The position numbers and the translations under genes were made by a program. Source: Robiginitomaculum sp. (GTDB taxonomy: Bacteria; Pseudomonadota; Alphaproteobacteria; Caulobacterales; Maricaulaceae). From it: DNA of 64,000 bases. The number at the start of each line of letters is the position of its first letter. Position 1 is the first letter of the stretch. The notes under the pieces are model-generated. The model ran no database searches. It was not told where the DNA came from and worked only from the letters and a program-made list of their open reading frames with translations. The DNA lies in contig JAJFFT010000001.1 of assembly GCA_021776525.1 (NCBI GenBank), positions 124,001 to 188,000 of the forward strand. Direction: 5' to 3'. Shown piece by piece: positions 1-64,000 of the stretch.

Positions 1-3
1 AAT

Positions 4-648
4 GTGCTGCAAAGGTATATTCAGAAGCCGGGCGGTCTGACGCGCTTGGTATTCTTGGCGCTTTGCCTGATTGCTTTGGGTTTTATCTATCCATCCCTAA
101 AGAATGAGATTCGTGCATCCACAGCGCGCAATGCGCTTGAAAACTTTGCACTCGCCGATGTGGAAAAGCGTGCAGAATTATTGAGCACAGCGGCGCGCGC
201 ACTAACGCCATATGGGCCGACAGGCGAGCTTTATGACCTTGCTGCCCAGCTTGAGCTATTAGAAACACCTCTTGAGGCGAACGCCGCCAAGGCCCTGACA
301 TGGCGTGCCTTGGGCCAAAGCCCAAATCGTGCAGAAAGCTGGGCGAGGCTGGCCTATATTGAGCTGTTAAGTGAGGGCAAGCTGACGGATGAGGCTGTGA
401 CTTATCTTGATCACTCATTTGTTGTGGAACCTGCCGGGTACAAGCAATTTATGGTGTGGCGATTGAACTTTGCTTTTACACATTGGCAGGCATTGCCCGC
501 GGGTCTTCAAAAAACTGTCTTGCGATCCTTACGTATGGCGGCCGAATGGCGTGGTGATGACTTTGCTCTGGAACTGGTGGAAAACAGCAAAAACCTAGAT
601 TTACTCGCACAGGCGCAAGACGTCTTGCAGGTCAACGCAGGCCGTTAA
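4..648 (+). CDS. Hypothetical protein, N-terminal TM anchor and helical/TPR-like body (may begin upstream of the window)
   Basis: ORF with GTG start at the window edge; hydrophobic segment LVFLALCLIALGFIYPSL; helical repeats. Confidence 0.5.
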   Translation: MLQRYIQKPGGLTRLVFLALCLIALGFIYPSLKNEIRASTARNALENFALADVEKRAELLSTAARALTPYGPTGELYDLAAQLELLETPLEANAAKALTWRALGQSPNRAESWARLAYIELLSEGKLTDEAVTYLDHSFVVEPAGYKQFMVWRLNFAFTHWQALPAGLQKTVLRSLRMAAEWRGDDFALELVENSKNLDLLAQAQDVLQVNAGR

Positions 649-777
649 ATACGTGCCTGTACGGGTGATGCGCTTTGGCGGGCACGCATATTTAGGCTTT
701 TTTATCCATATCCCGATAACAATGGTCAATCTTATGGGGTTATGACGTGGTGTAGAGAAACAATCAGGAGAAGTTCA

Positions 778-1044
778 ATGGCGCGTTTAGCACATGAAGA
801 TGCTTCGGTTAGTCCCGATCCGTCCATTGACCGTCATGCCTTGAGTGATGTCTCCAAGACCCCAGGGGTTCGCGCCTCCCACTCTCCGGCACGCGCATTA
901 TTAGAACATGTTGCTGCCCAGCATATGGTGTCAGCAGACCATCCAGCCGAAATATGGTCACTGGGGCGCGCTTTCAGACTGATCATCATGAGCTGCCTGC
1001 TGTTCTGGTCCAGTGTCTATCTTATTGGTGCCGCCGTTTTTTAA
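778..1044 (+). CDS. Small hypothetical membrane protein
   Basis: In-frame ATG at 778 preceded by caggag; C-terminal TM helix; inside the 742..1044 ORF. Confidence 0.45.
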   Translation: MARLAHEDASVSPDPSIDRHALSDVSKTPGVRASHSPARALLEHVAAQHMVSADHPAEIWSLGRAFRLIIMSCLLFWSSVYLIGAAVF

Positions 1045-1093
1045 AATGCGCTGGCTGAATTGCTGACACCTGACCCGTCAACCCGGTTAATAT

Positions 1094-2452
1094 CTAGGTC
1101 GCAATGGCTAGCCCCACCGTCAATAACGTCGCAACAACCGGTACAACAACCGTAACAATCCCGACATCCTTATAGGCCTCTTTATGGGTAAGCCCGGTAA
1201 TGCTGAGCATAGCCACTACGGCACCGCAATGAGGCAGAGAATCAAACCCTCCGCTGGCCATTGCCACTAAACGGTGCATTTCAGCAGGCTCAATCCCCAT
1301 GGCCAGATAGGGCTCGGCCAGTGTCGCCATAAATATCTGTAACCCCCCAGAGGCCGATCCGGTAATGCCGGACACCACGCTGATGGCCCCAAACATAGAG
1401 AGCAGCGGGTTTAAATCGGCGCCGATAATGGCTTGTGTGAAGGCTGAAAACCCGGCGGTATTGACGACGACACCCCCAAAACCAATGACCGCCGCCGTGG
1501 CCATAAGAGGGGAAATGGCATCCTGTGTGCCCGCGCCAAAAACCTTTAAGGGTTGACGGCGTATCACAGGGAACAGAAATATCGCCACGACACTGGCCAG
1601 GGTCAGGGCAATGGATGGCCATAAAATAGGCTGTGCATTGGCAAACTGTACCAGTGCAATGTCGGCCCCCACGTCGCCCATGGATAACAGCCGTGGTGTC
1701 AAAATTGTGCCGATAACCAGTGCCAATGGGATAAGCGCAATGGCCCAATGGGGCTGGTCATGGGCAATAGCATCCAGATCGGGAATATGGTCGTTGGGGC
1801 CGGCAAGAAACCCCTCACCGGCGAGCTTGGCTTTAATTCGTTCACGCTCTAAATACCACATGCCCAAAACAAACATTATCGTGCCGCCAAAAATGCCAAG
1901 TCCGGCCCCGGCAAACAAATCTGTACCAAGGCGGATAGTCGGTATGACATTGTGTATGGATGGTGTGCCGGGAAGGGCCGTTAAGGTAAAGGTTCCAGCC
2001 CCTAAGGCCAACGCCCCACAAAATAGCCTCTTGGGAATGTCGGCTTCTTTAAGCAGACGCAGGCCCAACGGGTACATGGCAAAGATAACCACAAAGACCA
2101 CAACACCGCCATACGTGAGAAGCGCGCAGGCAAGCACGGTAATCCACAAAGCACGATCGGCACCAAGGCTGTGGACCAGGCGCAAAGCGATGCTGGTTGC
2201 GGCATGACTTTCGCCCATCACCCGGCCAAAAATTGCCCCGGTGGCAAACAATAAAAAGAACCGTCCAGCAAAGGTAAAAGCGCCCAGCTTGCCAAACACA
2301 TACCCCTGATTAAGGCTGTCGGCTAAGGGCAGGGCATTGGTTGCAATAACAATCAATGCGCCAAGGACCGACGCGAAGATAATATTGACACCCCTCAGTG
2401 CCGACCAGATCAGCACGACCAACCCGGTTAACAGTCCAATTATTCCGACCAT
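1094..2452 (-). CDS. GntP-family permease
   Basis: N-terminus MVGIIGLLTGLVVLIWSALRG and multi-TM pattern typical of GntP; GGGGGG upstream of the ATG at 2452; the longer ORF to 2698 overlaps the divergent hydrolase. Confidence 0.75.
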   Translation of the reverse strand: MVGIIGLLTGLVVLIWSALRGVNIIFASVLGALIVIATNALPLADSLNQGYVFGKLGAFTFAGRFFLLFATGAIFGRVMGESHAATSIALRLVHSLGADRALWITVLACALLTYGGVVVFVVIFAMYPLGLRLLKEADIPKRLFCGALALGAGTFTLTALPGTPSIHNVIPTIRLGTDLFAGAGLGIFGGTIMFVLGMWYLERERIKAKLAGEGFLAGPNDHIPDLDAIAHDQPHWAIALIPLALVIGTILTPRLLSMGDVGADIALVQFANAQPILWPSIALTLASVVAIFLFPVIRRQPLKVFGAGTQDAISPLMATAAVIGFGGVVVNTAGFSAFTQAIIGADLNPLLSMFGAISVVSGITGSASGGLQIFMATLAEPYLAMGIEPAEMHRLVAMASGGFDSLPHCGAVVAMLSITGLTHKEAYKDVGIVTVVVPVVATLLTVGLAIAT

Positions 2453-2624
2453 AACAGCCCCCCTTAAAATCCTGCCACCGAAATACACCCATTGTGCCTG
2501 GGCTTCATTGGTGGCTGTATTGCGGAAAGTTTCCCGCTTTGTGTTCACTGGTATACGGGTTTGGGCCAGTATGTCAGAAAAACTACGGTAAACGAAAGAA
2601 TATACCCAAGGGGCGTGCGGCGTT

Positions 2625-3527
2625 ATGAAGAGGCAAGATAATTTAGAGGACGAGCGCTGCACCCTTACCAGTGGAAACCTCAGCTTTACAGCCTGCACGC
2701 GTGGTTCACAGGGCCCATTGGTGCTTTGCCTGCATGGGTTTCCAGATCATGCCAGCACATTTCGTTATCAGTTGAGTGCTTTGGCAGATGCCGGTTATCG
2801 GGTCATTGCGCCCCATATGCGCGGCTATGAGCCAACCTCGCAACCGGCCAGCAATGATTACGCGCTTATGACGCTGGCTGGCGATGTGCTCGCATGGATG
2901 GATGATTTGGGCGAGGACAAGGTACATCTTGTTGGCCATGATTGGGGTGCGGCGGTGACCTATCTGGCCGGGTCCATGGCACCAGAACGGTTTTTATCTC
3001 TGACCACACTTGCGGTGCCCCATGCGGCCCGCCTGAATGAGGGTGTACGTGCTGTTCCCGGACAATTGCTCAAGTCATGGTATATGACATTCTTCCAGCT
3101 GCGCGGCATTGCTGATTATACTTTGGCCCGCAATGATTGGGCCTTGATCAAAAAATTATGGAAAGACTGGTCGCCGGGTTATACGCTTTCTGATGCTGAA
3201 TGGGTAAATATGTGCGACGTCTTTGATGCCCCCGGCGTGCGTGCGGCCATGTTGGCCTATTACCGGCAAAATGCGACGCCGGGCATGTTGCTGGGCCTGA
3301 CTAAGACCGAGGCTGCGTCTCTGACATGCGTGCCGGTGCGTACACTAGCCATCACCGGGGCTGATGACGGCTGTATGGATACCCGCCTGTATGATCATGT
3401 TTTTCAGGGTCAGGATTTTCCCAAAGGTTATCGGGTCGAACGCATAGAGGGTGCTGGACATTTTGTACATCTGGAAAAACCGGATCTGGTCAATTCTTTG
3501 TTGCTGGACTGGTTAAAGGAAGAGTGA
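2625..3527 (+). CDS. Alpha/beta hydrolase (epoxide-hydrolase-like)
   Basis: LCLHGFPD oxyanion motif, VGHDWGAAV nucleophile elbow, C-terminal GAGHFVHLEKP. Confidence 0.85.
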   Translation: MKRQDNLEDERCTLTSGNLSFTACTRGSQGPLVLCLHGFPDHASTFRYQLSALADAGYRVIAPHMRGYEPTSQPASNDYALMTLAGDVLAWMDDLGEDKVHLVGHDWGAAVTYLAGSMAPERFLSLTTLAVPHAARLNEGVRAVPGQLLKSWYMTFFQLRGIADYTLARNDWALIKKLWKDWSPGYTLSDAEWVNMCDVFDAPGVRAAMLAYYRQNATPGMLLGLTKTEAASLTCVPVRTLAITGADDGCMDTRLYDHVFQGQDFPKGYRVERIEGAGHFVHLEKPDLVNSLLLDWLKEE

Positions 3528-3636
3528 CGGGAAAGCTAAGGCGCGGTCAGCCGAAAAATAAAATTCTCCTTGCAAAACCGCGGACGTCCCCACACTGTTT
3601 GTCAGATATCATCGTTTGTAAAAAGGGACGGGCTCA

Positions 3637-4716
3637 ATGACATTGGAACTTGTGAGTGTCAGCAAGTCTGTTTCCGGTCGCGTTCATATTCACGCTACAG
3701 ATTTAGTTTTGCAAAATGGCAGTATGAACGTGCTGTTGGGGGCAACCTTGTCTGGTAAAACTTCGTTGATGCGTCTGATGGCCGGGTTGGATAAACCGAG
3801 CAGTGGAAAAATTCTCTGGAATGGTCATGATGTGACCGGCATGCGCGTGCAGGACCGCAATATTGCCATGGTTTATCAACAGTTTATCAATTACCCCTCG
3901 ATGAGCGTTTATGACAATATTGCCGCTCCTTTGCGGCTGATGCGAAAGTCAAAATCCGAAATAGACAAGGCAGTATGCGAGAGTGCGGCTCTGATGAAGT
4001 TGACGCCGCAACTGGCCCGTAAACCCCTTGAATTATCGGGCGGTCAGCAACAGCGTTGCGCACTGGCGCGTGCATTGGTCAAAGGGGCTGGGCTGGTGTT
4101 GTTAGACGAACCTTTGGCCAATTTGGATTACAAGCTACGCGAAGAATTGCGCACCGAAATTCCCAAGATATTTGAGGCGTCCGGGGCTATTTTTGTTTAT
4201 GCCACCACCGAGCCCGAAGAGGCGTTGTTGCTGGGCGGCAATACGGCCGCTTTGCACGAGGGGCGGGTTACGCAATTCGGGCTTACACCCGAAGTTTACC
4301 GCCTGCCAAAGGATGCGGTTACGGCGCGGGTGTTTTCCAACCCGCCGATGAATTTTATCTCGGTGACGAAACAAGGCGATCAGCTGAGCTTTGCCAATGA
4401 ACAGACCGCCCCTGCATTGCAGACCCTTGACGATGGTGTTTATCAGGCTGGTTTTCGGCCAGATCATGTGGCGCTGACGCGCCGTACGCAATCGGCGCTG
4501 GAGTTTAAATGCCAAGTACAGGTTAGCGAGATCACTGGCTCGGAAACCTATGTTCATATGGATCACCAAGAAAATAAATGGATAGGTCTGGTTGATGGGG
4601 TGCACCATATTGCGGCCAATCAGGAACTCTCTGTTTTTCTGGACCTGGCCCATATTTACCTGTTTGGTCAGGATGGCTCCCTATTGGCGCCGGCCACATA
4701 TGTCAAAGCGGCGTAG
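3637..4716 (+). CDS. glpS: Glycerol ABC transporter ATP-binding protein GlpS-like
   Basis: ABC ATPase with LSGGQQQR and LVLLDEPLANLD; first gene of glpSTPQ-DUF2160-glpV order. Confidence 0.8.
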   Translation: MTLELVSVSKSVSGRVHIHATDLVLQNGSMNVLLGATLSGKTSLMRLMAGLDKPSSGKILWNGHDVTGMRVQDRNIAMVYQQFINYPSMSVYDNIAAPLRLMRKSKSEIDKAVCESAALMKLTPQLARKPLELSGGQQQRCALARALVKGAGLVLLDEPLANLDYKLREELRTEIPKIFEASGAIFVYATTEPEEALLLGGNTAALHEGRVTQFGLTPEVYRLPKDAVTARVFSNPPMNFISVTKQGDQLSFANEQTAPALQTLDDGVYQAGFRPDHVALTRRTQSALEFKCQVQVSEITGSETYVHMDHQENKWIGLVDGVHHIAANQELSVFLDLAHIYLFGQDGSLLAPATYVKAA

Positions 4717-4726
4717 AGGGTAGGAT

Positions 4727-5815
4727 ATGGCCAAAATAACACTTTCAAAACTGGCGCACTCTTACGGTGCAAATCCACAAAACGAGGCTGACTTTGCACT
4801 CAAAGAAATGGATCATGTCTGGGAAGATAGGCAGGCTTATGCGCTTTTGGGGCCTTCCGGGTGCGGCAAAACCACGTTGTTGAACATTATCTCCGGCCTG
4901 TTGGCCCCGTCCCACGGCCAGGTTTTATTCGACGATAAAGACGTCACACATGCGCCCACTACGGCGCGCAATATCGCCCAGGTTTTTCAGTTTCCTGTGG
5001 TCTATGATACCATGAGCGTGCGCGATAATCTGGCCTTCCCGTTACGTAATCGGGGCATGGATGCGGCTTACATACAATCGCGTGTCGCTCGTATTGCAGA
5101 GCTTATTGGCATGGAAGATGTTCTGGCGCAAAAGGCACAGGGCCTGAGCGCCGATGCCAAGCAAAAGATTTCTCTGGGCCGGGGACTGGTGCGCGAGGAT
5201 GTCAACGCAATCCTTTTTGATGAGCCTCTGACCGTGATTGATCCGGCCATGAAGTGGGCGCTGCGCACCCAGCTTAAATCCCTGCATGGCGAGTTCGGAC
5301 ATACGATGATTTATGTCACCCATGATCAGACTGAGGCGCTGACTTTTGCGGACAAAGTTGTGGTGATGCTCGAAGGGCGGGTCGTACAAATTGGTACGCC
5401 GGAAGCGTTGTTTGAGGCGCCGGGGCATACTTTTGTCGGGCATTTTATCGGCTCACCGGGGATGAATTTTCTGGATGCCACCATAGAGGGGCAACAAGCC
5501 ATTATCGACGGACAGATGATCGCGCTTGGGGCGCACTATGGTGCGCTGTCCGGGCGCACGCAAATTGGTATTCGACCAGAGTTTATTCGGCTCAATAAGA
5601 AAGAAGGTCTGCCAGCAATAATCAGCCGTGTGGAAGATGTTGGTCGTCATAAAATCGTGCGTGCACAGGTCTTTGGTCATGCGTTTAACTGCATCGCCCC
5701 TGAGGGGATGGAAATATCCGCAGACGTGATGTACGTGACATTTGATCCAGCCCGGATCAGCGTGTTTGCTGATGACTGGCGTGTTGAACCTAACGTCAAA
5801 AAGGCGGCGGCCTGA
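4727..5815 (+). CDS. glpT: Glycerol ABC transporter ATP-binding protein GlpT-like
   Basis: Walker A GPSGCGKTTLL, Walker B AILFDEP, non-canonical signature LSADAKQK; cluster context. Confidence 0.8.
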   Translation: MAKITLSKLAHSYGANPQNEADFALKEMDHVWEDRQAYALLGPSGCGKTTLLNIISGLLAPSHGQVLFDDKDVTHAPTTARNIAQVFQFPVVYDTMSVRDNLAFPLRNRGMDAAYIQSRVARIAELIGMEDVLAQKAQGLSADAKQKISLGRGLVREDVNAILFDEPLTVIDPAMKWALRTQLKSLHGEFGHTMIYVTHDQTEALTFADKVVVMLEGRVVQIGTPEALFEAPGHTFVGHFIGSPGMNFLDATIEGQQAIIDGQMIALGAHYGALSGRTQIGIRPEFIRLNKKEGLPAIISRVEDVGRHKIVRAQVFGHAFNCIAPEGMEISADVMYVTFDPARISVFADDWRVEPNVKKAAA

Positions 5816-6687
5816 TGCAAAAAACCGTCAATCAAAAGGCATGGTTTCTGGTCTTGCCGGTATTTTTACTGGTGGCGTTTTCTGCGGTTATTCCGCTGAT
5901 GACCGTGGTCAACTATTCGGTACAGGATACATTTGGCAATAATCAGTTTTTCTGGGTCGGGTTAGAATGGTTCAGCGAGCTTTTGCATTCTGAACGCCTG
6001 CATGCCGCGCTTGGCCGCCAGATCGTTTTTTCATCAATTATATTGGCCATTGAGGTCCCTCTAGGGGTATTTATTGCCCTTAATATGCCCCAAAAGGGGC
6101 TATGGGCGTCCGTCTGTCTGGTGCTGATGGCTTTGCCTTTGCTGATCCCCTGGAATGTGGTGGGCACCATCTGGCAGATCTTTGGTCGGGTCGATATTGG
6201 CCTGTTGGGCCACACCCTGGCGGCTCTGGGCATTGATTATAATTATACCCAAGATCCATTGGACGCGTGGGTCACCGTCATTGTTATGGATGTCTGGCAC
6301 TGGACGTCACTAGTCGCGCTTTTGGCCTATGCAGGCCTGCAATCCATTCCTCAGGCCTATTATCAGGCCGCAAAAATTGATCAGGCCAGTCGCTGGAGCG
6401 TCTTTTGGTTTATCGAACTGCCTAAAATGCAGGGCGTGTTGATGATCGCTATTTTGATCCGCTTTATGGATAGTTTCATGATCTATACCGAGCCTTTTGT
6501 GGTCACCGGTGGTGGTCCCGGCAATGCCACAACGTTTTTATCAATTGATCTGGTCAAAATGGCACTGGGACAGTTTGACCTTGGCCCGGCTGCGGCGTTC
6601 TCGCTGATGTATTTTCTGACTGTGATGCTGGTTTCATGGGTGTTTTACACGGTGATGACCAATCTTGATAAAAAGGCAGGCCTGTGA
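5815..6687 (+). CDS. glpP: Sugar/glycerol ABC permease (MalF/UgpA type)
   Basis: Multi-TM; binding-protein-dependent permease motif YYQAAKIDQASRWSVFWFIELP. Confidence 0.8.
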   Translation: MQKTVNQKAWFLVLPVFLLVAFSAVIPLMTVVNYSVQDTFGNNQFFWVGLEWFSELLHSERLHAALGRQIVFSSIILAIEVPLGVFIALNMPQKGLWASVCLVLMALPLLIPWNVVGTIWQIFGRVDIGLLGHTLAALGIDYNYTQDPLDAWVTVIVMDVWHWTSLVALLAYAGLQSIPQAYYQAAKIDQASRWSVFWFIELPKMQGVLMIAILIRFMDSFMIYTEPFVVTGGGPGNATTFLSIDLVKMALGQFDLGPAAAFSLMYFLTVMLVSWVFYTVMTNLDKKAGL

Positions 6688-7517
6688 TGGCCAAAATACG
6701 GACCCAGAAACCCGGTTGGTTCAGCGGTAAGGCGCTGGTCATGGTTCTTTATATCCTTTTTCTGCTGATCCCGATTTATTGGCTGATCAATATGAGCCTG
6801 AAAACCAATGAAGAGATTATCAGTGTATTTTCCGTCTGGCCGCGCCATCTGACGTTTGACAATTACAAGACCATTTTGACTGATGCATCCTGGTATATGG
6901 GCTATGTCAATTCGATGATTTATGTGGTGCTGAACGTGGTCATATCGCTGACCGTGGCTTTGCCTGCGGCCTATGCGTTCAGTCGTTATAGCTTTATCGG
7001 CGACAAGCATTTATTTTTCTGGCTGCTGAGCAATCGTATGGCACCGCCCGCGGTTTTTGCCTTGCCGTTTTTCCAGCTCTACAGCTCGGTTGGCCTGTTC
7101 GATACACACATCGCTGTGGCGCTGGCCCATACGTTGTTCAATGTACCGCTGGCTGTATGGATACTGGAAGGCTTTATGCGCGGCGTTCCCAAAGAGATTG
7201 ATGAAACTGCATACGTTGACGGGTATTCCTTTCCCCGGTTTTTCACACGTATTTTTATGCCATTGATTGCCAGCGGTATCGGCGTAGCGGCATTTTTCTG
7301 CTTTATGTTTTCCTGGGTTGAACTGCTGTTATCGCGCACATTGACCTCGGTTGCGGCAAAGCCGATCACAGCAGTGATGACCCGCACAGTGTCGGCATCG
7401 GGCATGGACTGGGGGGTGTTAGCGGCCGCTGGCGTATTGACCATCGTACCGGGTGCGCTGGTGATTTATTTTGTACGCAATTATATCGCCAAGGGCTTTG
7501 CCCTGGGCCGGGTATAG
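6684..7517 (+). CDS. glpQ: Sugar/glycerol ABC permease (MalG/UgpE type)
   Basis: EAA-loop-like IDETAYVDGYSFPRFFTRIFMPL; overlaps previous stop. Confidence 0.8.
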   Translation: MMAKIRTQKPGWFSGKALVMVLYILFLLIPIYWLINMSLKTNEEIISVFSVWPRHLTFDNYKTILTDASWYMGYVNSMIYVVLNVVISLTVALPAAYAFSRYSFIGDKHLFFWLLSNRMAPPAVFALPFFQLYSSVGLFDTHIAVALAHTLFNVPLAVWILEGFMRGVPKEIDETAYVDGYSFPRFFTRIFMPLIASGIGVAAFFCFMFSWVELLLSRTLTSVAAKPITAVMTRTVSASGMDWGVLAAAGVLTIVPGALVIYFVRNYIAKGFALGRV

Positions 7518-7529
7518 AGGGGGACGACT

Positions 7530-7802
7530 ATGGCGTGGATGGCATGGACATTACCCACCATTGTCTTTTTCGTGGTGATCGGCTGCGCGCTGCTGGTCAT
7601 GACAGTGTTAGCTGTTGTTTTTCCTGAGACGCCGCGCCGAGGTCTTTTGCGCATCGAAACCACACGCGGCGACCGTCTGTTCATCAGCCTTCTTGGCTCA
7701 GCGTTTATCTGTATGGCTTGGCTTGGGCTAATCGGCGCACCGCTATGGTGGGCGCTGGCTGTCTGTTTTCTTTATGCGGCGGCGGTTTTTCGTTGGGTTT
7801 AG
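7530..7802 (+). CDS. glpU: DUF2160-like small membrane protein (GlpU)
   Basis: 90 aa two-TM protein between glpQ and the binding protein, as in rhizobial glp clusters. Confidence 0.7.
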   Translation: MAWMAWTLPTIVFFVVIGCALLVMTVLAVVFPETPRRGLLRIETTRGDRLFISLLGSAFICMAWLGLIGAPLWWALAVCFLYAAAVFRWV

Positions 7803-7846
7803 GGGCGGGACAGCATTAGACTGGGCATAACCGAGAAGGAGTTTTC

Positions 7847-9577
7847 ATGAAAACCGGATTTTTGTCAGGGGCCGCATTGGCTTTCACCATACTGTTGCAC
7901 CCCATAACGGCCAGCGCCGATATGACGGCGGCCAAGGCTTTTCTTGATACAGAAATCAGCGATCTGTCGACGCTTAACCGTGCCGATCAAGAAGCTGAGA
8001 TGCAATGGTTTATTGATGCCGCTGCGCCTTTCGCCGGTATGGAAATCCATGTGGTGTCTGAAACTCTGACCACCCATCAGTACGAGGCCCAAACCCTGGC
8101 CCCGGCGTTTAGCAAGATCACCGGCATCAAGGTCATTCATGATGTTATTGGTGAAGGTGATGTGGTTGAAAAAATTCAGACGCAAATGCAAACCGGTCAA
8201 AATATTTTTGATGCCTATATCAACGATTCCGACCTGATCGGTACCCATTGGCGTTACGACAATGTTCGCAACTTAACCGACTGGATGGCGGGCGATGGCA
8301 AGGCGGTCACTAACCCGATGCTGGACCTTAAGGACTTTATCGGCACCTCGTTCACGACGGCACCCAATGGTAAACTCTATCAACTCCCAGATCAGCAATT
8401 CGCTAACCTATACTGGTTTCGTTATGACTGGTTTACCGATCCAGAATTCAAAGCCGCGTTTAAAGAACAATACGGTTATGAACTGGGCGTGCCGGTTAAT
8501 TGGTCGGCCTATGAAGACATTGCCAAATTCTTCACGGTCAAGACCATTGATGGCCGTAAAATTTACGGCAATATGGATTATGGCAAAAAAGACCCATCCT
8601 TAGGGTGGCGTTTTACCGATGCCTGGCTGTCTATGGCGGGGAATGGGGATAAGGGCATTCCCAATGGCAAGCCGGTTGATGAATGGGGGATTCGGGTCGA
8701 CGAGGATGATCGCCCAATAGGCTCGTGCGTGGCGCGCGGCGGGGATACCAACGGCCCGGCAGCAATCTATGCCGTCACCAAATATGTTGACTGGTTGAAG
8801 AACTATGCGCCGCCGGCTGCACAAGGCATGACCTTTGGCGAGGCCGGCCCGGTTCCGGCGCAAGGGGCCATTGCTCAACAGGCTTTTTGGTACACGGCAT
8901 TTACCGCAGATATGGTGAAACCCGGCCTGCCCGTGGTCAATGAGGACGGGTCGCCCAAATGGCGTATGGCCCCGTCCCCCCATGGGGCCTATTGGCATGA
9001 CGGTATGAAGCTGGGTTATCAGGACGCGGGGTCCTGGACCTTGCTGAAATCCACACCACTAAAACGCGCCCAGGCCGCCTGGCTCTATGCACAATTTGTG
9101 ACCTCCAAAACTGTTGATGTGAAGAAAAGCCATGTTGGCCTGACCTTCATTCGTCAAAGCACCATAATGGACCAAAGCTTTAGCAAACGTGCCCCGGCGC
9201 TAGGAGGTCTGGTCGAGTTCTATCGCTCGTCAGCCCGTGTGCAATGGACGCCGACTGGCACCAATGTACCCGATTACCCAAAACTGGCGCAATTATGGTG
9301 GCAGAACATTGGTGATGCTTCATCAGGTGCGAAAACGGTTCAGGCGGCAATGGATTCGCTTTGCGCGGCCCAGGAAAAGGTCATGAAGCGCATTGAGCGT
9401 GCCAAAGTGCAGGGCGATATTGGCCCCAAACTGGCCGCCGAGCACGACCTGAAATGGTGGAATGCCTATGCCGTCGAGCATGGCTCATTGGCACCGCAGC
9501 TGAAGCTGGATAATGAAAAACCCAAGCCTCAGACCATCGATTACGATACGCTGATCGCCAGCTGGGAATTGCCCTAG
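7847..9577 (+). CDS. glpV: Glycerol ABC transporter substrate-binding protein
   Basis: Signal peptide, family-1 solute-binding protein features, 576 aa, last in the cluster. Confidence 0.8.
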   Translation: MKTGFLSGAALAFTILLHPITASADMTAAKAFLDTEISDLSTLNRADQEAEMQWFIDAAAPFAGMEIHVVSETLTTHQYEAQTLAPAFSKITGIKVIHDVIGEGDVVEKIQTQMQTGQNIFDAYINDSDLIGTHWRYDNVRNLTDWMAGDGKAVTNPMLDLKDFIGTSFTTAPNGKLYQLPDQQFANLYWFRYDWFTDPEFKAAFKEQYGYELGVPVNWSAYEDIAKFFTVKTIDGRKIYGNMDYGKKDPSLGWRFTDAWLSMAGNGDKGIPNGKPVDEWGIRVDEDDRPIGSCVARGGDTNGPAAIYAVTKYVDWLKNYAPPAAQGMTFGEAGPVPAQGAIAQQAFWYTAFTADMVKPGLPVVNEDGSPKWRMAPSPHGAYWHDGMKLGYQDAGSWTLLKSTPLKRAQAAWLYAQFVTSKTVDVKKSHVGLTFIRQSTIMDQSFSKRAPALGGLVEFYRSSARVQWTPTGTNVPDYPKLAQLWWQNIGDASSGAKTVQAAMDSLCAAQEKVMKRIERAKVQGDIGPKLAAEHDLKWWNAYAVEHGSLAPQLKLDNEKPKPQTIDYDTLIASWELP

Positions 9578-9594
9578 GGGCCAGACGGCTAACC

Positions 9595-11565
9595 CTAGAA
9601 GTCGTGGTTCAGGCCAAGATAGAAGGCGCGCCCGCGTTCTTCAAAGCTGTATGTCGAGGATTTATTGGCCAGCTTCAGATTGGTCAGGTTTTTGACACCA
9701 AAATTGACTTGCCATTGGTCACTGACATCCCAGGCACCCTGTGCATGCCACATCAGGTATCCGGGCAGGTCTATGGCCTGGCCACGAAGATCATATTCAA
9801 CCTCATCACCATGATAAGCTCCACGGACCATAAGGGTGACGTCGGGGTTGTTGATACGCCAAGATAATTTGGCATTGACGACGTGATCCGGGCGTTCCGA
9901 TAATCTTTGACCGGTCCTTTTGTTTTTGGCCTTCATATAGACGTGAGAGGCCTCAAAAGAGAGGGCGGGGCTAAGATCAAAGACCAGTTCGGTTTCAATG
10001 CCTTTGGTTTCACTTTGGTCGACATTAACAAAGGTGAAGACCCGGCCAAATCGGGCGGTGCAATTTTGGATGCATTGATTGGCGATCAGGTTATCCACTT
10101 GATTGATAAAACCCGTTACCGCAACTCTGGTTTTGCCGGATTTATAACTGGTGCTGAACTCAAAATTATCACTGGTTTCCGGGCCAACATCTGGATTGCC
10201 AACAAATGAAAACGGTCCAATGAAGCGGTAGTCAGCCAGAGATTGCTTGATCGTGGGGGACCGGAACCCGTGTCCATAACCGCCTTTGAGGGTCCAATTG
10301 CTGTTGATGTGGTAAAGCAGGTAAGCGCGAGGGCTGAACTCTGATCCAAAGTTTTGATGCGAATCGTATCGTATCCCTGTGGTCAGCAAGACATCGTCTG
10401 AAAACCGCCATTCGTCCTGTATAAAGATGCCTGTGAAGTCGAGCGAACCTTGCCCCGTGCTGATCGCAGGGTGGACCAGTGTTTCGCGTCTATATTCGCC
10501 CCCGACAACTAACCGATGTGCTGATCCGGCAGGCAAGACGACATGGCCATCGACAACATCGTTCTTGAATGTTTGTGGTGCAGAAGGCGTAATTCCGTTT
10601 GTGCGCTGATTGACCCGGTCCAGCGATGCATGGTTGACGTTCACCTGTGTTATAATTTGCCCGTACTCACCGTTATAACTGGCGCCATATTGGACTCTGT
10701 CCAGATCAAACGAGCTTTCAAAAATCGGTGGGCGTCCCCGATCGATTGTGTTGCGGTACCGGTCCTCACGGCCCAGGGCCAAGTCAAAATTAAACTGGTG
10801 TGCAGGTGATGGTTGTACAGTGATGCGGCCATAAAGATTGTGGGATTGCTTACCTTCCAGTGCGCTTAAGGCGGGGTTGGCCTGGAATGGTATTTCCTGC
10901 GCATCATTAAATGCATAGCTGAATAAAGCGCCGATTTTTTCGCCCAAGGGGCCGGCAGCGTATAACGCCAGATATTGCTCGTCGCCCTTATCTTCGGCCA
11001 GCGTATACCGCGTCGAAAGTGATCCGGTCCAGACTTCAGGCGTGGGTTTGGTGATTACATTGACCACCCCGCCCAGGGCATCAGACCCGTAAAGCGCAGA
11101 CATTGGGCCGCGCACCACCTCAATGCTTTTTATGCTGTTCAGAGGAAGCCAGTTATACTGAAAGTTCGAATGTGTGAAGATGCTGTCTGTACCTAAAACG
11201 CGTCGCCCATCGATCATAAAGAGGGTCTGGTCGCGCCCCATTCCGCGAATGGATAAGGTCTGTCGGCCGCCAAAGCCGCGGCCCTGAAAACTAATTCCAG
11301 GGGTTTGCTGTACAGCATCCAGAACATCGACATTGGCACCTAACTCAAGATCAAACTCGGTGATCACGCTGACCGATGCGGGGGCATCGTTCAGGTCCAG
11401 CTCCGTACGGGTGGCGGTGACGATGATGATATCGTTCTCACTATCTGCTGTGACTTCTGCCAAAACCTTTGTGGGGCTAAGGCAGCAGAGACATGCTAGT
11501 GAAAATGTGACTATAGAGGAGCCAATTACCGTATTTAAGTTTTGAAATTTTAATGTAGTTCGCAT
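9595..11565 (-). CDS. TonB-dependent outer-membrane receptor
   Basis: DIIIVTATR TonB-box-like segment, plug motif VEVVRGPMSALYGSDALGGVVNVITK, C-terminal aromatic end YLGLNHDF. Confidence 0.9.
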   Translation of the reverse strand: MRTTLKFQNLNTVIGSSIVTFSLACLCCLSPTKVLAEVTADSENDIIIVTATRTELDLNDAPASVSVITEFDLELGANVDVLDAVQQTPGISFQGRGFGGRQTLSIRGMGRDQTLFMIDGRRVLGTDSIFTHSNFQYNWLPLNSIKSIEVVRGPMSALYGSDALGGVVNVITKPTPEVWTGSLSTRYTLAEDKGDEQYLALYAAGPLGEKIGALFSYAFNDAQEIPFQANPALSALEGKQSHNLYGRITVQPSPAHQFNFDLALGREDRYRNTIDRGRPPIFESSFDLDRVQYGASYNGEYGQIITQVNVNHASLDRVNQRTNGITPSAPQTFKNDVVDGHVVLPAGSAHRLVVGGEYRRETLVHPAISTGQGSLDFTGIFIQDEWRFSDDVLLTTGIRYDSHQNFGSEFSPRAYLLYHINSNWTLKGGYGHGFRSPTIKQSLADYRFIGPFSFVGNPDVGPETSDNFEFSTSYKSGKTRVAVTGFINQVDNLIANQCIQNCTARFGRVFTFVNVDQSETKGIETELVFDLSPALSFEASHVYMKAKNKRTGQRLSERPDHVVNAKLSWRINNPDVTLMVRGAYHGDEVEYDLRGQAIDLPGYLMWHAQGAWDVSDQWQVNFGVKNLTNLKLANKSSTYSFEERGRAFYLGLNHDF

Positions 11566-11647
11566 TGTTGTTCACTTTTTACTCGAAATGCCTGCGTATC
11601 ACTCGTTATTCTTAGTAAAGACCTGCGGCATGAGGTCGCGATTTGTT

Positions 11648-11662
11648 GATAATCATTGTTTT
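11648..11662. promoter_or_regulatory. Possible Fur-type 7-1-7 element (TGATAAT-C-ATTGTTT, starting at 11647)
   Basis: Left half matches TGATAAT exactly, right half partially, upstream of the TonB receptor. Confidence 0.25.
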
Positions 11663-11684
11663 AAAGCGGTTTTCAAAAATGGCC

Positions 11685-11698
11685 TTGACCTATGTCAA
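11685..11698. promoter_or_regulatory. FNR/DNR/NNR-type box TTGAC-CTAT-GTCAA
   Basis: Perfect 5+5 inverted repeat with 4-nt spacer, 57 bp upstream of the nirS ATG. Confidence 0.75.
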
Positions 11699-11737
11699 CG
11701 CAGGCGACGCCCATATTCCTAGGTTGGTCTGGCATGA

Positions 11738-13456
<1,719 letters not shown>

Positions 13457-13480
13457 AAACGTATTTCCACCTCAAACAAG

Positions 13481-13516
13481 ACCCGGCATTGGAGGTTCCA
13501 ATGCCGGGTTTTTTTT
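13481..13516 (+). terminator. Rho-independent terminator of nirS
   Basis: 13-bp perfect stem ACCCGGCATTGGA/TCCAATGCCGGGT, 3-nt loop, then 8 T. Confidence 0.92.
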
Positions 13517-13823
13517 ATGGTGTGGGGGAATGAAAGACCGGCAGGTAAAGCGCCAGAAATGCAGCCAATAGAGAAACCTGCAAGATGACCAACAGGATCG
13601 TAAAGGCGCTGTTCCAATCGCTCGAGGCATGCCGTAAACCTAAAAAACGCCCCAAAATCAATCTGGCTTTTAGGCCGGCAACACCAAGAAGAGCCATGGC
13701 CCATAATGGAGCAAGAGAAAGGTTTTCATTGACCCTCCCGGCCAACATGGTGGCCAGACTAAGCCCCATCAATATAGCCCAGGTGCGTAACAAACCGGCT
13801 CTGTTTGTGCGTGTATGTTTCAT
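13515..13823 (-). CDS. norF: NorF-like / cytochrome oxidase subunit IV-like membrane protein
   Basis: Three-TM small protein directly after norE. Confidence 0.65.
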   Translation of the reverse strand: MKHTRTNRAGLLRTWAILMGLSLATMLAGRVNENLSLAPLWAMALLGVAGLKARLILGRFLGLRHASSDWNSAFTILLVILQVSLLAAFLALYLPVFHSPTP

Positions 13824-13824
13824 A

Positions 13825-14391
13825 TCAGCGCAACAGATAAATGACCGGGAATAACAATACCCAGATCAGGTCAACCATGTGCCAGAAGGCGGTTCCTGTC
13901 TCGATGTTTTCCAGGTTATTCTTCCATCCAACTATGAACAGTATGACCAGACCCATAACCACATGGGCCGCATGAAACCCGGTGAGCAGAAAGTACAATG
14001 TGAGGAAGTTTTCATTCAACCCAGCGCTGTTATGGAGAATTTTGTCGCGGTATTCAAAGGCTTTGATAATGAGAAAAATGACACCAAAGCTGCCTGCGGC
14101 AAGCAACCACCAGCGCGAAGTTTGAACATTATCGCGGGCGCGTGCCTCAACGGCCAATGCTGCAAACAGGCCAGAGGTGATTAACACCATAGTGTTGATG
14201 GCCCCGGCCAGGCGGTTTAACGAATCCTGGCTTTTGGCAAACCCAACGGGGTCAATATCGCGGGCGATAACGAACCCCATAAGTCCAACACCAAACACCA
14301 TCAATTCACTGAGGATAAGAATCCATATCATCGGATTGCCAGGCAGTGATGATAAAGGCCCCCAGCTCTCGGCATTTTTGTGGCCTTGCAT
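13825..14391 (-). CDS. norE: Cytochrome c oxidase subunit III-like NorE
   Basis: Subunit III pattern; GFHAAHVVMG; position after norD. Confidence 0.8.
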   Translation of the reverse strand: MQGHKNAESWGPLSSLPGNPMIWILILSELMVFGVGLMGFVIARDIDPVGFAKSQDSLNRLAGAINTMVLITSGLFAALAVEARARDNVQTSRWWLLAAGSFGVIFLIIKAFEYRDKILHNSAGLNENFLTLYFLLTGFHAAHVVMGLVILFIVGWKNNLENIETGTAFWHMVDLIWVLLFPVIYLLR

Positions 14392-16307
14392 CAGGCCACC
14401 AGATGTTGAAAAATCAATGGAAGGGCCTGCACCAATTTGTCCGGGTGATGCACGATGGAAAAGGCTTGTTGGCCAAACATATAAGGGAAATAACTGCGGG
14501 CTTTACTGTCCACGGTTATGCCAAATACGGCGTGTCCCAGCGCCCGTGCCTCAACAATTGCGCGCCGGGTGTCTTCTACACCATAGCGGCCTTCATAATG
14601 ATCCAGATCATTGGGTTTGCCGTCTGTGATGACCAGCAATAATTTTCGTTCGCAGGGCTGGCGTTCCAATACCGTAGCGACATGGCGTATGGCCGCGCCC
14701 AATCGGGTGTAATGGCCGGGCCTTATAGCCCCGATTTTAGCCAGAACCGCGGCATCTGATTTTTCAAAGAACGCTTTGATGGTTTCAACATACACACGGT
14801 CGCGCCGCAAAGACGAAAATGAGTAAATCGCGTGGGGGTCGTTGCTGGCTGTAAGCCCAAGGGTGAGCGCAAAAAGCGCTTCTTTGGCCACATCAATGAC
14901 TTGGCGACCTTCAATCCAGCTTTCAGTGGATCGTGAGGCATCAAAGAGCACCGCTACGTTCAGATCACGATCAACTTCTCTGGATTGGATAAAAACGTTA
15001 CCAGAGCCTTCACCCATGGCGGCCAGATCACACCGCGAACGAACGACTGCATCCATATCCAGATCAGCCCCATCCAATTGCCGGTGCAGAGTTTGTCGTC
15101 GGGGGCGCAGGGCCTCGAAACGGCGCGCCACGGCCCGTACCCGGCGATTAGCGGCTTTATCGGGTGTCCACACATTGGCACCGTATTCGACCTTGGCCTG
15201 TGTGTGTAGAACCCGACAATGATCAACAAGGTACTGGCCGCTGCGTCCATCCCATTCCTTGTACAAAAGGCCGTCTGAAAGGCGTTCTCGCTCAACATCC
15301 TGAGGGGCCAGATCAAGGTCAAACTTTATCCTGGTTGTGGGCGTTTTTTTAGTTTCAACCAGAGATATTTCATCAAGATCATCTGCGGCCTTTTTAGCGT
15401 TATCCAGGCTTTCATCATCAATGGTGCGCCTCAAATTGAGCATTTCAGCGATGCTGAGGACCGCTTCAAATCGATTGAAAAGCAGTGCGTCTTTTTGCTT
15501 GGCCTGGTCTGCATTGCGCCGTTTGGCGGCATAGGTTTTCTCGCCGCCATCCTCAGATGCTCCGGCTTCTGCCGTGTGTGGTGTGGTTTTTTTTGAGGTA
15601 GCTTTGGCCCGCGTGTTGTGCTCACCCCACAGAATAACCGGCATAAATGAGCGATAATCATCGGGTGCATGCAACCCACTAAGGTCTGGGTCTTTCGCCT
15701 CTATAAGGTTGATATAACCGCCTGATGGCCCTCCCAGCATAGCCAGAACAGTCTGTTCAATTTTGTCTTCAACAGGCGGCAATTCCCGTTGGGGCCGGTT
15801 GGCGCGCAAGGCGGCGCACAGGGCCATATGGCGGTTTTGCAAACCGGCAAAGCGTTGAAGGGCGATATCTGTGGTTTGTTTTATAATGCGCAAGCGCATT
15901 ATATCTGCAAGCAAACGGTCTTTGGGTAATGATGCTGGCGGGTTCGGTCCACAAACGGCAAAAGCCGCCAGCCAGAAATACAAAGCTTCGTTGAGTTCAG
16001 GCTTGGAATAGGCATCCAATCGGTCCGGAAGAAGCAGGCTTTCACCATCAAACCGCAGGCCATTATATTGGGCACTGCTATGGCCCAGACGTTCGCGAAA
16101 AGACAGGCGGTAATCAGCTGGCGTGCCATTTGCCGCTTTGATTGCAATCGCTCCGTCGCCGCCAAGACCGCGAAAGAACACGCCAAGGCGGTTTTTGATC
16201 TCAGAGAGTTGAACGGCGGCATCAGAAAAGTGCGGCGGCCCCGGCGGCGCACCAACTATTTTGTGCCACAAAGCCCCAACTGTTTCTTCGGGCTCATACC
16301 AGGCCAT
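14391..16307 (-). CDS. norD: Nitric oxide reductase activation protein NorD (vWA domain)
   Basis: vWA MIDAS DASRSTES, C-terminal DTRRAIVEARALGHAVFGITVD; norQ upstream. Confidence 0.88.
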   Translation of the reverse strand: MAWYEPEETVGALWHKIVGAPPGPPHFSDAAVQLSEIKNRLGVFFRGLGGDGAIAIKAANGTPADYRLSFRERLGHSSAQYNGLRFDGESLLLPDRLDAYSKPELNEALYFWLAAFAVCGPNPPASLPKDRLLADIMRLRIIKQTTDIALQRFAGLQNRHMALCAALRANRPQRELPPVEDKIEQTVLAMLGGPSGGYINLIEAKDPDLSGLHAPDDYRSFMPVILWGEHNTRAKATSKKTTPHTAEAGASEDGGEKTYAAKRRNADQAKQKDALLFNRFEAVLSIAEMLNLRRTIDDESLDNAKKAADDLDEISLVETKKTPTTRIKFDLDLAPQDVERERLSDGLLYKEWDGRSGQYLVDHCRVLHTQAKVEYGANVWTPDKAANRRVRAVARRFEALRPRRQTLHRQLDGADLDMDAVVRSRCDLAAMGEGSGNVFIQSREVDRDLNVAVLFDASRSTESWIEGRQVIDVAKEALFALTLGLTASNDPHAIYSFSSLRRDRVYVETIKAFFEKSDAAVLAKIGAIRPGHYTRLGAAIRHVATVLERQPCERKLLLVITDGKPNDLDHYEGRYGVEDTRRAIVEARALGHAVFGITVDSKARSYFPYMFGQQAFSIVHHPDKLVQALPLIFQHLVA

Positions 16308-16310
16308 GTT

Positions 16311-17117
16311 TTATCCGATCACCGCCTGCGCCACGTCCAATAGGCCTTGGCGAACATCGGGGTCATCGGTTAGCGGTTCGATCAGGGCAGCGTTGATCGC
16401 AGTATCAATCTTCATTCCGTCGGCAATCAGCGAGGCGCAATAGACGATCAGGCGAGTTGATGCCCCCTCATCCAGATCCTGACCTTTTAGATCACGATAT
16501 CGATTGGCAAGGCGCACCAGTAACAGTGATTTTTCTTCGTTTAGACCACTTTCACGCGATACGATTTTAGCTTCTGCTTCAGGGGTAGGAAAGTCAAAAT
16601 CAAGGGCCAGAAAACGCTGTCGCGTACTGGGTTTGAGGTTTTTCAGTATATTCTGATAGCCGGGATTGTATGACACCACCAACATAAAATTGTCCGGTGC
16701 GTGCAATATCTCTCCGGTGCGTTCCAGAGGTAATATGCGTCGATCATCAGTCAGCGGGTGCAAGACCACGGTGACGTCTTTACGGGCTTCAACAACTTCA
16801 TCCAGATAACAGATGCCGCCTGTGCGCACGGCACGGGTCAACGGACCATCGCTCCAGCGGGTCTCGCCGCCTTTGAGCAAATGCCGACCTGTGAGATCCG
16901 CTGCGGTCAGGTCATCATGGCAGGCAATGGTATAAAGGGGCAGGCTAAGGCGTGCTGCCATATGCGAGACAAAGCGGGTTTTGCCACACCCTGTCGGGCC
17001 TTTAATTAACAGCGGGAGTTTAAGAGAATAGGCAGCGGAAAAAACCGCGCACTCCTGTCCAGTCTCCTGGTAGAAGGGCGCGGTTTCCTCATCTGTCTTG
17101 CTGAGTATCTTGTCCAT
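16311..17117 (-). CDS. norQ: MoxR-type AAA+ ATPase NorQ/CbbQ
   Basis: Walker A GPTGCGKTRF, CYLDEVVEARKDV, VSYNPGYQ. Confidence 0.9.
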   Translation of the reverse strand: MDKILSKTDEETAPFYQETGQECAVFSAAYSLKLPLLIKGPTGCGKTRFVSHMAARLSLPLYTIACHDDLTAADLTGRHLLKGGETRWSDGPLTRAVRTGGICYLDEVVEARKDVTVVLHPLTDDRRILPLERTGEILHAPDNFMLVVSYNPGYQNILKNLKPSTRQRFLALDFDFPTPEAEAKIVSRESGLNEEKSLLLVRLANRYRDLKGQDLDEGASTRLIVYCASLIADGMKIDTAINAALIEPLTDDPDVRQGLLDVAQAVIG

Positions 17118-17126
17118 AGGTTCCTT

Positions 17127-18464
17127 TTACGCTCGAACCTTCTTTGGGCCAAATGTTGCGTAGATGAACAAGAGGGCTCCGATGACAAAAACGATGCCAG
17201 AACCTAAACGCATCCAGTAGAAGACGCCCAGTTGCTCTTGAACCGACATAAAGTCTTCGCCATTGACCCGTTGCAAATGGGTTTGGATTATTCCGGCAAA
17301 GGTCAGGGTGATGGTCATAAATGACATGCCCCCGGCCATCAGCCAGAAACTGATCATATTGCTGATCTGGTTATATGGCTCAGATTTGCGCAAATATGGC
17401 ATGGCATACGTGATCATTGCCAAGTTCATCGAAACATACGCTCCAAAGAAGGCCAAATGACCATGTGCCGCAGTGATTTGTGTTCCGTGGCTATAGAAAT
17501 TAACCGGTGCCAGTGTGTGCATAAAGCCCCAGACGCCTGCCCCAAAGAAAGCCAGAACGGTTGAGCCAAGTGCCCACAAAACGGCGGCTTTATTGGGATG
17601 ATCCCGACCACCTTTCCAAACCATCATGAAGGCAAATACAACCATGGCCAGGAAGGGTACAATTTCCAGTGCGGAAAAGACCGAACCGATCCATTGCCAA
17701 TAACCGGGTGTGCCAATCCAGTAATAATGGTGGCCTGTGCCCAACAGGCCCGTAAACAAGGCCAGAGCGACAATGGCGTAAATCCATTTTTCAATGATTT
17801 CGCGGTCAATACCGGTCAGTTTCAACATCAGGAAGGCCAGGATTGCGGCCATGACCAGCTCCCATACGCCTTCAACCCAGATGTGAACCACATACCACCA
17901 GTACATTTTATCCAAAGATAAATTACCTGGGTTATAGAGCGAAAACAGGAAGAACAGGGCTACACCCCAAAGGCCCAGAAGTAACACGTTGGAAACTGCG
18001 GTTTTACGCCCTTTCAATACGGTCATGGTAATATTGTAGAGGAAGACCAGCGCAGCCACGATGATGCCAAGCTTGACCCATAAGGGCTGCTCAAGAAACT
18101 CACGGCCCTGTTGCCCAAAAACGACATTACCTTCGGCGAAGTTGAACACATAAGTGAGCACCGCCCCCAATGTACCAACAACCAGCAAGATGAGCTGTCC
18201 ATAGGCCAGCATCGGGCTTTCGATGTCGCGTTCGGCTTCTTCAGGTATCAGGTAATAAGCCGCACCAAAAAAGCCAAGTAATAACCAGACAATCAGTGCG
18301 TTGGTGTGCAACATCCGAAATATATTAAACGGGATCAGTTCCGACATAAAATTAGGGGCGACATAGATATAGCCCATGATGGCGCCCACAAGGACCTGAA
18401 TGGCAAACAACGCCATAGCAGCGCCAAAGTACCAGAATGCAACTTTTTGCGATTGATATTTCAT
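17127..18464 (-). CDS. norB: Nitric oxide reductase large subunit NorB
   Basis: Haem-copper oxidase fold; VVHIWVEGVWE and GTGHHYYWIGTP. Confidence 0.93.
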   Translation of the reverse strand: MKYQSQKVAFWYFGAAMALFAIQVLVGAIMGYIYVAPNFMSELIPFNIFRMLHTNALIVWLLLGFFGAAYYLIPEEAERDIESPMLAYGQLILLVVGTLGAVLTYVFNFAEGNVVFGQQGREFLEQPLWVKLGIIVAALVFLYNITMTVLKGRKTAVSNVLLLGLWGVALFFLFSLYNPGNLSLDKMYWWYVVHIWVEGVWELVMAAILAFLMLKLTGIDREIIEKWIYAIVALALFTGLLGTGHHYYWIGTPGYWQWIGSVFSALEIVPFLAMVVFAFMMVWKGGRDHPNKAAVLWALGSTVLAFFGAGVWGFMHTLAPVNFYSHGTQITAAHGHLAFFGAYVSMNLAMITYAMPYLRKSEPYNQISNMISFWLMAGGMSFMTITLTFAGIIQTHLQRVNGEDFMSVQEQLGVFYWMRLGSGIVFVIGALLFIYATFGPKKVRA

Positions 18465-18477
18465 TTTCCCGCTCCCC

Positions 18478-18921
18478 TTAACCAGCGTCCGTGGGCGGCC
18501 AGCCCTGGGTGTCTATGGTGCTGACCCATTCCAGAAAATTGGCCAAATCCTCTAGTTCAGGATCCGTCAGTTTGAAATCAGGCATTTGCCGACGGCCCTC
18601 AATGCCGGATGGCTGTGCTTGCATCCAAGCTTTGATGGCGTCTTTGGCCCCTTGTGCATCATCTTTGCCGCCATAGCGTACAAACACATTGCCAAGTTCG
18701 GGTGCGTAATACGCCCCTTCACCTAAAATGGTGTGACAATTGATACAGGCTTTGCGTTCCCATATCCGTTTGCCGCGAACAACAGATTCGTTCAGCGTTT
18801 CCGCGTTTGTTGATGTGTTTCTGATATACTTGTGGCTGTTGGCCGTCAGTCCGATGAAAATCACCAGAAAAAACAACGAGCCGCCATAAAAAATATTACG
18901 TGCTGCCGATTTGGTCTGCAT
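18478..18921 (-). CDS. norC: Nitric oxide reductase cytochrome c subunit NorC
   Basis: CINCHT haem motif after N-terminal TM; ATG at 18921 with GGGAGGG upstream. Confidence 0.9.
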   Translation of the reverse strand: MQTKSAARNIFYGGSLFFLVIFIGLTANSHKYIRNTSTNAETLNESVVRGKRIWERKACINCHTILGEGAYYAPELGNVFVRYGGKDDAQGAKDAIKAWMQAQPSGIEGRRQMPDFKLTDPELEDLANFLEWVSTIDTQGWPPTDAG

Positions 18922-19217
18922 TCTGCCCTCCCAAGAACAATGGCCACCAAACAAAGCTGGCCCCAGCTCAACCAACGCTCAGCTTAGGCCGCCATTATAT
19001 TTCAGTCCCTGTGGCATTGCGTCGCAAATGGAGGTTGCTGCGTGCAGAAGGGATGGGATGATTGGGCATTCTCGTGATGAGTCATCGATAGCCAGAGCCT
19101 AGTTAAAAATAAAACTTTTGGGCCAGGATGTTGTCCAGCTGCGACTGGTAATACCATTGCGTGTACTGGTTTTATAAGACTGCTGACCGGCTGTTATTTG
19201 CTGCGCCGCGACCACGC

Positions 19218-19544
19218 TCAACGTGCTGATATGCATACTGGCTTGGCAATGATTGTCTCGAAAACCAATTGCACACAGGCAAACTGACGGGCGCGGTGTA
19301 GGTCGCCCTGAACCGCAATGGCAAGGCGACCTAAAGCGTGACCATAGGCCAGAGGGCGTGCTCGAGAATAGTCAACAGGTCTTGTGTATTCTTCTTTTAC
19401 AAACTGATCGAAATCACGCCAGATTTTGGTCGAGAGAGGGTTTGTGGTTGGACATTGTGCGGCATTTGCACTTGAAGTAAATGTCACGAAAAAGTACAGG
19501 ATCGTCAGGATGACTATTCGTATACGCATGAGATTTTCCTCCAA
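19218..19544 (-). CDS. Short secreted protein, truncated paralogue of the N-terminus of the 19580-21145 protein
   Basis: Signal peptide; AQCPTTNPLSTKIWRDFDQFVKEEY...LAYGHALGRLAIA shared with neighbour. Confidence 0.55.
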   Translation of the reverse strand: MEENLMRIRIVILTILYFFVTFTSSANAAQCPTTNPLSTKIWRDFDQFVKEEYTRPVDYSRARPLAYGHALGRLAIAVQGDLHRARQFACVQLVFETIIAKPVCISAR

Positions 19545-19579
19545 TAGCTCAGTCGAAATTGGCTAATAAAACGGCAGCG

Positions 19580-21145
19580 TTATTTTGCGCAAAAGTTCAA
19601 GACTTCGGGATAAGGACGCCTTTTTATTGTCCAATTGATACAAACAAATTTGTCGTTAGAATAATTGCGATCCGGATAGATTTGGTTGCATTGATATGCG
19701 TTTTTGATCTCGTCCAGATCTTCATATGGCCCGCCTAAAAGCGTGTATTTAGGACCATCCACCCAGATGTCAGGGTCGACACCACAAGGGCATTTACCCT
19801 TGTAACAACGACAAACATCTTGCGCGTCATGACAATACCGGTCTTTTGCCTTGGCTTCTTTTTGCGTCCATTCTGCAGTGAGTTCTGAAAACGTCTTGCG
19901 TGGTTTGCCATCTTTTGGGGGCCACACATATATGATCTTGATATGCCGCCCTGATTTATATTCGGTATAATCGCCAGCATCATAGCGGATATTTTTACCC
20001 CCAATATCAATGTGAAGCTCTTTGTCTAATTGACGTGAAAGCTCAACGTCCCATCTGCGGCTATACCCGGCACCGGCCGTTTCAACCGCATAATATCCCT
20101 TTAACAGGCCGCCCGTTGATAATGGTGCATGAGCATCAATGGGATCTCCTGCGACCAGCAAATGCGTGCCGTTTGGTGTGGGTCTGTTGGCCATGCATGT
20201 TGCATCATTTTTATGACCGGTGATTGTGTCGGCCATATTGCCCATGGCTGAGGCGGATCCATAAGAGCGCGTTGAAAGCCATTTTTCCCATTGGGTTAAG
20301 GGGCTTGCAGCGGCGATTGCCTGGTCATAATTACACTGTCTGCATTGGTTTATGCTGTCGTGGTTTTGATCAAAAACCTGAAAGATTTGATCGCGGGCTT
20401 TCCAAAGATCGTCGGCAATGGCTTTACAATCATACCAGCCATCACCGGTGCATAATCCATCTGCGCCGTATTTGTCCTGGAACGCTGTCACTTTTCTTCG
20501 CGCGGATACAAAATAACTTTGTGCTTTGGTCAAAGACCAGTTGGCGGCCTTTATGCATTGTTTGTTGATATAGGCACGGGCTGGTTTTGGCGCTGGCGCG
20601 GCTATATTTTTGGCGGCAGGCAGGGGTAATGTTCTTGGCCCGGGAATTGGTTTTGGTGATGGTTTTTGCTGTACGCCAAACACTTGATAAAGTGGTGAAG
20701 AATTGCTCACACCGGTTGCGGCCAGAACTTCGGCATCGTGGCTTGCCATCGCTGCTTCCCGCATAAAGAGGTACATATTTACACCCTGCAGGTTAGACAA
20801 ATCCACGCCAAACAAGGCCACTTGTAATTTTGCACTGGCGTATATCTGCTCTAAAGCCAGTTCTACACAAGCGTAGGCTTTTTTACGATTAGGCTGTTCG
20901 TCGAGGGCAATGGCCAAGCGACCAAGGGCATGTCCATAAGCCAGTGAAGTTGCATTTTTTGCCCTGCTGGGCAGGCCATATTCCTTTTTAACAAATGCAT
21001 CAAATTTTTTCCATATGGGTGTGTTGCGTGCGTATTGCGTTGGGCATTGTGCACTGAGAGCTGGCATTGCCCATAACCAGAATATACTGGCCACCAAAAC
21101 TGCAAGGCGGCACGCTTTATTAAAAAATTCTTTTGAAATGATCAT
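19580..21145 (-). CDS. Secreted cysteine-rich protein of unknown function
   Basis: Signal peptide, 521 aa, many Cys, no family recognised. Confidence 0.7.
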   Translation of the reverse strand: MIISKEFFNKACRLAVLVASIFWLWAMPALSAQCPTQYARNTPIWKKFDAFVKKEYGLPSRAKNATSLAYGHALGRLAIALDEQPNRKKAYACVELALEQIYASAKLQVALFGVDLSNLQGVNMYLFMREAAMASHDAEVLAATGVSNSSPLYQVFGVQQKPSPKPIPGPRTLPLPAAKNIAAPAPKPARAYINKQCIKAANWSLTKAQSYFVSARRKVTAFQDKYGADGLCTGDGWYDCKAIADDLWKARDQIFQVFDQNHDSINQCRQCNYDQAIAAASPLTQWEKWLSTRSYGSASAMGNMADTITGHKNDATCMANRPTPNGTHLLVAGDPIDAHAPLSTGGLLKGYYAVETAGAGYSRRWDVELSRQLDKELHIDIGGKNIRYDAGDYTEYKSGRHIKIIYVWPPKDGKPRKTFSELTAEWTQKEAKAKDRYCHDAQDVCRCYKGKCPCGVDPDIWVDGPKYTLLGGPYEDLDEIKNAYQCNQIYPDRNYSNDKFVCINWTIKRRPYPEVLNFCAK

Positions 21146-21211
21146 TCAATTACGTCCAAATATCCTCTGCTACAGCGGCTGATATCGTCGTGCCCATAGG
21201 CCGTTCCTTCC

Positions 21212-21229
21212 ATACGCACTCCTGCGTAT
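21212..21229. promoter_or_regulatory. Inverted repeat ATACGCA-ctcc-TGCGTAT, candidate operator copy 1
   Basis: Perfect 7-bp arms, 4-nt spacer, in divergent intergenic region. Confidence 0.7.
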
Positions 21230-21293
21230 ATTTTCGTATGCGCGGTTATACTCAGGCAATCCCGGCCATTTCTTTTTGGGGGTATTTTGGAAA

Positions 21294-21316
21294 ATACGCA
21301 GAAATGCGTATACGCA
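21294..21316. promoter_or_regulatory. Inverted repeat ATACGCA-gaaa-TGCGTAT (21294-21311) overlapping palindrome TGCGTATACGCA (21305-21316), candidate operator copy 2
   Basis: Same arms and spacer length as copy 1, 82 bp centre to centre. Confidence 0.7.
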
Positions 21317-21394
21317 AAGCGGTGCGCATTTCTTACCAATTCATTGCTGAAAAAGGCCTTCATATGCGAGGCCACAATTTGCGAGGGATGGGTA

Positions 21395-21835
21395 ATGTCA
21401 AGAAATGCTTTATTAGCGATCGGTGCCGTGGTGCTGATTATTGTTACGGTTCTGGCCACCCAGTTTGGGCCGCAACTTCTGGTTAACATGCGTTTTGGTG
21501 ACGATTCCTCTGCCTCGCAGGAGCAGGCCTTGGCCAAGGATTTCGACCTCCCTGTCTCTGAACTCTTTGCGCGCGCTCAAGATTACCTCGCCAAGGGGGA
21601 TGCCAATAGTGCGTTGGCGATTTTAGAAGAATCTGCCCGCCGCGGTCATGCACCTTCGGCGCGCGCTGTGGGCGAAATGTACGACCCGACCCTGTGGGGG
21701 GAAACTCCATCGCCATTTTCCAGGCCCAATCCACGTGAAGCCCTGCGTTGGTATGAAAAGGCCGCGGAACTGGGTGATCAGGACGCCATAAATCGCGCCA
21801 ATATCGTCCGGACCATGTTGGCGGTCGGCAATTAA
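21395..21835 (+). CDS. TM-anchored Sel1-like repeat protein
   Basis: MSRNALLAIGAVVLIIVTVLA anchor; AILEESARRGHAPSARAVGEMY and ALRWYEKAAELGDQDA repeats. Confidence 0.75.
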   Translation: MSRNALLAIGAVVLIIVTVLATQFGPQLLVNMRFGDDSSASQEQALAKDFDLPVSELFARAQDYLAKGDANSALAILEESARRGHAPSARAVGEMYDPTLWGETPSPFSRPNPREALRWYEKAAELGDQDAINRANIVRTMLAVGN

Positions 21836-21867
21836 TTTTATTCCCTTTTTAATTTTCGAGGTATGTC

Positions 21868-24192
21868 ATGAAACTCTTTGCATCAGTCATTTTCGCTTCG
21901 GTTACGGCATGTGTAACACTTTGTGCCGCGCCGTCCTTTGCGCAACGTACGCCCCTGATCATGGAAGGCAAAACCTCGCTCTACCAACGCGTTTTGGTGC
22001 GCCCCGGGACGCCATTGGTTAAAACGCCGGGGGTGCTTGCGGGTGCCAATGCAGAGCCTTTGCCGCCGCTAACGCCGCTTTATGTCTATAAACATCTGCG
22101 TCTGAATGGCCGTGATTGGCTGGAAGTTGGCAAAGCAAGCCAGGGGCCAACCGATGGCTGGATGACGGCAGACCGCTCCATACCCTGGCGCCAAACCTTG
22201 ACGCTGGCCTTTACCAACCCTGCCAATCGCCAACGCTCCATGTTTTTTCGTGATGAAAATGCACTGGCGAACCTGGTTGAATCTACCAGTCCGGGTGCGG
22301 TTGCAGACGGCTATCGTGCTACGGCGCGGTCTGGCGAGGTTCCACCAAACTTCCCGGTCATTTCCATGGAACCGTCTACCTATGTGAACTTGGCCAAGAA
22401 TTTCTATCTGCTGCCAATACTGGATTATCAGGATGCCTATTTCGACAGCGGCTTCAGTACGCAATTGGTCAAGGTTGCGGCAGTTACTAAAGACGAAAAG
22501 AAGGTGCCTCTTGGTTCAACAATTGCACCGCCCGCGCAGACGGCACCGACCCCTGCGCCCGCGCCGGTTAAGGCTACGGCTATGCCCGCCGCCCCAGCTC
22601 CCGCACCTGCGGCCCCTGTTATAACGGCGCCTCCTGCTTTGCCTGTATCCGCTCCGGTGGTTGTACCAGATGTGAACCCCGAAGACGTGCTTAAATCCGT
22701 GCAGGTCGATTTTGAAACCGGCGTAGTTTTTGTCATAGATACCACCTCATCCATGGGTAAATATATTGACCGTACCCGTGAGGCAGTGCGCCGGGTATTT
22801 CGCGAAATGTCTCGCACACCGGGCGGTAATAATATCAATTTTGGCCTTGTGGGTTATCGCGATAACACCGGTGCTGCGCCGGGGTTGGAGTATGTCTCGC
22901 GCACTTTTGTTCCGATGTCCAAAGGCAAGGACGAGCAGTCTTTCACACAAAGTGTGCGGGATGTGACACCGGCCAGTGTGTCTTCAAAGGGCTTTAATGA
23001 AGATGCCTATGCAGGTGTTTATATGGCCTTGCAGGACTTCGACTGGAGTAAATTTGATGGCCGCTGGGTAATTTTGATTACAGATGCCGGTGCCCGTGAC
23101 GGTTCTGACCCTCTGTCAAAAACTGGCCGTAATGCGGCTGAGATTAACCAATTGGCACAGGAAAAAGGCATTGCCATTTCTGTCCTGCATTTGTTGACCG
23201 CGTCGGGGCGAGACAATCACGAATCTGCGCGGCGCCAATATGAAGCCCTTAGCCGTGTTTCAACCAGCAGTGATTCCCTCTATTTTGGTGTTGATGCGGG
23301 CGATGTTTCTGCCTTTGGCGAACGGGTTGATAAGCTGGCCTCACTGCTCAGTGTTCAAGTCACCAATTTGCAAAGCGGTAAACTGGCCGATGCCAAGGAA
23401 GTCGCACTGGATAGTGCCCGTGATCAAATTGCCGCACGTCGTCTGGCGGCCAATGCTGCAAAGGCTGCAGCCGATGCCGAAGCCGTCCGTAATGCCGATG
23501 CGGCACGCCAAAGTGCGCTTGCCAAACAAGAAGCCGAGGTGCGTCAACGGCGCTTAGATCGTGAAGCCGCAGAGGCAGAAAAAGCCGCGCAGCTTGCCGA
23601 ACAAAAACGTGCGGAAGTTGCCGCTTTTGAGCGGCGTATCGGCGAAGCCGGGCGGGCTATGCAATTGGCCTATCTGGGCCGCCAGGCGGGGACCAAGGCG
23701 CCCAGCCTTTTCGAGGCCTGGATTGCCGATCGCGATTTGACCGATCCATCCATTGCAACCTTTTCTGTGCGGGTCTTGCTTTCGAAAAACCAGTTGAGTG
23801 ATCTGAAATCCGCGCTGGAAGCTATTTTGGAAGCCGGTGAAAGCACCCGCATGTCACCGTCTCAATTCTTTGGCCAGCTGCAAACAGCAGCGGCGCTGCT
23901 TAGCCGTAACCCCGAAGAGGTTGGCCGTGCGCAAGTCAAGAAACTTGCTGACCTGGGGGTCTTGGGCGAATACTTGGACGACCTGCCTTACCGCTCAAAG
24001 GTTATGGAAATCACCGAAGATGACTGGCTCTCATGGTCGCTGGGTCAACAACGGGAATTTTTGGACGAGTTGCGCTCTAAGGTTCGCCTTTATGAAGATT
24101 TTAATGATGAAGTGAGCCTTTGGGTGGCGCTTGATGGCGGTCGGGTGCCTGGTGATGCAGTGTATCCCGTTCCCCTGATCGCACTGCCATGA
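21868..24192 (+). CDS. Secreted vWA-domain protein with N-terminal SH3-like and C-terminal coiled-coil regions (PpkA-periplasmic-domain-like)
   Basis: Signal peptide; SH3-like TSLYQRVLVRPGTPL...DGWM; MIDAS VFVIDTTSSMGKYIDRTREAVRRVF; Ala/Glu-rich coiled coil. Confidence 0.8.
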   Translation: MKLFASVIFASVTACVTLCAAPSFAQRTPLIMEGKTSLYQRVLVRPGTPLVKTPGVLAGANAEPLPPLTPLYVYKHLRLNGRDWLEVGKASQGPTDGWMTADRSIPWRQTLTLAFTNPANRQRSMFFRDENALANLVESTSPGAVADGYRATARSGEVPPNFPVISMEPSTYVNLAKNFYLLPILDYQDAYFDSGFSTQLVKVAAVTKDEKKVPLGSTIAPPAQTAPTPAPAPVKATAMPAAPAPAPAAPVITAPPALPVSAPVVVPDVNPEDVLKSVQVDFETGVVFVIDTTSSMGKYIDRTREAVRRVFREMSRTPGGNNINFGLVGYRDNTGAAPGLEYVSRTFVPMSKGKDEQSFTQSVRDVTPASVSSKGFNEDAYAGVYMALQDFDWSKFDGRWVILITDAGARDGSDPLSKTGRNAAEINQLAQEKGIAISVLHLLTASGRDNHESARRQYEALSRVSTSSDSLYFGVDAGDVSAFGERVDKLASLLSVQVTNLQSGKLADAKEVALDSARDQIAARRLAANAAKAAADAEAVRNADAARQSALAKQEAEVRQRRLDREAAEAEKAAQLAEQKRAEVAAFERRIGEAGRAMQLAYLGRQAGTKAPSLFEAWIADRDLTDPSIATFSVRVLLSKNQLSDLKSALEAILEAGESTRMSPSQFFGQLQTAAALLSRNPEEVGRAQVKKLADLGVLGEYLDDLPYRSKVMEITEDDWLSWSLGQQREFLDELRSKVRLYEDFNDEVSLWVALDGGRVPGDAVYPVPLIALP

Positions 24193-24202
24193 TCGCCGGA
24201 TC

Positions 24203-24931
24203 ATGCAAAAACCTGGCCCCCTTCTTACGATGCGCGGCGTTACTAAACGCCGGGGCAGTGCCTTCCAGATGGTGGCAGATTTCGACATCAATGCTGGCGA
24301 GGCATTGGCCATTGTGGGGGGCAGCGGTACGGGAAAAAGTACGCTTCTGGACCTTGCCGCTTTGGCGCTGCAACCCAGTGATGCGCAGTCTTTCATACTG
24401 TCGTCCGCAAAGAATAAAGTTGATATTGCGGCTTTATGGCAAGCCGGGGCATCCGATCAATTGGCGCATATGCGTGGCCAGATCATGGGTTATGTGCCGC
24501 AAACTGGCGGGCTTTTACCATTCCTCAGTGTTGTTGAAAACATCGTCACCACGGCGCGGCTTGTTGGGCGGTTTGATGAACGCCGGACGAGGCATCTGAT
24601 GCAGCAATTGGGGCTAACAGGACTGGAGCACCGTAAACCGGAAACTTTGTCAATTGGGCAAAGACAACGGGTTGCGGTGGCCCGTGCGCTGGCTCATGCC
24701 CCAAAATTGGTTCTGGCGGACGAACCAACGGCTTCTGTCGATCCGCCTACGGCAAAAGTTGTGTTCTCGTTATTACTGGATACGGTCAAGAAAAATGGCG
24801 CGGCATTACTGATTGCCAGTCACGACTGGGCGTTGGTCGAGACTATGGGCCTGGATACGATTTCCCCAAAGCAGACCCAGAAAGATGATGTCTTTTATTC
24901 TCACTTTTGCCGCACAAAGTTAGCGTCATGA
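24203..24931 (+). CDS. ABC transporter ATPase, LolD/MacB class (TagT-like)
   Basis: Walker A GGSGTGKSTLL, signature LSIGQRQRVAVARAL, Walker B LVLADEPTASVD. Confidence 0.85.
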   Translation: MQKPGPLLTMRGVTKRRGSAFQMVADFDINAGEALAIVGGSGTGKSTLLDLAALALQPSDAQSFILSSAKNKVDIAALWQAGASDQLAHMRGQIMGYVPQTGGLLPFLSVVENIVTTARLVGRFDERRTRHLMQQLGLTGLEHRKPETLSIGQRQRVAVARALAHAPKLVLADEPTASVDPPTAKVVFSLLLDTVKKNGAALLIASHDWALVETMGLDTISPKQTQKDDVFYSHFCRTKLAS

Positions 24932-26154
24932 GGGCGCGTCCTCATGCTTTTGCTCTTGTTGCCTCAATGGGGTGGCGGGCTTTTATGCACGAGAAAATAT
25001 CCAGCATCTGTCTGGTCCTGACCCTGATTTCCGTATTGGGGCCATTACTGGTTTTGTTTGGCTTGAAATATGGTTTAGTGGATACGCTGGCGCATCGCTT
25101 GATCGAAGACGTTAGGAACCGCGAGGTTCGACTGATCGGGTCTGGAAAATTTGATGATGCTTGGTTTGCAATGATGCGCGAACGTGCCGATGTGGCTTTT
25201 ATTGTTGCGTCAACCCGCTCGATTTCGGCCAGTTTTAATCTGGTGCGCGGGCCTGAACGGCGTAAATCTATTACAGGCCTGCAAATGCTGGCCACGGGGC
25301 CTCATGATCCATTATTGGACGGCGCGCCAGAGTTGGATAATGATTTTCAGGTTATTTTAAGCGCGCTGGCGGCCCGGAAACTGGGCGTATCAGCAGGGGG
25401 AAAACTACGGGCAAGAATACAACGAATAAGGGGGGGCGCACGCGAAGGGGTCTGGGTTGATCTTGATGTGGTTCATGTGGGGGGCGCTGGTGGCTTTGCG
25501 GGTGTGGCGGCCTTTGTCAGCCGCGACCTTTTGGTCGCCACAGAAGATTACCGGGACGGGTTTTCGGTGGCAAAATTTGGATGGAGTGGCAATCCACCAA
25601 GGTTTGACTCGCGGACTTTTGCTCGGTTTCGCCTTTACGCGAGGTCCATTTATGACGTCAGTGCACTGCGTGATTTTTTGACAGCCCAAAGGTTGGAAGT
25701 CCGCACAGCCGCGGCGCAGGTAGAGGCCATGCAGGCCATGGAACGGCGCCTGAACTGGGTCTTTGCTATTATAGCCGGGATCGGGGGCGTGGGGTTCATT
25801 GCCTCGCTGGCAGCGTCTTTGACTGCCAATGTGGATCGGCACCGGCAGTCCTTAAGTCTTCTCCATTTGATGGGCTTTCCCAAAAACAGCATTCTGGCCT
25901 TCCCAACAACCCAATCATTTATTGTCGCGCTTAGCGGCGGTGCGGCGGCCTTGATGTTATTTTTTGTGGTCGCCTTTGTGCTAAATCAACTGTTCGCCAA
26001 TGACCTTCAAACCGGGGAATATATCTGCCGGCTAGAGCCCTCGCACATTCTGATGGCCACAGGGCTGACGGGCATTATTGCGCTTCTCTCATCCATATGG
26101 GCGGGGGGGGTGACATTGAATATCGAACCAACAGAGGGGCTGCGTGATGGCTAG
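24907..26154 (+). CDS. FtsX/MacB-like ABC permease (TagS-like)
   Basis: N-terminal TM, large periplasmic domain, three C-terminal TMs; overlaps ATPase and FGE genes. Confidence 0.8.
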   Translation: MPHKVSVMRARPHAFALVASMGWRAFMHEKISSICLVLTLISVLGPLLVLFGLKYGLVDTLAHRLIEDVRNREVRLIGSGKFDDAWFAMMRERADVAFIVASTRSISASFNLVRGPERRKSITGLQMLATGPHDPLLDGAPELDNDFQVILSALAARKLGVSAGGKLRARIQRIRGGAREGVWVDLDVVHVGGAGGFAGVAAFVSRDLLVATEDYRDGFSVAKFGWSGNPPRFDSRTFARFRLYARSIYDVSALRDFLTAQRLEVRTAAAQVEAMQAMERRLNWVFAIIAGIGGVGFIASLAASLTANVDRHRQSLSLLHLMGFPKNSILAFPTTQSFIVALSGGAAALMLFFVVAFVLNQLFANDLQTGEYICRLEPSHILMATGLTGIIALLSSIWAGGVTLNIEPTEGLRDG

Positions 26155-27790
26155 GATTTACGCCTTGGGTCTGATGGTTTTGTGCGTGGTTTGCGCAGGT
26201 CTGGCGCGTGGCGCACAGGCGCAAGGCGCGCCCTGGAAAGAACGTGATTACAATCCCAAACCAGCCGCCGAAGACCTGATCCTGCCCATGCCCTGTGGTG
26301 GATCCATGGTTTTCGTTCCGGTTGCTGTGGCCAGTACAGGGTTATTGGACGATGCCCGCATTCGCATTGGCCGCAGTGAAAACAGGGTGGGGTATAAAGA
26401 AGATACCCGGCTGGAATTCATATCGGGCACGTTCAGGGTGGAAAAGCCTCTGTCTTTGCGGGTTTTCTATATCGGCAAGTATGAGGTGACCAAAGCGCAG
26501 AACGCCGCGATTAACGGCACGTGTAAAACCCCGCGAACGCCAGACCGGGTGCCGGTAACGGGCTTGTCCTGGTTTGACGCGGTGGACAGTGCTCGCCATT
26601 ACACCGAATGGCTATATGCCAATGCGCCTCTGGCTTTGCCCGAAACCGGTAATGAGTTGGCCTTTTTACGCCTGCCGACTGAGCTGGAATGGGAGTATGC
26701 GGCCCGCGGCGGGATGAATGTTGATGATGCAGATTTCGCCGCTGACTTGTTTCCAATGCAAAGCGGCGGCCTGGCCCAATATGCCTGGCATCAGGGGCCG
26801 GGTTCGGCGGCGGGTAAATTGCGGCCTGTTGGTCTTTTGAAACCCAATCCCATCGGACTTTACGACACATTGGGCAATGCTGGTGAAATGGTCAGCGATT
26901 TTTTTCGGTTAAACCGGCGCGGACGGCTGCATGGACAAGCTGGTGGATTTGTCATTAAGGGCGGCGATATTACGTTGTCGGCCAACCAGATGCGCACGGC
27001 CTATCGTGATGAAGTGCCGTTTTATGATGCCCGTACAAAAAAGGCCAAAACCCAACGTATGCTGGGTTACCGCTTGATGATTTCAGCGCCTGTGGTGTCA
27101 TCCAAAGCCCAGCTGGATAAGATTATTTCTGAATGGGAGCATTTGCCAGCACCGGATGTGCAGGCAGAACGGGCGACGCGCGAACGACAGGCCTTCGCGA
27201 CGTTGGCTTCTGCTCGTGAGGTAGTTCAGGACGCGGCCCTGAAAAGCCAGCTCAATGCAGCCTTGAGCGCACTGGAGCAGGCCAATACAGAACGCAATGA
27301 TGTCCGTGATCGGGCGGTGCGTGCCATTTTGCAATCGGGCGCCATTATCGGCAATAAAGTTGCGGCAGACGCCAAACTTGCCAGTTCGATCGCCAAGGCA
27401 CTCAGCATTGCGCAAAGTGCGATCGGCCGCCTTGAAGAGCTGGAACAACAAGCTCGTATTCAGGGGCAGGGCGATGCCGCAGACCGTGCCGCCACAGCGA
27501 TTGCCAAACGACGGAACGATCTGGCCCGAAGACAACGACAGCTTAATCAGGTTGAGCAGGACCGCGATAATACATTGTCTTCATATCTGGACCTGGTTTT
27601 CGGCGTTGCGGATGACTATTCGGCCTCGATTGTTTCCCCTCAACTGGAAGCATTGATCGCCGGGTTTCAATCAAAAGAATTTAGCTATCTGGTCAAACCG
27701 GCAGAGGTTTTTGCCGCTCATGTTGATCAATATCGGGATAAGAGAAAATACAACCGGAAAACCTGGTTGCGAGATCTATTGAACGAGTGA
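26144..27790 (+). CDS. Exported FGE/SUMF1-fold protein with C-terminal coiled coil (TagR-like)
   Basis: YEVTKAQ, VPVTGLSWFDAVDSARHYTEWL, RLPTELEWEYAARGG, GLYDTLGNAGEMVSDFF. Confidence 0.85.
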   Translation: MMARIYALGLMVLCVVCAGLARGAQAQGAPWKERDYNPKPAAEDLILPMPCGGSMVFVPVAVASTGLLDDARIRIGRSENRVGYKEDTRLEFISGTFRVEKPLSLRVFYIGKYEVTKAQNAAINGTCKTPRTPDRVPVTGLSWFDAVDSARHYTEWLYANAPLALPETGNELAFLRLPTELEWEYAARGGMNVDDADFAADLFPMQSGGLAQYAWHQGPGSAAGKLRPVGLLKPNPIGLYDTLGNAGEMVSDFFRLNRRGRLHGQAGGFVIKGGDITLSANQMRTAYRDEVPFYDARTKKAKTQRMLGYRLMISAPVVSSKAQLDKIISEWEHLPAPDVQAERATRERQAFATLASAREVVQDAALKSQLNAALSALEQANTERNDVRDRAVRAILQSGAIIGNKVAADAKLASSIAKALSIAQSAIGRLEELEQQARIQGQGDAADRAATAIAKRRNDLARRQRQLNQVEQDRDNTLSSYLDLVFGVADDYSASIVSPQLEALIAGFQSKEFSYLVKPAEVFAAHVDQYRDKRKYNRKTWLRDLLNE

Positions 27791-27807
27791 AGCAAGGGAG
27801 AAGGCTC

Positions 27808-28527
27808 ATGAAAACCACCAATACATTTGCAAGAATAGCGGCAGGTTTAATCGTTGCGGCCATGATGGTGACATCATGTGCAACGGTGCCATCCGCATCG
27901 TCATCGGGGAGGGCATTAAGCCCTGCGCAACAGCAATTACGCGTGCAGGCAAAGGCCTATAACCGTACTGTCACCGAAGGGCTTGTTGGCGGTGCTGTGG
28001 CCGGTGCCGTATTAGGGGCCTTGCTGGCCGGTAAGGGCAATCGCAAAAAAGGGGCCGCAATTGGTGGTTTGGCCGGTGGTCTCGCGGGTGGTTTAACGGG
28101 TAAATATCTGGCCTCTAAACAAAAAAAATACGCTAATAAAGAAGCGCAACTGGATTCTGTTGTTGCTGATTTACATCAACAAAATGCTGAAGCAGAGGCA
28201 CTGGTTTTAACGTTAGAAACTGTGGTCAATGAACACAAAGCAACTCTGGCCTCGCTGAACAGTAAATATGAGCAGGGCCTGATCAGTGATGCTGATCGCC
28301 GGCGGGAAATGGCTTCTATTAAAAGCGATAGAAAACAGATTGAAGGCGCGTTGAAAACGGCCAAAAACGACCTGAAACTTTATGCAGATACGCGCAAGGT
28401 CTTTGCCAAACGCAATCCAGATGTGGACCTGTCTGAGTTGGATCGGGAAATTACACGCCAGAAAGAGCTGTATGATACTATGGCTTCGGTCTCCAATGAT
28501 CTGGCATCCGTACGTGGCGCAGCATAG
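27808..28527 (+). CDS. Lipoprotein with glycine-zipper and coiled coil
   Basis: Lipobox VTSC; GGAVAGAVLGALLAGKG...GGLAGGLAGGLTGKY; ATG at 27808. Confidence 0.75.
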   Translation: MKTTNTFARIAAGLIVAAMMVTSCATVPSASSSGRALSPAQQQLRVQAKAYNRTVTEGLVGGAVAGAVLGALLAGKGNRKKGAAIGGLAGGLAGGLTGKYLASKQKKYANKEAQLDSVVADLHQQNAEAEALVLTLETVVNEHKATLASLNSKYEQGLISDADRRREMASIKSDRKQIEGALKTAKNDLKLYADTRKVFAKRNPDVDLSELDREITRQKELYDTMASVSNDLASVRGAA

Positions 28528-28533
28528 GGGGGC

Positions 28534-29043
28534 ATGATGAAACATATATTCTTGATCATGGGCGCAGCCGGCACAATGTTGGCCGGCTGCGTTACCTCTG
28601 AAGACCCGGCCGCCGGAGGCTTTGGTAATGCAATGCACGGTCTGTCTTCGGGTAATTACCAGAAGCGTATTATCGAACGTGAAAACGCCATTGCGGCAGA
28701 GCAGCACAATGTCACCAGCTTACATGCCCGGGCCGAAGCCTTGCGCGCGCAACGTCAACAATTGGGCCTGGAAATTGATCGCGCCAAAGTGCGCGTGACA
28801 GACCTGAATGCGCGCACAATTGCATTGGAAGTCCAATTAAAGGGCCAACAGCAGAGCCGCTCGTCCGAATGGGAAAAACTGCAATCTGCAAAGGCACGTC
28901 TGGAAGACGTTGAAAGCCAGCGCACGCGAATTCACGCGCAGGATACAACCAAACCTGTCGGTGATCTGAATGATAAAATCTCAGCTGTGAACGCTGAGCT
29001 GGATGCGTTGGACACCATGCTATCGGCGATGACGGGCGGTTAG
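28534..29043 (+). CDS. Coiled-coil lipoprotein
   Basis: Lipobox LAGC; heptad-rich body. Confidence 0.7.
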   Translation: MMKHIFLIMGAAGTMLAGCVTSEDPAAGGFGNAMHGLSSGNYQKRIIERENAIAAEQHNVTSLHARAEALRAQRQQLGLEIDRAKVRVTDLNARTIALEVQLKGQQQSRSSEWEKLQSAKARLEDVESQRTRIHAQDTTKPVGDLNDKISAVNAELDALDTMLSAMTGG

Positions 29044-29047
29044 GCCA

Positions 29048-29081
29048 ATCGCGGCGCCAGGGCTGTCCCTTGCGCCGCGAT
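29048..29081. terminator. Bidirectional hairpin between convergent genes
   Basis: ATCGCGGCGC/GCGCCGCGAT plus inner AGGG/CCCT, loop ctgt; no long T tract. Confidence 0.55.
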
Positions 29082-29086
29082 ACCGC

Positions 29087-31324
29087 CTAATTATGCAGCC
29101 GTAAACGTAGGCCAAAGGTGGCTGGAAGGCCGGGGGCCGACACATCAGCAACAGCACCCGGTGCGATGAAGAAATTACGTGTTTCATCGTATCTTTTGTC
29201 AAAAATGTTACGGCCCCACAGGGATATTTCCCATGTCCCATCATCAGAGCCAACAGCCAGTTCGGCATTGACCAGCCAGTAATCATCAACAGTATAAATC
29301 GGCCCAAGCAAAGGCGGCGTGACTGTGTCGCGATAGCTGTAATCTGCCGAACCGCGCCAGTATTTTCCATGACCTATGGCACCGGTATAGCTGAGGCCGC
29401 CCTGATAGCTGATGTGAGGAATGCCCAGAGATTGACCAGACCGATCTGTGGTCACGGTTGCACCCGCAGCGATGGACGCTGCGACATCAAGGTCGTCGAA
29501 TTTTTTGAACTCGCCATCCTTGAAACCAACGGTTTGGGTAATTTGCAGGCCCGGTGCGGCTTGCCAGGTTAATTCCAGTTCACCACCATAAATTTTGCTT
29601 TTGGGGGCATTGATAATGCGCCCGACAACGGCGTTGAAATTAGTGTCGAAAATGGCTGATTGCACCTGTTGGTCGCGATAATCATAATAAAACGCCGCGC
29701 CGTTCAGCCGCACGCGCCCGTCGGCAAATTCGGACTTGAAGCCGGTTTCATAGGCGAGCAGTTCCTCGAAAGTGAACGGGTCAACGGCACGCGGGTTCAA
29801 GGTATTGTAGGCCGTAAACCCACCTGACTTAATGCCGCGGCTGATACTGGCATACAGCAGAGTTTCATCCGATGGTTTATAATCGATCTGTGCTTTCCCG
29901 GTGACTTCGCTCAACGACTGATCACGGTTTTCGCGCGTGCCATCTACTGTGCCGTTGGCAAAGTTCAGGGGCCCGGTCACCAAGGCAAATGTGCCCAGAT
30001 TACGCAATTGGCGGTCTTCGTCCTCAAAGCGCAGTCCGCCTGAAAAACTAAATTTTTCGCTGATCTGGTAATCAAACTGCCCATAAATGCCAATGGTTTC
30101 AACATTTTGGTTATAAGGTGTGGTAACCGCGAAGCCCGGGCCAAAGCTGGCCACGAAATCTGACTGGTAAACCTCATCCAGGTCCTGATCCGCATAGAAG
30201 ACACCGGTTACCCATTGCAGCGCACTGTCTGTATTTGACACCAGACGTACTTCCTGAGTGATATCTTTAATACTGCTGTCAAAAAACACGCCGGCAGCGC
30301 CAGCGGCCAATGCATCATAATCGGCAAACTCGCGTCTGCTCAGGGTTTCAAAGCTGCCGATATAGGTGAGGTCAGCACTGCCCAGATTGGCATTCAGGGT
30401 CAGACTGGTTCCCCAGCCATCAAAATCCCGAAATGGTTTAGTGGTTGGGGTAATCCCGACCAGGCCGGCAAAGGCTGCCGAAGACCCGAATGATGTCTCG
30501 CGGCGACGTGCATGAGCCAGTGGTCCAAAAACGGAATTGTTAAACAATTGCAGACCTAGCCCGTCGGACTGGTCCGTATAGCCATGCAAGTTGAATAGTG
30601 CGGTAATGTTGGGTGATAAATCTGCCTCGACTTGCAAGCGCGCCGCAAATTTGTCTGCATCGCCAAGCTTGGCCCCGGTTTCGCGATTGACCTGCCAGGC
30701 ACCGCCCTGAGTGGTAATCCCTGATATGCGCCCGCGCACATGCGGGCCAAGAGCGCCGGAAACAAAGCCCTCGGCCTGAAGGCGATTAAACCGCCCATAT
30801 TCTGCGGTCAGGCCCGTTTCAGTGTCTTTCGTCGGGCGGCTGCTCAAAATTTTAATGGCACCGCCAGTGGTGTTGCGGCCATAAAGCGTGCCTTGTGGTC
30901 CGCGCAAAACCTCGACTCGTGCCACATCAAACAAAACGCCCTGGGTCATTATGGGGACAGCAAAGCCGACATCGTCCACATAAACGCCAACCGTAGGGGC
31001 GTTTAAGGTGGCGTAGTCACGAAAACCCACACCACGAATGCTAAACGACGTGGCGGCGGCACCAAATTGACTTTCCATCTCCAGATTAGGGGCAATGTTT
31101 TCCAAGGCATTGATGCCGCTAACACCTTTGCGGATCAGCTCATCACCTGAGAAAGTGCTAAGTGCAATGCCGACATCCTGTGCCGACTGCTCTCGCCGTT
31201 GTGCCGTTACGATTACGGTATCCAGCTGTAAGACCTGGTCGTCTGTGTTCTGCGCTTGTGCGCCGATGGCGCTCATTAAACTGAATGTACTGGTGAGCAC
31301 CGTTCCCAACAGAAGGTGTTTCAT
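29087..31324 (-). CDS. TonB-dependent receptor
   Basis: VIVTAQRREQSAQDVGIALS, VEVLRGPQGTLYGRNTTGGAIKI. Confidence 0.92.
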   Translation of the reverse strand: MKHLLLGTVLTSTFSLMSAIGAQAQNTDDQVLQLDTVIVTAQRREQSAQDVGIALSTFSGDELIRKGVSGINALENIAPNLEMESQFGAAATSFSIRGVGFRDYATLNAPTVGVYVDDVGFAVPIMTQGVLFDVARVEVLRGPQGTLYGRNTTGGAIKILSSRPTKDTETGLTAEYGRFNRLQAEGFVSGALGPHVRGRISGITTQGGAWQVNRETGAKLGDADKFAARLQVEADLSPNITALFNLHGYTDQSDGLGLQLFNNSVFGPLAHARRRETSFGSSAAFAGLVGITPTTKPFRDFDGWGTSLTLNANLGSADLTYIGSFETLSRREFADYDALAAGAAGVFFDSSIKDITQEVRLVSNTDSALQWVTGVFYADQDLDEVYQSDFVASFGPGFAVTTPYNQNVETIGIYGQFDYQISEKFSFSGGLRFEDEDRQLRNLGTFALVTGPLNFANGTVDGTRENRDQSLSEVTGKAQIDYKPSDETLLYASISRGIKSGGFTAYNTLNPRAVDPFTFEELLAYETGFKSEFADGRVRLNGAAFYYDYRDQQVQSAIFDTNFNAVVGRIINAPKSKIYGGELELTWQAAPGLQITQTVGFKDGEFKKFDDLDVAASIAAGATVTTDRSGQSLGIPHISYQGGLSYTGAIGHGKYWRGSADYSYRDTVTPPLLGPIYTVDDYWLVNAELAVGSDDGTWEISLWGRNIFDKRYDETRNFFIAPGAVADVSAPGLPATFGLRLRLHN

Positions 31325-31407
31325 GTCCCGTCTCCATGTTATGACGGTTTCATGGTTTATATTTTAAAGTTTCAAGTCAAATCGCAATCGCGTGATAAGC
31401 TTTGCCT

Positions 31408-32199
31408 CTAAAGTAAAAATTTCCGTATCGCAGCACAAAATGCCGCCGGATTGTCCCAATGCAAAGAGTGCCCGGCGTTTTCGATAACCTGCATTGTTGA
31501 ATGAGGGATGTCATCCAGCTGGTTGGACACCAGAGTGAGGGGAAACAGGATGTCATCTTGTGCATAAAGGATAAGGGTTTGCGCGCAAATTCTATGTAAC
31601 TGATCTCGAAAATCCACAGCACTAATAGCATCCAGCTGTGCAGAAAAATTGTCGTTACTTTGTGCGTGCACGTAAGACAACGCCAGTTTTGCAGCCTCTT
31701 CTACGCGCCGTTCGTCTTCAAAAAAAGCCGGACGAAACAACCACTGAAACAACATTTTATACCACAGCACCATATCCACTCCGCTTTGCCGCAGGGTCAG
31801 TAAATCATGAAATAAAATGCGGTTGCGCTTTGACATTTTCGCGGTCGCGGTGGCGAGCACCAATTGATCAACCATGTGTGGGCTCTGCAAAGCTATTTGC
31901 ATGGCAATGGCCCCACCCATGGAATGGCCAAGCACATGAACCTTGGAAAACCCAAGATGCGTGATCAGGGCGGCATGATCTCTGGCAATGTTGGATACGG
32001 TGACCATTTGGTCCAGGTGGCGGGTTTGTCCGGCGCCGCGATTGTCGGGCAGGATGAGTTGATAATGGCGTGATAATTCATCAACCACGGGCATCCAGCT
32101 TTGCCCATCGCTGGCAATACCGGCGATCAACAATAAAGGTGGCCCACTGCCTCGGCATTCGTAATAGAGCTCGATACCATTTGTGTTCAGTATGGCCAT
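31408..32199 (-). CDS. Alpha/beta hydrolase
   Basis: GHSMGGAIAMQ nucleophile elbow; C-terminal ENAGHSLHWDNP. Confidence 0.85.
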   Translation of the reverse strand: MAILNTNGIELYYECRGSGPPLLLIAGIASDGQSWMPVVDELSRHYQLILPDNRGAGQTRHLDQMVTVSNIARDHAALITHLGFSKVHVLGHSMGGAIAMQIALQSPHMVDQLVLATATAKMSKRNRILFHDLLTLRQSGVDMVLWYKMLFQWLFRPAFFEDERRVEEAAKLALSYVHAQSNDNFSAQLDAISAVDFRDQLHRICAQTLILYAQDDILFPLTLVSNQLDDIPHSTMQVIENAGHSLHWDNPAAFCAAIRKFLL

Positions 32200-32278
32200 G
32201 TTATCTCCAACGTGATCACGAAATCTATTGCCCTGACAATGTTTTGTACAGGACGGGCAGGCTCGGGCATACTATGTT

Positions 32279-33655
32279 TTGAAGGACTATGGAGGTGGTA
32301 TGCAACAGGATTATCTTGGTAACGTGATCAGTGATTGCGATGCGCCGACGATGCGTGGCATCGATGATTTTGTGGCTGGTTTTTTAAGTTATGAAACTCG
32401 GATCGCCAATATCATTGCAGCTGCAGATAACGCCCCGGATCACTGCCTGGCCAACACCTATGCGGCGATGATCTGGATGTTGCTCGAAGCCCCGAATGGG
32501 CCAAAGAATGCCGCACATTATGCAGCATGTGCGCAAAAGGCGTCACCGCATGCCACACCGCGCGAGCAAATGAATACGCAAATGCTGCTGTGCTGGTTGC
32601 ATGGTGATATCGAAGCGGCGCTCAAACTGGGTGATGAGATTGTGGGTGCTTTTCCCCGTGATCTGGCGGTCGTCAAATTGCATCAGTATTTGAGTTTTAA
32701 TCGCGGCGATGCCCCGGCCATGCTGCGGGTAGTCCACAAGGTCAGCACAGACAATCAGGATGTTGCGCACCTGCATGGCATGAAGGCCTTTGCCTATGAG
32801 CAATGTCATTTACTGGACGCCGCGCAAAAAAGTGCGGAACGTGCATTAGCGATACAAAGCAAGGAACCCTGGGCGCAACATGCCTTGGCGCATGTGTTTC
32901 TGACCCGTGGACAGGTCGATCACGGTGCGCACTTTTTGGAGGGCGTGCAAAATACATGGACGGGCCTCAATTCATTTATGCTGACCCATAATTACTGGCA
33001 TTTGGCAGTGTTTTATCTCAGCCAGGGTAAAAACGACGCCGTACTGGCCCTTTATGACCAACAATGCTGGGGCGTGGAAAAGGACTATTCACAAGATCAG
33101 ATCGGGGCTGTGTCCTTGCTTGCCAGACTGGAACTGGCCGGGGTGGATGTGGGTGATCGCTGGGGCGATATAGGCCAGTATTTGCGTACCAGATCCGAAG
33201 ACACGACCTTACCGTTTTTGACCATGCAATACCTTTATGGTTTGGCGAGGGCAGGTCTTGGCGAAGCGCGAACACTGATGGCTTCTGTTGAAGAGCGCGC
33301 CAAAAGCGCGCCGGTCTATGAGCGTGCCGCATGGCATGATGTGGCTTTGCCTGCCTGCCAAGGTTTACTCAGTTATGCGTGTGGTGATTATGAACCAGCG
33401 ATCGATCAATTGGGTCAGGCTTTGCCGCGGATGATGGAAGTGGGTGGCAGTCATGCGCAACGTGACCTTTTCGAGCAAATTATGCTCGATTGTGTGATCA
33501 AAACAGGGCGATTGGTAACGGCCCAGCAAATGCTGGAAATCCGCCGGGGTTTTGATCCCAAAGGCGTGCCGCTCAACACGGCATTAGGGCAGGTCTATCA
33601 GGACTTGGGTTTGCCAGATGAGGCCGCACAGGCGCGCGCACGGATTTGCGTTTAG
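32279..33655 (+). CDS. TTC38-like tetratricopeptide repeat protein
   Basis: TPR-like repeats; HNYWHLAVFYL and HDVALPACQGLLSYACGDY resemble the TTC38 family. Confidence 0.7.
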   Translation: MKDYGGGMQQDYLGNVISDCDAPTMRGIDDFVAGFLSYETRIANIIAAADNAPDHCLANTYAAMIWMLLEAPNGPKNAAHYAACAQKASPHATPREQMNTQMLLCWLHGDIEAALKLGDEIVGAFPRDLAVVKLHQYLSFNRGDAPAMLRVVHKVSTDNQDVAHLHGMKAFAYEQCHLLDAAQKSAERALAIQSKEPWAQHALAHVFLTRGQVDHGAHFLEGVQNTWTGLNSFMLTHNYWHLAVFYLSQGKNDAVLALYDQQCWGVEKDYSQDQIGAVSLLARLELAGVDVGDRWGDIGQYLRTRSEDTTLPFLTMQYLYGLARAGLGEARTLMASVEERAKSAPVYERAAWHDVALPACQGLLSYACGDYEPAIDQLGQALPRMMEVGGSHAQRDLFEQIMLDCVIKTGRLVTAQQMLEIRRGFDPKGVPLNTALGQVYQDLGLPDEAAQARARICV

Positions 33656-34398
33656 ACACAGCGTCCGCCGTCCACCTCCATGGCAATGCCGGTAATCATA
33701 CTGGCCTCGTCGGAACATAAAAAACATGCGGCATTGCCCATGTCTTCAGGTGTTGAAAACCGCCCAAGCGGAATGCTGGCCAGAAATTTCTCGCGCACGG
33801 CGGGTGTGTCTTCACCCATAAAGGTTTTCAAAAGCGGCGTTTCACCGGCCACAGGATTGATGGCATTGACCCGCACCCCATGCGGGGCAAGTTCGACGGC
33901 CATGGATTTGGTGGCGGTAATCATCCAGCCTTTAGAGGCATTATACCAGCTGAGGCCCGGTCTGGGGCTGACCCCGCCGGTCGACGCAACGTTCAGGATC
34001 GCGCCAGATTTTTGAGTTTTCATCAATGGCACAATATGGCGGGCACAAAGATAAACCGAGCGCGCATTAATCGCAAAAATGCGCTCAAATGTTTCTGGCG
34101 AAACCTCTTCCATCGGTTGGGGTGTGTGGCCGATCCCGGCATTGTTGACGACAATATCAATCTGCCCAAAGGCTCGCAGGGTTTCTTTGGTCATGGCGGC
34201 CATTTGTTCGTCATCGGAGACATCGACGCCAAAGGCCAGCGCCTGATCGCCGAGTTTTTCCGCCATCGCCTTTGCGGCATCCCCATTGAGGTCGGTAATC
34301 ATCACCCGAGCGCCCTCATTGATGAATTTTTGTGCAATGCCAGCCCCAAATCCAGATGCGCCGCCGGTAATGATGGCGGTTTTGTTTTCAAGTCTCAT
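33652..34398 (-). CDS. SDR-family oxidoreductase
   Basis: TGGASGFGAGIA, NNAG, YNASKG. Confidence 0.9.
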   Translation of the reverse strand: MRLENKTAIITGGASGFGAGIAQKFINEGARVMITDLNGDAAKAMAEKLGDQALAFGVDVSDDEQMAAMTKETLRAFGQIDIVVNNAGIGHTPQPMEEVSPETFERIFAINARSVYLCARHIVPLMKTQKSGAILNVASTGGVSPRPGLSWYNASKGWMITATKSMAVELAPHGVRVNAINPVAGETPLLKTFMGEDTPAVREKFLASIPLGRFSTPEDMGNAACFLCSDEASMITGIAMEVDGGRCV

Positions 34399-34402
34399 TG
34401 CA

Positions 34403-35854
34403 TCACCCATGATAAGCGGCCACGGTTTTTATTGTGGAAAATCCATATAACGCCTCGAAGCCTTTTTCGCGGCCATGACCAGATTTGCCAATGCCACCAA
34501 AGGGCAGCTCCACGCCGCCGCCCGCGCCATAATTGTTGATAAAGACCTGCCCGGCCCGCAAGGCTTTGGCCATGCGCATTTGCCGCGCGCCGTCTTTGGT
34601 CCACACCCCGGCGACCAATCCAAAATCCGTACCATTGGCCAGTGCAATGGCTTCGGCTTCATCATCAAACGACATAACCACTTGTATGGGGCCAAAAATT
34701 TCTTCTCGCGCCAGCGCATGGTCTGGCGGAACATCGCGCAATAAGGTCGGGCGTATATAATGCCCGCCTTTGGGGGCATCGGTGATGATAGCGCCCTGCG
34801 CCGCTATACTCAGCTCGTCTTTTTGAGCCTTATCCAGATAGCCTTGCACAACGACTTGTTGGCGGGCGCTGATCATTGGCCCCAGATCAAGGTCGTCTTT
34901 GGCTGGGCCAACGCGTAAAGCCTTATACCGTTTGGCCAATTGCTCGATGACGGCTTCATAAACCGGGCGCTCAACCAAAATTCGTGATGAGGCTGAACAG
35001 GTCTGTCCGGCATTTTGAATGCCGGCATTAAGAAGAAAGGGCAGCGCCTTTTCAAGATCGGCATCGGCAAAGACAATTTGCGGCGATTTTCCGCCAAGCT
35101 CTAACGTTACCGGGGCGACATGGTGTGCCGCTGTACTTTGCACTTTCTCGCCAGCATTAACCGAGCCGGTAAAGGACACATGCGCCACGCCCGGATGACG
35201 GCACAGCGCCTCGCCGGCCTCTGTGCCGGTTCCGGGTACGACGTTTAACGCACCATCCGGCAGGCCGGCATCCTGGGCAATACGGGCAAACATCAAGGCG
35301 CTGAGACAGGCCTCTTCTGAGGGTTTTAAGACACAGGCATTGCCCATGGCCAGTGCCGCACCCAGGGACCGGCCAATGATCTGCATGGGGTAATTCCACG
35401 GAATAATATGGCCGGTGACACCGAAAGGCTCGCGCAGGGTATAGACGGTATAGCCGTCCAAATACGGGATGGTTTGGCCGTGAACCTTGTCCGCAGCACC
35501 GCCATAGAATTCCATATAACGGGCCAGCGCCAGCGCATCGTTGCGGGCCTGGCTAAGTGGCTTGCCAACATCCATGGTTTCTAAAGCGCTTAAATCGTCT
35601 ACATGATCCAGAACGGCTTGGCCTATGCGGCTTAATATGCGGCCTCGCTCTAGGGCACTCATCGCGCCCCATGGCCCGTCCAGTGCGCGCCGGGCCGCGC
35701 AAACTGCGGCGTCAATATCGCCCTCATTACCCCTGGCAATCTGGCCGATAACCTCGCCCGTGGAAGGGTCATATAAGCCCAGATATACTTGGCTTTGCGG
35801 TTTATGCCATTGGCCACCGATCAAAACCGTGCTGGGATCAAAGGGAATATTCAT
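34403..35854 (-). CDS. Aldehyde dehydrogenase
   Basis: LELGGKSPQIV, GQTCSASSRILV, EEIFGPIQVV. Confidence 0.93.
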   Translation of the reverse strand: MNIPFDPSTVLIGGQWHKPQSQVYLGLYDPSTGEVIGQIARGNEGDIDAAVCAARRALDGPWGAMSALERGRILSRIGQAVLDHVDDLSALETMDVGKPLSQARNDALALARYMEFYGGAADKVHGQTIPYLDGYTVYTLREPFGVTGHIIPWNYPMQIIGRSLGAALAMGNACVLKPSEEACLSALMFARIAQDAGLPDGALNVVPGTGTEAGEALCRHPGVAHVSFTGSVNAGEKVQSTAAHHVAPVTLELGGKSPQIVFADADLEKALPFLLNAGIQNAGQTCSASSRILVERPVYEAVIEQLAKRYKALRVGPAKDDLDLGPMISARQQVVVQGYLDKAQKDELSIAAQGAIITDAPKGGHYIRPTLLRDVPPDHALAREEIFGPIQVVMSFDDEAEAIALANGTDFGLVAGVWTKDGARQMRMAKALRAGQVFINNYGAGGGVELPFGGIGKSGHGREKGFEALYGFSTIKTVAAYHG

Positions 35855-37476
35855 GGGTGTGTTCCGTTATCTTCACGTGCATTAAGGGCGCTTTGCAGGT
35901 TTGGCGTGGCGGCAATTAAAGCCTTGGTATAAGCGTGTTTGGGGTGTGTGAATACGTCTTCGGTTTTGCCCTCTTCAACAATCACACCAGATTGCATAAC
36001 CAGAACCCGGTCACATACGGTGCGGATCACAGAAAGATCATGGGAAACAAACAAAATGGCTATACCCATCTCACCCGACAGATCAGCCAGCAGGTCTAGG
36101 ATCTGAGCGCGCATGGATACATCAAGCGCTGAAACCGCTTCGTCCAGTGCAATGAGTGTGGGCTGGGTGATCAAAGCCCTGGCAATGGCGATACGCTGGC
36201 GCTGGCCACCAGAAAATTCGTGGGGATATTTATTGGCATCGCTGGCGTGCAGACCGACCCGTTCCAGCATATGAACAACAGCGTCGCGTTGTTGTGCAGG
36301 CGTTATTTTTTGATCGTTGAGATGAAAGGGTTCTGCGACCAGGCGGGCGACTTTGTGGCGGGGGTTAAAGCTGCCATAGGGGTCTTGAAAAACCATCTGT
36401 ATATGGCGGCGTTGGGCCTTGAGCTCTTTGCCTGTACGACTGGGAAATGCTGCGCCATGCAGTAATATGTCGCCGTTTTGCGGTGCATCCAGCGCCAATA
36501 ATGTGCGTAGAAGCGTGGATTTTCCACACCCGGATTCGCCGACAAGACCGAGGCTTTCCCCGGCATGAATGGCAAAACTGACATGATTGACAGCGCAAAA
36601 CACGGAGGGTTTATCAAGCAATCCACGGCGCGGCATGGGGTAATTACGGACAATTCTGCGTGCTTCCAGTATCGGTTTTGTATCCAAAATGGGGCGTTTT
36701 TTGCGCTTTGAGTGTGGCACGCTGTGGCGCAGTAAATCTCTTGAATAGGCGTGTTGTGGTTTGCGCAAAATGGAAACAGCTTTACCACTTTCAACCACCG
36801 CGCCATTTTTCATAATGGCCAGTTGATCGGCCATTTGCGCCATAACTGCCAGATCATGCGTGATCAGCATTAAGGCCATATCTTCTTCCCGGACCAGAGT
36901 TTTCAAAAGATCCAGAATTTCAGCCTGTGTCGTGACGTCCAGTGCTGTTGTCGGCTCATCAGCGATTAGCAGTTTCGGTTTTAGCGCAATGGCTATGGCA
37001 ATGCCGACGCGTTGGCGCTGACCACCCGAAAGGTCATGGGGGTAACGTTTGGGCGAAAATCTCTCTGGCGGCAGGCCAACCCGTACCAGTGTTTGAGCGG
37101 CGACCTGCATCGCATCGGTGCGCGATGTGCGGGTATGCAGGCGGACGGTTTCTGCCACCTGATCACCGATGCATTGCAAGGGATTAAGCGCCGTCATTGG
37201 TTCTTGAAAGATCATGCCGACATCGCGCCCGCGTATCTGGCAAAGCTGTGCTTCGGTTTTTCTGGTCAGGTCGTTTCCATTCAAAAGAACAGTACCGCTG
37301 GTCCGTGCGCCTTTGGGCAATAACCCCATCACAGAGAGAGCCGTCATGGATTTCCCGGACCCGGATTCGCCCGCTAGCCCGAACACCTGTCCTTTTTCAA
37401 TGCGTAAGGAGACATCGTCCAAAATTGGTGTTTCACCAATATGTAAATTCAACGCATTGATGTGCAAAAGGTTCAT
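35851..37476 (-). CDS. Fused dipeptide-type ABC ATPase (DppD-DppF/GsiA-like)
   Basis: Two ABC domains, GESGSGKS and GESGCGKST, each with SGGQRQR. Confidence 0.92.
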   Translation of the reverse strand: MNLLHINALNLHIGETPILDDVSLRIEKGQVFGLAGESGSGKSMTALSVMGLLPKGARTSGTVLLNGNDLTRKTEAQLCQIRGRDVGMIFQEPMTALNPLQCIGDQVAETVRLHTRTSRTDAMQVAAQTLVRVGLPPERFSPKRYPHDLSGGQRQRVGIAIAIALKPKLLIADEPTTALDVTTQAEILDLLKTLVREEDMALMLITHDLAVMAQMADQLAIMKNGAVVESGKAVSILRKPQHAYSRDLLRHSVPHSKRKKRPILDTKPILEARRIVRNYPMPRRGLLDKPSVFCAVNHVSFAIHAGESLGLVGESGCGKSTLLRTLLALDAPQNGDILLHGAAFPSRTGKELKAQRRHIQMVFQDPYGSFNPRHKVARLVAEPFHLNDQKITPAQQRDAVVHMLERVGLHASDANKYPHEFSGGQRQRIAIARALITQPTLIALDEAVSALDVSMRAQILDLLADLSGEMGIAILFVSHDLSVIRTVCDRVLVMQSGVIVEEGKTEDVFTHPKHAYTKALIAATPNLQSALNAREDNGTHP

Positions 37477-38306
37477 ATTTGCACCTGCCCCGTTCGGGTT
37501 CGTGACCGGGGGTCCAGTACGTCACGCAGGCCATCACCCAAAAGGTTCAAACCCAAAACGCTAAATGCGATGGCAAGACCTGGAAACAGCGCCAGCCACG
37601 GGGCAAAACTGGTCATGGTTTGCGCATCAAACAACATACGCCCCCAGCTGGGGTCAGGCGGTTGTGCGCCAAGACCGACATAGGAAAGGCCAGCTTCGGC
37701 AATGATCGCCAGTGAAAACTGGATAGTACCCTGAATGATCAACAGCCCGGTAATACCGGGCAGAATATGCTCGACCGAAATACGAAACACCCCTTTGCCT
37801 GCAAGGCGTGCCGCCATGACGTATTCACGTGGCCACAAGGATAATGCTGCACCTCTGGAAAGGCGCGCAAAAACCGGGATGTTAAAAATACCAATAGCGA
37901 TGATTGCATTGATCGCACCCGGCCCAAAAACCGCAGTGATCAGTATGGCCAGGATCAGGGCAGGAAACGCAAAAACCAGATCATTCATGCGCATCAGCAT
38001 CTCATCGATAAGGCCGCGCCGCGCCGCCGCGACAAGACCCAGTGGAACCCCGACGCCCATACCGATCCCCACAGCAATGACCGCCACTGCCAAAGAATTT
38101 TGCGCCCCGGCCATAACCATGGAGAGCACATCACGGCCCAGATGGTCGGTGCCAAACCAATGGGTTGATGAGGGGGCTTGCAAGCGCCCGGCAATGTCCA
38201 GCACTGTTGGATCAAAAGGCGTCCACATGACGGATATCAGCGCCGCCAAAAACGTCAAAGCGGTCAAAAAGATGCCGATAATAAAGCTGCTGGAAATCCG
38301 CTTCAT
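37473..38306 (-). CDS. Dipeptide-type ABC permease (DppC-like)
   Basis: HWFGTDHLGRDVLS motif; multi-TM. Confidence 0.9.
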   Translation of the reverse strand: MKRISSSFIIGIFLTALTFLAALISVMWTPFDPTVLDIAGRLQAPSSTHWFGTDHLGRDVLSMVMAGAQNSLAVAVIAVGIGMGVGVPLGLVAAARRGLIDEMLMRMNDLVFAFPALILAILITAVFGPGAINAIIAIGIFNIPVFARLSRGAALSLWPREYVMAARLAGKGVFRISVEHILPGITGLLIIQGTIQFSLAIIAEAGLSYVGLGAQPPDPSWGRMLFDAQTMTSFAPWLALFPGLAIAFSVLGLNLLGDGLRDVLDPRSRTRTGQVQI

Positions 38307-39259
38307 GTACCTTTCCCCCGTTTGGAAAGGCGCGGGTCAATCAGCACATAGGCCAGATCAACCAAAAAGGTGATCAGCACAACGGCAAAAACCAGCACCA
38401 CCACGACGCTTTTTACGACGATCAGATCGCGTTGAATAATGCCCTGAAAAACTAACCGCCCAAGGCCCGGCAGGAAAAATACGTTTTCGATGATGATGCT
38501 GCCGGCCAGCAAAAATGAGAATTGCATGCCGATAATGGTCAGCACCGGGATCATCGCATTGCGCAGCGCATGACGCCAGATCACCTGCCCACGGCTTAAG
38601 CCTTTGGCGCGGGCTGTACGGACATAATCCTCGCTTAAAGTTTCGATCAATGCCGCCCGCATGATACGGGCCAGAATGGCAGCCTGCGGTACGGCCAAAG
38701 CCAGTGCGGGTAGTATTAGGGCTTTTAGGGCGGGGAAAAACCCCGCCTGCCAACCCGGAAACCCACCTGCGGAAAACCAGCGCAAGGTTGTCGAAAACAA
38801 CAAGACAAGCAGCATGGCAAACCAGAAATTGGGGATGGCAATGCCGATTTGTGTGGTTCCCATGATCAATGTATCGCCGGGTTTTCCAGCCCTGGACGCC
38901 GCAAAAATTGCGACAGGGAAGGCGATAATTATCGACAAAATGAGTGCAAAAACGGCCAAAGGGAGAGACACAGCGAGGCGCTGGGTGATCAATTCGCCAA
39001 CGGGGACGCGATAAGTATAGCTGGTTCCAAAATCACCCTGCAAGAGTGCGCCGATCCAACTGAAATAGCGCACGAGCAGAGGATCATTTAAGCCAAGTTG
39101 TTCTTGTAAACTGGCCAATGCCGCCGGGTCGGCATTTAGGCCCATCATAAATGCCGCCGGATCGCCGGGAAAAACCTCGATCATCAAAAAAATGACCACA
39201 CTGGCCGCCAATAAAGTCAGGACCAGAGAGAGCAGTCGACGGGCCAGCCAGGCGGTCAT
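38303..39259 (-). CDS. Dipeptide-type ABC permease (DppB-like)
   Basis: VRTARAKGLSRGQVIWRHALRNAMIPV. Confidence 0.9.
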   Translation of the reverse strand: MTAWLARRLLSLVLTLLAASVVIFLMIEVFPGDPAAFMMGLNADPAALASLQEQLGLNDPLLVRYFSWIGALLQGDFGTSYTYRVPVGELITQRLAVSLPLAVFALILSIIIAFPVAIFAASRAGKPGDTLIMGTTQIGIAIPNFWFAMLLVLLFSTTLRWFSAGGFPGWQAGFFPALKALILPALALAVPQAAILARIMRAALIETLSEDYVRTARAKGLSRGQVIWRHALRNAMIPVLTIIGMQFSFLLAGSIIIENVFFLPGLGRLVFQGIIQRDLIVVKSVVVVLVFAVVLITFLVDLAYVLIDPRLSKRGKGT

Positions 39260-39268
39260 GAGGTATAC

Positions 39269-40744
39269 TCAGTTTTCAAAATAAACCCCGCTCAGGTTTT
39301 CGCCCTGAATGGGTGCGTTTCTCCACATGCCTTTTAAGCGCTTATCCCAAACCCCCATTTTGGCAAATTGGAACAAAAACCCATTGACGCTGTCCGTGGT
39401 GATTTGGCGCTGGGCATCGCGCAACAACGCGTCGCGTGTCGCCGGATCATTGCTTACGGTGAGCGCGTCAATAATGGCGTTAAATGTGGCGCTCTGATAG
39501 CCAAAATAATAATCAGGGCGCGCATAAATACCAATGTCCATGGGTTCGCTGTGCGAGACAATGCTGAGATCATAATCCTTATTGGTGAAAACCTGATCCA
39601 GCCATTGCGCCCATTCCATATTCTCAATCGTCAGGCGAATGCCGATCTTGGCCAATTGCGCGGCGATTATTTCGCCGCCGCGCCGGGCATAACTGGGCGG
39701 CGGCAGTTTCAGACTTGCCGAGAACCCTTCTGGATAACCCGCTTCGGTCAATAAAGCGCGGGCGAGGTCCAGATCAAAGGGATAGAATTGGGTGAGGTCT
39801 TCATAGGCACTATGGCCCGGCGAGAAATGCGAGCCAATCGGAATACCGCGCCCAAACATCGCCCCGTCTATAATATCCTGACGGTTGATCGCATGGGCGA
39901 TGGCGCGGCGGACCAGCAGGTTATCAAAAGGTGCTTTGGCGTTATTGATGGCCAATATAGTTTCGCCTTCGGTTGATCCGATAACCACATCAAAGCGCGG
40001 ATCGTTCTCGAAGGCCGGCAGGTTTTCCGGGGCTGGATAATTGGCAAAGCCGTCCACATCCCCGGCCAATAACGCTGCATAGGCTGCTGCTGGATCGGCA
40101 ATGAACATAAAGCGGATTGATGGAGATTTCGCAGGATTTCCCCAATAATCATCATTGCGCACGAGGTCGATGGCATAACCTTTGCGCCATTCAACGAATG
40201 TAAACGGCCCGGTTCCGATGGGGTGCACAATGTTGTTTGCGGCGCTTTGGGGATCAACGATTACCGCATCACCAAGGCCCATATTATAGAGAAAATCACC
40301 GGCCGGATGGTGCAAGGTAACTTTGACGTGCAGCGGATCCAAAACCTCGACGGCTTTTATTGGCGCAAATAATGCTTTTTGAGCATTGGCGGAACCGGGC
40401 TGGGTGGCGCGGGTCAACGAGAATATTACATCATCGGCATCAAAGCGGCTGCCATCATGAAAACGCACGCCCTCTTGCAATGTAAAAACATAAACCAGCC
40501 CATCGGGTGATATGGTCCATGATGCCGCCAATGCGGGCTGAACGCTGCCATCGTCAATAATACGGGTCAGGCCTTCAAATATATTGCCATATACCACACC
40601 ATCAATGGCCGCCGCGGCGCCAATGGTCGGATCCAGACCCGGTGGTTCCAACTGCATGCCCAACACGATGCCAGTTTTGGGCACGCTTTGCCCACAGGCA
40701 ACAAGCATCAGGGCCGACAGTATCAATGCGGCGGTTTTAATCAT
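39269..40744 (-). CDS. ABC substrate-binding lipoprotein (SBP_bac_5)
   Basis: Lipobox LVAC; EGVRFHDGSRFDADDVIFSLTRA. Confidence 0.88.
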   Translation of the reverse strand: MIKTAALILSALMLVACGQSVPKTGIVLGMQLEPPGLDPTIGAAAAIDGVVYGNIFEGLTRIIDDGSVQPALAASWTISPDGLVYVFTLQEGVRFHDGSRFDADDVIFSLTRATQPGSANAQKALFAPIKAVEVLDPLHVKVTLHHPAGDFLYNMGLGDAVIVDPQSAANNIVHPIGTGPFTFVEWRKGYAIDLVRNDDYWGNPAKSPSIRFMFIADPAAAYAALLAGDVDGFANYPAPENLPAFENDPRFDVVIGSTEGETILAINNAKAPFDNLLVRRAIAHAINRQDIIDGAMFGRGIPIGSHFSPGHSAYEDLTQFYPFDLDLARALLTEAGYPEGFSASLKLPPPSYARRGGEIIAAQLAKIGIRLTIENMEWAQWLDQVFTNKDYDLSIVSHSEPMDIGIYARPDYYFGYQSATFNAIIDALTVSNDPATRDALLRDAQRQITTDSVNGFLFQFAKMGVWDKRLKGMWRNAPIQGENLSGVYFEN

Positions 40745-42029
40745 CAGTGTTGCCACCAAGAAGGGTGCAGGCACTGAGGGCCATAACCTTGGCCGAGTTT
40801 ACCATATCGTCGATCACCACATACTCGTCTGGCTGGTGAGCCAGATCAAGAATACCCGGCCCATAGGCGATGCAGTCTTTCAGCTTGCCGATGCGCTCGA
40901 TATGTTTTTGATCATAAGTGCCGGGCGAACAGACAATTTGCGCGCTCTTTTTCATGACCTGATGTATGGCGTCGCTGGTGGCCCGGACCACCGGACGCTC
41001 AGGGTCGGTCATGCTAGGGTGAACGGCAAAAAGATCAGTCATGGTATAGGCGAAATTTTCGCGGGTTTTGCTGAGATTATCCAATATGTCTTTAACCTCA
41101 CCGCGTACGCTCTCCAGCTTTTCCTCGATCAAAAAACGCCGATCAATGACCATGCGGCAACTGTCGGCCACACAAGGTGCAGGCAAGGCACCATCATCGC
41201 GCTCATCCTGGCCACCATGGATGGAGTTTATGTTGATCGTTGATTGTTTGGCACCATCGGGGACAACGGGCATGTCAGTCAGACGGGCAGCAAGTGCGGG
41301 GTAAAGGTCACGTTCAAAGCGGTGTAATACGTCGCCCATATGCTCTATGGCGCTGTCGCCAAAAAACGGCATAGAGCCATGGGCAATGCGGCCATGGGTT
41401 TCAATTTGCGCCCACCAGACGCCGCGATGACCAATACAGACCCGATCCACATTCAAAGGTTCGGGAATGATCACATGATCGACGCGGGATTTATCGAACC
41501 AGCCGTTTTGGGCCAGATAAGCGACACCACCAAATCCACCGGATTCTTCATCAACGGTGCCGGAAAATTCCAACGTTCCGGCATAATCATGACCGCTATC
41601 AATAATGGCTTCCATGGCGATAATCGCGGCGGCGATACCGCCTTTCATATCGCAGGCCCCGCGCCCAAAAATCTTGCCGTCTTTTATAACGCCGGCAAAT
41701 GGGTCAACGCTCCACCCCTGACCGACCTCTACCACATCAATATGGCCGTTGAAATGCACGCAGGGTCCGGGGTGCTTGCCTTCGCGGCGTGCGACTATAT
41801 TGATGCGAGGGTAACGGTCGCTGTCGCCGGGCGTGCCTTTGGCGCGGACGTATTTTACGTCGAAGCCCTTATCTTTTAGGCGATTGCCCAGATATTCAGC
41901 GCAAGGTTGATAGGCGTCACCGGGCGGGTTGATGGTGGGAAAAGCAATGAGATCACGGGTCAGCTCGACCAGGTCATCATGGCGACGATCAATCTGGGTA
42001 CGAAGCGAGCTGGCAAGTGTTGTTGTCAT
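40737..42029 (-). CDS. M20-family metallohydrolase (ArgE/DapE-like)
   Basis: FNGHIDVV, GRGACDMKGG, TVDEESGGFGG. Confidence 0.9.
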   Translation of the reverse strand: MTTTLASSLRTQIDRRHDDLVELTRDLIAFPTINPPGDAYQPCAEYLGNRLKDKGFDVKYVRAKGTPGDSDRYPRINIVARREGKHPGPCVHFNGHIDVVEVGQGWSVDPFAGVIKDGKIFGRGACDMKGGIAAAIIAMEAIIDSGHDYAGTLEFSGTVDEESGGFGGVAYLAQNGWFDKSRVDHVIIPEPLNVDRVCIGHRGVWWAQIETHGRIAHGSMPFFGDSAIEHMGDVLHRFERDLYPALAARLTDMPVVPDGAKQSTININSIHGGQDERDDGALPAPCVADSCRMVIDRRFLIEEKLESVRGEVKDILDNLSKTRENFAYTMTDLFAVHPSMTDPERPVVRATSDAIHQVMKKSAQIVCSPGTYDQKHIERIGKLKDCIAYGPGILDLAHQPDEYVVIDDMVNSAKVMALSACTLLGGNTDD

Positions 42030-42089
42030 GGTGTGTCTCTGGAAAAATCACAAGATGCCATGTTTACGCTTTTTCCCAAAAAACCCAAC

Positions 42090-43388
42090 TCATGCTTTGT
42101 TGCGAAAGTATCTGAACAGGTAAAAAACCGGTACTGATGCGGCCAGCATGGGCACACCCCAGACAAGCACTTTTAGACCAGAACCTATCATCGCCACCAG
42201 GGAATACACCAAGGCGATAATGGCGATGATGGTCCAGCTTCTAGTGTTTTTCCATGAATATTTCAGGTCAGCCAGAGACGATACGGCATAGGGTGTCAGG
42301 GTCGCCAGTGTTGACATTGAAATCAGGAAGGTGAAGGCGGAAACCAGCCCGTCTGAATAATTGAACATCAATAAAACGGTGGCAATACTGGATGATATAA
42401 GCAGGGAAAGATAAGGGGCATGGCCTTTATTGCGGCGCATGAGAAATGCCGGGGCCAAACCATCAAGGGCGGCCGACATCGGCATTTGCCCGCTGAGAAG
42501 TATGTTGCCATTCATGGATCCTGCTGTGGCAATTAACGCCCCCAGAGCAATCAGCGGTGCGCCAACGGGACCCAGTGCCTTGGCTGCATCTACAAACGGC
42601 GCCGTGGATTTGGCCAGTTGATCAGCTGGTACCAGCATCATGACGGACGCCGTTGAAGCAATATAGAGAATGGTCACGGTGATGGTGCCAAAGATGACGG
42701 CGCGCGGAATAGTGCGTTTTGCATTGATGACATCTCCCGATGGAACCACCCCGGCCTCGATCCCCAAAAACGCCCACATGGTCAAAAGGGCAGTTGCCGC
42801 CAATGCTGGCAGAACAGGTTTGTCCATCGGGTTGAAGGGCGGCATGGTTTCAGGCGAACCGGCAATCAATCCCAAGCTTATGATAACGACCAGAGGCGTC
42901 AATTTCAGTACAGCCATCAATAATTGCGCTGCGGCAGCCTCGGCAATGCCGCGCATATTGATTGCAGTTAGTATCCAGATCATCGCCATGGCGGCTCCGG
43001 CCTGTAGCGCAGTATGGGCGCCAATAACGGGGATCAGAGCCCCCAGATAACCGGCAAAGGCCACACTGATGGCCGCTGTGGCGAATACCGTAGCCAGCCA
43101 ATATCCCCAGCCCACCATAAAGCCGGCCAGATCACCAAAGGCATCATGGGCAAACGCATAGGGGCCACCGGTGCGGTCTGTGCGGCTGGCCAACCGGCCT
43201 AAAATCAGCGCGATCAACATGGCCCCGGCGCTGGTCAGCAACCAGCCCAAAAACCCTAATGATCCATAGGGCGCCAAAACCGCAGGCAGTAAAAAAATGC
43301 CGGAACCAACCATCACCCCAACGGTCATTGACCAGACTTTCCAGAACCCCATGCTGGGTTTGGTGTTCTGATTGTCCTGATGGCTCAT
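42090..43388 (-). CDS. APC-family amino acid permease
   Basis: 12-TM; VMVGSGIFLLPAVLA; start overlaps upstream stop as ATGA. Confidence 0.85.
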   Translation of the reverse strand: MSHQDNQNTKPSMGFWKVWSMTVGVMVGSGIFLLPAVLAPYGSLGFLGWLLTSAGAMLIALILGRLASRTDRTGGPYAFAHDAFGDLAGFMVGWGYWLATVFATAAISVAFAGYLGALIPVIGAHTALQAGAAMAMIWILTAINMRGIAEAAAAQLLMAVLKLTPLVVIISLGLIAGSPETMPPFNPMDKPVLPALAATALLTMWAFLGIEAGVVPSGDVINAKRTIPRAVIFGTITVTILYIASTASVMMLVPADQLAKSTAPFVDAAKALGPVGAPLIALGALIATAGSMNGNILLSGQMPMSAALDGLAPAFLMRRNKGHAPYLSLLISSSIATVLLMFNYSDGLVSAFTFLISMSTLATLTPYAVSSLADLKYSWKNTRSWTIIAIIALVYSLVAMIGSGLKVLVWGVPMLAASVPVFYLFRYFRNKA

Positions 43389-44191
43389 ATTTGGTTCCAC
43401 CGTAAAGACATGCAAGACAACCCTGCATCAATTTTACCGATCTGGGTGGTGGGCAAGGGGACCACCCTATAGCCATTAGACGTCAGCAGATCGATGGTCT
43501 TTGGAAAGTCTGCCCCGACAAACACCACATCATTAACGCGCAAGGCATTGGCGGCAGCTTCTTCACCATCGGGGACACGGATGGTTTTCAACCCGTCAAA
43601 AACCCCTGACCGGGCCAGCCGCGCGGTAGTCAATACGGTATCTGGATCCAGCAACGAACAGTCAGTTTTAAAATGTAAAACATCTGGCGGGGTTTGGACG
43701 ATCCGTCCCTTTTTGCCAAGTTGGCCAAGGCATTGCACCAGCGCCTCTGCACCGGCTCTATCGGTGCGCGCAGACAAGCCGATCATGACTGTGTCCCGCG
43801 TATAAAGAACATCGCCGCCTTCGACATGCCCCTTGGGTAGTTCGATCACAGTGTCAAAGGTATCGCGCAAGGTGGGGGCCATGGCAGATGCCTCGCCAGC
43901 GCGGCTCGGCGCGGATGAGCGCAGGATAATGCTGCCCTTGGTGAACACCAGCGCCGGGTCTTCGACAAATATGCTGTCGGGATACTCTTCCAGTGCAGGC
44001 AATATGGTCACCTCCACGCCGGCCAGGCCCAGTGCAGCGATATAGGCGTTATGTTCTGCTTTGACGCCCTGATAATCCGGATTGCCCACATTATCGGCCC
44101 GCAGGCCATGGGCCACGCTGTGCGCCGGGCATCGCACAATGGCCCGGTTAAACCGCGTCGGGTTTTGATTGTTTGCCATTATGCCACTCAT
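43385..44191 (-). CDS. Dimethylarginine dimethylaminohydrolase-like amidinotransferase-superfamily enzyme
   Basis: DSIFVEDPALV, GHVEGGDVL, LHFKTDCSLLD, C-terminal active-site-like GLSCMSLRW. Confidence 0.85.
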   Translation of the reverse strand: MSGIMANNQNPTRFNRAIVRCPAHSVAHGLRADNVGNPDYQGVKAEHNAYIAALGLAGVEVTILPALEEYPDSIFVEDPALVFTKGSIILRSSAPSRAGEASAMAPTLRDTFDTVIELPKGHVEGGDVLYTRDTVMIGLSARTDRAGAEALVQCLGQLGKKGRIVQTPPDVLHFKTDCSLLDPDTVLTTARLARSGVFDGLKTIRVPDGEEAAANALRVNDVVFVGADFPKTIDLLTSNGYRVVPLPTTQIGKIDAGLSCMSLRWNQI

Positions 44192-44198
44192 GTTTTGA

Positions 44199-45803
44199 TC
44201 ACGATAACACCCGGCGCAAAAGGTTGCGATCTTTCAGGATCACATGCGCCGCGTTATGGCCGGGTGCACCGGTCACGCCGCCGCCCGGATGGGTGCCCGC
44301 GCCGCACATATAAAGGCCTTTAACGGGGCCACGATAACTGCCATGGCCCAGAACTGGCCGTGCTGACCAGAGCTGATCTATGGTCATATTGCCGTGCATA
44401 ATGTCTCCGCCGACAAGGCCGAATTTATCCTCCAACCCTTTGGGCGAGAGTTTTGTCTGCGCTAGAATGGAGGCTCGAAATCCGGGCGCATGTTTCTCGA
44501 CGGTGTCCAGAATGACGTCTGCGGCCTTGTCGTCTACATCGTCCCAGTTTTGACCGTTTGGTAAAATGGGCGCGAATTGTTGGCAAAAGAGGCTGGCCAC
44601 ATGACAGCCTTTCGGTGCCAGACTATCATCAACGGTGGACGGGATCAGCATTTCCACAATGGGGTCTTTCGACCAGCCATGTTGTTTGGCGTCCACAAAG
44701 GCACGGTCCATATAGTCCAGCGTCGGGGCCAGAATGATGCCGCTTTGATGGTGTGGTCCGGGTTCCGGCTTGCATGTGAAAGTAGGCAGTTCTGAAAGTG
44801 CGACATTCATCCGAAATGTGCCTGAGCCGGTTTGAAAAGAGCTGATGCGTTTTAGAAAATCCGCAGGCAGGTCGCGGGCATCCATCATACGCTCATAAAG
44901 CAGCCGTGGTCCGACATTGGCGATAACGCGCGGTGCCTGAATATCTTCGCCGCTTTGCAGCCGCACGCCGGTGGTTTTACCGTTTTTGACCAGCACCTGA
45001 TCGACGGCGCTATCAAGGCTGATCTTTACGCCCAGGTCCTCGCAGACATCAGCCATAATCTGGGTGATTTTCCCCATGCCACCGATACAGTGCCCCCAGG
45101 CACCTTTTTTGCCATTCACTTCGCCAAATACGTGATGCAACAAGACATAGGCGCTGCCGGGTGTGTCAGGGCTGGCATAATTGCCGACCACGGAATCAAA
45201 TCCGAAGGCGGCTTTAACCGCTTCGCTCTCAAACCAGCCATCAAGATAATTACGGGCGCTTTTGGTGAACAAATCCATCACATCGCGTTGGTGCTCAATC
45301 GGCAATTTACTGATCGGCAGGCCCTGTTTGGCCGCGGCAATCAGCGTGCCCAGACCATCGCCGATATTGGGCGGTGCTTTGAGCGCCAGAGCGCGCAGGA
45401 CGTTGGCGACATTTTCCAACGCATCATAATAGGCAGGCAGAATGTCGGCATCATGGTCAGAGAATTTGCGAAACTCTTTTTGCGTAGCCTCCAAACCGCC
45501 GCCAAGCATCAAATAGCCCCCATCTTCCTGAGGCAAAAAGTTGGATACAGGCCGCTCAATAACCCGATAGCCGTGTTTTTCCAGCGCCATGTCTTCGATC
45601 ACTTTGGTCTGCAACAGGCTGACGGTATAACTGGCTACAGAGTTTTTGAAGCCGGGATGAAACTCTTCAGTCACGGCCGCGCCGCCAACCACGCCCCGGC
45701 GCTCTACAATGCGCACATTAAGGCCAGCCCGGGCCAGATAAAAAGCGCAGACCAAGCCGTTATGCCCGGCGCCAACGATGATCGCGTCAATGGCTTTGCT
45801 CAT
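44199..45803 (-). CDS. FAD-dependent oxidoreductase (phytoene-desaturase-like)
   Basis: IIVGAGHNGLVCAFYLARAG; C-terminal GLYMCGAGTHPGGGVTGAPGHNAA. Confidence 0.9.
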   Translation of the reverse strand: MSKAIDAIIVGAGHNGLVCAFYLARAGLNVRIVERRGVVGGAAVTEEFHPGFKNSVASYTVSLLQTKVIEDMALEKHGYRVIERPVSNFLPQEDGGYLMLGGGLEATQKEFRKFSDHDADILPAYYDALENVANVLRALALKAPPNIGDGLGTLIAAAKQGLPISKLPIEHQRDVMDLFTKSARNYLDGWFESEAVKAAFGFDSVVGNYASPDTPGSAYVLLHHVFGEVNGKKGAWGHCIGGMGKITQIMADVCEDLGVKISLDSAVDQVLVKNGKTTGVRLQSGEDIQAPRVIANVGPRLLYERMMDARDLPADFLKRISSFQTGSGTFRMNVALSELPTFTCKPEPGPHHQSGIILAPTLDYMDRAFVDAKQHGWSKDPIVEMLIPSTVDDSLAPKGCHVASLFCQQFAPILPNGQNWDDVDDKAADVILDTVEKHAPGFRASILAQTKLSPKGLEDKFGLVGGDIMHGNMTIDQLWSARPVLGHGSYRGPVKGLYMCGAGTHPGGGVTGAPGHNAAHVILKDRNLLRRVLS

Positions 45804-46993
45804 GGCTGTGTTCCTGTTGTCTTTGATACTTGTGGTGCTGTGCTCCACCCTGGGGCGGGGCGATCATTCAATTTGGCTTCTGGGATCAAGGCGCGGATAT
45901 TACGACAAAACTGCCGCAGGCAAACCTCGCTTTGCCCCAATGGACCGGCCGAAAAACTTGCTGATTGCATGCCATGCTGCACACGCGTGATCAGGGCGGT
46001 ATCCTCGGTATTGACCTGCCGGTTGATGCGCCAGTTCAGATAACGCGCCGCGCGCATTTCGCGGCGCTCATCAGGCAGGGCATAGCTGACCTCGCGAATG
46101 AGCGTCTGCGTTGGCGAAACAGGTAAAAATTGCATGAAGTCAACCTGATCGGGGTAGATATCAAACGCTACATTTGGCCAAAGTTTGAAATACAGCCAAT
46201 GGCGTTTTTGGGCATCGGGCAGATGATCCACATCCGGTAAAAAATGCTGGTATAAGCGTTCAGAAAGGTTGGCCGAAGGCGGCTCAACCATATCGCCCCA
46301 CATGCGGTCCACATGGGTATTGGCTTCGATGCCATAGGAGCGGCCAAACAACCGCGTCAGACCGGGATGGGCCACCGGGATGTGCAGAGCATCAGAATAA
46401 TTGTCGGCGACATTCTTCCAGTTCACATCGCGCGGGCGCAACGTCACACGGCCTAATGCTTTCAGGTTTTCAAACTGATTAGGCGCAATCAGGCCCTCAT
46501 AAGGGGCCATCATCTGGGCCACAGAAGGGCCATGGTTTTTGAGGCGGATAAAGATAAAGCCGTGCCAAGTCTCCATCTCAACCGGTGTTAGACCATGTTT
46601 GTGGGTATCCAGGTTGGGATAATCCTCGCGGTGCGGTACGCCCACAAGCGCGCCTTCAAGGTCGTAGGTCCAGGCGTGATAGGGGCAGGTCAGCCGGTTG
46701 GCACAGCCGCTATGACCATCCACCAGGCGCGAGCCGCGATGGCGGCAGACATTGGTAAAGGCACGCACCAGACCATCCTTACCGCGTACCGCGATGATGC
46801 TTTCCCCTAAAAAGTCGAGCGTGTGCCAGTCCCCGGTGTTGGCAATATCGTTTTGGTGACAGACGATTTGCCAAGAGCTGGTGAAAACCGCTTTGCGTTC
46901 GGCCTGAAAAAAATCGAGATCGTTATAGCACCATGCAGGTAGGCCCCACCCATCCAGAAGATCAGGGGTTTGTATGGTTTTATCCATACTCAT
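45800..46993 (-). CDS. Rieske non-haem iron oxygenase, alpha subunit
   Basis: CRHRGSRLV...LTCPYHAWTYDLEG Rieske cluster; DNYSDALHIPVAHPG iron site. Confidence 0.88.
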   Translation of the reverse strand: MSMDKTIQTPDLLDGWGLPAWCYNDLDFFQAERKAVFTSSWQIVCHQNDIANTGDWHTLDFLGESIIAVRGKDGLVRAFTNVCRHRGSRLVDGHSGCANRLTCPYHAWTYDLEGALVGVPHREDYPNLDTHKHGLTPVEMETWHGFIFIRLKNHGPSVAQMMAPYEGLIAPNQFENLKALGRVTLRPRDVNWKNVADNYSDALHIPVAHPGLTRLFGRSYGIEANTHVDRMWGDMVEPPSANLSERLYQHFLPDVDHLPDAQKRHWLYFKLWPNVAFDIYPDQVDFMQFLPVSPTQTLIREVSYALPDERREMRAARYLNWRINRQVNTEDTALITRVQHGMQSASFSAGPLGQSEVCLRQFCRNIRALIPEAKLNDRPAPGWSTAPQVSKTTGTQP

Positions 46994-48480
46994 CGGGACG
47001 GCCTAGTTTCTGATTTATCCATGGCAAATTCTTCCTCAGGCGAAAGTACCAAATGGTGGCGACCATAGAAGACAAAATAGGTAATTCCGATAACAATCCA
47101 GAGCGCAACGGCCAACACGCCGATTCGATATGTGGGATCTAGTAATTGCGCGATCAGGGTCAGCACGGCGATAATAATGGTTGCCAATGCACCAAAAACA
47201 CCAAGCGGGCTTTTGAACGGGCGATCCATATGGGGGCGGTTTTTGCGCAGCAGTAAAAATGAAACGGCTTGTAAAACATAAGAGAACATCGCACCAAAAA
47301 CGGCCATGTTCAGCAATATCCCGCCGATAATGCTTTCCCCCTTGGCGGCCCCGGCCAATGTCCAGACCAGTCCCATAACGGCCAGCCCGACGCCGGCACC
47401 AAAAATCATCGCCACATGCGGCGTTTTACGCGCCCCATGGGTTAAAGACAGGACTTGTGGAAAGTATCCGGCGCGGGACAGGGAATAAATCTGGCGTCCG
47501 CTGGCAAAGATTATGGTGTGGAATGAGGCAATCAGCCCGATCACCGCCACCAGAGCCAATAACTTGGCAATGCCACTGCCATAAATCGCCCGAAAACCGT
47601 CCAGCAAAGGCTCGCCGGATTGACCGAGTGCATGGGCACCAACTCCGGTGACGCTGGCATTGAGAAATAAGATCGCAAAGGCTGAAATAATCAGGGTCAC
47701 CATGCCGGCCATAATACCGCGCGGCATGTCGCGTTTTGGATCCACTGATTCCTCGGCGGCCAGTGGTAATTGCTCAATAGCCAGAAACAGCCAGACGGCA
47801 AAAGGCATGGCCGCAAAAATGCCTGCTGCGCCGAAGGGTAAAAACGGGCCATGTCCATCAGGCAGCTTTTCCCCGTTTGTGCCAATATCCAGCGCCCATT
47901 TGGCAAAATCGATATGGGGAATGGCCGATATCCAAAAAACCAGCAAACAGCTCAGTGCGGCCAGCGTAACCATCAAAGTGACTTTGAAAGACAGTTCAAC
48001 GCCAACGACGTTTAACGTCACAAACACCACATACCCTAAAAGCCAGTACACAGGCAGAACGCTGGTCGGCGTCTCGAATATTCCGGCCAGATAAGACGAG
48101 ATAAAGAACACAATCACCGCCGGGGTGAGGAGAAATTCTACATTTTCCGCAAGGCCTGTGACAAACCCGCCCAGCGGCCCCATGGATGTGCGGGCGAATG
48201 AATAGGCCCCGCCCGTATGAGGCAGAGCCGGGCTCATTTCTGCTATGGAAAACGTCAGGCCCAGATACATCACCATAATGATGATGGTGGCGACAAACAT
48301 GCCGCCCCAGCCGCCGGCGGAAAGGCCGATATTCCAACCTGAAAAGTGGCCGGAAATAACGGCGCCTACGCCCAATGCCCACAAAGACCAGACACCGGCA
48401 TAACGCTTCAGTTGGCGTTTTTCAAAATAGTCATCTTTGGGACGTGTATAGGAAACGGAAGCGGGTTTGTTCTCTGGCAT
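46990..48480 (-). CDS. Amino acid/ethanolamine-type APC permease
   Basis: GVGAVISGHFSGWN, PHTGGAYSFARTSMGPLGGF. Confidence 0.85.
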   Translation of the reverse strand: MPENKPASVSYTRPKDDYFEKRQLKRYAGVWSLWALGVGAVISGHFSGWNIGLSAGGWGGMFVATIIIMVMYLGLTFSIAEMSPALPHTGGAYSFARTSMGPLGGFVTGLAENVEFLLTPAVIVFFISSYLAGIFETPTSVLPVYWLLGYVVFVTLNVVGVELSFKVTLMVTLAALSCLLVFWISAIPHIDFAKWALDIGTNGEKLPDGHGPFLPFGAAGIFAAMPFAVWLFLAIEQLPLAAEESVDPKRDMPRGIMAGMVTLIISAFAILFLNASVTGVGAHALGQSGEPLLDGFRAIYGSGIAKLLALVAVIGLIASFHTIIFASGRQIYSLSRAGYFPQVLSLTHGARKTPHVAMIFGAGVGLAVMGLVWTLAGAAKGESIIGGILLNMAVFGAMFSYVLQAVSFLLLRKNRPHMDRPFKSPLGVFGALATIIIAVLTLIAQLLDPTYRIGVLAVALWIVIGITYFVFYGRHHLVLSPEEEFAMDKSETRPSR

Positions 48481-48630
48481 GCCATGAAGGCCTTTCATTT
48501 CAGTGGTGAAATGTAAGAGATAGGCTTCATGACCGTCAACCAAATACGCGTTACTTGTTTATGCGTTTTGACCAAAAGCGTTTTTATGACAGATTGGCAA
48601 ACTATCAGGACACGGGTCAGGAGACTTAAC

Positions 48631-50055
48631 ATGGGTTTGGCCCGTCATTTTTTTATTGCTGCGATCACTATGCTGGTTGCCGCCTGTGCACCGGCGACAA
48701 TGGTGCCGGCCTCTGGTGTTGAAAAAGCCTTTGCGCAGGCAAAGCAACGCCACATAAATTTGCGTGAATTTATTGCCGCCATGCCCAAGGGCGGCGATCT
48801 GCATACCCATCTGTTCGGGACTGTTTATGCCGAAAGCTGGTTAAAATGGGCCGAAGAAGACGGCTTGTGTGTTGACCAAGCCGCATTGACCCTGCGTGTA
48901 CCCAAAGACACGTGCGCCGCCGAAAATCTCAAAGACGCGGCAACGGCGTTGAAGGACCAAGCCTTACGCAACCGGATGATCGACAATTTGTCATTGCGCG
49001 ACTTTAAGGCCAGCAATGGCTGGTCCGGTCACGACCAGTTTTTTAGTACGTTTTTCTCGCTTGCTTTGCGGGCGAAGCGCAAGGGCGACATGCTGGCCGA
49101 GGCCGCAAACCGGGCCGGTAAACAGCATGTGTCCTATCTTGAGATCATGCACACGCTGGAGCTTTTTGAAAGCATCCTGCCGCGCGTCGCCAGTACGCCG
49201 ATGAGCGGTGATTTGGCTGCAGACTATCAAACCCTGATGGATGGTGCGTTTGGCAAAGCCTTGCCCGATATGCTGGCTCGCGCCAGTGCACAAATGGATC
49301 AGGCCATGGCCCGTAAAGATGTTTTGCTGGGCTGTAAGACCGATGCGCCAGAGCCGGGGTGTACAGTATTGATCAAGCTGCAAAACCAGTCTGTGCGGAC
49401 CTTGCCGCCGGCGGCGGTGTTTGCGCATTTCATTTTTGGCTGGCATCTGGTGCAACAGGACGATCGTTTTGTCGGGCTGAACCTTGTGGCCCCTGAGGAC
49501 GATTTTGTCGCGCTTCGTGATTATAACCTCCACATGGCGCAGATTGATTTTTTGTATAAGACCCTTGGCCCACGCAACATCTCCTTACATGCGGGCGAGC
49601 TGGCGTTGGGGCAGGTGCCGCCCAAAGACCTTGGCTTTCATATTACCCAGGCCATTAAAACCGGTCATGCCAAACGCATTGGTCATGGCATTGATATCGT
49701 TCATGAAGATGGATATCGCGACACATTAAAGCAAATGGCCAAAGAGCGCATTATGGTTGAAATTAACCTGACCTCTAATGATGTCATTTTGGATGTATCG
49801 CGGGGCGCACACCCCTTTTACGTTTATCGCGCCACCGGTGTCCCCATGGCCTTCAGCACCGACGATGAGGGGGTGTCTCGTATCGATATGACCCACGAAT
49901 TGGTTCGCGCCGTTGAGGATTTTGATCTTGGCTATGATGAACTGAAAGCCTCAATCTATAACAGTTTAAAATACGCCTTTCTGGATGAGGTCGACAAAGC
50001 CAAATTACTGGCCGATCTGGATAACCGCTTTGCCGCTTTTGAAAGCGGGTTTTAG
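48631..50055 (+). CDS. Adenosine deaminase-family lipoprotein (ADGF/CECR1-like)
   Basis: Lipobox VAAC; GGDLHTHLFGT, SLHAGE, KRIGHGIDI, STDDEGVS. Confidence 0.85.
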   Translation: MGLARHFFIAAITMLVAACAPATMVPASGVEKAFAQAKQRHINLREFIAAMPKGGDLHTHLFGTVYAESWLKWAEEDGLCVDQAALTLRVPKDTCAAENLKDAATALKDQALRNRMIDNLSLRDFKASNGWSGHDQFFSTFFSLALRAKRKGDMLAEAANRAGKQHVSYLEIMHTLELFESILPRVASTPMSGDLAADYQTLMDGAFGKALPDMLARASAQMDQAMARKDVLLGCKTDAPEPGCTVLIKLQNQSVRTLPPAAVFAHFIFGWHLVQQDDRFVGLNLVAPEDDFVALRDYNLHMAQIDFLYKTLGPRNISLHAGELALGQVPPKDLGFHITQAIKTGHAKRIGHGIDIVHEDGYRDTLKQMAKERIMVEINLTSNDVILDVSRGAHPFYVYRATGVPMAFSTDDEGVSRIDMTHELVRAVEDFDLGYDELKASIYNSLKYAFLDEVDKAKLLADLDNRFAAFESGF

Positions 50056-50057
50056 GC

Positions 50058-51386
50058 ATGAGAGGATCCGAAATAGCACCCCAAAAACTACTTGGATTTT
50101 GGGATTTAATGAGTATCTCGCTTGGGCAGATTATCGGCACGGGCGTGGTAGTGCTGACCGGGATCAGCGTTGGCATGACCGGTTACGGTGCGCCTTGGGC
50201 GTTTCTTCTGGCGCTGGCCATTGTTGCCATCCCCAGCCTGTGTATTGCTGCTCTTGGCTCGGCGGTGCCCAGTACAGGGGGCAATTACACCTATGTGCGC
50301 GATTTGCTGGGTCATAAAACCGCGATTGTCTATCTGGCACTTCTGGTTGCGGGGCAATTGGTGCTGGCCAGCTTTGCCATCGGTTTTGCAGAATACGCTG
50401 ATGCGTTGATGCCGGGTTTAAACATGAAGTTGGTGGCGGCTGGGATTATGGTGCTGTGTTATCTGGCCAATCTGGCCGGGATTAAAACCGCGGCGCATTT
50501 CCAGTCGGCCATGGTGGCTGTGCTGATCCTGGCACTTTTGCTGTATATCGGTTTTGGCTTTTCTGAAGTACATGATTTTTCCGTTTATACCAAACCAGAA
50601 ATGGTTTTCCCCAAAGGCGTTGCCGGGTTCTTTGCGGCGGCTTTTTTGCTGCGCCTCAGCCTGATCGGCTCAGAGTTCGTTTCCGAGCTTGGCGGTGAAA
50701 CCAGAAATCCCGGGCGGCTGATCCCTCTGGTGATGGGGCTGTCATTACTGTTGGTCACCCTTCTTTATGTGGGCATTGCCATTGTTGCCACCGGGGTTTT
50801 ACCGCTGGCCGAGGTTGAGGGTAAAAACCTGGCCACGGTGGCCAAGGCAATATTTTCGCCGGGGCTGTATGTGGCCTTTGTTGCAGGTGGCATCATGGTG
50901 TCGTTGGTGACATCGCTGAACGCTATTTTTGCCTGGTGTACGCGGGGGCTTTATATGGCCACCGAAGATGGCTGGCTGCCCGAACCTTTGGCCGCTAAAA
51001 ACCGTTTTGGTATTCCTTATATTTTTCTCAGTCTTTTTTTTGTGGTTGGCATTACCCCTATCCTGACCGGGATGAGCCTCGCTTCGGTGACCATATTGGG
51101 TAATGCCGTGGGCATCGTGTTTGGCCTGTTTCCTGTGGTGGCGCTTTTTAATCTCTATGCCCGCAAGCCCGAAGCCTATGCTGCAGCACCCTTCAAACTG
51201 CCGCTTTGGGCGATGAAGGTCTTGCCCTTGTGCGCGGTGGCGATTTATTCCTTTGGCATATATCTCAGCCGCGATTTTATTGGGCTGGGCGGCTTTGCCA
51301 CGCTGATTATCTATACCGCACTGGTGCTGGCTTATGCCTATTGGCGCGAGCCGGTGGTCAATGCCAGAATGGGTAATGCGGCCTGA
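50058..51386 (+). CDS. APC-family permease
   Basis: SISLGQIIGTGVVVLTGI; 12-TM. Confidence 0.85.
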   Translation: MRGSEIAPQKLLGFWDLMSISLGQIIGTGVVVLTGISVGMTGYGAPWAFLLALAIVAIPSLCIAALGSAVPSTGGNYTYVRDLLGHKTAIVYLALLVAGQLVLASFAIGFAEYADALMPGLNMKLVAAGIMVLCYLANLAGIKTAAHFQSAMVAVLILALLLYIGFGFSEVHDFSVYTKPEMVFPKGVAGFFAAAFLLRLSLIGSEFVSELGGETRNPGRLIPLVMGLSLLLVTLLYVGIAIVATGVLPLAEVEGKNLATVAKAIFSPGLYVAFVAGGIMVSLVTSLNAIFAWCTRGLYMATEDGWLPEPLAAKNRFGIPYIFLSLFFVVGITPILTGMSLASVTILGNAVGIVFGLFPVVALFNLYARKPEAYAAAPFKLPLWAMKVLPLCAVAIYSFGIYLSRDFIGLGGFATLIIYTALVLAYAYWREPVVNARMGNAA

Positions 51387-51387
51387 A

Positions 51388-52128
51388 TTATAAAATTCTG
51401 GCCGGGGTGCAGTCTTGATCGCGGGTTTTGGCCAGAGTGTTGATCATGGCGCGCAACATATCGGTTTTGATCTGATCAATATCGTCACTGACAAGTTCTA
51501 TGGTTGGGGTCATGCCGGCCCCCCAATTGATCGAAAACGCCAATCCGGCATAGCTCATACCGGCTTCTAATGCCAAGGGCAGCTCTGGGCACAGGGTCAT
51601 ACCAACCACATCGGCCCCCATCATACGGTAGGCGCGAATTTCTGCGGGCGTTTCAAAACGCGGGCCATTGGTGCTGGCATAAACGCCGCCGCGCTGCACC
51701 GGCAGGCCAATGGCTTGCACCTCTTTTTCCAGCGCATCGCCCAGCACAGGGCAGAATGGCATGCTGACATCCACATCACCGACACCATTATCCAGAACGT
51801 CGAAGAACGTGTGTTCGCGCCCTGATGAATAATCAATAAAGTCATCAAGAATGACCGGGGTTTTGAGGGCAAATTCTGTATTGATCGAGCCAACGGCAAA
51901 GGTCGCGCAAATACGTTTGACGCCCAATTGTTCCAAGGCTTTGATATTGGCCCGATAATTTACTTTGTGCGGCGGTGTGGAATGGTCCGGGCCGTGCCGG
52001 TTTAAAAACACCAGATCATCGTTGCGTTCGATGCTGATGGCTCCATAGGGTGTGTCTATGGTCTGGCGGGTTAAATCCAGCCCCTCAATGGCATAAACGC
52101 CGGTGCCACCAATAATTGCCGCAACCAT
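51388..52128 (-). CDS. S-methyl-5'-thioinosine/thioadenosine phosphorylase (PNP family II)
   Basis: AIIGGTGVY, NRHGPDHSTPPHKVNYRANI, GVYASTNGPRFETPAEIR. Confidence 0.9.
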   Translation of the reverse strand: MVAAIIGGTGVYAIEGLDLTRQTIDTPYGAISIERNDDLVFLNRHGPDHSTPPHKVNYRANIKALEQLGVKRICATFAVGSINTEFALKTPVILDDFIDYSSGREHTFFDVLDNGVGDVDVSMPFCPVLGDALEKEVQAIGLPVQRGGVYASTNGPRFETPAEIRAYRMMGADVVGMTLCPELPLALEAGMSYAGLAFSINWGAGMTPTIELVSDDIDQIKTDMLRAMINTLAKTRDQDCTPARIL

Positions 52129-53180
52129 TATTCAAATCCTTCTTTTAATGAAAACGGACTGAGCACGCCATGACGGGTGATAACGCCTGTGACCAGTTCT
52201 GGTGGGGTAATGTCAAACGCCGGGTATATGGCCCCGATATTATCCGTTGTTGTGGCCACGCCGCGACAGGCACGAATATCAGCCGGGTCACGGTGTTCAA
52301 TCTCGATACTGGCGCGGTCCGGTTTGTTGCGATCACAGCCCCAGGCAAAAGCATAATAGGGAATGTTATGATGCTGTGCGGTGATGGCGTTTTGAAAGGT
52401 GCCAACCTTGTTGACCACATGGCCATCCATTGTGATCAGATCAGCCGCCGTCATGTATTTCTGGATCCGCCCTTCGGCCATCAATGCAGCAGGCATGTTG
52501 TCGCAAATGAGTTTCACATCAATGCCAATTTCATGCAGGCTGGGGGCGGTCAGGCGCGCGCCCTGCAAATAAGGACGGGTTTCGGGCACATAAGCGGTCA
52601 GGATTTTGCCATCACGTTTGGCCAGGGCAAGGCACAGCACAAAAGAGGTTTCGGCAAAGCACATGGTCAGCACCCCATCGCCATCAGCCAGAAGGTCAGC
52701 CCCGAAACGGGCGCGGCGGGCGTAATAGCCATACATCTGGTCCAGTAATTCTGTGATCCGCGTCAATATGGCTGCCGTCGTGTCTTGCCCGCTATCCAGC
52801 GCCATTTTGGCGACGCCAAATACGTCCTCCAAACGGTAACGGATCAAGGTGTTTGTCGGGCGGGTCTGCGCAAGGCGCGTTTTGGCTGTTTCCAGTCCGG
52901 CCAGCTGGTGCGCCGCAGTTTCAGACCCCAGCTGCTCTGCACGCATGGCCATGGCATGCACCGCCGACACCCATGGTCCAACGCCCTGGGTCACCATGGT
53001 TTCAATGGCCACAGCCACGTCTTCGACGCTTTGGCAACGGACAAATGATTTCTCAAACGGATAATTCGCGCGATCACCAATCAACACGCACCCGTCTTCA
53101 TAACGGGCAATGTTTTGCCGTTTAAGGATGTGGGGCAATAAGGCTTCGACGTCGGCCAAGGCCTTCACGCTCTTACTCAT
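52128..53180 (-). CDS. MtnA/eIF2B-alpha-like isomerase-family protein
   Basis: DNMPAALMAEGRIQ, ITMDGHVVNKVGTFQNAI; start overlaps stop of preceding frame. Confidence 0.8.
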   Translation of the reverse strand: MSKSVKALADVEALLPHILKRQNIARYEDGCVLIGDRANYPFEKSFVRCQSVEDVAVAIETMVTQGVGPWVSAVHAMAMRAEQLGSETAAHQLAGLETAKTRLAQTRPTNTLIRYRLEDVFGVAKMALDSGQDTTAAILTRITELLDQMYGYYARRARFGADLLADGDGVLTMCFAETSFVLCLALAKRDGKILTAYVPETRPYLQGARLTAPSLHEIGIDVKLICDNMPAALMAEGRIQKYMTAADLITMDGHVVNKVGTFQNAITAQHHNIPYYAFAWGCDRNKPDRASIEIEHRDPADIRACRGVATTTDNIGAIYPAFDITPPELVTGVITRHGVLSPFSLKEGFE

Positions 53181-53404
53181 GGTCAGTTTGCTGCCACCTT
53201 GTCTGCTCTTTGCCAGTGAAAATACCGTACAGAGCGTTATGGCGTTTCACAACAACAAGGGCATGTATCTGTTCTGATAAACACGGCACAGGTCTTAAGG
53301 TCAGGATTGACAGCACCCCGTGAATAATGGTTTTCACCTGTCTTTCTACACGCGCTATCGTTCTGGCAGACCGCTGTGACCGAAACTTTTTATAAAGGCA
53401 TCTT

Positions 53405-54499
53405 ATGAGCAATTCTCTTTTTCAGCCCTTTTCCTGTCGCGGCATGACACTGTCTAACCGTATTGTCATGGCACCAATGACGCGCAGCTTTTCGCCAAAT
53501 GGCGTGCCCGGCGATAATGTTGCTGACTATTATGCCCGCCGCGCTGCGGCCGATGTGGGCCTGATTGTTACCGAGGGGACCACAGTGGATCGCCCAGGGG
53601 CCTCCAGTGATGAAAACGTCCCGCTGTTTCATGGCGAAGCATCATTGGATGGTTGGTCAAAAGTGTGCGAGAGCGTCCATGCGGCGGGCGGAAAAATTGC
53701 CCCGCAATTATGGCATACCGGCATGACCCGTAAACCGGGCACAGGCCATCATCCCGATGGCGCGACGGATAGCCCATCTGGCCTTACCCACAAAGGTAAG
53801 CTGGTGGCTGCGGTGCCGAGCGAGACAGATGTTGATGATATGGTGGCCTCTTTTGCACGCTCGGCGGCTCACGCGGCCAAGCTGGGTTTCGACAGTATCG
53901 AAATTCATGGTGCCCATGGCTATCTGGTTGATGAATTTTTCTGGGAAATCATGAACGCGCGCGAAGATAAATATGGCGGCGATCTGACTGATCGGACCCG
54001 CTTTGCAGCAGATATTATTTCAGAATGCCGCAAAGCCGTTGGCGATGACATGCCCATTATCTTGCGGTTCTCGCAATGGAAGCAACAGGATTATAACGCG
54101 CGTTTGGCGCAAACCCCGCAAGAGCTGGAAGCCTTTTTGAAAGTTTTCGTCGATGCCGGTGTTGATATTTTACACTGTTCGCAACGTCGTTATTGGGAGC
54201 CTGAATTTGAAGGCTCAAGCTTAAACCTTGCCGGTTGGGCCAAGAAACTCACCGGCCTGCCAACCATCACTGTCGGCTCTGTTGGCCTTTCCAGCGATTT
54301 CATCGGTGCATTTATGGGCGAAGGGTCTGAGTTGTCATCTTTGGATGATATTGAAGAGCGCCTGGCCAAGGGTGAATTTGATCTTGTCGCCGTTGGGCGT
54401 GCCTTGTTGCAGGACCCGTTCTGGGCCCAGAAGATCAAAGAAGGTCGTCAGGACGAGCTGGAAAGCTATGATGCCGCCGCCCTGCAGACCCTATTTTAA
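53405..54499 (+). CDS. Old yellow enzyme-family alkene reductase
   Basis: NRIVMAPMTRSFSP, QLWHTGM, EIHGAHGYLVDEF. Confidence 0.9.
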   Translation: MSNSLFQPFSCRGMTLSNRIVMAPMTRSFSPNGVPGDNVADYYARRAAADVGLIVTEGTTVDRPGASSDENVPLFHGEASLDGWSKVCESVHAAGGKIAPQLWHTGMTRKPGTGHHPDGATDSPSGLTHKGKLVAAVPSETDVDDMVASFARSAAHAAKLGFDSIEIHGAHGYLVDEFFWEIMNAREDKYGGDLTDRTRFAADIISECRKAVGDDMPIILRFSQWKQQDYNARLAQTPQELEAFLKVFVDAGVDILHCSQRRYWEPEFEGSSLNLAGWAKKLTGLPTITVGSVGLSSDFIGAFMGEGSELSSLDDIEERLAKGEFDLVAVGRALLQDPFWAQKIKEGRQDELESYDAAALQTLF

Positions 54500-54510
54500 G
54501 GACGATCACC

Positions 54511-55440
54511 ATGTCTGATGTTGTTATTGCCGCGCTCTATAAATTTGTCGCTTTGCCAGATTTTGAAGAGCGTCAGAAACCGCTTCTCGATATAGCCCAC
54601 AAAGCTCAGGTCTTCGGGACGCTGTTATTGGCCAAAGAAGGCATTAACGGCACCATTTGCGGCAGCCGCAAAGGCATCGATATGGTGTTGGCGCATATAA
54701 AGACCTTTCCTCATTGCGCGGCGCTGGAATGGAAAGAATCTTATGCAGATGAGAATCCATTTTACCGCATGAAGGTTCGCCTGAAAAAAGAGATTGTCAC
54801 CATGGGGGTGCCAAATATGGAGCCTCAACAAAGCTTTGAGCGTTATGTGGCCCCTGATGAGTGGAATGCGTTGATCTCTGACCCTGAAACGGTTCTGATT
54901 GATACGCGCAATGATTACGAAGTTTCAATTGGTACATTCGACGGGGCTGTGAATCCGCACATAAAAACTTTTCGGGAGTTTCCGGACTGGTTTCGGGCCT
55001 ATCGCAAAGAGCACAAAATGGCCAAGGTCGCGATGTTTTGTACGGGCGGTATTCGGTGCGAAAAATCTACAGCGTTTTTACGCGAAGAAGGCATTGATGA
55101 TGTTTTTCACCTGCAAGGCGGGATTTTGAAATATCTGGAAACCATTCCCAAAGGTGACAGCATGTGGCTGGGCGAATGCTTTGTGTTTGATCACCGGGTT
55201 TCGGTGGATCATGATCTGGCCCCCGGCTCATACGATATGTGCCACGCGTGCCGCCTGCCGATCACCGAAGACGATAAAAAATCAGAACTTTATGCCAAAG
55301 GCGTGTCCTGCCCGGCGTGTCATGACCAACATGATGAAAAACGCCGTCTGGCCCTTATCGAACGGCAAAAACAGGTTGAGCTGGCGGCCAAGCGCGGTCA
55401 GGTGCATATTGGTGCCGCACAGCAATATAAAGCGTCCTAA
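54511..55440 (+). CDS. trhO: tRNA uridine(34) hydroxylase TrhO (rhodanese family)
   Basis: LLAKEGINGTI; VLIDTRNDYE; MFCTGGIRCEKS. Confidence 0.93.
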   Translation: MSDVVIAALYKFVALPDFEERQKPLLDIAHKAQVFGTLLLAKEGINGTICGSRKGIDMVLAHIKTFPHCAALEWKESYADENPFYRMKVRLKKEIVTMGVPNMEPQQSFERYVAPDEWNALISDPETVLIDTRNDYEVSIGTFDGAVNPHIKTFREFPDWFRAYRKEHKMAKVAMFCTGGIRCEKSTAFLREEGIDDVFHLQGGILKYLETIPKGDSMWLGECFVFDHRVSVDHDLAPGSYDMCHACRLPITEDDKKSELYAKGVSCPACHDQHDEKRRLALIERQKQVELAAKRGQVHIGAAQQYKAS

Positions 55441-55493
55441 CCGTCATCGCGTCGCCACCCATATTATATTCTTTTCGCCGTTGCCCCTATGCC

Positions 55494-56084
55494 ATGCGTG
55501 CGCGGATGGCGATCAATATTGCCGGACGTGATGTACGTCTGCGCGAAGTTCTGCTGCGTGATAAACCAGATGAAATGCTGAGCATTGCTGAACAGGCGGA
55601 GACGGATGTCACTGTGCCTTTGCTGGTTGATGGTCAAAACGTGCTTGGTGAAAGCCTCGATATTATGGCCTGGGCGCTTGTGGAGCATGATCCTGAAAAC
55701 TGGTTGTCCTCAAAGGATGATCCACTGATCGCCAAAAATGATGGTTCCTTCAAACACCATTTGGACCGTTATAAATATTCTACCCGTTATGAACCATCAC
55801 AGAAAATGCGGCATCGCGACGAGGCGCTTGGGCATTTGCAATCTCTGGAAGACAGGTTGGAAAAGGCCCCGTTTTTGTCGGGGCAGGCCCGCAGTTTTGT
55901 TGATGTTGCAACCTTTCCCTTTATCCGTCAGTTTCGCGGCACAGATCCAGACTGGTTTGACGAAACGCCATATCCGCATGTTCAGGTCTGGTTAAAGGCT
56001 TTGACCGATACACCTTTGTTTGCACAGATCATGGTCAAATTCCCGACCTGGAAAGAGGCGGGCACAGAGGTCAGTTTTCCCTGA
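55494..56084 (+). CDS. Glutathione S-transferase family protein (true N-terminus lies upstream of first ATG)
   Basis: VPLLVDGQNVLGESLDIMAW; conserved ILYSFRRCPYA encoded in frame at 55461-55493. Confidence 0.8.
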   Translation: MRARMAINIAGRDVRLREVLLRDKPDEMLSIAEQAETDVTVPLLVDGQNVLGESLDIMAWALVEHDPENWLSSKDDPLIAKNDGSFKHHLDRYKYSTRYEPSQKMRHRDEALGHLQSLEDRLEKAPFLSGQARSFVDVATFPFIRQFRGTDPDWFDETPYPHVQVWLKALTDTPLFAQIMVKFPTWKEAGTEVSFP

Positions 56085-56094
56085 GTAAAGGTTG

Positions 56095-57591
56095 CTAGGC
56101 TGACATTGTGCTGTTTGGTGTTTTCTTACGCTTGGCCGTGGGTTTTTTGGCCTTACGCGCGGTACTGTCAGTTTTCTTTTCGCCAACGACGGTTTTCAGT
56201 AACTCAAATTCTGCCAATATATCGTCGGCAATATCCTGCACATCAGGCACGGCGATTTTACAGGCCACCAGACCAAAATCCAGCCGGTCAACATAGCTGG
56301 TCAGGGTGATGTTTAGCGCGCACCCATGAGTGGCGATGGATACAGGGAAGCTGGCAATGACTTTGCTGCCGGCAAAGTACATGGGTTTGCGCGACCCGGG
56401 TACGTTGGAAATGGCCACATTCATTGCCGCAGGTATGTGGTTGACCAGTGTGGTTCGGCTGCTGATCTGGGCCATGGCGGACATCAGGACAGGTGCGCCA
56501 AAAAACGAGTAATCTGTGGGAAAAACATCACGGATGGCGGCCAGTCCCTTTTTGGCCTTTTTGGCGCTTTTATTCACAGCGTTAAGGCGTGCCAGCGGAT
56601 CGGCAATGGCGGTGCCAATGTCGCAATTCATGGCGGCCACCTGATTGGCCCCCGAAGTATCGCCGACTTCGCGCAGCGATACGGGTACTGTGGCCACCAG
56701 ATCACGCTTTGGCAGTTCGTTATGGCGTTCCAGATAACGCCGCAAAGCGCCCCCGCAAATCGCCAGAACCACATCATTTAGCGTTGATCCGGTTTGTTTG
56801 GCGACGCCAATGACGTCTTTTATCGGCAGGGATATGGCACCAAAGGCCCGTTGTTTTTGTATGCGGACATTAAACCGGGTTTTGGGGGCCGGTCGCAAAT
56901 TATCCAGCAGATTATGGCTTTCCTCGACGGAATTTTTTATGACATTGCGTAATGCCTTAAGATAGGCGGGCGAGGTTTTGACAAAGTCCAATTGTTGCTG
57001 GGCAAAGCGGCCATAGGCGCTGCCGATCATTTCAAAAAAACCTGCCTCTTCTTTAATCATACGAATTTGACTATTGGGCAGTGGCGGGCGCGGGGTTGGT
57101 TTTTGATCAGACAAAATATCCATGGCGGACACACCGGCACCACCATCCAGACTGGCATGGTGGGCTTTTGTGTAGAGTGCAAAACTGCCTTTTTTGAGGC
57201 CAAATTTTGGATCCTCCACCCCTTCGATAATATAAAACTGCCATAAGGGTCGGTCGCGATCCAGCGAGATGGAATGCAGCCCCTGAACGATCATCCGCAA
57301 TTGTTCCAGATTTCCTGGCTCAGGCAGGCGTGCGTGTTTGATGTGGTAATCCAGATCAACAATATCAGCCTCAACCCAAACCGGATGATCAATATAAAAT
57401 GGGGTGTTTTTCAGCTTGCGATGAAAGGACGGAATTTCGTGCAGACGTTCAACAATTTGTGCCTTTAGCGCCTCATAGGGGGTTTCTCCCTTCGCCGCTG
57501 GCTCGCAAATGAGCAGGCTGGAAATGTGCATGGGGGTTTCGTTGGTTTCCATGTACAAAAATGTTGCGTCCATACCGGATAATTTACGCAT
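56095..57591 (-). CDS. Wax ester synthase/diacylglycerol acyltransferase (WS/DGAT)
   Basis: KAHHASLDGGAGV (HHxxxDG); N-terminal MDATFLYMETNETPMH. Confidence 0.92.
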   Translation of the reverse strand: MRKLSGMDATFLYMETNETPMHISSLLICEPAAKGETPYEALKAQIVERLHEIPSFHRKLKNTPFYIDHPVWVEADIVDLDYHIKHARLPEPGNLEQLRMIVQGLHSISLDRDRPLWQFYIIEGVEDPKFGLKKGSFALYTKAHHASLDGGAGVSAMDILSDQKPTPRPPLPNSQIRMIKEEAGFFEMIGSAYGRFAQQQLDFVKTSPAYLKALRNVIKNSVEESHNLLDNLRPAPKTRFNVRIQKQRAFGAISLPIKDVIGVAKQTGSTLNDVVLAICGGALRRYLERHNELPKRDLVATVPVSLREVGDTSGANQVAAMNCDIGTAIADPLARLNAVNKSAKKAKKGLAAIRDVFPTDYSFFGAPVLMSAMAQISSRTTLVNHIPAAMNVAISNVPGSRKPMYFAGSKVIASFPVSIATHGCALNITLTSYVDRLDFGLVACKIAVPDVQDIADDILAEFELLKTVVGEKKTDSTARKAKKPTAKRKKTPNSTMSA

Positions 57592-57627
57592 AATCGCCGC
57601 CTCTTGTTTTTATGTTTTGATAGACCG

Positions 57628-58425
57628 TCATGATGCGCCAACATGATCAAAATCAGGCGTGCGGATGAATAACTTTCGTGCCCCGGCATTGGAAAAGGGT
57701 TTCCAATGACCGTCTTTTTGAGCCAGCCTGTCGGCAATCACAAACAGTGCGCTGGGGTTAATCCCAAGCCCGGTATGACTGCCTTCGATCCTGATATTTT
57801 CTGTCTGGCTGGCCTTTTTGTGACTCTCAGGTTTTCGCTGATGACAGTTTTGCCAGGCCACAATACCATCAGTTTTGGTATAAATTGATGTCGTCGGCAC
57901 CGGTGGTGCACTGGAAAGTGTGGTGTTCAGCGGGTGTTTATCAACAGCGTGACCAGAAACATATTCATAAAACCGCGAGGCATTTGATGCACGAGGATTG
58001 CCCGAATGCGGGCTGCCCAAAGTGATGACAAAGCGAACCTTGTTGGGGCGCAGTTTAGCCAGTTCTCGGGCATAGATGCCGCCAAGGCTCCAACCAACAA
58101 TGCTCAATTTTTGGCCGTGGGTCTCAAAAATATCATCAACATGGGCCAGCATTGTTTCCAATACCTGATCGCGCAAACCCAGATTACGCCCCTGTTTCCA
58201 AGCATAGGGTTTATAGCCCCGGTTTTTTAGAAACCGTCGCAATGGCATGGTTGAAAAATCAGAAGCGGCCAGACCGGGTAAGACCAGCACAGGATGATCA
58301 TCGCCCTTTGGTAAATGGCGAAATAAGGGTGAAGCCGCGTAAAAGGCCCCCATTTCCAATATGGAACGTCCCTCTAAGAGCAATAAAAGAGCGGATGGTG
58401 CTTTGGTGATGGTTGCCGTTGTCAA
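57628..58425 (-). CDS. Alpha/beta hydrolase (lipase-like)
   Basis: PVLVLPGLAASD, VGWSLGGIYARE. Confidence 0.85.
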   Translation of the reverse strand: MTTATITKAPSALLLLLEGRSILEMGAFYAASPLFRHLPKGDDHPVLVLPGLAASDFSTMPLRRFLKNRGYKPYAWKQGRNLGLRDQVLETMLAHVDDIFETHGQKLSIVGWSLGGIYARELAKLRPNKVRFVITLGSPHSGNPRASNASRFYEYVSGHAVDKHPLNTTLSSAPPVPTTSIYTKTDGIVAWQNCHQRKPESHKKASQTENIRIEGSHTGLGINPSALFVIADRLAQKDGHWKPFSNAGARKLFIRTPDFDHVGAS

Positions 58426-58497
58426 CGCGGTATCCCCTTATGTTTCGTGAACACTAGGTGTTTACAGCCACATTGCCAAGCAGGCTTTGGTCAAAGC

Positions 58498-59607
58498 TTA
58501 ACTGGCGATCATGACCACATTGCCTGATTGTGGGTCGACCTTCCCGCCGACAATGTCGGCAATCAAGGTTTGGGCATTGGCCAGCCCTGTAACCTCGGTG
58601 ACGCTTATCCATGGGCTGTTTTTATTAGATATACGTTCGATAAATGCGTTTTGCGCCGCATTAAACCGCCGGGTTACTTCGGCGCCGCCCAGCTCGTCAT
58701 TGCGCTTTTGAATCTGATCAGGGGCAAAGAAAAACACGGGTCGGGGGCCTGAAAAGTTGGCGCTGCCTGAAAACGTGGTATTGGCTGTTGATCCAACAAA
58801 ACAGTCATAGACGAGGTTTTGTCCATAGTGGTCATGAATGGCGCCGCGCAACGTATTGCTGCCTGAAAAATCTACATAAAGGCTGGATGGCAGGTCAGCG
58901 GCTTTGGTCACATCATCATAGCTTTGTACGGCATCATAACAGCCCAGGCTTTCGACAAAACCAACATTGCCTGTCGAGGTAAGGCCAACCAGTTCAATGC
59001 CCGGATGATCTTGTTTCAGGCAATAGGCGGTGCCATAGGCAGTTTTGCTTGATGCGCTGGAAATCAATAATCGTTTGGCCCCAAAAAAATCTTTGTCGGC
59101 TAAAAAATCAGCCAGCATATAAGAGGTAATAAACAGCGGCCGCATCAGGCTTTGGTAATGCTCGTGCTCTGGTGAATAGGCACTATCTTCTGAACAACGC
59201 GAGTATTGATTATAGGCTGACACGAGTACCTGGCGGTGTATTGCGCCATCAAAAAAGCCGCGTTTGCTGATCCGCGTTGGTTTGACGATCAGATGGCTGG
59301 CCAGAGGGAAATAGCCGTAAAACCGCTCGCCTACGGCCATGCCATCGATTTGCGACTGTTCGACATCGGCGAAGCCCCAAAAAGGCATATGGCCCCAACC
59401 GTCCAGGTTCGTGGGGAAGAAATTCCAGTACTGCATGGCATCGCCAAATGCGGCATAGGTGATGTTGTTGGCGGTGACTGCCCCATGCTGAATAGCCAGA
59501 ACGACATCGCCATCAGCGCACGAATAAGGTGCGGTGACCTCGTCTATGCGGGTTTCTCCGATGGAGGATTTGTTCGTCAAAAAACGTTTTATGGTTTGCT
59601 CACTCAT
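58498..59607 (-). CDS. DUF2855-like protein
   Basis: Alcohol-dehydrogenase-like fold; LISSASSKTAYGTAYCL. Confidence 0.75.
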   Translation of the reverse strand: MSEQTIKRFLTNKSSIGETRIDEVTAPYSCADGDVVLAIQHGAVTANNITYAAFGDAMQYWNFFPTNLDGWGHMPFWGFADVEQSQIDGMAVGERFYGYFPLASHLIVKPTRISKRGFFDGAIHRQVLVSAYNQYSRCSEDSAYSPEHEHYQSLMRPLFITSYMLADFLADKDFFGAKRLLISSASSKTAYGTAYCLKQDHPGIELVGLTSTGNVGFVESLGCYDAVQSYDDVTKAADLPSSLYVDFSGSNTLRGAIHDHYGQNLVYDCFVGSTANTTFSGSANFSGPRPVFFFAPDQIQKRNDELGGAEVTRRFNAAQNAFIERISNKNSPWISVTEVTGLANAQTLIADIVGGKVDPQSGNVVMIAS

Positions 59608-60769
59608 GCCAATTCGTATCCAATATTGTTGTGTCTATTTCTGCAATATTTGTGGTGCCGGTCAGGGCCATGCTAACGTGCATTTCGGCCCGATAGGTTT
59701 TAAGTAAAGCATCCAGCCCGGCCTGACCGCGGGCGGCCATGGCCCAGATCCACGGGCGCCCGATCAGTACGGCGTGTGCGCCACTGGCTACGGCTTTGAC
59801 GATATCCTGGCCACTGCGCACCCCGCCATCCATCAATATCGTGGTGGCATCGCCAATGGCGTTGCGAATTGTGCGGGTTGCCGTAATGGACGAGGCCACG
59901 CCATCCAGTTGGCGGCCGCCATGGTTGGAAATGACAATGCCATCGGCACCTGCGGCTATGGCGTCTTTGGCGTCGGGGGTGCTTAGAATGCCTTTGATGA
60001 CAAGATTGCCATCCCAGACGGATCGCAGCCATTCTATGTCTTTCCATGTGCAGCTTGGATCAAACTGCTCGTCCACCCAGGTTTTAAAGTCGCCGATTGA
60101 TTGCGCAGTTGGCATCAAAGATGAGAGATTGCCAAACATATGCGGCTTGCCTTTGACGCCGACATCAAAGGCCCAGGCGGGGTGGGTCGGATATTCCAGT
60201 GCGGCGCGCAGTTTTCCAAGCGCCGAAAGCCCGCCCGCCATACCATTTCTGACATCACGATAGCGCGCCCCAACCACGGCCAGATCAACCGTGAAGACCA
60301 GCGTCTTGCACCCCACCGCTTTGGCGCGGCCAAGCAGGTCTTTCACATAACCCCGGTCGCGCATCATATAAAGTTGGAACCAGAACGGCCGGTTTGCCGC
60401 CGCGGCAACTTCTTCCAGCCCGCAAATGGATACGGTGGATAGGCAAAAGGGGACGTTTGCTTTTTCGGCGGCGCGTACGGCCTGAACTTCGGCGCGGCGA
60501 GCCATCATGCCGGCAAGGCCGATAGGGGCTAGCGCCAGCGGCATAGCCAGTTTTTCGCCAAACAGGGTTTGTGCCGTGCTGATGCTTGATACATCGCGCA
60601 TGACACGTTGTTGCATGTGCAGTTTTTCAAAATCAGCGACGTTAGCGGCCAATGTGGTTTCGCTGTAGGCGCCGCCGTCAATATAATCAAAGAGATTACG
60701 CGGAAGGCGCTTTTGCGCCAGAGCCCGATAATCGAGGGTTGAGGCGGGGACCAGGTTCAGGCTGGGCAT
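59600..60769 (-). CDS. FMN-dependent alpha-hydroxy-acid dehydrogenase (LldD-like)
   Basis: ISNHGGRQLDG, LMDGGVRSGQDIVKA. Confidence 0.92.
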   Translation of the reverse strand: MPSLNLVPASTLDYRALAQKRLPRNLFDYIDGGAYSETTLAANVADFEKLHMQQRVMRDVSSISTAQTLFGEKLAMPLALAPIGLAGMMARRAEVQAVRAAEKANVPFCLSTVSICGLEEVAAAANRPFWFQLYMMRDRGYVKDLLGRAKAVGCKTLVFTVDLAVVGARYRDVRNGMAGGLSALGKLRAALEYPTHPAWAFDVGVKGKPHMFGNLSSLMPTAQSIGDFKTWVDEQFDPSCTWKDIEWLRSVWDGNLVIKGILSTPDAKDAIAAGADGIVISNHGGRQLDGVASSITATRTIRNAIGDATTILMDGGVRSGQDIVKAVASGAHAVLIGRPWIWAMAARGQAGLDALLKTYRAEMHVSMALTGTTNIAEIDTTILDTNWHE

Positions 60770-61050
60770 AATTGTTCGATCACTGAGCCGTCAGGCAAAG
60801 AATACATTCCGGATGGTTGAATGGTGCTGCGCGCCTGCATGCTTCTTCCTGATCTCTTCTCATGCAGATCATATCGCCCCGTTTCTGAAACGCAAATGCT
60901 GGCATTGTGCGGGCATATGTTATTTTTTTGTGTCAACGTCTGGAATTATTTTTCGGTAATGGGTGTTTACAGGAATTGGGTTGCGGTATCTTGTTTGAGC
61001 GTGATAGAAATAGGAAAATATGCCAATAAATATGAAATAACGAGAACAAA

Positions 61051-61518
61051 ATGAACTTAGATAAGATTGATATAGAACTTCTTGACTTGCTTCAAAGGGA
61101 TATTAGTCTTTCTGTTGATGAGCTGGCGCGCCGTGTTGGGCTGACGAAGACGCCCTGTTGGCGCCGTGTTCAGAAACTGGAAAAAAGTGGTGTAATCAAA
61201 GGCCGGGTGGCCTTGTTGGATGGGGCTCTTCTGAACGCGGATGTTTCGGTCTTTGTACAGGTCAAAACCAGCCAGCATAATCGACAATGGCTGGAAGAGT
61301 TCTCGAAAACCGTTTGCGGGTTTCCTGAGGTGGCGGGGTTTTATCGCATGTCGGGCGAATATGATTACCTGTTGCGGGTCATCGTCAAGGATATTGCCGC
61401 CTATGATGATTTCTATAAACGCTTTATCGAGGCCACCAACCTTACGGACGTTACCTCAAACTTTGCCATGGAAGAGATCAAAAACTCCACAGAAATTTAT
61501 TTGGGAAACCTTCTGTAA
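61051..61518 (+). CDS. Lrp/AsnC-family transcriptional regulator
   Basis: DIELLDLLQRDISLSVDELARRVGLTKTPCWRRVQKLEKSGVI; MSGEYDYLLRV. Confidence 0.93.
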   Translation: MNLDKIDIELLDLLQRDISLSVDELARRVGLTKTPCWRRVQKLEKSGVIKGRVALLDGALLNADVSVFVQVKTSQHNRQWLEEFSKTVCGFPEVAGFYRMSGEYDYLLRVIVKDIAAYDDFYKRFIEATNLTDVTSNFAMEEIKNSTEIYLGNLL

Positions 61519-61573
61519 GATCGGTACTGCGCAAACGTCCAATGCCTGGCTCCACCAAAGAGAGGCCGGGTAA

Positions 61574-63403
61574 ATGGGCGAGGCTACATATAATAAGATA
61601 TCTTCAGACCTGATCGCGCATATTCGTCAATCGGTTATTGGCGAAGGGCGTTTGTTGCGCACACCATTTGGTGAAAAGCCATTGGTCTATGCTGATTACA
61701 CCGCATCGGGCCGATCCTTGTCGTTTATCGAAGACTATATCACACAAAATGTCTTGCCGTTTTACGCCAATACCCATTCCGAGGCCTCAGCCACAGGACG
61801 CCAGACAACGGCTTTTCGTGAACAGGCCCGCATGTTGATCAAAGCATCAGTCAATGGCGGTGAACGAGATGCCGTGATTTTCTGTGGTTCGGGGGCGACC
61901 TCGGCGATACAAAAAATCATCGAAATTTTTAATCTGCGCATCCCAAAGGATCTGGGCGAGGCTTATGGGTTTGAGGCTCAGATCAAGGACGAAGATCGCC
62001 CCGTGGTGTTTATCAGCGCCTATGAGCATCATTCTAACGAGCTGGCCTGGCGTGAAAGCATTGCGCAGGTGGTCTGCATTCCCTTAAACGAAAAGGGCGA
62101 AATTGATAAAGCCGTTTTGCAAAGCGAGCTGGAGACTTACAAAGACCGCCGCTTGAAAATCGGCAGCTTTTCTGCGGCCTCCAATGTCACGGGATTGCTG
62201 AGCGATGTCGCGGGCATTGGGCGTATACTGCACGCTCATGGCGCATTGTCGTTCTGGGACTATGCCGCCGCCGCCCCCTATGTGCCTATTGATGTGACCG
62301 GCGTGCAGGATGGCTATGGTAATAGCGCGCTGGACGCCGTTTACATCTCACCGCATAAATTTGTTGGTGGGCCGGGAACCCCCGGCGTATTGGTTATCAA
62401 GAGAGCCTTGTTGACCAACCGTGTGCCCTCTATTCCGGGTGGCGGCACGGTGTCTTATGTGTCCCCCGAAGGGCACACTTATCTGCCTGCGGGCGAGAGT
62501 AAAGAAGAGGGGGGGACCCCGGCGATCGTGGAATCCATTCGGGCCGGTCTGGTCTTCCAGCTCAAAGATGCCGTCGGCGCAAAAACCATCGAGCGTCTGG
62601 AAAAGGGTCTGGTCGAACGCGCCCTGAAACGCTGGTCCAGACACCCCAATATTCAAATTCTGGGTGATATACAGGCACCGCGTATCTCTATTTTATCGTT
62701 TTTGATCACCTGGAACAGCAAGCCATTGCATTACGGGTTTGTGGATGCGCTGATGAATGACCTGTTTGGTATTCAGGTCCGCGGCGGGTGTTCCTGTGCC
62801 GGGCCGTACGGGCATGAGCTTTTACAGATAGATATGGATTACAGTCGTGCCATCACCGATATGGTTGATGCGGGTTATTCGATTATGAAGCCGGGTTGGG
62901 TGCGGTTGAATTTTAATTATTTCATTGACGAAGACACCTTTGAATACATCCTAAAAGCGGTGGAACTGATTGCCGATCATGGCTGGAAACTCCTTGATCA
63001 CTATACCTATGATTCAAAGCGGGCTTTGTGGGTCTGTAAGGTTGAGGGCGGTGCCCCGGTTCTGGACCTCAATAATATCTCATTTGCCAACGCCGCATTT
63101 CATGGTCATCAAGGGGAATATTCCCAAAACAATAAACCACTTTCTGCCTTCCTGACCGCGGCCGAAGATTTGATGACCGGGCCAGATGTATGCGGCACTG
63201 CTTTCATCAACGCTCTCAAAGGGGCGACGCCTGCGCCTGTATTGCCTGGTCATTACGAGCCATTGCGGTGGTATGGATTGCCCTCTGATCTGGGGCAGGA
63301 CACTTCTGAGTGCGCACAAAAACCTGATAAACTTGGACTGGTTCGTGGCTTCAGGGCCTGGTTGAGCCATGCGGTAAAGTCAGGGCCATCCCAAGGGCAT
63401 TGA
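61574..63403 (+). CDS. Class V aminotransferase (cysteine desulfurase-like) with long C-terminal extension
   Basis: YADYTASGRSL, AYEHHSNELAWRE, YISPHKFVGGPGTPGVL. Confidence 0.88.
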   Translation: MGEATYNKISSDLIAHIRQSVIGEGRLLRTPFGEKPLVYADYTASGRSLSFIEDYITQNVLPFYANTHSEASATGRQTTAFREQARMLIKASVNGGERDAVIFCGSGATSAIQKIIEIFNLRIPKDLGEAYGFEAQIKDEDRPVVFISAYEHHSNELAWRESIAQVVCIPLNEKGEIDKAVLQSELETYKDRRLKIGSFSAASNVTGLLSDVAGIGRILHAHGALSFWDYAAAAPYVPIDVTGVQDGYGNSALDAVYISPHKFVGGPGTPGVLVIKRALLTNRVPSIPGGGTVSYVSPEGHTYLPAGESKEEGGTPAIVESIRAGLVFQLKDAVGAKTIERLEKGLVERALKRWSRHPNIQILGDIQAPRISILSFLITWNSKPLHYGFVDALMNDLFGIQVRGGCSCAGPYGHELLQIDMDYSRAITDMVDAGYSIMKPGWVRLNFNYFIDEDTFEYILKAVELIADHGWKLLDHYTYDSKRALWVCKVEGGAPVLDLNNISFANAAFHGHQGEYSQNNKPLSAFLTAAEDLMTGPDVCGTAFINALKGATPAPVLPGHYEPLRWYGLPSDLGQDTSECAQKPDKLGLVRGFRAWLSHAVKSGPSQGH

Positions 63404-63665
63404 TGGCAAACTTGGCAGTTGACTGGGGCGGTTATGATGGAGCAGGCAGGATAATACCCCATGCCAGAGGCTTCTATATTCGACCAGAATATTAAAGAAA
63501 TAGGGCTGGTTCGCTGTTGGGTAAGCGAAATTGGCCTGAAATATGGTAATATATTGCCTATTTTAACAGCATCCATTACCTTTTTTTAAAAAAGAGCTGC
63601 AAAGTTGGAGGTTTCCACCTGAGTGCGGCGTCATTGTACCGAGACGCATTTTTCAGGAGCCTGCC

Positions 63666-64000
63666 ATGATTGACCAATTAGAGAGCCACAAACCCAAACA
63701 ATCACCAAACTTTGTAAAAAAGTCTAAAACAAAAAATGGTCGTAAAATGAGCACTAACATACAACAACTTAAAGACGGGATGAAGGTCGAGCTTAAGAAA
63801 GCCAAGTCCTCTAAATCCGACAGTTCTGACGAGAAGTTTGGTAAAATCGGCAGCTCTCGCGGCGTCGAATCCATGTTTCGTAGCTCCTATCGTGCTCAGC
63901 TTGATATGATTGCTCTGGCAGCCACAAAAGCCAATATCATGATTTCGCTGAATGGTTTGCTGGTCTCAATGCTGTTGCTCTCCGGCGCGTATTTCATCTC
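63666..64000 (+). CDS. Partial ORF: basic linker then DUF5706/Pycsar-effector-like TM domain start (truncated at window end)
   Basis: Own translation: ...SRGVESMFRSSYRAQLDMIALAATKANIMISLNGLLVSMLLLSGAYFIS; aggagcctgcc upstream of ATG. Confidence 0.6.
   Translation, partial: MIDQLESHKPKQSPNFVKKSKTKNGRKMSTNIQQLKDGMKVELKKAKSSKSDSSDEKFGKIGSSRGVESMFRSSYRAQLDMIALAATKANIMISLNGLLVSMLLLSGAYFI

Follow-up and report, generated by a model that had tools for sequence, protein, structure and literature searches.

The stretch of DNA analyzed here (the window; 64,000 nucleotides of Robiginitomaculum sp.) contains seven intact, codirectional open reading frames (ORFs) at positions 21395 to 29043 of the plus strand. 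In order, they encode a membrane-anchored Sel1 protein (TM-Sel1), an exported vWA protein, a TagT-type ATPase, a TagS-type permease, a TagR-type FGE-fold protein, a TagQ-type lipoprotein, and a small coiled-coil lipoprotein. A sequence-only reading of this DNA had described seven codirectional genes with named domains, and both the ORFs and Pfam-type domain matches are present; its description of the genes as mostly overlapping holds for TagT/TagS, TagS/TagR, and TagR/TagQ, and the remaining neighbors are separated by 6 to 32 bases. The neighborhood conservation proposed there as a check was found by locus comparison, with the unit kept in the same gene order across dozens of genomes, and purifying selection acts on each of the seven genes (pN/pS of 0.2 to 0.37 or dN/dS of 0.05 to 0.1, measured against a relative whose synonymous sites are nearly saturated). 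Such conservation and selection indicate that the module is not a chance assembly. A recent acquisition with foreign composition is unsupported, given a GC content of 0.54 for the module and 0.52 for the window. Promoter- and terminator-like sites occur within the module at chance level only, and scanning the window for Rfam families and tRNAs gave no hits.

The first gene (21395 to 21835, plus strand) encodes the TM-Sel1 protein of 146 amino acids (aa), with an N-terminal membrane anchor and a periplasmic Sel1/TPR-like part (Sel1, E = 1.5e-6). It has its own start at 21395 within an ORF open from 21287, and L035, the nearest relative, has the same MSRN start. The transmembrane (TM) segment begins at about residue 6, versus residues 150 to 395 and 318 to 404 in the Srf-type and kinase-type relatives described below; as the protein begins at its membrane helix, it is without a cytoplasmic part. 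The second gene (21868 to 24192, plus strand; 774 aa) encodes the exported vWA protein (VWA_4, E = 4.1e-8), which consists of a beta-rich N-terminal part, a vWA domain with an intact MIDAS motif (DTTSSM), a clade-specific coiled-coil insert, and a conserved C-terminal domain. Of the SH3, vWA, and coiled-coil composition previously assigned to it, the latter two elements stand, whereas the SH3 domain is recognized by no profile in the N-terminal part, a region that is beta-rich in the AlphaFold model. Judged by sequence, the two proteins are counterparts of the TM-Sel1 part of PpkA-type kinases, minus its cytoplasmic domain, and of the PpkA periplasmic half, respectively. The part homologous to TM-Sel1 is fused to a Pkinase domain in six relatives (L037, L073, L091, L148, L149, and L153), and the vWA family profile matches Pseudomonadaceae-type PpkA frames of 1017 to 1189 aa nearly over its full length (profile positions 29 to 660 of 660). 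The structure model of the vWA protein adds nothing to this homology, because it is of moderate quality (pLDDT 72, pTM 0.44) and its Foldseek match is only to the generic integrin-I/vWA fold; searching the PDB with the vWA profile yielded no match.

The third and fourth genes encode the TagT-type ABC ATPase (24203 to 24931, plus strand; 242 aa; ABC_tran, E = 4.7e-27), in which the Walker A, Q-loop, signature, Walker B, and switch His motifs are intact, and the TagS-type FtsX-fold permease (24907 to 26154, plus strand; 415 aa; FtsX, E = 3.6e-6). These two proteins could belong to a transporter of lipoproteins or lipids, in which case the module would be another Lol- or MacB-like exporter, aided by periplasmic accessory proteins, rather than a sensor, and the solved structures nearest to the TagS family profile are indeed LolC/LolE, LolF, YtrF, and MacB, with LolD as the best NCBIfam match of TagT. 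However, the LolD score of 123 bits lies far below the cutoff of 308, so we reject a LolD identity or LolCDE membership for TagT, and the constant company of vWA, FGE-fold, and glycine-zipper lipoprotein genes is that of the TagQRST sensor. We therefore regard a transporter as improbable.

The fifth gene (26144 to 27790, plus strand) encodes the exported TagR-type protein of 548 aa (FGE-sulfatase, E = 4.5e-26), which has a helical C-terminal extension and matches, by sequence, the PorK/GldK and FGE structures. In FGE, the catalytic Cys pair follows the (K/R)GG motif. At this site TagR reads KGGDITLSANQMR; the pair is absent, and the only widely conserved Cys columns of TagR are 51 and 127. We thus reject FGE enzyme activity for TagR. 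The TagQ-type glycine-zipper lipoprotein (27787 to 28527, plus strand; 246 aa; Gly-zipper, E = 5.5e-7; lipobox VTSC) matches the NCBIfam TagQ model (NF041250, VI_TagQ) with an E value of 6.5e-16 and 58.5 bits, under an equivalog cutoff of 300, which makes it a homolog but, under the NCBI rule, not an equivalog. The small coiled-coil lipoprotein (28534 to 29043, plus strand; 169 aa; lipobox LAGC) is encoded by a conserved last gene found at the same place in many of these operons. TagT, TagS, and TagR have the domain matches given above and cluster in trees with their namesakes from T6SS loci (L042, L148, and L149). At the sequence level, all core parts are thus homologous to TagQRST and PpkA, as proposed earlier, and the gene order is also that of the PpkA-type loci of Pseudomonadaceae-like genomes (L153 to L155 and L161).

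Among relatives, the same Tag module core carries different cytoplasmic heads: a kinase (with a T6SS), SrfB plus SrfC, a tubulin-like GTPase, or none. Kinase-type loci encode kinase-TM-Sel1 or kinase-TM-vWA proteins adjoining T6SS genes, and PpkA loci have the order Kinase~(Sel1~)vWA-TagT-TagS-TagR-TagQ beside TssL-TssM-TagF. SrfB-SrfC is by far the commonest head (74 of the 109 sampled loci, which are not independent of one another); there, the envelope genes follow srfB and srfC in unchanged order, and the TM-Sel1 protein carries a cytoplasmic domain of 150 to 260 residues. In two further loci (L151 and L152), a gene for a tubulin-like GTPase (Tubulin_2) precedes the same Tag module, with a Cys-rich short head. 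The sequence-only reading had overlooked SrfB/SrfC as the commonest partner in the sample and the tubulin-like partner in other loci.

The window's module groups with those at L035, L060, and L036 (support of 99 and 100/100 in two trees) in a headless clade of four, namely, the window and MAGs of Robiginitomaculum, Rhodobiaceae, and Phaeomarinobacter. All four members have the short TM-Sel1, in which about 5 residues precede the TM segment, and the clade has a long coiled-coil insert in the vWA protein (107 to 138 residues, versus 53 to 78 in the other relatives measured). In profile searches of the whole genome of the window, we detected no T6SS_VasE or VipB, no Ser/Thr kinase (Pkinase), no FHA domain (Fha substrate), no SrfC (the same search was positive in 14 other genomes), and no SrfB (a search that had no positive-control genome), and a six-frame search upstream of the module found no remnant of srfBC or a kinase. 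The earlier statement that the window holds no kinase, FHA, or T6SS structural gene thus extends, for those tested, to the whole genome, as do the proposed searches for T6SS and kinase genes (T6SS_VasE, VipB, and Pkinase all absent). VipB is missing from all four headless-clade genomes but was detected in those kinase-headed genomes that were tested; Pkinase is missing from three of the four, and the Rhodobiaceae genome yields two weak hits to kinases (E values of 1e-12 and 3e-4), neither with this architecture. All cytoplasmic signaling domains except the TagT ATPase have been lost, and the module has been retained across the clade. A distant head gene could be missing from the assemblies, as the window's genome is 94.7% complete and the three relatives are MAGs; the sequence upstream of L036 extends for only 992 bases.

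The module might instead be split, signaling to the cytosol via a partner encoded elsewhere that binds, for example, TagT or the short TM-Sel1 N terminus. As the heads are clearly interchangeable, a further head of another kind is plausible, and Casabona et al., as cited in PMC3608642, put TagTS in a transporter family working with histidine kinases. However, the absence of kinase, FHA, SrfC, and SrfB genes and the roughly 5 residues preceding the TM segment speak against such a partner. The only further gene common to the window and L035 lies divergent to the module (19580 to 21145, minus strand) and encodes a 521-aa exported protein without a Pfam or NCBIfam match (46% identity to L035 7730 to 9304, in the same divergent position). 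This protein is possibly linked to the module, and yet, being exported, it is a poor candidate for a cytosolic partner. We consider a split module rather unlikely.

The four-member clade lies within a 10-member set that includes kinase-headed modules (100/100), so kinase loss is more probable than an origin of T6SS control in a headless form. Of the two origins suggested previously, a reduced relative is therefore favored, and there is no support for the T6SS branch having arisen from a stand-alone ancestor. The trees (LG+G4) contain some long-branched rows, and the branching order inside the kinase/headless set is not settled, the headless clade being either the sister of kinase-headed modules or placed among them; an ancestral stand-alone module to which a kinase was added would be compatible with this. 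However, kinase-headed modules also occupy a second, separate branch (Pseudomonadaceae type), and the outgroup Srf-type modules have a cytoplasmic domain before the TM segment, so that this scenario would require several gains rather than a single loss; in addition, the insert of the headless clade is derived. We disfavor the ancestral reading as the least probable of all, and infer that the cluster derives from a kinase-headed module through loss of the kinase domain, the simplest reading, although not a proven one given the unsettled branching order.

The cluster could instead be the decaying remainder of a former PpkA/T6SS or Srf locus. The distribution is patchy, with carriers making up 2 of the 398 genomes of the order and no carrier among the six listed genomes of the same genus, and Thiodictyon and Thiocapsa have other incomplete versions of the module. 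However, the seven intact ORFs with intact active-site motifs, the strong purifying selection relative to a genome near synonymous saturation, and the headless arrangement shared by four genomes of one clade, together with its new coiled-coil insert, make a decaying remnant very improbable, and we disfavor it.

In the reading that we consider likely, the PpkA-TagQRST envelope module has in this cluster a kinase-less ("headless") relative that works within the envelope itself. It would most probably serve as a trans-envelope sensor or remodeler powered by ATP, with TagT as its sole cytosolic part and with a putative output. The outer membrane would hold TagQ and the last lipoprotein, the periplasm would contain TagR and the vWA protein, and the inner membrane would house TM-Sel1 and TagS. 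An outer-membrane disturbance would reach TagS by way of TagQ-TagR and the vWA/Sel1 stack, and ATP hydrolysis by TagT would drive, reset, or gate the complex in the manner of FtsEX or MacB. Because there is no kinase, the cycle would take effect in the envelope, by tethering, by repair, or by activating a periplasmic partner, and not through cytosolic phosphorylation. In P. aeruginosa, both damage to the outer membrane and mechanical indentation elicit a response of the TagQRST-PpkA pathway (PMC11881912). An intact, selected module without a kinase or T6SS suggests that this alarm hardware has an envelope use of its own, and its role here may be mechanosensing or envelope quality control.

The module shares with TagQRST-PpkA, the threonine-phosphorylation trigger of the Pseudomonas aeruginosa H1-T6SS, the ATPase, the FtsX-type permease, the FGE-fold protein, the glycine-zipper lipoprotein, and the periplasmic part of PpkA (Sel1 plus vWA). 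It differs in that the kinase domain is missing, the PpkA periplasmic part is split over two genes, an extra small lipoprotein and the coiled-coil insert are present, and the genome lacks Fha and a T6SS. SrfABC operons (SrfB, PF07520; SrfC, PF10139), reported with tagQRST neighbors in host-associated Deltaproteobacteria (PMC3608642), contain these envelope genes in identical order, whereas the window's genome has neither SrfB nor SrfC and its TM-Sel1 lacks the cytoplasmic domain. The FtsZl1 (Tubulin_2)-vWA-OmpA systems of Makarova and Koonin 2010 (PMC2875224) likewise tie vWA and outer-membrane partners to a cytoskeletal-type GTPase, as in L151 and L152, but no tubulin-like gene adjoins the module at the window's locus. 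LolCDE, MacB, and FtsEX (type VII ABC transporters) share the permease fold and ATPase class, but the scores fall below the LolD and FtsE cutoffs and the accessory proteins are others.

More tentatively, TagTSRQ with vWA and Sel1 may constitute a general-purpose, exchangeable damage sensor/actuator in Pseudomonadota, whose outputs would be a kinase and T6SS, an actin-like SrfB with the GTPase SrfC, or a tubulin-like GTPase, and which in the window's clade would have no cytoplasmic output, working within the envelope and drawing its energy from TagT alone. In Pseudomonas, the effects of TagQRST are read out only via the kinase and T6SS; a natural module without either splits sensing from output, so that the envelope function can be tested directly. 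Through this comparison, the srfBC operon is also connected to the same sensor, leading to the hypothesis that SrfB/SrfC may be the cytoplasmic output of an envelope-damage sensor.

All seven genes that the sequence-only reading had named at 21395-29043 are present, intact, and co-directional. Profile scans gave the order Sel1, vWA, ABC ATPase, FtsX, FGE-sulfatase, and glycine-zipper, with a coiled-coil lipoprotein last. The glycine-zipper lipoprotein matched the TagQ family NF041250 (E = 6.5e-16, under the equivalog cutoff), the ATPase showed a generic LolD/FtsE likeness with scores far under both cutoffs, and the permease profile was nearest, among solved structures, to LolC/LolE, LolF, YtrF, and MacB. 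The ATPase (TagT) retains its Walker A, Q-loop, signature, Walker B, and switch His motifs, and the vWA protein its MIDAS motif. TagR lacks the FGE-type catalytic cysteines and conserves two other Cys residues, which suggests that it is probably a binding protein. Divergent from the module lies a gene for an exported 521-amino-acid protein with no known domains (19580-21145, minus strand), found at the same position in L035, a Robiginitomaculum MAG locus, with 46% identity; an adjoining short fragment resembling its N-terminal part (19218-19544, minus strand) is perhaps a partial duplicate.

The proposed homology to TagQRST/PpkA is upheld, as PpkA-type fusions precede the same Tag genes in relatives. 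A Pkinase domain and TM segment are fused ahead of the Sel1 protein in L037 (Chromatium okenii) and the Chromatiaceae loci L073 and L091, and likewise in L148 and L149, T6SS loci of class-mates. Kinase-vWA fusions occur beside TssL-TssM-TagF in L042 and the Pseudomonadaceae-type L153, L154, L155, and L161, with Sel1 recognized between kinase and vWA in L153. These fusions identify the first two genes in the window as PpkA's transmembrane-periplasmic part, split in two, and the four genes after the vWA gene as TagT, TagS, TagR, and TagQ.

The module occurs with exchangeable cytoplasmic heads. In G075, the sole order-mate with the module (L003), it lies directly downstream of srfB and srfC, and most Alphaproteobacteria with SrfC in the class sample have srfB-srfC-X/TM/Sel1-vWA-TagT-TagS-TagR-TagQ-lipoprotein. 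A further 80 loci, the majority of the Srf kind, emerged when the vWA alignment was used to scan a collection. Among 109 sampled vWA loci, which are non-independent (some genomes are present in two collections), 74 had an SrfB/SrfC head, 10 had a kinase head, 2 had a Tubulin_2 protein directly upstream, and 10 were cut by contig ends. The 13 without a recognized head are a mixed set: a cytoplasmic domain still precedes the TM segment in L150 and L146, the module is only partly kept in L034, L081, and L084, and Sel1 is missing from three Thiocapsa loci and L156. VipB was present elsewhere in all three kinase-headed genomes lacking T6SS genes beside the module.

The Tubulin_2 (PF13809) proteins, of 1,000 amino acids each (L151, 6121-9131; L152, 6062-9071), are followed by a Cys-rich (zinc-ribbon-like)-TM-Sel1 protein and vWA-TagT-S-R-Q, an arrangement that links FtsZl1-type proteins to the Tag module. 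L034, on plasmid pTs485 of Thiodictyon, keeps only vWA and TagT; its module version and that of L150 adjoin P-type cation ATPases and stress-type genes. In L029 (11314-14001) and L104, TagS and TagR profiles match a single continuous frame, possibly a fusion or a frame artifact. The Srf-Tag operons of L062 and L043, in MAGs labeled Anaerolineae and Stygiobacter, are near-identical to alphaproteobacterial ones in the vWA tree, suggesting that the contigs were mis-binned or the operons recently transferred. In the plasmids collection, 114 Klebsiella plasmid records carry a vWA protein that shares about 45% identity with that of the window across the aligned parts.

The window's module has none of these heads. 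Searches of its whole genome (2.96 Mb, 7 contigs, 94.7% complete) found no match to T6SS_VasE, VipB, Ser/Thr kinase, FHA, or SrfC, and none to SrfB in a search run without a positive control genome; six-frame scans around the operon found no SrfB, SrfC, or kinase remnants. The vWA protein was found in 2 of 398 genomes of the order and in none of six listed same-genus genomes; the module is therefore patchy. All seven genes are under purifying selection between the window and L035, with dN/dS of 0.05 to 0.10 where computable and pN/pS of 0.20 to 0.37 for genes with saturated synonymous sites.

The window groups with L035, L060 (a Rhodobiaceae MAG), and L036 (a Phaeomarinobacter MAG) at 99 in the vWA tree and at 100/100 in the concatenated TagT+TagS+TagR+vWA tree, L035 being 80% identical to it over the concatenation. 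In all four, the TM-Sel1 protein starts at the membrane helix, and the coiled-coil insert between the vWA and C-terminal domains spans 107 to 138 residues, against 53 to 78 in other relatives measured. VipB was absent from all four genomes and Pkinase from three, the fourth having two weak Pkinase matches. In L060, Cas9- and Cas1-like genes (755-4926, minus strand), judged from translations, adjoin the module. The concatenated tree joins this headless clade to six kinase-headed modules at 100/100, with Srf-type modules outside. Of the two origins put forward from the sequence, this placement favors a reduced relative of the T6SS regulatory branch over its stand-alone ancestor. A single kinase loss is the simplest reading, several branching orders being possible within the kinase/headless set.

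P. aeruginosa requires TagQ and PpkA to assemble its T6SS once the cell has been mechanically indented or its outer membrane damaged (PMC11881912), and for TssK assembly TagQ and TagR are essential, with TagS/TagT modulating (PMC6657622). The proximity of TagQRST to srfABC in Deltaproteobacteria was noted in 2013 (PMC3608642), and a 2010 paper linked tubulin-like proteins to vWA and OmpA partners (PMC2875224); the open-licence papers searched described neither the kinase-less clade nor the exchangeable-head set. In the window's organism, the same outer- to inner-membrane chain would be at work, with TagT as the sole cytosolic part, so that its output would have to lie in the envelope or pass via a partner beyond the module. 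In the headless module, the envelope part of an intensively studied trigger stands on its own.
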